NCBI GenBank assembly: GCA_029907355.1 | Contig: JARYLZ010000021.1 | Coordinates: 1 to 40,026 of the forward strand | Length of the DNA stretch: 40,026 nt | Source of the DNA: Bacteroidota bacterium | GTDB taxonomy: Bacteria > Bacteroidota > Ignavibacteria > SZUA-365 | Reading direction: 5' to 3' | Part shown: positions 1-40,026 of the stretch, one piece after another | How the letters are laid out: each line of letters opens with the position of its first letter | How positions within the stretch are numbered: the stretch's first letter is position 1 | Translations under genes and position numbers: made by a program | Notes under the pieces: model-generated | What the model was told of the DNA's origin: nothing | The model's input: the letters and a program-made list of their open reading frames with translations, nothing else | Databases searched by the model: none

Positions 1-618
1 GTGTTCACGTTTTCGAACATCGCCGCACTCATCCATTACAGCGCCACGTTCGGCGTGACGTTTCTCCTGAGCCTCTTTCTCCAGTACGGGAAGAACTTGG
101 ATCCCGCATCCGCCGGAGCGATCCTCATGGTCCAGTCCGGCGTCATGGCCATCGTTTCCCCTGCGGCGGGGAGGCTCTCCGAACGGATCGCGCCGCGTTT
201 CCTCTCCTCGGCAGGCATGGCACTCATCACGGCGGGACTCCTCCTGCTGACCTCGACCGGGAGCGGGACACCGGTTCGAACCATCGTCGCGATCCTCGCC
301 TTGCTCGGTCTCGGGTTCGCCGTCTTCTCCTCGCCGAACACGAATGCCGTGATGAGTGCCGTGGCGCGGAAATGGTACGGCCTCGCCGGGTCGTCGCTCG
401 CCACCATGCGCTTGACAGGCCAGACGCTCAGCATGGGCATCGTCCTCCTCGTGTTCGCCGGCCGCATCGGGCGGGATTCCATCCCGCCGGGCGGGAACGA
501 ACCATTCTTCTCGGGTGTCCGGACGGTCTTCGCCGTGTTCGCCGTGCTGTCGGTAGTTGGCGTTTTCGCATCGCTGGTGCGCGGGGAACTGCCGCAGATG
601 GGCGAGGGAGAGACCTGA
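1..618 (+). CDS. MFS drug-efflux transporter, C-terminal part (5' truncated by window edge)
   Basis: About 205 residues of a major facilitator superfamily permease are visible, running into the window from the left edge. The segment has roughly six to seven hydrophobic helices with a short charged cytoplasmic loop (A-G-R-L-S-E-R, about residues 56-62) typical of the start of the C-terminal helix bundle. The helix spacing and the pattern N-T-N-A-V-M-S-A-V resemble the 14-helix DHA2 (EmrB/QacA) type of proton-driven efflux pump, which exports hydrophobic compounds across the inner membrane. A GTG sits at position 1, but the N-terminal half is missing, so the real start is probably upstream. The subfamily call is inference; the MFS call is firm. 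No partner gene is visible downstream. Confidence 0.75.
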   Translation: MFTFSNIAALIHYSATFGVTFLLSLFLQYGKNLDPASAGAILMVQSGVMAIVSPAAGRLSERIAPRFLSSAGMALITAGLLLLTSTGSGTPVRTIVAILALLGLGFAVFSSPNTNAVMSAVARKWYGLAGSSLATMRLTGQTLSMGIVLLVFAGRIGRDSIPPGGNEPFFSGVRTVFAVFAVLSVVGVFASLVRGELPQMGEGET

Positions 619-1026
619 AAACGCCGAGCGCGACGACATGCCGGCGGGGCGCAACGGATGAGACGGGATTCGAAAAGGGGAACGACACGACGTGAGGATG
701 CCGGGAAAACCTCGTGTGACGCGGGAAAGCGGCAGTGCCGGAAGAGGGATGCAGCGCACGCCGCCTCGATCGAACCTGCCCCGTCGTTTCCCATGCCGAT
801 GAGCGACACAGGGCGTCCCTCGACGTAGTCCACAACCGCTACGTCCGCATCGTTCCGCTTTTTACGCGGCACCCACACGGATGAGAGTGATCGGGGAAAC
901 CCACCGAACGCGAAAGCCCTTCAAACCAGCGCACGCGGGAAGGGGATCGAAGCCCGTCCCTCCAGGCTCAGGCAGGCGTTCGTGAAAATTTTCGTATCAT
1001 TGTCGTGATTTTTCGAAGGATTCGCC
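619..1026. other. Intergenic region between the MFS gene and kbl
   Basis: About 400 bases hold no gene I can support. Open frames on both strands through here have no recognisable motif and look like by-products of high GC. Just before kbl there is a TATCATTG (995-1002), close to the TAnnTTTG -7 element of Bacteroidota promoters, but no matching -33 TTG element is present. A ribosome-binding site GAAGGA at 1015-1020 precedes the GTG start of kbl. No hairpin with a T-tract was seen after the MFS gene. Confidence 0.4.
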
Positions 1027-2292
1027 GTGTATCAACGAACCCGGTACGATCTCAAGCAGGAACTGAACACGATCAAAGCGTCCGGCCTTTACAAGGACGA
1101 ACGGATTCTCCTCACCGACCAGAAACCGGAGATCGAAGTCAGTTACCCGCCGGGGAGCACTCCGCGCAAGGTCCTGAATTTCTGTTCCAACAACTACCTC
1201 GGCCTCAGCAATCACCCCGCCGTTCTCCGCGCCGCCCACGAGGCCCTGGACCGGTACGGTTTCGGGCTTTCGTCGGTACGTTTCATCTGCGGGACGCAGG
1301 ACATCCACAAGACCCTCGAGCAGAAAATCGCCTCGTTCTACCAGATGGACGACGCCGTTCTCTATACCTCGTGTTTCGACGCGAACGGCGGGCTGTTCGA
1401 GAGCTTCCTCACGGCGGACGATGTCATCATCACTGACGCGTACAACCACGCCAGCATCATCGACGGGATCCGACTCTGCAAGGCGAAACGGTACATCTAC
1501 GAGCACGCCGATATGCGTTCCCTCGAGCAGAAACTCGCCCAGGCGCGGGAAGGCGTGGACGTGTGGGACCACACCGGCTTGGGGAAAGAACCGGTCCCGG
1601 CGCGGAATATCCTCATCGCGACGGACGGCGTGTTCTCGATGGACGGGGATATCGCTCCCTTGCGGGAGATCGTCGAACTCGCGAACCGGTACGACGCGCT
1701 CGTGATGGTGGACGACTCCCACGCGACGGGGTTTTTCGGCCCGACGGGGAGGGGGAGCGTGGAGCATTGCGGCGTCATGGGTCAGGTGGACATCATCACC
1801 TCGACGCTCGGCAAAGCGATGGGCGGCGCCTTGGGGGGCTTCACGGCGGCACGGAAGGAAATCGCCGAGATCCTCCGCCAGCGGTCGCGCCCGTACCTCT
1901 TCTCGAACTCGCTCAGCCCTTCCATCGTCGCCGCATCGATCGCGGCGTTCGACCTCGTCTCGGAGAGCGACCATCTCCGGACCATCCTGATGAACAACAC
2001 GCGCACCTTCCGCGAGCGCATGTCAGCCCTCGGCTTCGACATCATCGAGAGCGTGCACCCCATCGTGCCCGTCCTCTTCCGGAGATTCGACAACGACGCC
2101 CAGCTCGCCGTATCGATGGCACGCGAACTGTTCGAGGAAGGCATTTACGTCGTCGGGTTCTCATACCCCGTCGTCCCACGAGGCCAGGCGCGGATCCGTG
2201 TCCAGCTATCCGCCGCGCACACGGCCGAGCACCTCGATCGGTGCATCGCCGCGTTCGAGACCGTCGGCCGCAGGCTCGGCGTGATCCCGTGA
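1027..2292 (+). CDS. kbl: Glycine C-acetyltransferase (2-amino-3-ketobutyrate CoA ligase)
   Basis: This is a PLP-dependent alpha-oxoamine synthase family enzyme of 421 residues. It cleaves 2-amino-3-oxobutyrate with CoA to glycine and acetyl-CoA, the second step of threonine catabolism, in the cytoplasm. The PLP lysine is K263 in the motif T-L-G-K-A-M-G-G, preceded by the aspartate of V-D-D-S-H-A-T-G-F-F-G. The N-terminal N-N-Y-L-G-L and the central H-A-S-I-I-D-G also match the family. At 421 residues it is slightly longer than the usual ~395-400, with an insertion near residues 175-190. The start is GTG at 1027, with GAAGGA six bases upstream. The SDR threonine dehydrogenase follows 70 bases downstream, which separates it from paralogues such as 8-amino-7-oxononanoate synthase or serine palmitoyltransferase. 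Confidence 0.92.
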   Translation: MYQRTRYDLKQELNTIKASGLYKDERILLTDQKPEIEVSYPPGSTPRKVLNFCSNNYLGLSNHPAVLRAAHEALDRYGFGLSSVRFICGTQDIHKTLEQKIASFYQMDDAVLYTSCFDANGGLFESFLTADDVIITDAYNHASIIDGIRLCKAKRYIYEHADMRSLEQKLAQAREGVDVWDHTGLGKEPVPARNILIATDGVFSMDGDIAPLREIVELANRYDALVMVDDSHATGFFGPTGRGSVEHCGVMGQVDIITSTLGKAMGGALGGFTAARKEIAEILRQRSRPYLFSNSLSPSIVAASIAAFDLVSESDHLRTILMNNTRTFRERMSALGFDIIESVHPIVPVLFRRFDNDAQLAVSMARELFEEGIYVVGFSYPVVPRGQARIRVQLSAAHTAEHLDRCIAAFETVGRRLGVIP

Positions 2293-2362
2293 GCCCCTCT
2301 GCTCGTGTCGACTCTTCCACTTCCACCGTTTTCCACATTTCCGCACCATCGTACTCCCTGCC

Positions 2363-3331
2363 ATGACAAAGCCCATCGAACGAATCCTCGTCACCGGCGC
2401 CCTCGGCCAGATCGGGACCGAGCTCGTCGCCGCCCTGCGCGCACGATACGGCACCGAGCGAGTCGTCGCCACCGATGTCCGTGAGGCGCCCCAAGCGTTC
2501 CGGGAATCCGGGCCGTTCCATACCCTCGACGTCACCGACCTCGCGGCGCTCGAAGACGTCACGACCCGCTATCGGATCGACACCGTATTCCACCTCGCGG
2601 CCGTGCTCTCCGCGACGGGGGAAAAAGACCCTGTCCGTTGCTGGGAGATCAATATGCGCGGCACGATGAACGTTCTGCGGACCGGCGTAGCACGCGGAAT
2701 GGCGCGTATCCTCATCCCCAGTTCGATCGCCGTGTGGGGAAAAGGCGTCCCATCCCCCGCGCCCCAGGAAAGCGCGCTCAAACCGACGACCATGTACGGC
2801 GTCACGAAGGTCGCGGGGGAATTGCTCGGCGATTATTTCGTGCGACGCTTCAACCTCGACGTCCGCGGTCTGCGCTACCCGGGCATCATTTCCGCGGAAA
2901 CCTTCCCCGGCGGAGGGACGACCGATTACGCCGTCGCCATCTACTACGACGCAGTCCGGTACGGCCGTTACACGTGTTTCGTGCGCGAGGACACGCGCCT
3001 CCCGATGATGTACATGCCGGATTGCATCACGGCGATCATAGACCTCGCCGAGGCGGATTTCGCTTCCCTCAAGCACCACTGCGATTTCAACGTGGGATCG
3101 ATGAGCTTCTCGGCGGGTGAACTGGCGGCTTCCATCCGCAGGCATATCCCGGATTTCACCGTCGAGTACAAACCCGATGAACGGCAGATCATCGCGGACA
3201 GCTGGCCGGACGAGGTCGACGACTCGGCCGCGCGGGAGGAATGGGGCTGGCGTCCCCGGTACGACCTCGAGGCCATGACGGCCGACATGCTCGCGAAACT
3301 CCGGGAGAAACACGCGCGGGGCGAGATCTGA
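2363..3331 (+). CDS. L-threonine 3-dehydrogenase, short-chain (extended SDR) type
   Basis: The 322-residue protein is an NAD-dependent epimerase/dehydratase-fold enzyme. The Rossmann motif G-A-L-G-Q-I-G lies near residue 13, the catalytic pair is Y145-x-x-x-K149 (M-Y-G-V-T-K), and a serine-rich strand I-P-S-S-I-A-V-W-G supplies the usual catalytic serine. L-R-Y-P-G-I-I-S and P-M-M-Y-M-P-D-C match the SDR-type threonine dehydrogenase known from Flavobacterium, Cupriavidus and animals, which is unrelated to the zinc enzyme of E. coli. It oxidises threonine to 2-amino-3-oxobutyrate, which Kbl then cleaves. Position directly after kbl supports the substrate; without that context a UDP-sugar epimerase would be the alternative. 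No clear Shine-Dalgarno precedes the ATG, so translation may rely on context or coupling. Confidence 0.88.
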   Translation: MTKPIERILVTGALGQIGTELVAALRARYGTERVVATDVREAPQAFRESGPFHTLDVTDLAALEDVTTRYRIDTVFHLAAVLSATGEKDPVRCWEINMRGTMNVLRTGVARGMARILIPSSIAVWGKGVPSPAPQESALKPTTMYGVTKVAGELLGDYFVRRFNLDVRGLRYPGIISAETFPGGGTTDYAVAIYYDAVRYGRYTCFVREDTRLPMMYMPDCITAIIDLAEADFASLKHHCDFNVGSMSFSAGELAASIRRHIPDFTVEYKPDERQIIADSWPDEVDDSAAREEWGWRPRYDLEAMTADMLAKLREKHARGEI

Positions 3332-3411
3332 TCGATTCCGTTCCCCAGGGACGGCGGAATCACCCTCCCGCCCGGTCGACGTTCCATGGCGTCGAGGCGG
3401 GCACCGGACTT

Positions 3412-3439
3412 TTGCCGGGGCGATCGATTTCTCTATCTT
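3412..3439 (+). promoter_or_regulatory. Candidate promoter for lemA operon
   Basis: TTGCCG (3412-3417), a 16-base spacer and TATCTT (3434-3439, continuing CA) lie about 47 bases before the lemA ATG. The downstream box fits the TAnnTTTG -7 element of Bacteroidota primary-sigma promoters only partly. The 154-base gap after the threonine dehydrogenase makes an independent start plausible. This is pattern matching only. Confidence 0.35.
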
Positions 3440-3485
3440 CATTGTTCGGATCGTTCCTTTCACACGCCTACGCTCGGAGGAGAAC

Positions 3486-4076
3486 ATGAAACGGTACCCC
3501 GTCCTCGTCATCGGTCTCGTCATCGTCGGAATCCTCGTCCTCTGGTATATCGGCACGCAGAATTCTCTCGTGACAGCCGAGGAGAACGTCAACGCTGCAT
3601 GGAGCCAGGTGCAGAACGTCTACCAACGCCGCGCGGACCTGGTCCCCAACCTCGTGGAAACGGTCAAGGGGTATGCACGCCAGGAGGAGCGCGTCCTGAC
3701 CGAAGTCACGGAAATGCGAGCGAAAGTCGGGAGTATGACGGTCTCGAAGGAAATCCTGGACGACCCGGAGGCGTTCAAACGTTTCGAGGAGGCGCAGACC
3801 AAACTCGGCGGGGCCCTGTCGCGCCTCCTGGCGGTCGCGGAGAATTACCCGGACCTGAAGTCGAACCAGAATTTCCTCGCATTGCAATCCCAGCTGGAAG
3901 GAACCGAAAACAGGATCGCAGTCGAGCGCAGGCGGTTCATTCAGGCGGCGCAGGAATACAACACGAAAATACGCCGCGTCCCCACGAGCATCGTCGCTTC
4001 GGTCGGCGGCTTCAAACCGAAGGCGTACTTCACGGCGACGGAAGGCGCAGAGCGGGCGCCTGAAGTCAAATTCTGA
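3486..4076 (+). CDS. lemA: LemA family protein
   Basis: The 196-residue protein has one N-terminal membrane helix (about residues 5-25) and a coiled, mostly helical cytoplasmic or periplasmic domain. The signature run V-N-A-A-W-S-Q-V-Q, then Q-R-R-A-D-L-V-P-N-L-V-E-T-V-K-G-Y-A, is diagnostic of LemA. The family's biochemical role is not settled; it is usually encoded beside TPM-domain proteins and is thought to act in envelope maintenance. GGAGG four to five bases before the ATG sets the start. The TPM gene begins only three bases after the stop, so the two are almost certainly one transcript. Length is normal for the family. Confidence 0.95.
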   Translation: MKRYPVLVIGLVIVGILVLWYIGTQNSLVTAEENVNAAWSQVQNVYQRRADLVPNLVETVKGYARQEERVLTEVTEMRAKVGSMTVSKEILDDPEAFKRFEEAQTKLGGALSRLLAVAENYPDLKSNQNFLALQSQLEGTENRIAVERRRFIQAAQEYNTKIRRVPTSIVASVGGFKPKAYFTATEGAERAPEVKF

Positions 4077-4079
4077 TTC

Positions 4080-4820
4080 GTGAGGCCGCTGCCCGTTCAT
4101 ATCGCCGTCGCCGCGACGCTCCTTCTCGCCGTAGGACATGCACACGCCGAATTCCGCATCCCTCGCCTCCAGAAGTACGTCACGGATCTCGCGGGTGTTT
4201 TGAGCCCCTCATTCGCGGAGGAACTCGACCGCAGGCTCGCGGAGTACGATCGCTCGACGTCGAACCAGTTCGTCGTTCTCGTTCTGCCGTCGCTCGAGGG
4301 GGAATCGATCGAGGATGTCGCATTGCGCACGGCGGAGCTGAACGGCATCGGTCGCAAGGGCCGGGACAACGGACTTCTGTTCCTCATCGCCGCGCAGGAC
4401 CGGAAGATGCGGATCGAAGTCGGGTACGGACTGGAGGGTGTCGTGACGGACGCCCTCACGTCGAGCATCATCCGGAATGTCGCCGCTCCGAAGTTCCGCG
4501 AAGGGGACTTCGACGGCGGGATCGGCGCCGCGATGGAAGCCCTCATGCAGGCAGCGCGCGGCGAATACCGGCCGGTGGAGGAGAAACCCGCCGTGAAGGA
4601 ACGCGGCGGGCGCACCATCGTCTTCGTGTTCTTCGTGCTCTTCATCCTGTTGAGCATCATGCGCAGGAAGAGAGGCGGCGTGTTTTGGTTCATCTGGCCT
4701 TTCGGGGGCTTCTCCGGCGGTGGTTTCTCCGGCGGCGGATTCACGGGTGGCGGGTTCTCCGGCGGTTTCAGCGGCGGAGGCGGCGGTTTCGGTGGGGGAG
4801 GCTCCAGTGGAAGCTGGTAG
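4080..4820 (+). CDS. TPM-domain (YgcG-like) membrane protein with glycine-rich tail
   Basis: The 246-residue protein starts at GTG, three bases after lemA. An N-terminal signal sequence ends near A-H-A (about residue 23). A TPM domain follows (about residues 30-160), with the hallmark Y-V-T-D-L-A-G-V-L, V-G-Y-G-L-E-G-V-V-T-D and F-D-G-G-I-G segments. A transmembrane helix lies near residues 180-197, and the C-terminus is a low-complexity glycine/serine/phenylalanine tail ending G-S-S-G-S-W. TPM domains of this type are periplasmic or lumenal, and some show phosphatase activity; function here is not determined. The LemA-TPM pairing is widely conserved. The Gly-rich tail is normal for the family, not a sequencing artefact. 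Confidence 0.92.
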   Translation: MRPLPVHIAVAATLLLAVGHAHAEFRIPRLQKYVTDLAGVLSPSFAEELDRRLAEYDRSTSNQFVVLVLPSLEGESIEDVALRTAELNGIGRKGRDNGLLFLIAAQDRKMRIEVGYGLEGVVTDALTSSIIRNVAAPKFREGDFDGGIGAAMEALMQAARGEYRPVEEKPAVKERGGRTIVFVFFVLFILLSIMRRKRGGVFWFIWPFGGFSGGGFSGGGFTGGGFSGGFSGGGGGFGGGGSSGSW

Positions 4821-4869
4821 AAGGGGGGATATCACCTGCCCGAACCGGTTCGAGCGGAAGAAGACCGTA

Positions 4870-5820
4870 GTGCCCTGGCACGCCCTTCTCCCTCTTTTCC
4901 TGGCCGGTCTCGTTTTCCCAGGCTGCGGCCGGCATGGGAGCCCTGCGAAAGAGGAGGCAATGCTCCACGAGACGGCGGCGGGACCGTTCCGCCCGTACGA
5001 TTCCACGCGCGTGATCGTCGACAGCATCCGGATGGATCTCAACCGCGACGGGAAGAGCGAGTTCGTCGTGACCTCCTACGACGCCACCATGCCGTGGGAC
5101 CCGCTCCTCCCCGCACGGTTCGACCGTCTCGAAATTTTCACGCTCGACCCGAGGCGCGGCGGTTTTCGGTCCGCTTTCGTCGACCCGGTCGAAAACGGAG
5201 CATCCGTGTCGGTGGAAGACGTGACGAAAAACGGCATGCTCGAAATCGTCGTCCGGACCGACGCAGGCGGGAACGACCCGATCGCGAGCACGGGCCTGGC
5301 CGTGTACGGGTGCCGGTCGGACGGATCCTTCACCGTGCTCTTCGTCTCGACAGAGGGTGCGCCCGAGATCAAGGATATCGACGGGGACGCACGCCCCGAG
5401 ATTCTCGTCACCGGCCAGTACTGGGGTGTGACCCCGCACGCCGACGTCCTGGTTTTCACCGCGGAAATCCACCGTTTCGACGGGGAGAAATTCGTCGAGG
5501 ACAACCGTGCCTACGCGGCGTACTTCGATGCCGAGATCTCCCGTGCGCGGGCGGAGTACGAGCGCCTCAAGTCCGCCAAAGTTCAGCGCGACGCCGAAGC
5601 ATCGGAGCGGTTGTACCGCGCTTTCGCATCTCTCGCCTTGTGGGTGGTCGCGAAAGGGGACCTCTATGGGCTCCGGACGCTCTGGAACAACGAGCGGCAA
5701 ATGCTGGCGGCCCGCCTCTCTCAGGATCAGTTCGACGACCTGGACGGTCTCGTCCAGGATGTCCTCGGCATGCAGCAGCAGGTACGCGTCGGTCCGCCCC
5801 GCCGGAGGGCGTTCGGATGA
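4870..5820 (+). CDS. Putative lipoprotein with calcium-loop-like repeats
   Basis: I do not recognise a named family. I chose the GTG at 4870 because it gives a typical lipoprotein leader: hydrophobic stretch A-L-L-P-L-F-L-A-G-L then V-F-P-G-C, with the cysteine at about residue 19. The frame is open upstream into the TPM gene, but that part has the composition of an out-of-frame Gly-rich tail. The mature protein (~298 residues) carries D-L-N-R-D-G-K-S-E-F-V-V near residue 60 and D-I-D-G-D-A-R-P-E-I-L-V near residue 175, which resemble the metal-binding loops of FG-GAP/VCBS beta-propeller repeats. The last third is helical and charged. It overlaps the next gene by four bases (ATGA), so it is translationally coupled to it. 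Confidence 0.7.
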   Translation: MPWHALLPLFLAGLVFPGCGRHGSPAKEEAMLHETAAGPFRPYDSTRVIVDSIRMDLNRDGKSEFVVTSYDATMPWDPLLPARFDRLEIFTLDPRRGGFRSAFVDPVENGASVSVEDVTKNGMLEIVVRTDAGGNDPIASTGLAVYGCRSDGSFTVLFVSTEGAPEIKDIDGDARPEILVTGQYWGVTPHADVLVFTAEIHRFDGEKFVEDNRAYAAYFDAEISRARAEYERLKSAKVQRDAEASERLYRAFASLALWVVAKGDLYGLRTLWNNERQMLAARLSQDQFDDLDGLVQDVLGMQQQVRVGPPRRRAFG

Positions 5821-6425
5821 AAGGGAGAATGCGTTTCGTCGTGGGGGGTGCGAACCGCATTTCCCTCGCTGCAGCGGTCGCGTTTCTCCTTTCCCTTCCC
5901 GCCGCGGGACAGGGAACACCGGGCGCATCGGACGAAACGGCGCTTGCGGATCTGCTCCGCCGTGCGGCACGGGAAAGCGCCCTTCGCACGGAGGGGATTC
6001 CCGTCCATCTCCGGATCACGCCCGAGACGGTACACCCGATGGTATGGCAGGTTTTTTCGGAGGAACTGACGCAACGCGGCGCGACCGTGTACACAGGGAG
6101 GCAGGGGGCCGCCCGCATGCGCCTGACGGTGGACGTTAGGGAACTGCGGATTTCCGCTGTCCCGCACCGGGATTCTTCCTATCTTCGCACGTCCGTGGCG
6201 GTTCTCGGCGTCTTCGGAACGGACGAAACCGACGGCGCCGTCCGATGGTCGAAAGAGTATCGATACGCCGAAACGGATACCGTCGCAGGTGTTCTCGTGT
6301 GCCGGGAAAAGGATTTCCGCACGACGGATGCGCCCGATCTGTGGGATGCCGTTTTCGGACCGATCATCGCAGTCGCTGCGGCGGTTGTCATCGTCGTTCT
6401 CCTCTTCACCGTCAGAGGCTCTTGA
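5817..6425 (+). CDS. Hypothetical envelope protein with signal peptide and C-terminal membrane helix
   Basis: Function unknown. The 202-residue protein starts at the ATG overlapping the previous stop (ATGA), with GGAGGG seven bases upstream. A signal peptide (to about A-A-G-Q) is followed by a soluble domain of roughly 135 residues. Elements such as V-F-S-E-E-L-T-Q-R-G-A-T-V-Y suggest an alpha/beta fold, possibly like the small domains that assess variable outer-membrane components. One hydrophobic helix (about residues 175-197) ends in a short basic tail, so it may be anchored in the inner membrane from the C-terminus. The bamD homologue begins immediately after its stop with no spacer, suggesting a shared transcript and an envelope role; that is inference from context. 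Confidence 0.7.
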   Translation: MKGRMRFVVGGANRISLAAAVAFLLSLPAAGQGTPGASDETALADLLRRAARESALRTEGIPVHLRITPETVHPMVWQVFSEELTQRGATVYTGRQGAARMRLTVDVRELRISAVPHRDSSYLRTSVAVLGVFGTDETDGAVRWSKEYRYAETDTVAGVLVCREKDFRTTDAPDLWDAVFGPIIAVAAAVVIVVLLFTVRGS

Positions 6426-7214
6426 ATGCGCAGCCCCCTTCCGTCGTTTCTGTACCTGGTCGCCTGTATCGTGCTCTTCGCCCGTTGCGGGGGATCGAAG
6501 CCGGACGAGACCATGTCGCCCGAAGAACGTTTCCGCCTCGGTATGCTCGAGTATGGGAAGAAACGCTACACCGAGGCGTTACAACACTTCGACGTGATCC
6601 GCCTTCAATTCCCCGGCAGCCCGGTCGCGGACAGTGCGCGGTTCTTTTCCGGCATGAGCCGTTTCGCCTCGGAAGAGTACTTGCTCGCGAGTTACGAGTT
6701 CAGCCATCTCCTCCAGTACAACGCGTCCCACACCCTGCACGCCGACGCGCAATACATGTACGCGCGCTGTTTCGTAGAGCTCTCCCCGAAGAGTCAGCTC
6801 GACCAGACGTATACGTTCCGCGCCATCGATGCCTTGCAGTCTTTCATCGAGAACCATCCGCGCGACCCGCGCGTCGCGGAAGCCGAACGGACCATCCGTT
6901 CCCTCACCGAGAAGCTCGCGAAAAAGGAGTATGAGACGGGACTACTCTACCTGAAGCTCGAGAACACGCGCGCGGCGGAAGTGTATTTCGACAATGTGTT
7001 CGACAAGTATTACAACACGGAATACGCCGACGACGCGCTCGCGATGAAGATCCGCATCCTCATGAAACGAGGGAAGCACGCCGAGGCGGCGCCCTTCATC
7101 GATCTCTTCCTCGAAAAGTTCCCGGACAGCCCGTATACCGGCGAGGTGAAAGGGTATCGCGATTTCGTGACGGCGCACGGTTTCTCGGCGGATTCCCGCG
7201 GTCAGCGGCGATGA
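6426..7214 (+). CDS. bamD: Outer membrane protein assembly factor BamD-like TPR lipoprotein
   Basis: The 262-residue protein has a short hydrophobic leader and a cysteine at residue 21, followed by G-G-S. Helical TPR pairs follow, with the recognisable BamD opening E-R-F-R-L-G-M-L-E-Y-G-K-K-R-Y and the F-P-G-S-P-V-A-D-S-A and Y-M-Y-A-R-C segments. BamD is the essential periplasmic lipoprotein of the BAM complex that inserts beta-barrel proteins into the outer membrane. The residue before the cysteine is arginine (F-A-R-C), which is not a standard lipobox, so either the lipobox is relaxed in this lineage or the cysteine at residue 14 (L-V-A-C) is the acylated one. The ATG directly abuts the stop of the upstream gene. 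Assignment to BamD rather than a generic TPR lipoprotein is fairly secure. Confidence 0.88.
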   Translation: MRSPLPSFLYLVACIVLFARCGGSKPDETMSPEERFRLGMLEYGKKRYTEALQHFDVIRLQFPGSPVADSARFFSGMSRFASEEYLLASYEFSHLLQYNASHTLHADAQYMYARCFVELSPKSQLDQTYTFRAIDALQSFIENHPRDPRVAEAERTIRSLTEKLAKKEYETGLLYLKLENTRAAEVYFDNVFDKYYNTEYADDALAMKIRILMKRGKHAEAAPFIDLFLEKFPDSPYTGEVKGYRDFVTAHGFSADSRGQRR

Positions 7215-7287
7215 ACCGGACAAAGACGGCACACGGATTCTCCCTGCGCGGGGAGGGCGAAAAAACCCGGAGGGGGAGAAGCGCGTG

Positions 7288-9099
7288 ATGAAAGCGAGAC
7301 GGGATTCTGCGGGGTGTGCACGCGGGACCCTTCCGTGCGACGCGCGGCACATCCCCCGCAGTGTGCGGAGGAGAGCGTTTCCCCCCAGCTCCGCGAGCAG
7401 GCGTATCCTGCGGATATCCGCCATCGGATTCGTGCTCCTCTTGTTCCCCGCGCTGCTGACGGCGCAACAACAGGATTGGCGACAGTTCAGCGACGAGGCA
7501 TTCATCGCGTATCTCCGATCCGTCCGCGAGGGGCGTGTCGTACAGGGTGTACAAGGCATCGCTGTGCATGCGCCGTGCCGCTTCGATCTCACGCTGGAAA
7601 CCGCCCGCCGGCTTTCCCTCATTTCCCCCGCCCTCAAGCAAGATCTCGAGAGCCTTCTCCGGCCTCTCCGTACCCAGACGGATATCGTCAGCGCGAGCGG
7701 GAAATTCATCGTTCATTTCGACACGACAGGCTCGAACACGCCCGCCCTCCTCGACGCCGGAGGCAACAGGATCCCCGGGACCGCTCATGCGTACGCGACC
7801 GCTCTCGCCGTCGCGCTCGACAGTGCGTACGAGATGGAAGTGGTGCGTGCGGGCTACCTCCCGCCGCCGTTCGAGACGGGGCGGAACACGTACGCCGTCT
7901 ACATTCGGGAAATGGTGAGCGATTACGGGTGGACGGTCCCCGTCGTGCAGATCCCCTCGACAACCGTCCAGCCGCTCTACACGACGTACATGGAAATCGA
8001 CAACGATTTCGCGGGGAAGTATTACACGAAGGGCCTCGATGGGGCGAGGGCGACGGTGGCACACGAATTCCACCACATGATCCAGTTGGGCAGATACGGG
8101 GCCTGGTACTCGGACCGATGGGTCCACGAGATGTCCTCGACCTATTACGAGGACTACGTTTTCGATCGCATCAACGATTACTACCAGTACCTCCCGGATT
8201 TCTTCGCGCACACGGAACGCCCCCTCTACGCGTGGGGCGAGTGGGGGTATCCCCTCATCGTTCTGCCGAAAATGCTCGAGAAGCGGTTCCCAAGCGGCGT
8301 GCTCCGCGGGATGTGGGAGGGTATGCAGCGATATGAGCCCGTGACCGCGCTCGACAACGCCTTACGGAACGCATCGCCCCCGAGCGATCTCACCGCGGAG
8401 ATGTGCATCTTTGCACGGTGGAACTACGCGACGGGGTTCCGCTTCGCCGACGCGGCGCCGGAGGATCGCTACGACGAGGGGGCCGTTTACCCCCTCGTGA
8501 GCTTCGCCTCCACCATTGAGCTCGCGGGCGACACCGCCGCCTTCGGAATGTATGTCCCGCCCCTGGGGACCGTCTTCGTCCGGGCGTTCACCGGTGCGGA
8601 TACGGTCGCCTTTTCCGTGACGAATATCGACGTCGAAGCGGCGAAACAGAGGTCCGCCTCGCCGGCGGAGTTTCAGCTCACGGTGCGAAAAGGCCCGGGT
8701 GGCGATGAGTTCACGCCGATCGGGAACGAATGGTTCTACCGCTTCAAAACGTTTTCCCCGGGCAATCTCTACCTGACCGTCTTCGCGAAAGGCCGAGTCC
8801 CGGACATCATGGCGCTGGTATACCCCAACCCGTACGACCCGCAACGGGACGGGCTGATCCGTTTTTCCATCCCGTCGGATATTGCCGCCGTAACCGGTGA
8901 ACTCGCGGTGTACTCGGTCTCCATGGACCTCGTCGACCGCACGACGGTGAACGTGCGGAGCGATGCGCTTTTCGGGAGATACATGCCGTGGGACGGCACG
9001 GTCTCCGGCGGGAGGCCCTTGGGGAGCGGGGTGTACATCTATTTCATCCGTATCGCGGGGAGAACCCTGTCCGGCAAGTTCGCCGTCGTCCGCCGGTGA
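7288..9099 (+). CDS. Secreted zinc metalloprotease (MXAN_6640-like) with sorting-type C-terminus
   Basis: The protein is about 603 residues. A long, arginine-rich N-region precedes a hydrophobic core (about residues 44-58) and a likely cleavage after L-L-T-A, so a later start is possible. ATG 7288 is preceded by GTG 7285 and a purine-rich GGAGGGGGAG. The zincin motif H259-E-F-H-H263 is clear, with E281 in W-V-H-E-M-S-S as the probable third metal ligand. This arrangement matches the MXAN_6640 family of putative metalloproteases. The last ~95 residues begin Y-P-N-P-Y-D-P and end S-G-K-F-A-V-V-R-R, a FlgD/type A sorting-like Ig domain used by the type IX secretion system. It probably acts at the cell surface or outside; its substrate is unknown. 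Confidence 0.8.
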   Translation: MKARRDSAGCARGTLPCDARHIPRSVRRRAFPPSSASRRILRISAIGFVLLLFPALLTAQQQDWRQFSDEAFIAYLRSVREGRVVQGVQGIAVHAPCRFDLTLETARRLSLISPALKQDLESLLRPLRTQTDIVSASGKFIVHFDTTGSNTPALLDAGGNRIPGTAHAYATALAVALDSAYEMEVVRAGYLPPPFETGRNTYAVYIREMVSDYGWTVPVVQIPSTTVQPLYTTYMEIDNDFAGKYYTKGLDGARATVAHEFHHMIQLGRYGAWYSDRWVHEMSSTYYEDYVFDRINDYYQYLPDFFAHTERPLYAWGEWGYPLIVLPKMLEKRFPSGVLRGMWEGMQRYEPVTALDNALRNASPPSDLTAEMCIFARWNYATGFRFADAAPEDRYDEGAVYPLVSFASTIELAGDTAAFGMYVPPLGTVFVRAFTGADTVAFSVTNIDVEAAKQRSASPAEFQLTVRKGPGGDEFTPIGNEWFYRFKTFSPGNLYLTVFAKGRVPDIMALVYPNPYDPQRDGLIRFSIPSDIAAVTGELAVYSVSMDLVDRTTVNVRSDALFGRYMPWDGTVSGGRPLGSGVYIYFIRIAGRTLSGKFAVVRR

Positions 9100-9103
9100 C
9101 GCC

Positions 9104-9718
9104 GTGCGCATCGTCGCCTCGAATCTCTCCCGAACGTTCGGCCGCATGGAGGTGTTCCGCGGCGTTTCGTTCGCAGCCGGCAAAGGCATGGTGCTCGGCA
9201 TCACCGGTCGTAACGGTTCCGGAAAAACGACGCTGTTGAAAATCGCAGCGGGACTTCTGGGTCCCACGACCGGCACCATCTCCTGGTCGGTGGGCAGCAC
9301 CGCGCTGGAACCCCGGCATGTGTACCGTCACATCGGTTTCGCCGCCCCCTACCTCGCCCTGTACGACGACATGACGGTCGAAGAGAATCTGCGTTTTTTC
9401 GCTGCCATGCGCGGCCTGCGCCTCGAGTGGAATCGTATTGCCTCGTTCCTCGATTCCGTCGGCCTCACGGCGGGACGGGAAGATCCTCTCCGCGCCTTCT
9501 CGTCGGGGATGAAACAGCGGGTGCGCCTTCTCTTCGCTCTGCTCCACGACCCGCCCGCTCTGCTCCTCGACGAGCCGGGGACAAATCTCGACGAAGAGGG
9601 CCTCGACATCGTGCGCGGGATCGTCCGTTCGAGGCGTTCGATCGGACCCGTTCTCATCGCGACGAACGACCATGCGGATATCGAACTGTGTGACGGGGTC
9701 ATCCGCCTGTCCGATTGA
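9104..9718 (+). CDS. ccmA: Haem exporter ATP-binding protein CcmA
   Basis: This is a single ABC ATPase domain of 204 residues, the usual CcmA size. The Walker A motif is G35-R-N-G-S-G-K41-T-T, the signature loop is F-S-S-G-M-K-Q-R and the Walker B is A-L-L-L-D-E-P-G. The F-S-S-G-M-K-Q-R form is common in CcmA. CcmA powers the CcmAB(CD) machine that releases holo-CcmE in cytochrome c maturation System I; it is a cytoplasmic subunit at the inner membrane. The GTG at 9104, four bases after the metalloprotease stop, is the first in-frame start that fits. The next ccm gene is 3 kb downstream, beyond a sensor kinase. Taken alone it could be any small ABC-2-type ATPase; the ccmBCDEF run makes CcmA the best call. 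Confidence 0.85.
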   Translation: MRIVASNLSRTFGRMEVFRGVSFAAGKGMVLGITGRNGSGKTTLLKIAAGLLGPTTGTISWSVGSTALEPRHVYRHIGFAAPYLALYDDMTVEENLRFFAAMRGLRLEWNRIASFLDSVGLTAGREDPLRAFSSGMKQRVRLLFALLHDPPALLLDEPGTNLDEEGLDIVRGIVRSRRSIGPVLIATNDHADIELCDGVIRLSD

Positions 9719-9748
9719 ATTTCCTGCAGCGAAATTTCCCGAACCATC

Positions 9749-9777
9749 TTGTCTCCTTGGGCAGGGCCTGCTAGTTT
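9749..9777 (+). promoter_or_regulatory. Promoter for hybrid sensor kinase
   Basis: TTGTCT (9749-9754), a 17-base spacer and TAGTTT (9772-9777, continuing CG) form a good TTG/TAnnTTT pair, 143 bases before the kinase ATG. It lies just after the ccmA stop, so the kinase, and perhaps ccmB onward, can be transcribed separately from ccmA. The leader from about 9785 to 9919 has no gene. Confidence 0.5.
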
Positions 9778-9919
9778 CGTTCTCACATCTTCCCTATTGG
9801 ACGATCGGCCGGGGCTCATCGCGTCACTTTCTTCATGGGGGAGGACCTGTCGGTGTTTCCCGGTCGATGGGGAAAGGGAGTGGAGCAGTCCTATTTTAAG
9901 AGAGAATGAGCAGCGGGCG

Positions 9920-12586
9920 ATGAAAGCACATGGGATGATTCAGGTCGCAGAATCCTTGGGGGATATGGTCTATCGATACCGTCTCCCCGGCGGGGAAATG
10001 GAATACGTGAGCCGCTCTGCGTGGGAGCGGTATCGTCCGGGCGAGGAACCGCCCGTGAACGCGAGGGATTTCCGAAGGCGTTTCATCCACGACGACAGCC
10101 CGGGCGACCCGGCGGGAGTCATCGAAGAACATGAGCGCGAGAGGAAAAGCGGGTGTGTCGATTACCTCGCTTCACTCGCCGGAGGGGATGTACGCTGGGT
10201 CGAGGACAGGTTCGCCGTCCTTCAAGACGACTGCGGCGATTTCGCTGTCGTCGTCGGAGCGATATCCGATATCCACGCGAGGAAAACGGCGGAGGAGGAA
10301 CCCCGGAACAGGGAGAGAATGCTTCGCATGGAATACGAGCAGTCCGCGGACGGATTCGTCCGTCTCGATCTCTCCCATCGCATGGTGGACACCAACCCCG
10401 CTTTCCGCCGGTTGGTCGGGTACGAGGCGGAAGAATTGGCAGGGATGACGCCCGAAAACATTACGCATCCCGACGACTGGCAAAGGGAACGCGAGATCGT
10501 TTGCGCGATGGTTCGGAGCGGTACCCCCTTTTGCACCCTTCAGAAACGCTATGTCAGGCGGGACGGTGCAACGGTGTGGGCGGAGTTGACGGTGACAGCG
10601 GTACGGGACGAGAGCGGCGCCCCTGCGGGTTTCATGGCCATCGTGCGCGATATAACCGAAAAACACCGGGCGGAGGAAGAAATCCGCTCCTGGCGGACAC
10701 TCTACGAACTCGTGACGGCGGCGTCCGGCCAGGTGGTCTACGATCTCGACATCCCATCGGGCAGTATCCGATGGGGGGGGAGCATCGAGGCTGTTCTCGG
10801 CTATGGCGGGACGGAACCGATGTGTGATTTCGCTTGCTGGGCGGAAGCGATACACCCCTCCGACAGAGATCGCGCGCTCGCGGGGTTCGAACGGTGCCGC
10901 CGGACGCTCCAACCGTACGAGGAGGAGTTCCGATTCCGCCGTGCCGACGGCGGGTATGCGTGGATACTCACGCGGGGGTTTTTCCTCCCCGGCGAAAGTG
11001 GGACCGCCGAGCGCATGGTCGGCATGATGATCGACATCGAGAGGAGTGTCAACGCCGAGAACGCCCAGCGGGAAAACGAGCGGAAGTACCGGACGCTCTT
11101 CGAGGTCTCCCCGTCGGGGATCCTCGTGGAAAACGCGGCGGGTACGATCGTCGACGTCAATGCCGCCTTCTGCCGCTCGTGCGGGTACCGACGCGAGGAA
11201 CTCGTCGGCAAACCCATCGAGTTCCTCGTGCCGGAAGAACACCTCACCGCGCTCCGCCTCCACCGGGCGGACGTTCTCAAAGGGAAAACCGTCGCGCACG
11301 ACATCGAATGCCGGAGGAAGGACGGCGGGAAATGCTGGCTGGCATTCCACGAGATCGCCCTTCCCGGACCCGACGGCGAAGCCGGTATCCTCGTCGTGGC
11401 GGACGACATCACGGCGCGGAGGGAACAGGAGCGCAAGATGGCGGAGGCGAAGGAGAACGCCGAGCGCTCCGAGAAACTCAAGGATGTCTTCATCGCGAAC
11501 GTGTCCCACGAGATCCGCACGCCGCTCAACGTGCTCGTCGGGTTCGTCGATCTCATCGGGGAGATCTACCGCGACATGATCGCACCGGAACACGCGGAAC
11601 TGTTCCGGACCATCGACCGCTCCGGGAAACGCCTGCTCCGGACCATCGAACATCTCCTCAACATTTCGAGCATCCAGGCGGGGACGTTCCAGGCCAGGTA
11701 CGAAACCCTCGACCTGGCCGAAGCCATCGCCCAGGTCGCCGCGGACATGAGGCCGTTCGCGCACGCCAAAGGTCTCTCCCTCGAGACATCCTACGCGGGC
11801 CGGAAAATCTACGGTGTGCTCGACCGTTACGCGTTCGAACAAGCGCTCATCAACCTGGTGGACAACGCGATCAAGTTCACGCCCGCAGGGTACGTCCGCA
11901 TATCTCTCACGGTCGAGGATGAATGGGCTCGAATCGATATCGTCGACAGCGGGATTGGTATTTCAGACGAGTATGCTCCATATATTTGGGAGAAATTCTC
12001 CCAGGAATCGGGCGGGACAGCGCGCCCCTTCGAAGGTCTGGGACTCGGTATGGCATTGACGAAGCATTACGTGGAGCTCAATCGCGGTATGATCTCTTTA
12101 TCCAGCACGAAAGGCGGCGGGACCACGGTCACCATGTTTTTCCCGCTCGATGAATACGCGGGCGATCATTTCGAGGCCGGACCGAAGCCGTCGCACGGCG
12201 TCTCTTCCGAAGCTTCCCGAAAGAGGCGGGTTCTCGTCGTCGAAGACGACCCTCAGAGCCAGCAATACATGAAGATCCTTCTCGGGAAGGATTACCTCGT
12301 GGATATCGCCCCGACGGCAGGCGCCGTTCTCGAGATTCTCGGCAAGACGCCGGTGGACATCATCCTCATGGACATCTCGCTTCACGGCGAGATCGACGGC
12401 CTGCAATTGACGCGCATCATCAGGCAGAAACCCGGGTGCGAGCGCATTCCCATCATCGCCGTGACAGCGCATGCCTTTCCCTCGGACCGCCAGAGGAGCC
12501 TCGAGGCCGGATGTACGGAATACATCTCGAAACCGTTCCAGCGCGATCAGCTCATGAGGCTCATCGCCGGTCTGACGGGGGAATGA
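9920..12586 (+). CDS. Hybrid PAS sensor histidine kinase with C-terminal receiver
   Basis: The protein is 888 residues and has no transmembrane segment, so it is probably cytoplasmic. Four PAS-like units occupy about residues 10-115, 130-250, 260-380 and 390-505. They are followed by HisKA with H530 in V-S-H-E-I-R-T-P-L-N and an HATPase with N649 in L-V-D-N-A-I-K-F-T-P, then G-I-G-I and G-L-G-L-G-M-A. A receiver domain has acidic residues V-V-E-D-D and phospho-acceptor D818 (L-M-D-I-S-L). Phosphate would pass from H530 to D818 and perhaps on to another partner; no DNA-binding output is fused. The ATG at 9920 is the best start, though its ribosome-binding site is weak. It sits between ccmA and ccmB, an unusual place. 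The sensed ligand cannot be read from the sequence. Confidence 0.93.
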   Translation: MKAHGMIQVAESLGDMVYRYRLPGGEMEYVSRSAWERYRPGEEPPVNARDFRRRFIHDDSPGDPAGVIEEHERERKSGCVDYLASLAGGDVRWVEDRFAVLQDDCGDFAVVVGAISDIHARKTAEEEPRNRERMLRMEYEQSADGFVRLDLSHRMVDTNPAFRRLVGYEAEELAGMTPENITHPDDWQREREIVCAMVRSGTPFCTLQKRYVRRDGATVWAELTVTAVRDESGAPAGFMAIVRDITEKHRAEEEIRSWRTLYELVTAASGQVVYDLDIPSGSIRWGGSIEAVLGYGGTEPMCDFACWAEAIHPSDRDRALAGFERCRRTLQPYEEEFRFRRADGGYAWILTRGFFLPGESGTAERMVGMMIDIERSVNAENAQRENERKYRTLFEVSPSGILVENAAGTIVDVNAAFCRSCGYRREELVGKPIEFLVPEEHLTALRLHRADVLKGKTVAHDIECRRKDGGKCWLAFHEIALPGPDGEAGILVVADDITARREQERKMAEAKENAERSEKLKDVFIANVSHEIRTPLNVLVGFVDLIGEIYRDMIAPEHAELFRTIDRSGKRLLRTIEHLLNISSIQAGTFQARYETLDLAEAIAQVAADMRPFAHAKGLSLETSYAGRKIYGVLDRYAFEQALINLVDNAIKFTPAGYVRISLTVEDEWARIDIVDSGIGISDEYAPYIWEKFSQESGGTARPFEGLGLGMALTKHYVELNRGMISLSSTKGGGTTVTMFFPLDEYAGDHFEAGPKPSHGVSSEASRKRRVLVVEDDPQSQQYMKILLGKDYLVDIAPTAGAVLEILGKTPVDIILMDISLHGEIDGLQLTRIIRQKPGCERIPIIAVTAHAFPSDRQRSLEAGCTEYISKPFQRDQLMRLIAGLTGE

Positions 12587-12722
12587 GCGCCCGTCCACGA
12601 TCCGCGAGAACGCGGCCCACGGTGGCATGGTCGACCGCGGCGATCATACGGGTACGCGAGGGGACCTCATGCCCCGAACCGTGCTTAGCCTCTTCCCTCT
12701 TCGCGATGGGAAGCGGAGAATC

Positions 12723-13391
12723 ATGACGATCCATCCCGCTCTTGCTTTGCTCGCCAAGGATTTCCGGGGGGAGTGGAGAACCCGCTATGCCGTCAACACC
12801 CTCCTGATGTTCATCGTCGTGACCCTCTCGGTCGTCGTTTTCGCCTTGGCGGGGGAAACGTTGACGTCGGGTGTGCAGGCGGGCCTGCTATGGGTCGTCC
12901 TTTTCTTCAGTGCGATGAACGGCATGTCCCGCTCGTTCCTTTCCGAAGAGGAGCGGGGTACCACGCTCACCCTCCGACTCCTCGCCGACCCGTCCGCCAT
13001 CTACCTCGGCAAACTCTTGTTCAACCTGGTGCTCGCCCTCCTGCTCAACGTGTTCATCGTGTTGCTCTTCCTCGTATTCCTCGAGGGTTTTCTCATCCGC
13101 CAGCCTGGGTTGTTCTTGGCGGTGATCCTGGGCGGGGGGGCGGGTGTCGCTGCAGCGACCACCGTCATCGCTGCCATGATCGCGCGCGCAGGCAGCAAGG
13201 GTCCTCTCTTCCCCGTTCTCTCCTTCCCCGTTCTCCTCCCCCTGCTGATGTCCGGTATCTCGGCCACGAAGATCGCGATGGAGGAAACGGAATGGACCCT
13301 CGCGCTCCCGGAACTGGGTGTGCTGGCGTCGTATATCGCCGTCGTCGTTGCCGCATCGTTCTTTCTGTTCGATTTCGTTTGGAAAGATTGA
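12723..13391 (+). CDS. ccmB: Haem exporter permease CcmB
   Basis: The 222-residue integral membrane protein has about six helices and matches CcmB in length and pattern. N-terminal L-L-A-K-D-F-R-G-E-W-R-T-R is the typical cytoplasmic start, followed by the conserved S-F-L-S-E-E-E-R-G-T-T-L-T-L-R-L-L loop near residue 60 and G-K-L-L-F-N. The partner CcmA supplies ATP. Start at ATG 12723 is set by CGGAGA upstream; the frame is open further upstream but without family similarity. The gene is separated from the kinase by 136 bases and from ccmC by 20, so ccmB and ccmC are co-transcribed. Confidence 0.9.
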   Translation: MTIHPALALLAKDFRGEWRTRYAVNTLLMFIVVTLSVVVFALAGETLTSGVQAGLLWVVLFFSAMNGMSRSFLSEEERGTTLTLRLLADPSAIYLGKLLFNLVLALLLNVFIVLLFLVFLEGFLIRQPGLFLAVILGGGAGVAAATTVIAAMIARAGSKGPLFPVLSFPVLLPLLMSGISATKIAMEETEWTLALPELGVLASYIAVVVAASFFLFDFVWKD

Positions 13392-13411
13392 AGCGGGAGG
13401 TGTCGTCGCCG

Positions 13412-14353
13412 ATGTGGTGGAAAACCCTTCTCTTCACGTGGATCGCGGTGTTCAGCGCGATGGCCCTCGTCGTGCCTGTCGCAGGGACTTTCGATGCGGT
13501 CCGCGCCAGAGGATGCGGCGGTGCCCCGTATCCCGTGCGTGCGACGATTCCCGATCCGCGCGCGGGAGTCCATGTGGGGAACGGGATCGCCGTACCCGCC
13601 GTCGACCGAAACGGGAATCGTGCGATGCTCGTTTTCCCCGCGCAACCGGACGGTCTGGCGGATGGGCGCACGTACGTGGTCCGCGTATGGGCCGACTCCG
13701 CTTCCAGGCTGTTCCACGTCGCATCCGTCGTTTCGATCGACCCGTTATGGACTTTCCCTTACATCGCCGGTCTCGGGGAGCGTGCACGGATCATTTTTTT
13801 CCACGTACCCACCGCATGGCTCAGCGTCATCGCGTTCCTCGTCTCCCTGTGGTATGGGGTATCGTACCTTCGGAGAAGGCGCGGAGAAGACGATGCGCTT
13901 TCCGCCGCCTCGGCCGGTCTCGGGCTGTTGTTCTGCCTGCTCGCGACGGCGACCGGTTCGCTCTGGGCGAAATTCAATTGGGGATCCTTCTGGAACTGGG
14001 ACCCACGGGAGACCTCGATCTTCGTTCTCTTGCTCGTGTATGGTGCCTATTTCGCCCTTCGTTCCGCCGTGGAGGACGCCGGGAAACGCGCCGTTCTCTC
14101 GGCCGTATACGGAATCCTCGCTTTCGTGAGCGTCCCATTCTTTATTTTCATCGTCCCGCGCGTGCTACCCGGTTTGCACCCCGGTTCGGCGGACGATACG
14201 GGAAGCGGACCGATTCTCGGCGGTGGGGGCATAGACATGGGGATGCGCGTCGTGATGTACGCGCTCCTCGTGGGTTTCACCGGGCTCTTCTCCTGGATGC
14301 TTCGCCTCGCCGACCGTGTCCACCGCCTCGAAGCCGAGAGAGGACACGATTGA
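13412..14353 (+). CDS. ccmC: Haem handling protein CcmC (CcsA/CcmC family)
   Basis: The 313-residue membrane protein carries the tryptophan-rich haem-binding motif N-W190-G-S-F-W-N-W-D197-P-R-E, and conserved histidines flank it, such as I-I-F-F-H-V-P-T-A-W. CcmC presents haem to CcmE at the outer face of the inner membrane. It is longer than the ~240 residues of E. coli CcmC because of a ~90-residue extension: one N-terminal helix plus a soluble segment with R-A-T-I-P-D-P-R-A-G. ATG 13412 is used here; an in-frame GTG at 13400 is an alternative. It follows ccmB closely and precedes ccmD. The extension resembles a small extracytoplasmic beta domain, possibly CcmE-like, which would be a notable fusion. 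Confidence 0.88.
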   Translation: MWWKTLLFTWIAVFSAMALVVPVAGTFDAVRARGCGGAPYPVRATIPDPRAGVHVGNGIAVPAVDRNGNRAMLVFPAQPDGLADGRTYVVRVWADSASRLFHVASVVSIDPLWTFPYIAGLGERARIIFFHVPTAWLSVIAFLVSLWYGVSYLRRRRGEDDALSAASAGLGLLFCLLATATGSLWAKFNWGSFWNWDPRETSIFVLLLVYGAYFALRSAVEDAGKRAVLSAVYGILAFVSVPFFIFIVPRVLPGLHPGSADDTGSGPILGGGGIDMGMRVVMYALLVGFTGLFSWMLRLADRVHRLEAERGHD

Positions 14354-14494
14354 GAAGCAGGGGATCGAAAAAGCCGACCGGCGGGGCAATGCCGGCGAAC
14401 GGGCATGGAATTCCGGAGAAAGAGGCTCTCGCATCGGCTGAAGGTCCGCGGAAGCGTTTTCTCTCCACGCGAAAAAACGTATCATAGACACGCC

Positions 14495-14623
14495 ATGTAC
14501 GAATTTCTCGCAGAACACTCGGAATACGTCGTGCTGGCCGTCGCGCTGATCGTGTGGGCTGGGGTGTTCGCATACCTCGTCCGCATCGACCGCCGCGTGC
14601 GAAAGCTTGAACGCAAACCGTGA
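14495..14623 (+). CDS. ccmD: CcmD family small membrane protein
   Basis: A 42-residue product starting at ATG 14495 (M-Y-E-F-L) has one membrane helix (about residues 10-28), then the positively charged tail R-I-D-R-R-V-R-K-L-E-R. The single helix plus R/K-rich tail, and the place between ccmC and ccmE, are those of CcmD, which helps release haem-loaded CcmE from CcmC. Families this short carry little sequence signal, so context is decisive. A TATCAT at 14480-14485 precedes it, but it is too close to the ATG to be convincing as a promoter. Confidence 0.78.
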   Translation: MYEFLAEHSEYVVLAVALIVWAGVFAYLVRIDRRVRKLERKP

Positions 14624-14633
14624 GGGGCGCGTG

Positions 14634-15044
14634 ATGGCGAAGCGCAGGTATCTCATCGGGGGACTGGTCATCGTGGTGTCCCTCGTGATCGGCGGGTACG
14701 CGTTCCTTCGGGGGAGCGTGAAGTATGCGACGTTCGGCGAGGCGGAACGGTCGGGGAAACGCGTCCAGGTCGCCGGCACGTGGATCCGCGAGCGCGGAAG
14801 CGTGTACGACCCGCGGACAAACACATTCGCGTTCTCCATGCGCGACGGGGAGAACCGAGAGGCCGAAATCGTGCTCCATGGGCCGAAACCCAACAACTTC
14901 GATCTTGCGGAGAACCTCGTCGTGAAAGGGCGTTTCGAGAACGGGACATTCCATGCAACGCAGGTTCTCACGAAATGCCCTTCGAAGTACACCGGCGAAC
15001 CCTCGCCGGGGCACCCCGAGGGTATCCCGAAGGAGAACCCTTGA
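14634..15044 (+). CDS. ccmE: Cytochrome c maturation haem chaperone CcmE, CxxxY variant
   Basis: The 136-residue protein has one N-terminal membrane anchor (about residues 5-24) and a periplasmic OB-fold domain, as in CcmE. The key site reads L-T-K-C115-P-S-K-Y119. Classical CcmE of proteobacteria binds haem covalently through histidine in HxxxY; here a cysteine takes that place. A CxxxY CcmE is the hallmark of the variant System I described in archaea and some bacteria that lack CcmH. ATG 14634 follows GAGGGG by about six bases; GTG 14631 is also possible. It begins 10 bases after ccmD. Downstream residues are a short proline-rich tail. The family call is firm. Confidence 0.92.
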   Translation: MAKRRYLIGGLVIVVSLVIGGYAFLRGSVKYATFGEAERSGKRVQVAGTWIRERGSVYDPRTNTFAFSMRDGENREAEIVLHGPKPNNFDLAENLVVKGRFENGTFHATQVLTKCPSKYTGEPSPGHPEGIPKENP

Positions 15045-15093
15045 GCACACGGCATCCCGACCGTGCCGTCGCGTTCACCGGCACGGAGTTCGC

Positions 15094-17799
15094 ATGACGT
15101 TCGACCCGATCGGTTTCCTCGGAAGGCTCGCCGTGGGTGCTGGGTTCGCGGCGGCCGTCACCGCGTCGATCCTTTCCTTCCTCGCTCTTCGGCGCCCTCG
15201 ACTCGCTGCGATAGGGTGGAGGGCGTTCCAAGCGGCCGCCGTCACGGTCTGCATCGCCTCGGCCGCGCTGTTGATGCTCATTCTCGATCACCGGTTCGAG
15301 TACGAGTACATCCGGGCATACAGTTCGCGCGATCTCCCGTTGGGCCTTCTCCTTTCGACCTTCTACGCCGGGCAGGAAGGGAGCATCCTGCTTTGGGCGC
15401 TGGCGGTCGGGCTCATCGGCATCGGATTCCTCACGTCCGTGCGAAAGCAGGGGAACGACGCGGAAGTAACGACCGGTTACGCAGCGGTTCTCGCGTTTCT
15501 CCTCCTCCTCCTCCTCGTCAAGAGCCCTTTCGCCGCTCCCGATGTCCCGCTCGTTCCCCGTGACGGCCGCGGGTTGAATCCGCTCCTGCGGAATTTCTGG
15601 ATGCAGGTCCACCCGCCGGTTCTCTTCCTCGGCTTCGCGGCCATGACACCGCCGTTCGCCCTCGCCCTGGGCGCCCTCGCCCGGAGGCGATACGGGGGAT
15701 GGGTGATCTCCGCACTGCCCTGGGTGGCGGGCGGCGCCGCCATGCTGGGGCTGGGGATCGTACTCGGCGGGTTTTGGGCATACGAAACCCTTGGTTGGGG
15801 CGGATGGTGGGGGTGGGACCCCGTCGAGAACTCCTCGCTCATACCCTGGCTCGTTTCGGTCTCCGCCGTTCACACCATGCTCGTTCAGAAACGGACGGGC
15901 GGCCTGGTGATGACGAATTTCACGCTCGTCATCCTGGCTTTCCTCGCCGTGCTCTACTCCACGTTCCTGACGCGGAGCGGAGTCCTCGGCGAGGCGTCGG
16001 TACACGCGTTCGTCGACCCCGGCCGCTTCACCTTCACGCTCCTCCTCCTGTCCCTGTTCGTATTCACGGATACGGGGATTCTGCTTCTCCTTTCACGGTT
16101 CACGAACCTCGGGACGCGCGTCCTGCAGCGGCGGCCCGGTCTGCAGGGCGTTGCCGTCCTCTCCGCCCTCGTCGTCGCGCCGAGCATCCCGCTGTTCGCC
16201 GCCGTATCCGGGGATCTCGTCCCCGTCTTCCGGGTTGCCATCCAAAAGTCCCCGGCGGTGTGGGGCGTTTTCCTCTACCCGCTCCTCGGCCTTTCGTCCG
16301 CCTTGAACGCGACGGTGCCCTTGGCGCTGCCGGCCTTCATCCTCGAGCTGGGTGTCCTCGTCTACACGTTCACTGCCCGGCTCCACCCGGGTGTATCGAT
16401 ACGAAGTTTCCGCTTCCTTTCCCGGGAGACGTTCCTCGGTTTCGGCGCGCTCACCCTCGGGATCTTCGCGGCAGCCGTCCTGTTCGGGACTTCTCTGCCC
16501 GTAATCCCGCATCCCGTGATCGAGTGGATCAACGATTTCCTGAGTCGCACGGGTTCTCTGGCAGCGGTCGGGAATACCGTCGAGCCTACATTCTACGAGA
16601 CATTGGGTCTTCCGCTGGCAATTCTCATGATGGCGCTGACCGCCACTGCGGTCGCCTTGAAATGGACCGAAGACACATGGGCGGGCGTGGCGAGAAAACT
16701 CACCATCCCGCTCATGACGGCAGCGTTGTGTTCCACCGTCCTCGCTTTCGCCGGTGTCCGTGAGCCGTGGATGCTGGCCCTGGGGTTCTTCGCGATCCTC
16801 GCGACGGCAGTGAACGCCCGGGCCGGCTGGCGCGTGCTCAGGGGCGAACCTCGATATGTGGGGGCTTACCTTTCGCATATCGGGGTCGGGGCGCTCCTCC
16901 TCGGCGTCATCGGCTCCGGCTTCCTTGCGCGCAGCCGAGTGCTGGAACTCCCGGAAGGCGGGCGGGTCGAAGCGCTCGGACACGTCTTCACCTACGCGGG
17001 ATACGAGCCGATCGAGGGCGGCACGAAGTTCCGTTTCAAGGTCGCGGTAGCGGAGACCGGCGGACGGGAGGCCGATACCGTCGGACCCGTGATGTACGAA
17101 ACGTGGTACGGAGGCGCGCGGCAGGTCATGCGCATCCCCGGTATCGAACGGTACTGGCGGAAGGACGTCTACATCGAACCGCACGGTCTCACCGAACCGG
17201 CACCATCGGGGTGGCGGGCAGTGCGTTTCGAGCGTGGTGTCGACGTTCCGTTCGGCGGGTACACCATCCGGTTTCACGACATCGAGTCCGGGGGTGCTGT
17301 CGTATCCGACCCATTCCGGCTCGCTGTCGTGTTCCAGGTAACGCGGAGCGGCAAGGCGCCCCGCTTTCTCACGGCGAGAAAGTTCCGCGGCCCGGACGGC
17401 GTCGTCGACGAACCCGCGCGGACGGGAGAAGGCGACCTCGAAATCGTCCTCGACGGCGCATCCTGGGACAGGGAAAAAAAGACCGTCGAGTCCGTTTCCG
17501 CTCGCATCCGCAACCCGAGGGCAACCCCGAACCGATCGGGCCGCGACACCCTGATCGTTCAGGTCTCCGTCAAGCCGTTCATGACGCTGGTCTGGGCAGG
17601 CGTTGCCCTCGTGATCGCGGGGTTCGTGACAGCGGGTTTTCGTCGGGCGAAAGACGCTGTGCGGCTCGCGCGGCGAAGAATCGAGCCTGTGGAGCACGAA
17701 GTCGAGCGGGATGTCCCCCAGCTTGTCGATGTTCCGGCCGGTTCGGGACCGTTGGAGGGAGAGGGAAACGGCTGCCCCGATACCGCGCGGGCGGAGTGA
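15094..17799 (+). CDS. ccmF: Cytochrome c haem lyase subunit CcmF
   Basis: The 901-residue polytopic membrane protein is larger than E. coli CcmF (~650 residues). The haem-handling W-rich motif W235-G-G-W-W-G-W-D242-P-V-E-N is followed by L-I-P-W-L, and conserved histidines flank it. Upstream is the standard Y-A-G-Q-E-G-S-I-L-L-W-A segment. The extra length is a C-terminal extracytoplasmic domain (about residues 590-820) closed by a final helix and a charged tail. CcmF attaches haem from CcmE to apocytochrome c. In variant systems without CcmH, an extended CcmF might take over part of its role, but that is speculation. ATG 15094 has GGAG upstream. No ccmG/H/I follows; the next gene is sdhC after 346 bases. 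Confidence 0.92.
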   Translation: MTFDPIGFLGRLAVGAGFAAAVTASILSFLALRRPRLAAIGWRAFQAAAVTVCIASAALLMLILDHRFEYEYIRAYSSRDLPLGLLLSTFYAGQEGSILLWALAVGLIGIGFLTSVRKQGNDAEVTTGYAAVLAFLLLLLLVKSPFAAPDVPLVPRDGRGLNPLLRNFWMQVHPPVLFLGFAAMTPPFALALGALARRRYGGWVISALPWVAGGAAMLGLGIVLGGFWAYETLGWGGWWGWDPVENSSLIPWLVSVSAVHTMLVQKRTGGLVMTNFTLVILAFLAVLYSTFLTRSGVLGEASVHAFVDPGRFTFTLLLLSLFVFTDTGILLLLSRFTNLGTRVLQRRPGLQGVAVLSALVVAPSIPLFAAVSGDLVPVFRVAIQKSPAVWGVFLYPLLGLSSALNATVPLALPAFILELGVLVYTFTARLHPGVSIRSFRFLSRETFLGFGALTLGIFAAAVLFGTSLPVIPHPVIEWINDFLSRTGSLAAVGNTVEPTFYETLGLPLAILMMALTATAVALKWTEDTWAGVARKLTIPLMTAALCSTVLAFAGVREPWMLALGFFAILATAVNARAGWRVLRGEPRYVGAYLSHIGVGALLLGVIGSGFLARSRVLELPEGGRVEALGHVFTYAGYEPIEGGTKFRFKVAVAETGGREADTVGPVMYETWYGGARQVMRIPGIERYWRKDVYIEPHGLTEPAPSGWRAVRFERGVDVPFGGYTIRFHDIESGGAVVSDPFRLAVVFQVTRSGKAPRFLTARKFRGPDGVVDEPARTGEGDLEIVLDGASWDREKKTVESVSARIRNPRATPNRSGRDTLIVQVSVKPFMTLVWAGVALVIAGFVTAGFRRAKDAVRLARRRIEPVEHEVERDVPQLVDVPAGSGPLEGEGNGCPDTARAE

Positions 17800-18145
17800 T
17801 ACCCAGGCGGGTCCGACCACACGGCCCGAGGGCGGGGAACGCGTTTGTATCCTCGAGGGGACTTCCCTATGTTCGCACCGAATGCCCGTGCGCATTCACA
17901 GGACACATGCCGAGGGATAGTTGAACCGCCGTCGGCAAGGCGTCCCGTCACCGCCGAGCGGCGGTCGTATCCATGAAAGCACCTGTTCCTCAACTCGCCA
18001 TTCCCACGCATCCCTTGCCGTACCGGCCGCGGTATACCCCGGTGCCTGTCGGCACTCGATCGCCGGCGGGTGCCGTGTCACCGCTACGGGCACCTTTTCC
18101 CCGCTTTCCCTTTTCCGTTTGATATAACCAACCGATGAAGGTCAC
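17800..18145. other. Structured intergenic region before sdhCAB
   Basis: No gene is supported in these 346 bases. There are several short inverted repeats: ACCGCC-GAGC-GGCGGT (17950-17965), TACCG-GCCG-CGGTA (18021-18034), GTGCC-TGTC-GGCAC (18042-18055), and a bulged GTGCCGT / ACGGGCAC (18070-18093). None has a T-tract, so they are not ordinary terminators. A TATAAC at 18123-18128 could be a -10 box for sdhC, but the -35 is unclear. In GC-rich DNA some of these arise by chance. Confidence 0.35.
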
Positions 18146-18853
18146 ATGGCCAGTTTCTTTTCATTTCTCCGGTCTTCGATCCTGAGCAAGGTGGTGATGG
18201 CGGCGACGGGGATCATCCTGCTCCTGTTCCTGATCGGCCACATGCTCGGGAACATGCAGATGTACCTCGGACCGGCACGGATGAACGCTTATGCAGCGAT
18301 GTTGCAGGGGCTCGGAGGTGCGTTGTGGATCGTCCGTGCCGTCCTGTTCCTCTCCGTCGTCCTCCACGTCATCACCTCGATCCGGCTGAAGCTCTCGAAC
18401 ATGGCGGCGAAGCCCTCGGCTTACGTGAGGAAGAAGTGGGTGAAGGCCACGCTGACGTCGCGCACGATGTTCCTGACCGGCTCGACCATCGCCCTGTTCG
18501 TGACGTACCACCTCCTCCATTTCACGTTCAAAGCGACCCACCCGCAGTATGCGGGGCTTCGCGACACGTTCGGGCGCATGGACGTGTACGCGATGGTCAT
18601 CGCGGCATACCGGGAACCGCTGATCTCATTGGTCTACATCGCGGCGATGGTCTTGCTCGGGTTCCACCTCAACCACGCGACGCTGAGCGCCTTGCAAACA
18701 CTGGGGGTGAACCACCCGAAGTACAACGGGTTCATCGAGAAGCTGAGCATCACCGTCTCGCTCCTCATCGTGCTCGGGTTCATTTCGATCCCGTGCGGCG
18801 TATTCCTCGAGATCATCAAACCGGTGCAAGCGACCGTTGCAGGAGGGATGTGA
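18146..18853 (+). CDS. sdhC: Succinate dehydrogenase / fumarate reductase cytochrome b subunit
   Basis: The 235-residue protein has five hydrophobic helices, matching the single-subunit, di-haem cytochrome b of B-type succinate:menaquinone oxidoreductases (as in Bacillus and Wolinella). The first helix holds G-H-M-L-G-N, and histidines at V-L-H-V-I, Y-H-L-L-H and F-H-L-N-H are candidate axial haem ligands. It anchors SdhAB to the inner membrane and passes electrons to menaquinone. GAAGGT precedes the ATG. SdhA starts just after its stop, preceded by a strong ribosome site. There is no separate SdhD, consistent with the B type. Confidence 0.94.
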
Positions 18854-18854
18854 C

Positions 18855-20768
18855 ATGACACTCGATGCCAAGATCCCGTCCGGTCCCATCGAGCAGAAAT
18901 GGGACAACCATCGATTCGAGATGAAGCTCGTCTCCCCGGCCAACAAGCGGAAATTCAGCGTGATCGTCGTGGGGACGGGGCTCGCGGGGGCCTCGGCCGC
19001 CGCCTCGCTCGCCGAGCTCGGTTACAACGTCGAGGTCTTCTGTTACAACGACAGCCCGCGACGCGCGCACTCCATCGCCGCACAGGGCGGCATCAACGCC
19101 GCGAAGAACTATCCGAACGATGGCGACAGCATCCGCCGGCTCTTCTACGACACGGTCAAGGGCGGGGATTACCGCGCACGGGAGGCCAATGTGTACCGGC
19201 TCGCCCAGGTGAGCAGCGCCATCATCGACCAGTGCGTGGCCCAGGGCGTGCCGTTCGCCCGCGAGTACGGGGGGTATCTCGACAACCGATCCTTCGGCGG
19301 CGCACAGGTTTCCAGGACCTTCTACGCGCGCGGCCAGACGGGCCAGCAGCTGCTCCTCGGCGCGTACTCGGCCATGATGCGGCAAGTGGGGCTCGGCATG
19401 GTCCGTTTCCATTCCCGGACCGAGATGCTGGATATCGTCGTCGTGGACGGCGCCTGCCGCGGCGTCGTCACGCGGGATCTCGTGACGGGGAAAATCGAGT
19501 CGTGGGCGGCGGATGCGGTAATCCTCGCCACGGGAGGGTACTCGAACGTCTTCTTCCTTTCTACCAATGCCATCGCCTGCAACGTCACCGCGATTTACCG
19601 CGCCTACAAGAAAGGGGCGTTTTTCGCCAACCCATGCTTCACGCAGATCCACCCGACGTGTATCCCGCTTTCGGGCACGCACCAATCGAAGCTCACGCTG
19701 ATGTCCGAGTCTCTCCGGAACGATGGGCGCATCTGGGTCCCGAAAGCGAAAGGCGACAAGCGCCCCCCCAACGAGATCCCGGAGGACGAACGCGACTATT
19801 ACCTCGAACGCATGTACCCGAGTTACGGCAACCTCGCCCCGCGGGACATTTCCTCGCGTGCGGCCAAGCGCGTCTGCGACGAGGGGCGTGGCGTCGGACC
19901 GACCGGCTACGGCGTGTACCTGGACTTCGCGGAATCGATCCGGCGGCTGGGGCGAGCTGTCATCGAGGAACGCTATGGGAACCTGTTCGAAATGTACGAG
20001 CGCATCACCGGCGAGAACCCGTACGAGGTGCCGATGCGCATCTACCCCGCCGCGCACTATACGATGGGCGGGCTGTGGGTGGATTACAACCTCATGAGCA
20101 CCGTCCCCGGCCTGCATGTTCTCGGCGAAGCGAATTTCTCCGACCACGGTGCGAACCGGCTCGGCGCGAGCGCGCTCATGCAGGGACTCGCCGACGGGTA
20201 TTTCATCATTCCGTACACGCTTTCCCACTACTTCGCCACCGCGAAACCCGCCAAGGTGACGACGGACCACGCGGAGTTCCGCCGCGCCGAGAGCGAGGCG
20301 CACGAGAGGATTCGGAAACTTCTCGCCCTCAAGGGCAAGCGGACGGTTGCCGATATCCACCGCGAACTGGGTTCCGTCATGTGGGAATACTGCGGCATGG
20401 GCCGCAATGAGCAGGGCCTGAAAAAAGCGCTCGAGATCATCCCGACCCTGCGGGAGGAATTCTGGAACAACGCCATCGTCGTCGGATCCGGCGACGAGTT
20501 GAATCCTGCCCTCGAGCGCGCGGGCCGCGTGGCCGACTTCCTCGAATTCGCCGAACTCATGTGTCTCGACGCCCTCCACCGGAACGAGTCCTGCGGCGGG
20601 CATTTCCGCGAGGAGTACCAGACCGAGGACGGAGAGGCGAAACGCAACGACGAAGAGTACGCCTACGTCGCCGCCTGGGAATACGCCGGCGAAGGCAAAT
20701 CCCCAATCCTGCACCGGGAACCCCTCGAGTTCGAGACCGTGAAGCTGCAGACAAGGAGTTACAAGTGA
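18855..20768 (+). CDS. sdhA: Succinate dehydrogenase / fumarate reductase flavoprotein subunit
   Basis: The 637-residue FAD protein opens with a dinucleotide motif G-T-G-L-A-G-A-S (about residue 40). It has the covalent-flavin histidine H72 in A-H-S-I-A-A-Q-G-G, then the active-site region R-D-I-S-S-R-A-A-K with the catalytic arginine and [10 protein letters not shown]. It oxidises succinate to fumarate, or the reverse, in the cytoplasmic part of complex II. The sequence type is the long FrdA/SdhA of B-type enzymes (W-D-N-H near the N-terminus). ATG 18855 lies seven bases after AGGAGGG, while the frame is open slightly further upstream. Direction in vivo cannot be told from sequence. Confidence 0.96.
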
Positions 20769-21541
20769 TGAGACTCACCCTTCACATCTGGCGGCAGAAG
20801 AACGCCCGCGAGAAAGGGCGCATGGTGACCTACGAGCTCGACGGCGTCTCCGAGGACATGTCGTTCCTCGAGATGCTCGACATGCTCAACGAGAAATTGA
20901 TGCGCAACGGCGAGGAACCGGTCGCCTTCGACCACGATTGCCGTGAAGGCATCTGCGGCGCGTGCTCCCTCGCGGTGAACGGCATCCCCCATGGCCACGA
21001 ACCCTTGACGACGATCTGCCAGCTCCACATGCGGAAGTTCCGCGACGGGGACGCGATCTACATCGAGCCGTGGCGTGCCCGCGCTTTTCCGGTCATCAAG
21101 GACCTCGTCACCGACCGCAGCGCCCTCGACCGTATCATCGCGGCGGGCGGGTACATCTCGGTGCACACGGGCGGTGTGCCGGACGCCAATGCCATCCTCA
21201 TCGGGAAAGAAGAAGCCGAAAGAGCGATGGACTTCGCCGCCTGTATCGGGTGCGGCGCTTGCGTCGCCGCGTGCAAGAACAGTTCGGCGATGCTCTTCGT
21301 GGCGGCGAAAATCGCCCAGTTCGCCTACCTGCCGCAGGGGCAGCCGGAACGCAAGCGCCGTGCGCTCGCCATGGTCGCGAAGATGGACGAGGAAGGCTTC
21401 GGTGCCTGCTCGAACCTCTACGAGTGCGAAGCCGTGTGCCCGAAAGGCATCAGCGTCTCGGCGATCGCTCTCATGAACCGCGATTTCATCCGCGCCAAAC
21501 TCACCGAGGTCCCGCAAAAAACTACGGCCGGGGGGGGTTGA
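20768..21541 (+). CDS. sdhB: Succinate dehydrogenase / fumarate reductase iron-sulfur subunit
   Basis: The 257-residue protein starts at an ATG sharing its A with the sdhA stop (TGATG), so it is translationally coupled. The N-terminal ferredoxin fold holds the [2Fe-2S] ligands C58-R-E-G-I-C63-G-A-C66, plus a later cysteine. The C-terminal domain has C159-I-G-C162-G-A-C165-x3-C169 and C214-x5-C220-x3-C224 for the [4Fe-4S] and [3Fe-4S] clusters. These carry electrons from FAD in SdhA to the haems in SdhC. The last residues are glycine-rich and end just before a repeated motif. All cluster ligands appear intact. Confidence 0.96.
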
Positions 21542-21562
21542 CCATACGGCCGGACCATACGG
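21540..21562. repeat. Direct repeat GACCATACGG x2 after sdhB
   Basis: GACCATACGG occurs at 21540-21549 and 21553-21562, the first copy overlapping the last base of the sdhB stop. A related GGCATACGGGG is at 21591-21601. The pattern could be a protein-binding site or a decayed short repeat; no function is implied. Confidence 0.4.
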
Positions 21563-21667
21563 GGCTCGCGCCTTGCCCTTCCGGGCTTCGGGCATACGGG
21601 GAATAAGTCCTCCCGTGGCTCGAAGGCGTTCGATCTTTCCCCATTTCGACCGGCGGCCGATCCGCTC

Positions 21668-21694
21668 GGCTCGGACCCAGCCGAGCCCGTCTTT
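21668..21694 (+). terminator. Possible terminator of sdhCAB
   Basis: GGCTCGG (21668-21674), loop ACCCAG and CCGAGCC (21681-21687) make a perfect 7-bp stem, followed by CGTCTTT. The T-tract is short, so this is a weak intrinsic terminator or an operator-like palindrome just upstream of the next promoter. Confidence 0.4.
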
Positions 21695-21720
21695 CGCCGC
21701 ATCGCTGTTCTGAGTATACT
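21692..21720 (+). promoter_or_regulatory. Candidate promoter for the eIF-2B-like gene
   Basis: TTTCGC (21692-21697), a 17-base spacer and TATACT (21715-21720) give a good -10 and a moderate -35, 29 bases before the ATG. The upstream stem-loop touches its -35. A start here would separate the gene from sdhCAB. Confidence 0.4.
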
Positions 21721-21749
21721 ACGGCGCCCCTATCGAAGGCATCCCCGTG

Positions 21750-22601
21750 ATGACATGTTTCCGCGAACTCGCCGATGACCACACCTCCGGTGCGACCGAG
21801 CTGATCCATCGCCTGCTCGCCGTCTGCGAGAACCACATCATCGGCGGTGAATACGAGGATTTGCGGAGAGGGCTCGCCCTGCTCGAGAATGAACAGAGGA
21901 GCATGCCCTCGTTCCATGCGGTCCTCCAGATTCTCAAGACGGACCTCCTGCCCCTCATCCGCGAAGAGGGGGACAACGCCGAGGCCATGAAGTACCTGCT
22001 CTCTCTCTCGGAAATCCTCGAAGAGTCCGGTCGGTCGGTTTCGCGGCTCTTCACGGATTTGTTCACGACGCCTCAGCGCGTCGTCACGTTGAGCAGGAGC
22101 GGGACCGTCATCCAAGCGCTCCAAGCGTTGCACGAGCGGTCCTTGCTCGCCCACCTCACCGTCCTGGAGTCTCGGCCGATGAACGAGGGGGTGAAAACGA
22201 TCCGCGAGTTCAACGGGAAAGCGGAAGCCACCCTGTTCGTCGACGCGGCCGTGGGCGTCGCCGTGCAGGATGCGGATTGCGCCACTGTGGGGGCGGATTG
22301 CATCAGCGCCGACGGTTTCCTGCTCAACAAGACGGGCACATACCCCCTGGCACTGTGCTGCCGCGAGCGCGGCGTCCCGCTGTACGTGCTCTGCGACTCG
22401 CTGAAATTTTCACCCCAGCTTCGCGAGGCGATCGAGGTGGAAGACAGCCCCGCCTCCGACGTCGTCATCAAGCGGGCCAAGGACACGTTCACGATCTGGA
22501 ACCGGTATTTCGAGTGGACGCCGATCGATCTCGTGAAGGCGTTCGTCACCGAGCGCGGCGTGTTCACCCCCGACAGCATTTCGCGCCTCGCGGGGGATTG
22601 A
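21750..22601 (+). CDS. eIF-2B alpha/beta/delta family protein
   Basis: The 283-residue protein has an N-terminal helical half (to about residue 105) and a C-terminal Rossmann-like half. Family hallmarks are L-E-S-R-P-M-N-E-G near residue 139 and G-A-D183 then D-G-F-L-L-N-K-T-G-T-Y, with V-P-L-Y-V-L near residue 210. Relatives include methylthioribose-1-phosphate isomerase, ribose-1,5-bisphosphate isomerase and eukaryotic eIF2B regulatory subunits. In the isomerases a catalytic cysteine lies in the T-H-C-N-T-G segment; the aligned stretch here reads T-L-S115-R-S-G, so the cysteine appears to be serine. It is therefore unlikely to be MtnA, and activity is uncertain. GTG 21747 directly before ATG 21750 is an alternative start. 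The next gene is 48 bases downstream. Confidence 0.82.
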   Translation: MTCFRELADDHTSGATELIHRLLAVCENHIIGGEYEDLRRGLALLENEQRSMPSFHAVLQILKTDLLPLIREEGDNAEAMKYLLSLSEILEESGRSVSRLFTDLFTTPQRVVTLSRSGTVIQALQALHERSLLAHLTVLESRPMNEGVKTIREFNGKAEATLFVDAAVGVAVQDADCATVGADCISADGFLLNKTGTYPLALCCRERGVPLYVLCDSLKFSPQLREAIEVEDSPASDVVIKRAKDTFTIWNRYFEWTPIDLVKAFVTERGVFTPDSISRLAGD

Positions 22602-22649
22602 ACCCATGCGCCGAAACCTTCTCGAGACGTCCGCCGGCGGGGACGCGGC

Positions 22650-24959
22650 ATGAAACCCGGCGAGAAGAAGAAAGGGGGAAAACCCCGCGGACAAGCGCCG
22701 CCCCGACCGACGAAACGCGAACGGGACGGATGGGCTTACCCGGAAGTCCCGGTGTGGCGGGTGGGTATTGCATTCGGCGTTCTCGCGCTCGCCCGAGTGG
22801 TGACGTCTTTTTTCCCGGCCGAACGACTGTGGGGATTGCATCACACGGCATTTCTCCCGGCGTGGACGACCTGGACACTGGCCGCCGCCGCGCTCGCGTT
22901 CTGCACCCCGGTTCTGCTCCCCGCGTTTCGTTCCGCGGGCGGTCTTTTGTTCGGAAAAGAGGGGGGGAATGCGCCTTCGTTTCGCCCGTGGGTTCTCGCC
23001 GTCGGTGCGGCGTGCCTGTTCTGGGCGTTGCGGCTCGAGACGTATTTCCTCGGGGACGGTGCGGTGTACCTCTCGGAGATCTATCGCTTCGTGCGCGGGA
23101 TCCCGGGTTCGGAAGATGTCCTGTACTCGAAAGGTTCGGCTCCCGGGACGGGTTGGGTGCACGCACAGGTCGCCCGGGCGGCATTCCGGACTGCTCCATC
23201 CGCGTCGAGCCTGCTCGCGCACCCCCAGTTCGCGTTCTGGGTCGTCGGTGCATGCGCCGGCGCGTGTTTCGTCTTCCTCGCCTGGCACGCGGCGCGATCT
23301 CTCTTCGAAAGGGGGGGGGAACGCCTCGCCTGCTTCACGCTCTGCACGGCGGCTCCGGGTGTTCTGTTCTTCTTCGGGTACGTCGAGTATTACACGCTGT
23401 TCTACACGGCTTTCGCCGCCTACCTTTTCTTCGGTATGCGCGCCGCTTCGAAGGATGCCGGGATCCTTCCCGCCGTAGCCGCCTTTGCGGCTTCCCTCAT
23501 GTCCCATTTCATGGCCGTCGTTGCCCTCCCATCGCTCGTATTCCTCCTGGTCTCCCGTTCGAGGAACACCCGCATCGCAGCCCTCGCCCGGCCCCGGCCC
23601 GTCCTGTTCGCCCTCGCGGCCGCCCTCGCCGTCGGCGGCGTCTATTACTTCGCCTCAGGAATCCACATTCATGGCAGCAGGACCGTCCTCTCTCTCTATC
23701 CGTTCGGACGCGAAGGGGCGATGCAATGGTACACCCTCCTTTCCTCGTGGCACCTGGTCGATTTCCTCAACGATATTCTCCTCCTCGGCGGTCCCGTTCT
23801 CCTCGGCGCCGCGTTCGTCGCACGAAGGGAGGCGTTCGATCGCCCCGATGTGCTTTTCGTGTCCGTCAATACCGTCTTTTTCGTCTACCTCGTCTTCTTC
23901 GGAAACATGGGCTTCGGCATGGCGAGGGACTGGGACATCAGCGCGGGGCTCGGTATCGCGTTCGTGTTCTGGTTCCTCGCATTGTCCCGTGCGTGCCGCG
24001 AACCGCAGCGCCGGGAGTATATCCTCTACGCCGCGGCGGGGTCGTTCCTCACCGCCGCGCTCGCATGGCTGATGGTGAACCTCACGCCGTCGGCGGCGGT
24101 GGAACGGGCGAAAGTCATCCTCGCCTATGACGACAGGCACGTGGCGGGCGATTATGCGCTCAACGGTTACGAGCATCTCCGGAAGTACTTCGATGCGCAC
24201 GGCGATGCGGAGGGCGTCACGTGGGCGATCCGGAAGAAGATCGAGTGCGTGGGCTACCCCGAGGATTTCCGAAAGCTCGCGCTCCGGACGATCCGGGAAA
24301 TCCCGGCGGAAAGGAAACGAGCCGAATACGAGTGGTTGTTCGACCGCCTCGCTGAGAAAATCGCCTCGATGAATGCGGCGGGGAAGGACTCCGTCTATGC
24401 GGGATCGAAGGCGGAGTTCCTCGAGACGGCGGCGGAGTGCATCCTCCAGTGCCGCAGTCTCCCTGCGCGATGGGGTTTCGACGACGGCATGATCGAAGAA
24501 CAATACCGGCGGTTCGCCGCCCTCGCGCCGGGCTCGCCGGTCATGGGGCTTCTCCGCGCCCAGCTCGATCTCTTCCGGTCCGGCAGTGCACCCGACAGGG
24601 AGGCTTTCCTCCGCGGTGCCTCGGCGGTGCGGAGCAGCCCGACGCTCGCCGCGTACGCAGGCATCACGCTCCTCGATCTCGGAGAATACGCCGCGGCACG
24701 CGAAGCCCTCCGGCGCGCCGTACGGCTCGACACCGCCTTCACGCTCCCCCTTCTCTACCTCGCCGAAGCGGAATGGAAGCTGGGGCCGGAGAACGTTGCC
24801 GAAGCGGAGATGCATGTCGATCGATTCCTCCGGACGCCTGAAGGCTGGCGGGTCTTCGGTCCGGTCGAACAGCGGGAGGCTCTCCGGAGGAGGGCTCTCG
24901 CTCTGAAAGAGGCTTTACAGCGAGAGCGCCGAGTATGGGCACCCCCTCTCCAGCCTTGA
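22650..24959 (+). CDS. Polytopic membrane protein, GT-C glycosyltransferase-like with TPR-like tail
   Basis: The 769-residue protein begins with a basic, lysine-rich cytoplasmic tail. About eleven membrane helices follow (residues ~35-480), then a soluble ~290-residue C-terminal region. The first large outside loop holds F-L-G-D136-G-A-V-Y, like the catalytic acidic motif of GT-C fold enzymes, which transfer sugars from polyprenyl phosphate at the outer face of the membrane. A later loop has M-A-R-D-W-D-I-S-A-G, common in such proteins of unknown substrate. The C-terminal helices (about 640-740) resemble two or three TPR units. No partner glycan genes lie nearby, so the substrate is unknown. 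The transferase call is inference from fold-level motifs; a non-catalytic membrane protein is possible. Confidence 0.65.
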   Translation: MKPGEKKKGGKPRGQAPPRPTKRERDGWAYPEVPVWRVGIAFGVLALARVVTSFFPAERLWGLHHTAFLPAWTTWTLAAAALAFCTPVLLPAFRSAGGLLFGKEGGNAPSFRPWVLAVGAACLFWALRLETYFLGDGAVYLSEIYRFVRGIPGSEDVLYSKGSAPGTGWVHAQVARAAFRTAPSASSLLAHPQFAFWVVGACAGACFVFLAWHAARSLFERGGERLACFTLCTAAPGVLFFFGYVEYYTLFYTAFAAYLFFGMRAASKDAGILPAVAAFAASLMSHFMAVVALPSLVFLLVSRSRNTRIAALARPRPVLFALAAALAVGGVYYFASGIHIHGSRTVLSLYPFGREGAMQWYTLLSSWHLVDFLNDILLLGGPVLLGAAFVARREAFDRPDVLFVSVNTVFFVYLVFFGNMGFGMARDWDISAGLGIAFVFWFLALSRACREPQRREYILYAAAGSFLTAALAWLMVNLTPSAAVERAKVILAYDDRHVAGDYALNGYEHLRKYFDAHGDAEGVTWAIRKKIECVGYPEDFRKLALRTIREIPAERKRAEYEWLFDRLAEKIASMNAAGKDSVYAGSKAEFLETAAECILQCRSLPARWGFDDGMIEEQYRRFAALAPGSPVMGLLRAQLDLFRSGSAPDREAFLRGASAVRSSPTLAAYAGITLLDLGEYAAAREALRRAVRLDTAFTLPLLYLAEAEWKLGPENVAEAEMHVDRFLRTPEGWRVFGPVEQREALRRRALALKEALQRERRVWAPPLQP

Positions 24960-25127
24960 GTTGATGCATGAGTCCGGTCGTTCATGTATCTTCCTTTCCG
25001 GGCGCGCCCGCTGGCTTTTGCCGCCTTTCACGCGGCGTCAGAATGAGATGGAACCCGGAGGGTGTTGCGTCCCTGATCATTCTACGAGAAGATTGGAGAT
25101 ACACGGTTCATACAAGGCTCGAAGACC

Positions 25128-26816
25128 ATGAACAGCGTTGATGCAGAATACCCTGTCCGTGCCCCGCGCGGAACCGACCTCTCGTGCAAAGGGTGGCAGC
25201 AGGAAGCCGCCCTCCGGATGCTCATGAACAATCTCGACCCGGACGTCGCCGAGCACCCAGAGAACCTCGTCGTGTACGGCGGCATCGGGAAAGCCGCGCG
25301 GAACTGGGACGCGTACCGCGCCATCGTGCGGGAACTGCGCGACCTCGAATCCGACGAGACGCTCCTCGTCCAGTCGGGGAAACCTGTCGGCCGTTTCCGA
25401 ACCCACCCCGACGCGCCGCGCGTGATCATCGCCAACTCGAACCTCGTTCCGCGATGGGCGACCTGGGAAGAATTTCGGAAACTGGAAGCCCTGGGACTCA
25501 TCATGTACGGCCAGATGACGGCCGGTTCGTGGATTTACATCGGAACGCAAGGAATCCTCCAAGGGACTTACGAGACCTTCGCGTCCGTCGCCTCCCGGCA
25601 CTTCGGGGGCGACCTCGCGGGGAAATGGATCCTGACGGCCGGGCTGGGAGGCATGGGCGGGGCGCAACCGCTCGCGGCCACCATGAACGGCGCCGCCTGT
25701 CTCTGTGTCGAAATCGACCCCTCCCGCATCGAGAAACGACTCCGTACGAAATACCTCGATGTGCTCGCCCGCGACCTCGACGAAGCGGTTTCGCTCGTCT
25801 CACGAGCCGTCTCCGAGCGCCGTGCCTTGTCCGTCGCGGTGCTGGGGAACGCCGCCGAGGTGTTCCCCGAGCTTCTCCGCCGCGGTTTCGTGCCCGACGT
25901 GCTCACCGACCAGACGGCCGCGCATGACATGCTGAACGGCTATGTCCCCATGGGGATGAGCTTCGACGAGGCGCTGGAACTCCGGCGCAGGGATCCTGAG
26001 GAATACATTCGCCGGGCGAAGAGCACCGTGGTCGTACACGTCCAGGCGATGCTCGACCTGCAGAAAGCGGGTGCGGTGACCTTCGATTACGGGAACAACA
26101 TCCGGGGGGAAGCTTTCGCGAACGGCCTCGAGAGAGCATTCGACTTCCCCGGTTTCGTCCCGGCCTACATCCGCCCCCTGTTCTGCGATGGGAAAGGGCC
26201 TTTCCGGTGGGTCGCTCTCTCGGGGGACCCCGCCGATATCCACCGGACGGACCGTGCGGTCATCGAGACGTTCCCCGACGACCTTCCCCTCCGGCGGTGG
26301 ATCGAGCATGCGCGGGAGCGTGTCGCCTTCCAGGGCTTGCCGGCGAGGATCTGCTGGCTCGGCTACGGCGCGCGCGCCCGCATGGGGCTCGTCTTCAACG
26401 ATCTCGTGCGCCGGGGGGAGGTAAAGGCCCCGATCGTCATCGGGCGCGACCACCTCGACTGCGGCTCCGTCGCCTCGCCGAACAGGGAGACTGAGGCTAT
26501 GAAGGACGGCAGCGACGCGATCGCGGACTGGCCCGTGCTCAACGCGATGCTCAACTGCATCGGGGGTGCCACGTGGGTGTCCTACCACCACGGCGGGGGC
26601 GTCGGCATGGGTTACAGCCTCCACGCGGGTATGGTCGTCGTCGCCGATGGAACGGAAGCCGCCGACCGGCGCCTCGAGAGGGTCCTGACCTATGACTCCG
26701 GTTTGGGCATACTCCGCCATGCGGATGCAGGTTACGAACGAGCGATCCAAAACGCCGAACGCTGGGGCATACGTGTGCCGATGCTCGAATACGCACGGGG
26801 GAAAGGGTGCCGATGA
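25128..26816 (+). CDS. hutU: Urocanate hydratase
   Basis: The 562-residue protein matches urocanase along its full length. The N-terminal half has [17 protein letters not shown] and [10 protein letters not shown]. The NAD+-binding glycine-rich loop is G172-L-G-G-M-G-G178-A-Q-P. The C-terminal region has Y-G-A-R-A-R-M-G-L and [12 protein letters not shown]. It converts urocanate to imidazolonepropionate in histidine breakdown, using NAD+ as an electrophile, in the cytoplasm. Expected length is about 550-560. No hutH, hutI or hutG is visible within 25 kb upstream or 13 kb downstream, so the pathway is either scattered or incomplete. The ATG has only a weak ribosome site. Confidence 0.96.
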
Positions 26817-27181
26817 GGGCGTATTCAGGCCTGGCCAAATTCCCGTTCCATGGCGCAGAACCGACCGCCCTGTGGAGGGCACGGAACATCGGCATGCTCC
26901 CTTCTCGCCGGTTCGCCGGTGCCGGCTCGAAACCCACGATGGTGGGATCGATACACCGTCCAAGGGAATCGTTCGAACTTCTCTTCTTTTACTCTTGCAA
27001 CTCGTTCATTGATCTCTTAGATTTCAACCGGTAATGTATACGGCAATATGGAACCTCACTCACTAGGTGCTTGTCCTTCATGAAATGGGGCGGGCGGGAG
27101 TGAAAGGTTTTATACGGCGTGCGCAATTCCCACCACAACATCGGCAAACACCATTTCTCACAATTAGAGGAGCAGTGCGCC
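26817..27181. other. Intergenic region with long 5' leader of the adhesin gene
   Basis: These 365 bases contain no supported gene. Short inverted repeats GCCCT-GTGG-AGGGC (around 26868-26881) and CCCAC-GATG-GTGGG (26933-26946) lack T-tracts. A promoter lies at 26995-27025, giving a leader of about 150 bases. TATACGGC occurs twice, near 27038 and 27111. GAGGAG (27166-27171) precedes the ATG at 27182. The region is visibly more AT-rich than its neighbours. Confidence 0.45.
26995..27025 (+). promoter_or_regulatory. Promoter for the adhesin-like gene
   Basis: TTGCAA (26995-27000), a 17-base spacer and TAGATT (27018-27023, continuing TC) fit the TTG/TAnnTTT pattern also seen before the sensor kinase and the tRNA cluster. 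The surrounding sequence is locally AT-rich, as expected for a promoter in a GC-rich genome. Confidence 0.5.
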
Positions 27182-30100
27182 ATGAGGAAACGCTACGCGA
27201 TAACCGCTCTCGTCGCCGCGCTCGCTCTCATCGGCATGGTGGTCCCTGCACTCTCGCAGACCACGGTGACGATCGGGACGGGGACGTCGGAGAGGGAGTA
27301 TCCTATCAACACCTACTGGTACTACAGCGTCAGCGAGGCTATCTACACGTACTCGGACCTCGTCGCGGGCGGCTGGAGCTCATCCGCCGGGTATTACATC
27401 ACGAACGTTCGCTGGTACATCGGCACGACGATGGGCGCGGCGGGTGGCACGCTCAAGATCTACCTCGAGAACACTACCGCGAGCACGCTGTCTTCCGGTA
27501 CCTGGTCGACGACGGGAACGCTCGTGTGGTCCGGCAACCTCCCGTCCCTCGGCACGGCGGGATGGCTCAACTTCACGCTCCCCGTGGCGTTCACGTACAC
27601 GGGCAACAACCTCCTCGTGCGGGCGTACCGGGAGGACAACACGTACTACTACCCGTACGCGATGTTCCGCTACACCTCGACGTCGTCCTACCAGCACCGC
27701 TGTGCGGCGCAGGACGTCACGCCGCCGACTTCGCTGACGGCGGATTATTACCGCCCCAACATCCAGCTCGTCTTCGCCCCGACGGGCCCCCCCTCGATCA
27801 CGATCAACTCGGGTCCAGTCGGGTGCGGGTCGACGGCGAACCAGACGGTCACCGCGACGATCACCTCGCCCGTCGGCATCAGCCAGGCGGTCATCTGGTT
27901 CCGGAAGAACGCGGGCACGTGGTACTGGGCGAACCGCACGTCGGTGTCGGGGAGCCTCTACACGTTCACGATCAACCATGCGACGCTCGGAGGGGTGAGC
28001 GCGGGAGACAAGGTTGATTGGTACGTTGCCGCGGCGGACAACACGACGCCGACACCGGTCGTGGCGACGAACCCCGCAGGCGGAAGCGGGACGAGTCCGG
28101 CGCCCGGGTCGACGCCGCCATCGACATTTTACAGTTACGCCATCCCTGCAGCGGTCCCTTACTCGGAAAACTTCGCGGGCGGGCAGGGCAGTTGGATCTT
28201 CGGCGGCACGATGTACACCGACTGGCGCATCGGGAACCCCGTCGGCGCAATCGGCCCGAACCCGGCATCGGCGCCGAACGCCCTCTGCTGCCAGACGACG
28301 AGCGGGTCGTATTCGAACAGCCTACAAGCGTGGGCGATGTTCCCGCCGCTCGATTTCACTTCCTTGACGCAGGACCCGGTCCTTGCCTTCAGCCATAAAT
28401 TCGATTGGGAATCGAGCTGGGATGGCGGGCGCGTGGAATACAGCCTCGACGGCGGCACGACATGGACGACGCTCGGCGTCATGAACGACCCCAACGGCAT
28501 GAACTGGTACAACTCGAGCAGCGTGAACTCCTCCAACGGGCAACCGGTGTGGAGCGGATCGAACACGTCAACGTGGATGCGGTCGGTCCGTACCCTGACC
28601 GGCATGGCGGGCAAGTCTTGCGTGATGCTGCGCTTCTATGCCTGCAGCGACGGTTCCGTCACTTATTCCGGGTGGGTGATCGACGACATCATGATCGGCA
28701 TCCTCCCGCAGAAGGATATCGAGGTCGTCTCCGCGGAAGTCGGCTATGCGCCGGACCGCTGGGCGGTTGTCCAGAACATGCCGCACACCGTTTCCGCCGT
28801 GATCAAGAACAACGGGTGGGAAGCCCCTCCGACATCGGTGACGCTCGTCTACAAGGCAGGGAGCATGCCTACCTCGGTATCGGACGGTGTCCAGCAGACC
28901 TTCACGCCGACGTGGACGAACAACCAGTACACCGCGACCTTCTCGACCCCATGGACACCAACGGCAACAGGCCAGCAGACCATCTACGTCCGGGTGTTCT
29001 ACAGCGGAGACTATGTCGCGGCGAACGACAGCAAGAGCTACCTCGTCAATGTCCAGACGAACAAGGTCTTCGGGTTCGAAGACTTCGAAGGCCTGACGGC
29101 GGGCGGCGTGCCGTCGAACTTCCGGAAAGGGTGGACGGTCGTCAACAACGGCGGTGCGAGCACGTGGGGTGTGTATATCGGCGGGTTCAACCCCAACCCG
29201 AACTCCCAGGTCGCGGGTTATATCGACGACGCGACACCCGACGACTGGCTGATCAGCCCGCCCGCACTGCTGAAGGCCGGATCGAGTTACCGGATCCGTT
29301 TCAAATACGCGGGATGTCAGTGGGGTGGGAACCAGACGTTGAAACTCTACTATGGAAAGACCGCCGTTCCCGCGCAGATGACGCTCCTCCACACATGGAC
29401 GGTCCCGAACACCGGGGTGTTGACCGACGCGATCGGTCCGGTCGGCGGTGTCGCCCCCTTCTTCAACACGGACCCGTCGGGTGATGCGAATTATTACCTC
29501 GCGTTCCAGGCTTCCCCTCCGAGTACGGGGAACGGCTGCATTGCTCTGGACGACATCATCCTCGACGAGAACCCGACGCCGCCGCCGAAGATCGGCTACG
29601 GCGCGCCGGGCACGGCCCAGGGCCAGCATATCGACGACCCGTCCATCTACATGAAGATTCTGGCGATTTACAAGAAACCGGGGCTCATCCAGAAGACCTA
29701 CGAGGTCGTCAGCACGACATACAACTACGGAGCGCCGGGCGACTTCTTCTGGGATGTCAAGACCACGACGTCGTGGCTCAAGGTGACCAAAGCGACGCCT
29801 GACCCGCCGCAGTACAAGATCCCCAACCCCTACACGCCGCCGCGTCCGCGGCAGAATCAGACCTTCCTCCTCGAGGTCGACCCCACAGGGTTCCAGCCGG
29901 GCAAGTACTACGGTACGCTGACGTTGTACGGCACGCTCTACAACGCCCAGTATCCGAACGGCATCAAGGCGACGAACGAACCGTTCCCCGTGACCGTGGA
30001 ACTGACGGTCATCGACGTCGGTTCCGGCGTGCCGGGAACCCCGAACAGCGCCAAAGCATGCTTCAGCAACATGACGACGAGTGCCACACCGTATGTCTTC

Positions 30101-30775
30101 GCCGACCAGACGGGCCTTCCGTTCGCCGCGGTGACGGTGACGCAGGGCACGATCCAGAACATGTGCATCGAGGTCTTCCCGAACCAGCTGCCGTCCGGCA
30201 TCGCGCGTTACCGGTACGTCCAGCGGTACTTCGTCGTCACGACGAGCGGCACGGGCTGGAAAGCGGACATCGATTGGTACTACACGGACGCCGAAGCGCA
30301 GGCGGGCGGCGTTCTCGACCCGACCAAGCTCTATGCCATCCGCCAACCGACTTCCGGAGGCGCATGGCAGAACCCGATACCCGGCGTGACATCTACCCCC
30401 TTCCCGAATCTCTTCTACGTGCACGCGGCGGGTTACACGCCGAACACGATCGGCGGGAACCACTGCCTCGTGACGAACTGGACACCCAAAGCATCTGCGG
30501 GTGTCGTCCCGACCGTGTACAATCTCGGACAGAATTACCCGAACCCGTTCAATCCCTCGACGGCCATCGATTTCTCCGTCCCCGAGGAATGCCCGGTCAA
30601 ATTGATCGTGTACAACAGCCTCGGCGACGAAGTGGCGACGCTGGTCGACGAAACCCTCCAGGCGGGTTCGTACTCCGTGCGGTTCGACGCGTCGAATCTC
30701 CCGAGCGGCACCTATATCTATCGGATGACCGCCGGGACATGGTCCGATACGAAGAGGATGCTGCTGGCGAAATAA
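27182..30775 (+). CDS. Large secreted adhesin-like protein with type IX sorting domain
   Basis: The 1197-residue protein has a signal peptide ending near P-A-L-S-Q (residue 26). Regions in order are a Thr/Ser/Tyr-rich beta domain (~30-200), an Ig-like domain (~205-310), a MAM/cleaved-adhesin-like jelly roll (~325-500, ending V-I-D-D-I-M-I-G), a CARDB-like domain (~510-625), a second adhesin-like module (~630-798, ending A-L-D-D-I-I-L-D), a BACON-like domain (~820-935), a region of no recognised fold, and a Por/type A sorting domain (~1110-1197). The sorting domain contains N-Y-P-N-P-F-N-P-S-T and ends K-R-M-L-L-A-K. It should cross the outer membrane by the type IX system and attach to or leave the surface. 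No catalytic motif is visible. It has its own promoter and a strong terminator, so it is monocistronic. Confidence 0.85.
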   Translation: MRKRYAITALVAALALIGMVVPALSQTTVTIGTGTSEREYPINTYWYYSVSEAIYTYSDLVAGGWSSSAGYYITNVRWYIGTTMGAAGGTLKIYLENTTASTLSSGTWSTTGTLVWSGNLPSLGTAGWLNFTLPVAFTYTGNNLLVRAYREDNTYYYPYAMFRYTSTSSYQHRCAAQDVTPPTSLTADYYRPNIQLVFAPTGPPSITINSGPVGCGSTANQTVTATITSPVGISQAVIWFRKNAGTWYWANRTSVSGSLYTFTINHATLGGVSAGDKVDWYVAAADNTTPTPVVATNPAGGSGTSPAPGSTPPSTFYSYAIPAAVPYSENFAGGQGSWIFGGTMYTDWRIGNPVGAIGPNPASAPNALCCQTTSGSYSNSLQAWAMFPPLDFTSLTQDPVLAFSHKFDWESSWDGGRVEYSLDGGTTWTTLGVMNDPNGMNWYNSSSVNSSNGQPVWSGSNTSTWMRSVRTLTGMAGKSCVMLRFYACSDGSVTYSGWVIDDIMIGILPQKDIEVVSAEVGYAPDRWAVVQNMPHTVSAVIKNNGWEAPPTSVTLVYKAGSMPTSVSDGVQQTFTPTWTNNQYTATFSTPWTPTATGQQTIYVRVFYSGDYVAANDSKSYLVNVQTNKVFGFEDFEGLTAGGVPSNFRKGWTVVNNGGASTWGVYIGGFNPNPNSQVAGYIDDATPDDWLISPPALLKAGSSYRIRFKYAGCQWGGNQTLKLYYGKTAVPAQMTLLHTWTVPNTGVLTDAIGPVGGVAPFFNTDPSGDANYYLAFQASPPSTGNGCIALDDIILDENPTPPPKIGYGAPGTAQGQHIDDPSIYMKILAIYKKPGLIQKTYEVVSTTYNYGAPGDFFWDVKTTTSWLKVTKATPDPPQYKIPNPYTPPRPRQNQTFLLEVDPTGFQPGKYYGTLTLYGTLYNAQYPNGIKATNEPFPVTVELTVIDVGSGVPGTPNSAKACFSNMTTSATPYVFADQTGLPFAAVTVTQGTIQNMCIEVFPNQLPSGIARYRYVQRYFVVTTSGTGWKADIDWYYTDAEAQAGGVLDPTKLYAIRQPTSGGAWQNPIPGVTSTPFPNLFYVHAAGYTPNTIGGNHCLVTNWTPKASAGVVPTVYNLGQNYPNPFNPSTAIDFSVPEECPVKLIVYNSLGDEVATLVDETLQAGSYSVRFDASNLPSGTYIYRMTAGTWSDTKRMLLAK

Positions 30776-30804
30776 TCGCCTCGCGTATCCTCCGTGTTCA
30801 TGTT

Positions 30805-30840
30805 CCTGCCCCGCAGCCCCTTGCGGGGCAGGTTCTTTTT
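30805..30840 (+). terminator. Strong intrinsic terminator
   Basis: CCTGCCCCGCA (30805-30815), loop GCCCCT and TGCGGGGCAGG (30822-30832) form a perfect 11-bp GC-rich stem followed by TTCTTTTT. It lies 30 bases after the adhesin gene stop and is the clearest terminator in the window. Confidence 0.92.
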
Positions 30841-31046
30841 CCACCCTCCGTTAACGCGTGCAAGTGATCCGGGCTGTCCAGGAGGGGAGAGAGAAATCGC
30901 GGGGCAGAGAACCCCCCGGCACGCGATAGATTATCATCGGGCTTTTTCCTATTCTTGCCGCCGGGGGAAAGCTTGCCAACCGACCCGCGGAAAGTGGAGA
31001 GACAGCCCCCTGCGGGACGAGAACGCATCGGCGATCGGATGGAGGA

Positions 31047-31910
31047 ATGGAACCGGCCGTTCAGGGTCGACGGAATCTTCGGCGCATATTGCCGTCCTTG
31101 GGGCGGCGGTGCCAGTTCATGGGCATCGTGAACGTCACCCCGGATTCCTTCTACGACGGGGGGCGGTGTTTCGACCGTGTGAAAGCCGTCGAACACGCAC
31201 TCGCCCTTCTGGAAGAGGGGGCGGATCTCCTGGATATCGGTGGCGAGTCGACGAGACCGGGGGCATCGCCGGTTTCCGTGGACGAAGAGATCGCCCGCGT
31301 CCTGCCGGTCATCGAGGGTGTTCGGCGGCACAGCGCAGCGCCGATTTCCATCGACACGCGGAACGCACCCACGGCGGAAGCCGCATTGGATGCAGGGGCG
31401 GACATCGTCAACGATATCAGCGCATTGCGCCACGATCCGGCCATGACCGCCCTCGTCGCCCGGCGCGGCGTGCCGGTCGTGCTCATGCACATGCGTGGGA
31501 CCCCTGAAACCATGCAGATCGACGTGTGGTACGACGATCCCGTCGCGGAAATCCGTCGGTTCCTCGAGGAGCGGGTATCCGCTGCGCGGCAGGCCGGTGT
31601 CGTCGACGTGATCGTGGACCCGGGTATCGGTTTCGGCAAACGCGTTTCGGACAATCTCGCGCTCCTGCGGGGGCTGGACGAGCTGACGCTTCTCGGTTGC
31701 CCCCTCCTGATCGGCGTATCACGCAAGTCCTTCCTCGGGAGGATCACGGGGAGGAACACGCGCGATCGGTTGGCGGAAACGCTTGCGGCATGCGTGATCG
31801 CCGCTCTGAACGGGGCCACGATTCTGCGCGTTCACGACGTCCGGGAGGTGCGCGCCGCGGTTGCCATCGCGGAAGCCGTCCGGGAAGGACGGGTGGAGGG
31901 TGCCGACTGA
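31047..31910 (+). CDS. folP: Dihydropteroate synthase
   Basis: The 287-residue TIM-barrel enzyme has all DHPS signatures: M25-G-I-V-N-V-T-P-D-S-F near the start, D-I-G-G-E-S-T-R-P-G-A, V-N-D-I-S, the pterin-binding D-P-G-I-G-F-G-K, S-R-K-S-F-L-G and C-terminal R-V-H-D-V. It joins 6-hydroxymethyl-dihydropterin pyrophosphate with p-aminobenzoate to make dihydropteroate for folate. It is the target of sulfonamides. ATG 31047 gives 24 residues before the first strand, normal for the family, but GGAGGA lies directly against it, so the exact start is uncertain. Its stop overlaps the cdaA ATG (TGATG). Confidence 0.95.
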   Translation: MEPAVQGRRNLRRILPSLGRRCQFMGIVNVTPDSFYDGGRCFDRVKAVEHALALLEEGADLLDIGGESTRPGASPVSVDEEIARVLPVIEGVRRHSAAPISIDTRNAPTAEAALDAGADIVNDISALRHDPAMTALVARRGVPVVLMHMRGTPETMQIDVWYDDPVAEIRRFLEERVSAARQAGVVDVIVDPGIGFGKRVSDNLALLRGLDELTLLGCPLLIGVSRKSFLGRITGRNTRDRLAETLAACVIAALNGATILRVHDVREVRAAVAIAEAVREGRVEGAD

Positions 31911-32728
31911 TGCTGTTCCGCTTCGGTTTCCTCGTCGTGCAATGGACGGACGTGATCGACATCCTCGTCGTCACGTTCGTGTTCTACCGTCTCTACCGCG
32001 TGATGCGCGGGACGGTCGCCATCCAGATCTTCATGGGGCTTCTCGTGATCATCGCGGGTTCCTTCATCGCCCGCGCCCTGAACCTCCAGGCCATGTCGTG
32101 GATACTCCGCACGCTGACGGATATCTGGGTCATCGCCTTCATCATTCTCTTCCAGCCCGAGCTTCGGCGCCTCCTCGTGCTCTTGGGCCAGGGGAAATTG
32201 ATGTCGCGGTTCATCCGTTACAGCCTCGAGGAAACCATCGAGGAGATCGTTGCCGCCTGCGACGAGATGTCCCGGCGAAAGATCGGCGCGCTCATCGTCA
32301 TGACACGCTCCACGGGTCTGCGGATGGTAGCGGAAACGGGAGTGACCATGAAAGCGGAGGTCAGCCGCCAGCTCCTCGTCTCGATTTTCCACCCGAAATC
32401 GCCCCTCCACGACGGCGCGGTTATCGTGACGGGACGCATCATCGAGGCGGCGCGATGCACGCTCCCGCTCTCGTCGACGCTCCGTGTGGGGGAATTCATC
32501 ATGGGGATGCGCCACCGATCCGCTCTCGGCATCAGCGAGCAGGCGGACGTCGTGGTCGTCGTCGTCTCGGAAGAGAGCGGTGTCATATCCATTGCCCACG
32601 AAGGGATCCTGTACCGCAATCTCGACGCTGGCTCCCTCCGGAATGAATTGCAGAAAAGGCTGAACGTCCCGCAACGGCAAGAGAGAGGTTCCCGTATCGG
32701 AACGGGAGGCGGGCGAACGACGGGGTGA
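31910..32728 (+). CDS. cdaA: Diadenylate cyclase CdaA (DacA)
   Basis: The 272-residue protein has three N-terminal membrane helices (within about residues 10-85) followed by a DAC (DisA_N) domain. The active-site motifs D168-G-A170 (L-H-D-G-A-V) and R201-H-R-S204 (M-R-H-R-S-A-L-G) are intact. It makes cyclic di-AMP from two ATP, a second messenger for osmotic and envelope control, at the inner membrane. The start overlaps the folP stop by one base. The folP-cdaA order is common in Bacteroidota. The usual Firmicutes partners ybbR (cdaR) and glmM are absent. The short C-terminal tail after residue 250 is polar and probably disordered. A phosphodiesterase is not visible here. Confidence 0.95.
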   Translation: MLFRFGFLVVQWTDVIDILVVTFVFYRLYRVMRGTVAIQIFMGLLVIIAGSFIARALNLQAMSWILRTLTDIWVIAFIILFQPELRRLLVLLGQGKLMSRFIRYSLEETIEEIVAACDEMSRRKIGALIVMTRSTGLRMVAETGVTMKAEVSRQLLVSIFHPKSPLHDGAVIVTGRIIEAARCTLPLSSTLRVGEFIMGMRHRSALGISEQADVVVVVVSEESGVISIAHEGILYRNLDAGSLRNELQKRLNVPQRQERGSRIGTGGGRTTG

Positions 32729-33426
32729 TGCCTGCCGTGCGGTTCGGGATCCATTTCGACGAGGAAAGAGCGGAGCTCGTACGCCAATTGCGTGCGCGAG
32801 GCATCACCGACGAGTCCGTCCTCAAGGCGATCGGCGATGTCCCACGCCATGTGTTCGTACCGGAGATATGGCTTTCGCGTGCCTACGACGATTGCGCTCT
32901 GCCCATCGCGTGCGGTCAAACCATTTCCCAACCGTACACGGTCGCCTTCATGACACAGCTGCTCACCGTAGTTCCCGGCCACAAGGTGCTGGAGATCGGG
33001 ACGGGAAGCGGGTACCAGGCGGCCGTCCTGGCCGAGATGGGCGCGCGCGTGTTCACGATCGAATGGCATCCCGAACTGCTCGAGCAAGCCCGCCGGACAT
33101 TGGACCTGCTCGGGTACAACGTCGCTTCCAAGGCAGGTGACGGAAGCGTCGGGTGGAGTGAGTTTGCCCCGTACGACCGGATCATCGTGACCGCCGGCGC
33201 GCCGGAGGTGCCCCCCTCCCTCGTTCGGCAACTGGCGGATGGCGGCGTTCTCGTAGCCCCTGTCGGGACCCAGCAGGTCCAGGCGATGGTCCGCCTCCAT
33301 AAGCGGGGAGCGTCGGTCACCGCGACCCGGTACGAAGGTTTCAAATTCGTTCCTCTCGTCGGGAAAGAGGGATGGGGCGGGCGTACGGAACACGATATGG
33401 GGGAAAAGGAGGGCGACAGCGGGTGA
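32728..33426 (+). CDS. pcm: Protein-L-isoaspartate O-methyltransferase
   Basis: The 232-residue methyltransferase starts at an ATG sharing a base with the cdaA stop (TGATG). The SAM-binding motif is V-L-E-I-G91-T-G-S-G95-Y-Q. The Pcm-specific segments R-H-V-F-V-P near residue 40 and G-Q-T-I-S-Q-P-Y-T near residue 64 are present, with the I-V-T-A-G-A-P-E-V-P motif later. It methylates isoaspartyl residues in damaged proteins so they can be repaired, in the cytoplasm or periplasm. The last ~20 residues are charged and variable. It forms a tight operon with folP and cdaA, and miaA follows after 73 bases. Confidence 0.95.
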   Translation: MPAVRFGIHFDEERAELVRQLRARGITDESVLKAIGDVPRHVFVPEIWLSRAYDDCALPIACGQTISQPYTVAFMTQLLTVVPGHKVLEIGTGSGYQAAVLAEMGARVFTIEWHPELLEQARRTLDLLGYNVASKAGDGSVGWSEFAPYDRIIVTAGAPEVPPSLVRQLADGGVLVAPVGTQQVQAMVRLHKRGASVTATRYEGFKFVPLVGKEGWGGRTEHDMGEKEGDSG

Positions 33427-33499
33427 ACGAGGGAAACACTCGGTGCCCCCGCCTTCCCACCGCTGCGTACGACTCTGTCGCCGGGAGCGGAAACCGCGG

Positions 33500-34453
33500 A
33501 TGAAACCCCTCGTGCTGGTGATCGCAGGCCCCACGGCATCGGGAAAGACCGAAGTCGGCATCCTCTGCGCCTCCGCGCTGGGGGGAGAGATCATCAGCGC
33601 GGATTCGCGGCAGGTGTACCGGGGTTTCGATATCGGATCCGCCAAACCTTCGCCGGAATGGCGGGCCATCGTTCCCCACTATTTCATCGACTGCGCGGAT
33701 GCCGAGGAATCGTATACGGCAGGGCGCTTCGCCCGCGAAGCTGCAGCGCGCATTCTCGAAATAGCGGCGCGGGGGAAAAGGCCGATCGTCGTCGGTGGCT
33801 CCGGTCTGTACATCCGCGCCTTGATGGACGGTTTGTTCGACGATTCCGTTTTCGACATCAAGACGGAGCGGGAGCGTCTCCGCGTGGAACTCGCGGCGCG
33901 CGGAGCAGCCGTCCTCTATGCCGAACTCGCCCGCTGCGACCCGGCGGCTGCCGCCTCGATATCCCCCGCCAACGTCCCACGCATTCTTCGCGCGCTCGAG
34001 GTCTGCCGCGCAACGGGCATGCCGTACAGCGTGGTCAGGCAGGAACGCATGGTGGAGGTCCCCTTCGAGGGGTGGTATTGCGGAATCCGCTGGCCGCGCC
34101 CCGAACTCTATGCCCGTATCGAACGGCGTGTCGACGAGATGTTCCGAAGGGGGCTGGTCGAAGAAGTCCGCGCCCTGCTCGAGCGTGGCACGGACCCGAA
34201 TGCCCGAGCGTTCAACGGCGTCGGGTACCGGGAGGTCGCCGCTTACCTTCATGGTTCTCTCACCAGGGACGAAGCCGTGCGTCTCGTCAAACAGCACAGC
34301 AGGAACTATGCGAAGAGACAGATGACATGGTTCGCCAAGGACACGCGTATACGCTGGTACGAGGCACGGAACGCGGACGACCTCCCGCGCATCGCTTCGC
34401 GCATCGAGGAGGATTATCTCGCCGAGGAAACGCGCAGGGAGGCATCCCATTAA
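33500..34453 (+). CDS. miaA: tRNA dimethylallyltransferase
   Basis: The 317-residue enzyme adds a dimethylallyl group to A37 of tRNAs reading UNN codons. The P-loop is G10-P-T-A-S-G-K-T17, followed by the substrate motifs I-S-A-D-S-R-Q-V-Y and V-G-G-S-G-L-Y-I-R-A. The C-terminal F-N-G-V-G-Y-R-E and Y-A-K-R-Q-M-T-W-F motifs also match. ATG 33500 is preceded by GGAG about twelve bases upstream; the frame is open 19 codons further upstream without family similarity. Length is normal (~300-320). It is probably co-transcribed with folP-cdaA-pcm. Confidence 0.96.
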   Translation: MKPLVLVIAGPTASGKTEVGILCASALGGEIISADSRQVYRGFDIGSAKPSPEWRAIVPHYFIDCADAEESYTAGRFAREAAARILEIAARGKRPIVVGGSGLYIRALMDGLFDDSVFDIKTERERLRVELAARGAAVLYAELARCDPAAAASISPANVPRILRALEVCRATGMPYSVVRQERMVEVPFEGWYCGIRWPRPELYARIERRVDEMFRRGLVEEVRALLERGTDPNARAFNGVGYREVAAYLHGSLTRDEAVRLVKQHSRNYAKRQMTWFAKDTRIRWYEARNADDLPRIASRIEEDYLAEETRREASH

Positions 34454-34480
34454 GTTTCCCCCTCTCTCGCATCTTCTTCG

Positions 34481-34488
34481 TATATTCG
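34481..34488 (+). promoter_or_regulatory. Possible -7/-10 element before the hydrolase gene
   Basis: TATATTCG at 34481-34488 resembles TAnnTTTG and sits 45 bases before the hydrolase ATG in a pyrimidine-rich stretch. No good -33/-35 element is present at the right distance, so this is a weak candidate. Confidence 0.3.
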
Positions 34489-34533
34489 CCTTGGAGACGG
34501 GACGGAAACAAGGACGGACGAGAGGAGGAAACG

Positions 34534-35325
34534 ATGCTCGGGCGAATGACGGTGCTCATCGCCGCGGTGTGCGCGGTTGCCGCGATGCAGTGCACATCGG
34601 ACGGCGGGAAGAAGCACGGAACCGGTATCCGGAATACCGCAGTTCCACCGGCGGAGGCGCGGGTGGTTTCGGCCGTCCCGCAGACCCAGTCCGTCTCGAT
34701 GAAGACGGAAGACGGCGTTATCCTTGCCGGCACGCTTTACGCGGCGAAATCAACGGCACCTGCGGTTCTCTGCCTGCACCAGTGGCGAAGCGACCGGTCG
34801 GCGTATGCGGCGCTCGCCTCGGCTCTCCAGGGGGAAGGCTTCACCGTGCTGACGATCGATATGCGCGGGCATGGGGGATCGGTGAGCAGGGCGGACGGCG
34901 GGAAGGTAGCGCCCGACCGGAATGCTCTCCCCGACGTCGCGGCTGCCGTCGCGTTCCTTAGGAAACACCCGTCCGTCGACCGCTCTCGCATCGCGATCAT
35001 CGGAGCTTCCTACGGGGCTTCCAACGCGATACGCTTCGCGGCGGGTGACGGAGGCGTGAAAGCGGTCGTTCTCTACAGCCCCGGCATCAATTATTTCAAC
35101 GTGCTCCCCATCGAGGACGCAGTCCGCGGTTTCAAAGGCGCGGTTTTTGCAGCCGCGAGCAACGAGGATGTGCGCTCGGCGGATGCGGTGAAAAAGATCG
35201 ACGAATGGACCGGAGGGAGAGCGACGACGAAGCTTTTCGACAACGCGGGCCACGGTACAGACATGCTGGGCGCGGGGGTCGGTTTAACCCAGACCACGAT
35301 CGCATTCCTCAAGGAAAACCTCTGA
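34534..35325 (+). CDS. Exported alpha/beta hydrolase (dienelactone hydrolase-like)
   Basis: The 263-residue protein has an N-terminal hydrophobic leader with a cysteine at residue 20 (A-A-M-Q-C), suggesting a lipoprotein, although glutamine before the cysteine is not a standard lipobox. The alpha/beta hydrolase fold shows L-C-L-H-Q-W (oxyanion strand), I-D-M-R-G-H-G, the nucleophile elbow G-A-S159-Y-G-A and the catalytic H240 in N-A-G-H-G-T-D. The acid is probably in the A-A-S-N-E-D loop. It is likely a periplasmic or surface esterase; the substrate is unknown. AGAGGAGG lies five bases before the ATG. The gene stands alone between miaA and the tRNA cluster. Confidence 0.82.
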   Translation: MLGRMTVLIAAVCAVAAMQCTSDGGKKHGTGIRNTAVPPAEARVVSAVPQTQSVSMKTEDGVILAGTLYAAKSTAPAVLCLHQWRSDRSAYAALASALQGEGFTVLTIDMRGHGGSVSRADGGKVAPDRNALPDVAAAVAFLRKHPSVDRSRIAIIGASYGASNAIRFAAGDGGVKAVVLYSPGINYFNVLPIEDAVRGFKGAVFAAASNEDVRSADAVKKIDEWTGGRATTKLFDNAGHGTDMLGAGVGLTQTTIAFLKENL

Positions 35326-35436
35326 GGGTATCCCGTCTGTTGCCCGTTCCGGGGGTCGTGGGCATTCACGGATGAAAAGCCTGCAAAAGCTTCGGACGAA
35401 GAGGGAAAGAGCGGCTGGAAGATCGTTTTGAAATAT

Positions 35437-35466
35437 TTGACTTTGAATGGAATACCTCTATATTTG
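35437..35466 (+). promoter_or_regulatory. Strong promoter for the tRNA / translation cluster
   Basis: TTGACT (35437-35442), a 16-base spacer and TATATTTG (35459-35466) combine a near-perfect -35 with an exact TAnnTTTG. The upstream 20 bases are AT-rich, like an UP element. Transcription would start near 35472, and the leader includes the small hairpin CCTCG-ATTT-CGAGG (35476-35489) before tRNA-Thr at 35500. Confidence 0.75.
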
Positions 35467-35499
35467 TAATCCTGGCCTCGATTTCGAGGGGGCAGACCT

Positions 35500-35572
35500 G
35501 CTGGCGTAGCTCAGTTGGTAGAGCAGCTGACTTGTAATCAGCAGGTCACCAGTTCAACTCTGGTCGCCAGCT
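35500..35572 (+). tRNA. tRNA-Thr (anticodon TGT)
   Basis: The acceptor stem GCTGGCG (35500-35506) pairs with CGCCAGC (35565-35571), discriminator T. The anticodon stem GCTGA/TCAGC encloses CT-TGT-AA, giving anticodon TGT at 35533-35535 for ACA codons. The T arm holds the canonical GTTCAA. CCA is not encoded. It is the first of a Thr-Tyr-Gly-Thr set. Confidence 0.96.
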
Positions 35573-35578
35573 CGCGTC

Positions 35579-35662
35579 GCAGAGGTACCGAAGTGGCCAA
35601 CCGGGACAGACTGTAAATCTGTTGGCTTTACGCCTTCGAAGGTTCGAATCCTTCCCTCTGCA
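35579..35662 (+). tRNA. tRNA-Tyr (anticodon GTA)
   Basis: The acceptor stem GCAGAGG (35579-35585) pairs with CCTCTGC (35655-35661), discriminator A. The anticodon loop CT-GTA-AA puts GTA at 35613-35615. A long variable arm makes it a class II tRNA, as expected for bacterial tyrosine tRNA. CCA is not encoded. It starts six bases after tRNA-Thr. Confidence 0.96.
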
Positions 35663-35699
35663 CGATGCCCCGTATTTGTACGGCGGGGCATTCGCTTCC

Positions 35700-35772
35700 G
35701 CGGGAGTAACTCAGGTGGTAGAGTCACAGCCTTCCAAGCTGTTGGTCGCGGGTTCGAGTCCCGTCTCCCGCT
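35700..35772 (+). tRNA. tRNA-Gly (anticodon TCC)
   Basis: The acceptor stem GCGGGAG (35700-35706) pairs with CTCCCGC (35765-35771), discriminator T. The anticodon loop CT-TCC-AA gives TCC at 35733-35735 for GGA/GGG codons. The T loop is GTTCGAG. CCA is not encoded. The 37-base spacer before it contains a short GCCCCG/CGGGGC hairpin. Confidence 0.96.
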
Positions 35773-35778
35773 CGTGGC

Positions 35779-35851
<73 letters not shown>

Positions 35852-35879
35852 CAGGATATCGAACCCGATGGAGTAACCC

Positions 35880-36029
35880 ATGCGCGACATCATCACCCTG
35901 GAATGCACCGAGTGCAAGCGACGCAATTACACGACGACGAAGAACAAGCGGAAGCACTCCGGCCGCGTCGAGTACAAGAAGTACTGCCCGTGGTGCGACA
36001 AGCACGTCGTGCACAAGGAGACGAAGTGA
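35880..36029 (+). CDS. rpmG: 50S ribosomal protein L33
   Basis: The 49-residue product ([12 protein letters not shown]...) is too short for many gene finders but unmistakable. It has the zinc-ribbon cysteine pairs C9-T-E-C12 and C36-P-W-C39, so it is the C+ (zinc-binding) form of L33. The core N-Y-T-T-T-K-N-K-R matches the family. GGAG six bases before the ATG supports the start. It lies between tRNA-Thr and tRNA-Trp, in the rpmG-trp-secE-nusG order common in bacteria. Confidence 0.97.
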
Positions 36030-36043
36030 CGATCGGTTCCCAT

Positions 36044-36116
<73 letters not shown>

Positions 36117-36170
36117 CGAGATGCCGGATATGGAGGACCCCATACGAATCCCGGAGGATGCGCCGAAACC

Positions 36171-36359
36171 ATGAAAGACAAGATCATCAATTTCGTCAAC
36201 GACGTCGTCAAGGAGATGCGGAAGGTCACCTGGCCTACGCGGGAAGAGCTCCAGGAGTCCACCATGGTCGTGATCGCGGCGATGTTGATCATCGCCCTCT
36301 TCATCGCGGGGGTCGACTGGGTGATGACGATGGCGCTGAATCTCCTGCTCGGGACGTGA
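36171..36359 (+). CDS. secE: Preprotein translocase subunit SecE
   Basis: The 62-residue single-helix form is typical of most bacteria outside the enterics. The conserved cytoplasmic amphipathic segment [16 protein letters not shown] precedes one membrane helix (about residues 33-55). SecE clamps SecY in the inner membrane translocon. ATG 36171 is chosen, with GGAGG further upstream than ideal. nusG begins 20 bases after its stop. Confidence 0.95.
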
Positions 36360-36379
36360 GGAATCGAAGGACCGCGGCG

Positions 36380-36985
36380 ATGGGCGAATCGGAAGAGAAC
36401 ATGGAAACGAAGGAACGGACGGCGGAACGGAAGGAGGAAACCCCTCAAGCCGGGACATTGCGGTGGTACGCCATCCGCTCATACTCAGGGCACGAGAAGA
36501 AGGTCAAGCAGAGTATCGAAGCGGAGGTGAGCCGACTCCATCTCGAGGACCGCATCACCAAGGTGATCGTCCCGGAGGAGAAAGTATACGAGATGCGGGA
36601 CGGGAAGAAACGGACGCGCACGAGGAATTTCTACCCCGGCTATGTGCTGATCGAGTGCGTGATGGATAACCAGATCAAGCATCTGATCCAGGCGATCCAG
36701 TCCGTGATCTCGTTCGTGGGACCGAAAAACACCCCCGTCCCCCTGCGACCGGAAGAGGTCGAACGCATCCGCAGGAGGATGGAAGAACGCAAGGACCAGG
36801 AAACGCCCGAAATGCAGTTCCGCGTCGGCGATCCGGTGCGCGTCATCGACGGCCCTTTCAATACCTTCAGCGGTTTCGTCCAGGAAGTCAACCACGAGAA
36901 GCAGAAGCTGAAGGTCATGGTTTCGATCTTCGGGCGAAAAACGCCGATCGAACTCGACTTCAGCCAGGTGGAATTCGATACATAA
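36380..36985 (+). CDS. nusG: Transcription termination/antitermination protein NusG
   Basis: The 201-residue protein has an N-terminal acidic tail (~25 residues), the NGN domain with [14 protein letters not shown] and F-Y-P-G-Y-V-L-I, and the KOW domain with [11 protein letters not shown] (about residue 152 onward). NusG binds RNA polymerase and links it to Rho or to ribosomal S10. ATG 36380 has GAAGGA eight bases upstream; ATG 36401 is a possible shorter start. It is followed at 20 bases by rplK. Confidence 0.96.
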
Positions 36986-37004
36986 CATCCGAGGCATTCG
37001 CGAT

Positions 37005-37430
37005 ATGGCAAAGAAGATCATCGGGTACATCAAGCTGCACATCCCCGGCGGCGAGGCGGCGCCCACTCCTCCCGTCGGGCCGACGCTCGGCCAGAGGCAG
37101 GTGAACATCGTGGAGTTCTGTAAGCAGTTCAACGCGCGCACGCAGGACAAGAAAGGGTTCATCGTTCCGGTCGTCATCACCGTCTACGCCGACAAGTCGT
37201 TCACCTTCGTCACGAAAACCCCCCCGGCGTCCAACCTTCTCAAGAAGGCGGCGAACATCGAGAAGGGTTCGGCCGAACCCAATCGCAACAAGGTGGCCCG
37301 ACTCACGAAAGCCCAGCTGCGCCAAATCGCCGAGATGAAAATGGCGGATCTGAACGCGCACACCCTCGAAGCCGCAGTGCGCATGGTGGAAGGGACGGCG
37401 CGGAGCATGGGTATCACCGTGGAAGAATGA
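37005..37430 (+). CDS. rplK: 50S ribosomal protein L11
   Basis: The 141-residue protein is full length. The N-terminal domain shows [20 protein letters not shown] and L-G-Q-R-Q-V-N-I; the C-terminal RNA-binding domain ends with A-R-S-M-G-I-T-V-E. It forms the GTPase-associated stalk base with 23S rRNA. The stop overlaps an in-frame ATG of the rplA frame (ATGA), though a later rplA start is preferred. Confidence 0.97.
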
Positions 37431-37441
37431 GGGAAGAGAAG

Positions 37442-38140
37442 ATGAGAATAAGCAAACGGATGAAAGCCGCCTCGGCGCTGTTGGAGAAAAACCGCGAGTA
37501 CTCCATCGCCGAAGGGGTCGAACTCGTGAAGAAAACCGCGAAGGCGAAATTCGACGAGTCCGTCGACATCGCTGTGCGGCTGGGTGTCGATCCGAAGAAA
37601 TCGGACCAGATGGTCCGCGGGACGGCGGTCCTGCCCAACGGGATCGGGAAGGACGTCCGCGTTCTCGTCCTGACGCGTTCGGCGAAAGCGCAGGAAGCCA
37701 AGGAGGCGGGTGCAGACCATGTCGGATTCGAGGAATACATCCAGCGGATCCAGGAAGGATGGACCGACATCGATGTCGTGATCGCGACTCCCGACGTGAT
37801 GGGTGAGGTGGGAAAACTCGGGAAGATCCTCGGGACCCGCGGGCTCATGCCCAACCCGAAATCCGGCACCGTGACGAACGACGTCGGTCAGGCCGTCCGC
37901 GAGGTCAAGGCGGGGAAAATATCCTTCCGCGTGGACAAGGGCGGCATCGTCCACGCCATGGTCGGCAAGACCTCATTCGAGGCCGATAAGCTGGCTGAAA
38001 ATATCCGCAGCTTTCTCACGACGTTGAACCGGCTCAAACCGCCCGCGGCGAAGGGAGCGTTCATCAAGAGCGTCACGCTCTCCAGCACGATGGGGCCGGG
38101 GATACGACTCGACAGAACCGAGGCGGCGACCCTCCATTGA
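37442..38140 (+). CDS. rplA: 50S ribosomal protein L1
   Basis: The 232-residue protein is normal length for L1, with the conserved [15 protein letters not shown] motif and [11 protein letters not shown]1 binds the mobile L1 stalk of 23S rRNA and often represses the rplKA message. ATG 37442 lies seven bases after GAGGGA; ATG 37427 overlapping the rplK stop would add five residues. A 131-base gap separates it from rplJ. Confidence 0.96.
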
Positions 38141-38271
38141 CCGTCGTCGGCGCGACAACCATCCACACGAACCAACCCGGGCGCGCATCCCGCCCTTACG
38201 CACTCTCTGCTTCTACCGCTTCACCGCATCGCTGAATCCCACACACAGCGAGATTCCCATTCGAGGAAAAG

Positions 38272-38802
38272 ATGACCAAAGAAAAGAAAGCCGAAATCAT
38301 CCGCGAAGCGGCCGACCGGATCCGTCGGGCGAGCGGGTTGTACCTGCTCAACTTCGCGGGGATGACCGTGGCTCAGGCGAACGCCTTCCGCCGCGAGTGC
38401 CATGCGAGGGGTATCGAGTATTTCGTCGCCAAGAACACCTTGCTGAAGCGCGCGTTCGAGGAAGTCGGCGGGTACGAGGGGTTGTACCCCTATCTCGTCC
38501 AGCCGACGGGCATGGTCGTCGTCTACGACGACGCCGTCGCCCCGGCGCGCATTCTCGAGAAATTCATCCGCGACAACAATCAGAAGCCCGCCGTCAAGGC
38601 GTGCATGATCGACCGGCAGGTGTTCGACGGGGCACGGCTCTCCGAGATCGCCGCTCTGCCGACGAAGCCGGACCTCATCGCAGGCATCATCGCCGCCGTC
38701 GAATCCCCGGTGCGCGGCATCATCGGTGCGATCCAGGGCGTCTCTGCCGGCATCGTCTACGCGATCGACGCGATCGAGCGGCGCAAGTCCCAGGCAGCAT
38801 GA
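38272..38802 (+). CDS. rplJ: 50S ribosomal protein L10
   Basis: The 176-residue L10 has the N-terminal rRNA-binding domain (L-L-N-F-A-G-M-T-V-A-Q-A-N-A-F-R and V-A-K-N-T-L-L-K-R-A) and a C-terminal helix that carries L7/L12 dimers. CGAGGAAAAG precedes the ATG. The 131-base leader (38141-38271) is where L10 commonly represses its own operon by binding mRNA; I see no clear hairpin with a T-tract there, so a site is possible but not shown. rplL follows after 57 bases. Confidence 0.97.
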   Translation: MTKEKKAEIIREAADRIRRASGLYLLNFAGMTVAQANAFRRECHARGIEYFVAKNTLLKRAFEEVGGYEGLYPYLVQPTGMVVVYDDAVAPARILEKFIRDNNQKPAVKACMIDRQVFDGARLSEIAALPTKPDLIAGIIAAVESPVRGIIGAIQGVSAGIVYAIDAIERRKSQAA

Positions 38803-38859
38803 CCACGAACCGCATCCAACCGGAACATCACTTTACCGCATATCCAAGGAGAACCATCC

Positions 38860-39240
38860 ATGTCCGTTATCGATGAAATCGTCGAGAAAATCGAGAAACT
38901 CACCCTGCTCGAAGCCGCCGAATTGAAGAAAGCCCTCGAGGAGAAATTCGGCGTGACGGCGGCTGCGCCGGTCATGATGGCCGGACCCGTGGCAGCCGGT
39001 GCCGCCCCCGCGGCTGAAGTCGAGGAGAAAACCGAATTCACCGTCGAACTGGTGAACGCCGGGGCCAACAAGATCAACGTGATCAAGATCGTTCGCGCCG
39101 CCACGAGCCTCGGCCTCAAGGAGGCCAAGGACCTGGTGGACGGTGCACCGAACGTGATCAAGGAAAGCATGCCGAAGGCGGAAGCCGAAAAGCTGAAGAA
39201 GGAACTCGAAGAAGCCGGCGCGACGGTCGTCCTGAAGTGA
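38860..39240 (+). CDS. rplL: 50S ribosomal protein L7/L12
   Basis: The 126-residue protein has an N-terminal dimerisation helix pair, an alanine/glycine/proline-rich hinge (about residues 40-55) and the globular domain with [20 protein letters not shown]. It recruits translation factors to the ribosome. AAGGAG lies nine to ten bases before the ATG. The gene is followed by a 192-base gap that holds an attenuator-like hairpin before rpoB. Confidence 0.97.
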
Positions 39241-39325
39241 CAACCGTTTTTCCCCTGTCCGGTTCCGTCGTGCCTCGTCCCGAAACCCGCCGGCGGGGCG
39301 ACGAGGCGATGGACGTCGAAGAGGA

Positions 39326-39363
39326 AGCGGGTCGACCGTGTCGACCCGTTCTCTCGTTTTTCC
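39326..39363 (+). terminator. Attenuator-like hairpin between rplL and rpoB
   Basis: CGGGTCGAC (39328-39336), loop CGT and GTCGACCCG (39340-39348) form a perfect 9-bp stem, extended by a G-T and an A-T pair to 11. It is followed by TCTCTCGTTTTT. A second hairpin CCGACTC / GAGTCGG lies at 39371-39392. E. coli is known to attenuate transcription in the same rplL-rpoB gap, so partial termination here is a reasonable inference. Confidence 0.6.
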
Positions 39364-39432
39364 GCATGACCCGACTCCGCGAGACGAGTCGGTGAACGAG
39401 ACGGTCCCATTCCCCAAGAAAGGAGCACAGCT

Positions 39433-40026
39433 TTGGCGAAACCATCAGCGAACGACCGGAAGAGCCTGCTGGATTCTCTCGACCTGAGGCTCGGAGAACA
39501 CGGCCGTTACACGTTCGGCCGGATCCCTCAGGTCATCGATTACCCGAATTTCCTCGATGTCCAGCGGGAGTCCTACGAACAGTTCCTGCAGGAACGAGTC
39601 CCTCCCCAGGAACGCAAGCCGATCGGCCTGCAGCAGGTTTTCCTGACGAATTTCCCGATTACCGATGCCCGCGAAAACTACATTCTGGAATTCGTCGAGT
39701 ATTACATCGAGAAGCCGAAGTACAGCGTCGCGGAATGCCAGGAACGCGGTCTGACCTACGCCGTTCCGCTGAAAGCCCGCCTCCGGCTCTCCAGCAAGAC
39801 GGACAACCCATCCAGTCAGGATTACCTCGAAACCGTGGAGCAAGACGTCTACCTCGGCAACCTGCCCTACATGACGGAGAAAGGCACCTTCATCATCAAC
39901 GGCGCGGAGCGCGTCGTCGTCAGCCAGCTGCACCGCTCCCCCGGCGTGTTCTTCGGCGAGTCCGTGCACCCCAACGGGACGAAAATGTACTCCGCGCGGG
40001 TGATTCCATTCCGCGGCTCCTGGGTG
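39433..40026 (+). CDS. rpoB: DNA-directed RNA polymerase beta subunit (3' truncated by window edge)
   Basis: The first 198 codons are visible, from a TTG start at 39433 with AGGAG seven bases upstream. The N-terminal motifs are unmistakable: [17 protein letters not shown], then [33 protein letters not shown], followed by V-I-P-F-R-G-S-W at the edge. It is the catalytic beta subunit of RNA polymerase and the rifampicin target, though the rifampicin region is outside the window. A TTG start is unusual for such a highly expressed gene; no ATG nearby fits better. Confidence 0.96.

Follow-up and report, generated by a model that had tools for sequence, protein, structure and literature searches.

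A System I* cytochrome c maturation locus with a CcmE-like insert in CcmC and a second periplasmic domain in CcmF in a Bacteroidota bacterium

The cytochrome c maturation (ccm) locus described here, carried on a 40,026-nt stretch of contig JARYLZ010000021.1 from a bacterium of the class Ignavibacteria (hereafter, the window), is almost certainly of the System I* type, because its CcmE has a cysteine at the haem-ligand position and no CcmH was found in the genome. A cysteine CcmE without CcmH is of an already known kind and ordinary within the phylum. The locus further encodes an OB-type insert in CcmC and a second periplasmic domain in CcmF, and the sequences make it likely that this is a System I* locus in which these two modules are candidate compensators.

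A ccm locus with a cysteine-type CcmE

Within the window, the genes run in the order ccmA, hybrid histidine kinase, ccmB, ccmC, ccmD, ccmE and ccmF (Table 1), with 49 bp separating ccmE from ccmF and a b558-type succinate dehydrogenase cluster following ccmF. The ccmABCDEF set of System I* is complete, and the noted lack of ccmG, ccmH and ccmI in the window was borne out by the gene content. In 37 relatives, the gap between ccmA and ccmB measures at most 438 bp, and the kinase does not lie between them. A gene for an MXAN_6640-family metalloprotease neighbours ccmA in 37 of the 40 class loci that have ccmA; in three loci (L063, L076, L088), ccmA has been relocated and the metalloprotease gene has moved with it as a pair.

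Table 1 Features of the ccm locus and their positions in the window
Feature	Position	Strand	Remarks
MXAN_6640-family putative secreted zinc metalloprotease	7285-9099	+	directly upstream of ccmA
ccmA (ABC ATPase)	9101-9718	+	ORF opens at 8963; start probably about 9101
PAS-rich hybrid histidine kinase	9749-12586	+	945 aa; between ccmA and ccmB
ccmB	12723-13391	+	ORF opens at 12627; start probably 12723
ccmC	13412-14353	+	313 aa; WWD-family haem-handling protein
CcmE-like OB domain in first periplasmic loop of CcmC (residues 26-113)	13487-13750	+	C115-equivalent is Asp
ccmD	14495-14623	+	42 aa; CcmD_alt family
ccmE	14634-15044	+	136 aa; N-terminal TM anchor and OB-type haem chaperone domain; PF03100; ORF reading: ATG at 14634, end at 15044
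Haem-attachment motif C115-P-S-K-Y119 of CcmE	14976-14990	+	from alignment; class alignment n=31
ccmF	15094-17799	+	901 aa; cytochrome c haem lyase subunit
Own-clade insert of CcmF (residues 340-440)	16111-16413	+	~100 aa; largely helical; membrane region
Second periplasmic beta domain of CcmF (residues about 708-828)	17215-17577	+	

CcmE was recognised by its Pfam profile (PF03100; E=2.4e-14), and its OB domain closes with LTK-C115-P-S-K-Y119. We aligned it with histidine and cysteine forms of the protein by phmmer against PDB chains. In the alignment with E. coli CcmE (8ce8), 'VLTKCPSKYTG' of the window protein faces 'VLAKHDENYTP', which places C115 over H130 and Y119 over Y134; in that with Desulfovibrio vulgaris CcmE (2kct), the motif faces 'MTKCPLEH', and C127 is the residue under C115 (pairwise E-values are weak, at 0.011 and 0.26, respectively; residue numbering of H130 and C127 follows PMC10457321 and PMC3884852). 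Given the Pfam match and the invariance of the C115-P-S-K-Y119 columns in 31 of 31 aligned class CcmE sequences, C115 occupies the haem-ligand position despite these weak pairwise E-values. CxxxY in place of HxxxY, as originally noted, thus holds, and we infer that CcmE would bind haem covalently via C115. In the archaeal form of the system, CcmE no longer binds haem once it carries a C120A exchange (Gupta et al. 2022, PMC9084895).

Partners and absences across the genome

The source assembly spans 3.25 Mb and is 98.9% complete. A profile search returned a single CcmE copy. Neither CcmH nor CcmI was detected when the whole genome was searched: PF03918, which was positive in four control genomes, gave no match at E≤0.001, and TIGR03142 (CcmI) gave none. 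The combination of HxxxY CcmE and CcmH that marks canonical System I is therefore not what this genome encodes; with one CcmE of the cysteine form, C115 on the ligand column and no ccmH found elsewhere, the original assignment to a variant System I with CxxxY CcmE and lacking CcmH is supported. The claimed absence of ccmG stands for the operon and the window, but not as a genome-wide statement, as genes outside the ccm operon specify DsbD and a minimum of two thioredoxins of the TlpA/ResA-like type with WCxPC. Redoxin-family matches in the genome number ten and include TlpA-like proteins with WCGPC and WCKPC.

That the ccm locus is unused and cytochromes are instead matured by System II (CcsBA/ResBC) is extremely improbable, and we came across nothing in favour of it. 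PF01578 matched only CcmC and CcmF, with no CcsA or other sign of System II in that search of the genome, and the frames of the operon are open and conserved. Cytochrome substrates comprise a CBB3-family cytochrome c with two CXXCH motifs, a protein with 11 such motifs and another with 9. Monohaem PF00034 cytochromes, also considered as substrates, were discarded, as none were found in the genome.

System I* is ordinary in the phylum

Allen 2006 and Goddard 2010 described System I*, with its cysteine CcmE, and Stevens et al. 2011 (PMC3601427) reviewed it. In that review, CPSKY is the commonest System I* motif (25 of 36 genomes with a cysteine CcmE). CcmH is missing from about two-thirds of genomes with a cysteine CcmE and present in about one-third of such bacteria (PMC3601427), and therefore the cysteine does not imply loss of CcmH; Metabacillus and Cytobacillus, for instance, have a cysteine CcmE together with CcmH.

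Every CcmE that we read from the phylum carries CPSKY: 30 of 30, 81 of 81 (our own included) and, from other classes, 16 of 16. The three sets overlap in part; those of 30 and 16 were collected via the Pfam profile, whereas the 80 loci behind the 81 were collected with a pattern that itself contains CPSKY, which makes that count non-independent evidence.

Profile searches of 297 phylum genomes detected CcmE in 193 and a CcmH match in seven. On inspection, these seven weak matches were rejected as plain CcmH. One is a histidine kinase; the other six (L032, L033, L034, L035, L036, L038) are an Ignavibacteria-type protein with an N-terminal zinc ribbon, one TM helix and two tandem CcmH-like domains bearing C-x-C-x-x-C motifs, which by its sequence is a divergent relative of CcmH in a phylum with no other sign of CcmH. 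This raises the question of whether a CcmH-like protein of such divergence fills the role elsewhere in our genome while escaping recognition. Six class genomes do encode the zinc-ribbon protein, PF03918 gives fragmentary matches to it with E-values as low as 8e-9, and its own profile finds E. coli CcmH (E=0.002). That profile, however, had no match in the window or near ccm genes in 80 relatives, PF03918 is silent in our genome at the threshold given above, and the System I* of D. desulfuricans is active in E. coli without CcmH (PMC3601427). We consider a hidden CcmH quite unlikely and retain the reading that the system operates without one.

A CcmE-like domain inserted in CcmC

CcmC has the features of its family, namely the WWD motif (WGSFWNWD, at about 13979-14002) and two periplasmic histidine ligands, H131 and H256, the aligned counterparts of H60 and H184 in E. 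coli. It is, however, 313 aa long versus 245 in E. coli. The extension that had been predicted at its N terminus proved to be a real extra domain, but one placed differently: an AlphaFold2 model (whole model: mean pLDDT 84, pTM 0.80) puts it after TM1, in the first periplasmic loop, as an insert of ~88 aa between TM1 and the helix that starts near the haem ligand H131 (E. coli H60). The insert is built from six strands (residues 40-45, 53-55, 58-64, 70-75, 87-95 and 100-109). The extra domains of CcmC and CcmF can be described more specifically than had been claimed, as a CcmE-like OB insert in the former and a second periplasmic beta domain in the latter.

Twenty-four of 65 class CcmC proteins were scored as long; one of these (L105) has a mis-assigned start, leaving 23, and the remaining class proteins measure 211-261 aa, one of them being truncated. 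A profile built from the 24 sequences was matched over its full length—counting matches that start at or before model position 35—in 27 of 297 genomes, all of this class; among the matches listed, genomes outside the 27 showed the CcmC core only. In a tree of the CcmC core, one branch parts the proteins with the insert from those without (support 95/86, 98% of bootstraps), which indicates one origin of the insert.

Comparing the inserts with CcmE by hhalign returned a score of 35.7 (probability 91%, E 1.1e-6), far above 200 column-shuffled CcmE profiles (mean 9.9, sd 1.8, maximum 16.0). The signal is present in two sub-clades separately, scoring 33.7 in our own clade and 24.6 in the Kapabacteria type (shuffle maxima 16.0 and 14.3), and a separate profile comparison gave E=1.5e-5. 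The alignment is colinear across 78 columns and reaches CPS of CPSKY, and the proline after the ligand position is invariant in 22 of 22 inserts. The residue before this proline is Asp, Tyr, Asn, Glu, Ala, Ser or Lys (n=22); neither a haem cysteine nor a histidine occupies it in any of the 22, and the insert is for this reason best called CcmE-like rather than a haem-carrying CcmE.

Could the insert instead be a beta or OB-like domain of other descent that was gained independently and has no more than its fold in common with CcmE? Pairwise identity between insert and CcmE is low. Foldseek matched the CcmC model to the CcmC structures 8ce1 and 7f02 and, over insert-sized stretches, to generic OB folds (RPA14/32, aminoacyl-tRNA synthetases, RsgA, S12, SSB), with no CcmE structure among the 50 matches listed; the Pfam CcmE profile, run against the 24 CcmC proteins, matched only one, at E=0.22. 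With Foldseek listing no CcmE and Pfam nearly blind to the insert, its CcmE ancestry rests on the profile comparison. Against mere convergence stand the colinear alignment into CPSKY with its invariant proline, the scores far exceeding the shuffles in both sub-clades, and the presence of CcmE itself two genes downstream of ccmC in the same operon. We therefore judge convergence to be unlikely, and homology of the insert to CcmE probable on these profile scores.

As to function, the OB domain of CcmC may dock or orient CcmE, a role that we consider possible yet short of probable. In the E. coli cryo-EM structure, the CcmE anchor touches CcmB, not CcmC (PMC10457321).

A tailless CcmE in Kapabacteria-type relatives

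Thirteen Kapabacteria-type loci (L057, L060, L064, L069, L071, L079, L081, L083, L099, L109, L110, L115, L122) contain a second CcmE-family gene of ~115-130 aa near ccmE, usually between ccmE and ccmF. Its product pairs a TM anchor with an OB domain whose sequence stops at '...PYFHATQVY*', directly ahead of the point at which CcmE continues with LTKCPSKY. We refer to it as tailless CcmE. It matches no Pfam family, but hhalign against CcmE scored 61.6 (probability 97%) versus at most 18.3 for shuffles. Another 14 loci, some from organisms already counted, contain the gene as well; the window does not.

Neither ccmA nor ccmB was located in the surrounding DNA, which reached up to about 8 kb from ccmC, in 13 of the 23 loci with an OB-type CcmC (L057, L060, L064, L071, L079, L081, L084, L099, L101, L107, L110, L115, L119), among which the contig of L115 leaves only about 1.1 kb of sequence upstream of ccmC. 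The contig of L079 is labelled Bradyrhizobiaceae and carries a Kapabacteria-type ccm locus; it probably stems from a mislabelled or contaminated MAG.

A second periplasmic domain in CcmF

CcmF measures 901 aa, as compared to 647 in E. coli. Its periplasmic region (residues 613-828) was modelled as two successive beta domains, of which E. coli CcmF aligns to one. The predicted extra domain is therefore real, whereas its placement at the C terminus has to be revised: it enlarges the periplasmic region that precedes the last TM helix. Two readings of this region were discarded. The CcmF periplasmic domain is not CcmE-like (hhalign 12.6, within the range of shuffles; this comparison also served as a negative control for that of the CcmC insert), and an apparent repeat between the two domains arose artificially, from fragments that overlapped.

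The second domain occurs in the aligned CcmF proteins of the class and in those of other classes (746-943 aa). Seven systems taken from other phyla for comparison lack it (E. coli, P. aeruginosa, Phaeobacter, Pseudonocardia, Metabacillus, Cytobacillus and Rhizobium; CcmF of 647-697 aa). A CcmH or CcmH-type gene adjoins CcmF in six of the seven, all but Rhizobium, for which the stretch read shows CcmI and CcmE near CcmF and lists no CcmH. Since the two Bacillota, Metabacillus and Cytobacillus, combine a CPSKY CcmE with CcmH and a short CcmF, the second domain in this sample tracks the absence of CcmH and not the cysteine—a correlation drawn from few lineages, with phylum as a confounder.

Indeed, all long CcmF proteins in this sample come from one phylum and all short ones from others, and the enlarged domain may well be a lineage trait of Bacteroidota without any link to CcmH loss. 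The short CcmF of the two Bacillota with cysteine CcmE and CcmH argues that the domain is not simply tied to the cysteine form. We regard the lineage-trait reading as a serious contender, if just short of an even chance, and the proposal that the second domain presents the apocytochrome in place of CcmH/I as more tentative.

Proposed maturation route

CcmC loads haem onto CcmE, and CcmF attaches it to CXXCH. In the route that we propose, CcmABCD would carry haem through the membrane or out of it, loading CcmE via C115, with Y119 as a likely iron ligand. CcmF would then join haem to the CXXCH motifs of the apocytochrome without CcmH/CcmI, and the cysteines of CXXCH are probably held in the reduced state by DsbD and the TlpA-like thioredoxins. 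Lying beside H131, the CcmC OB domain could be an integral docking partner for apo-CcmE that sets it in place over the haem pocket of CcmC, and the second CcmF domain might take over the apocytochrome-presenting role of CcmH/I. A more general scheme, in which the CcmE fold was copied, within one lineage of Bacteroidota-group bacteria, into haem-ligand-free partner modules (the CcmC loop and the free-standing, membrane-anchored tailless CcmE of Kapabacteria) that dock and hand over haem-CcmE, with the CcmF domain replacing CcmH, is one we would advance only with reserve.

The extra domains bear on how System I* makes cytochromes c without CcmH and on how a stable cysteine-haem thioether is formed and broken. 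System I* functions in E. coli without CcmG/H, and the 2011 review stated that bioinformatics had found no compensating features in other Ccm proteins (PMC3601427). The CcmC OB domain, the tailless CcmE and the second CcmF domain now provide concrete, deletable candidates for such compensation and, if the proposal is right, would be the compensating features that earlier surveys missed. All three appear to be unreported: in a search of chiefly non-subscription literature, we found no report on Kapabacteria Ccm, Bacteroidetes CcmF or CcmC-CcmE fusions.

Comparison with known systems

The CcmC insert and CcmE (PF03100) align over the OB domain up to CP of CPSKY. The insert lacks a separate TM anchor, the haem cysteine or histidine and the tyrosine, and is embedded in a multi-helix membrane protein.

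Among described systems, the System I* of Desulfovibrio (PMC3601427) shares the cysteine CcmE, the absence of CcmH and the ccmABCDEF set including CcmD. It differs in that CcmI enhances maturation there, whereas no CcmI was found here, and in that the CcmC OB insert and the second CcmF beta domain are not described for it in the literature consulted. The streamlined Ccm of Methanosarcina acetivorans (PMC9084895) likewise has a CXXXY CcmE and lacks CcmH/I, but it has no CcmD and a split CcmF1/F2, whereas CcmD is present here and CcmF is one long protein. With E. coli System I, our locus has CcmA, B, C, D, E and F, the WWD motif and the conserved histidine ligands of CcmC in common; unlike ours, the E. 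coli system combines an HxxxY CcmE with CcmG, CcmH, a 245-aa CcmC without the insert and a 647-aa CcmF.
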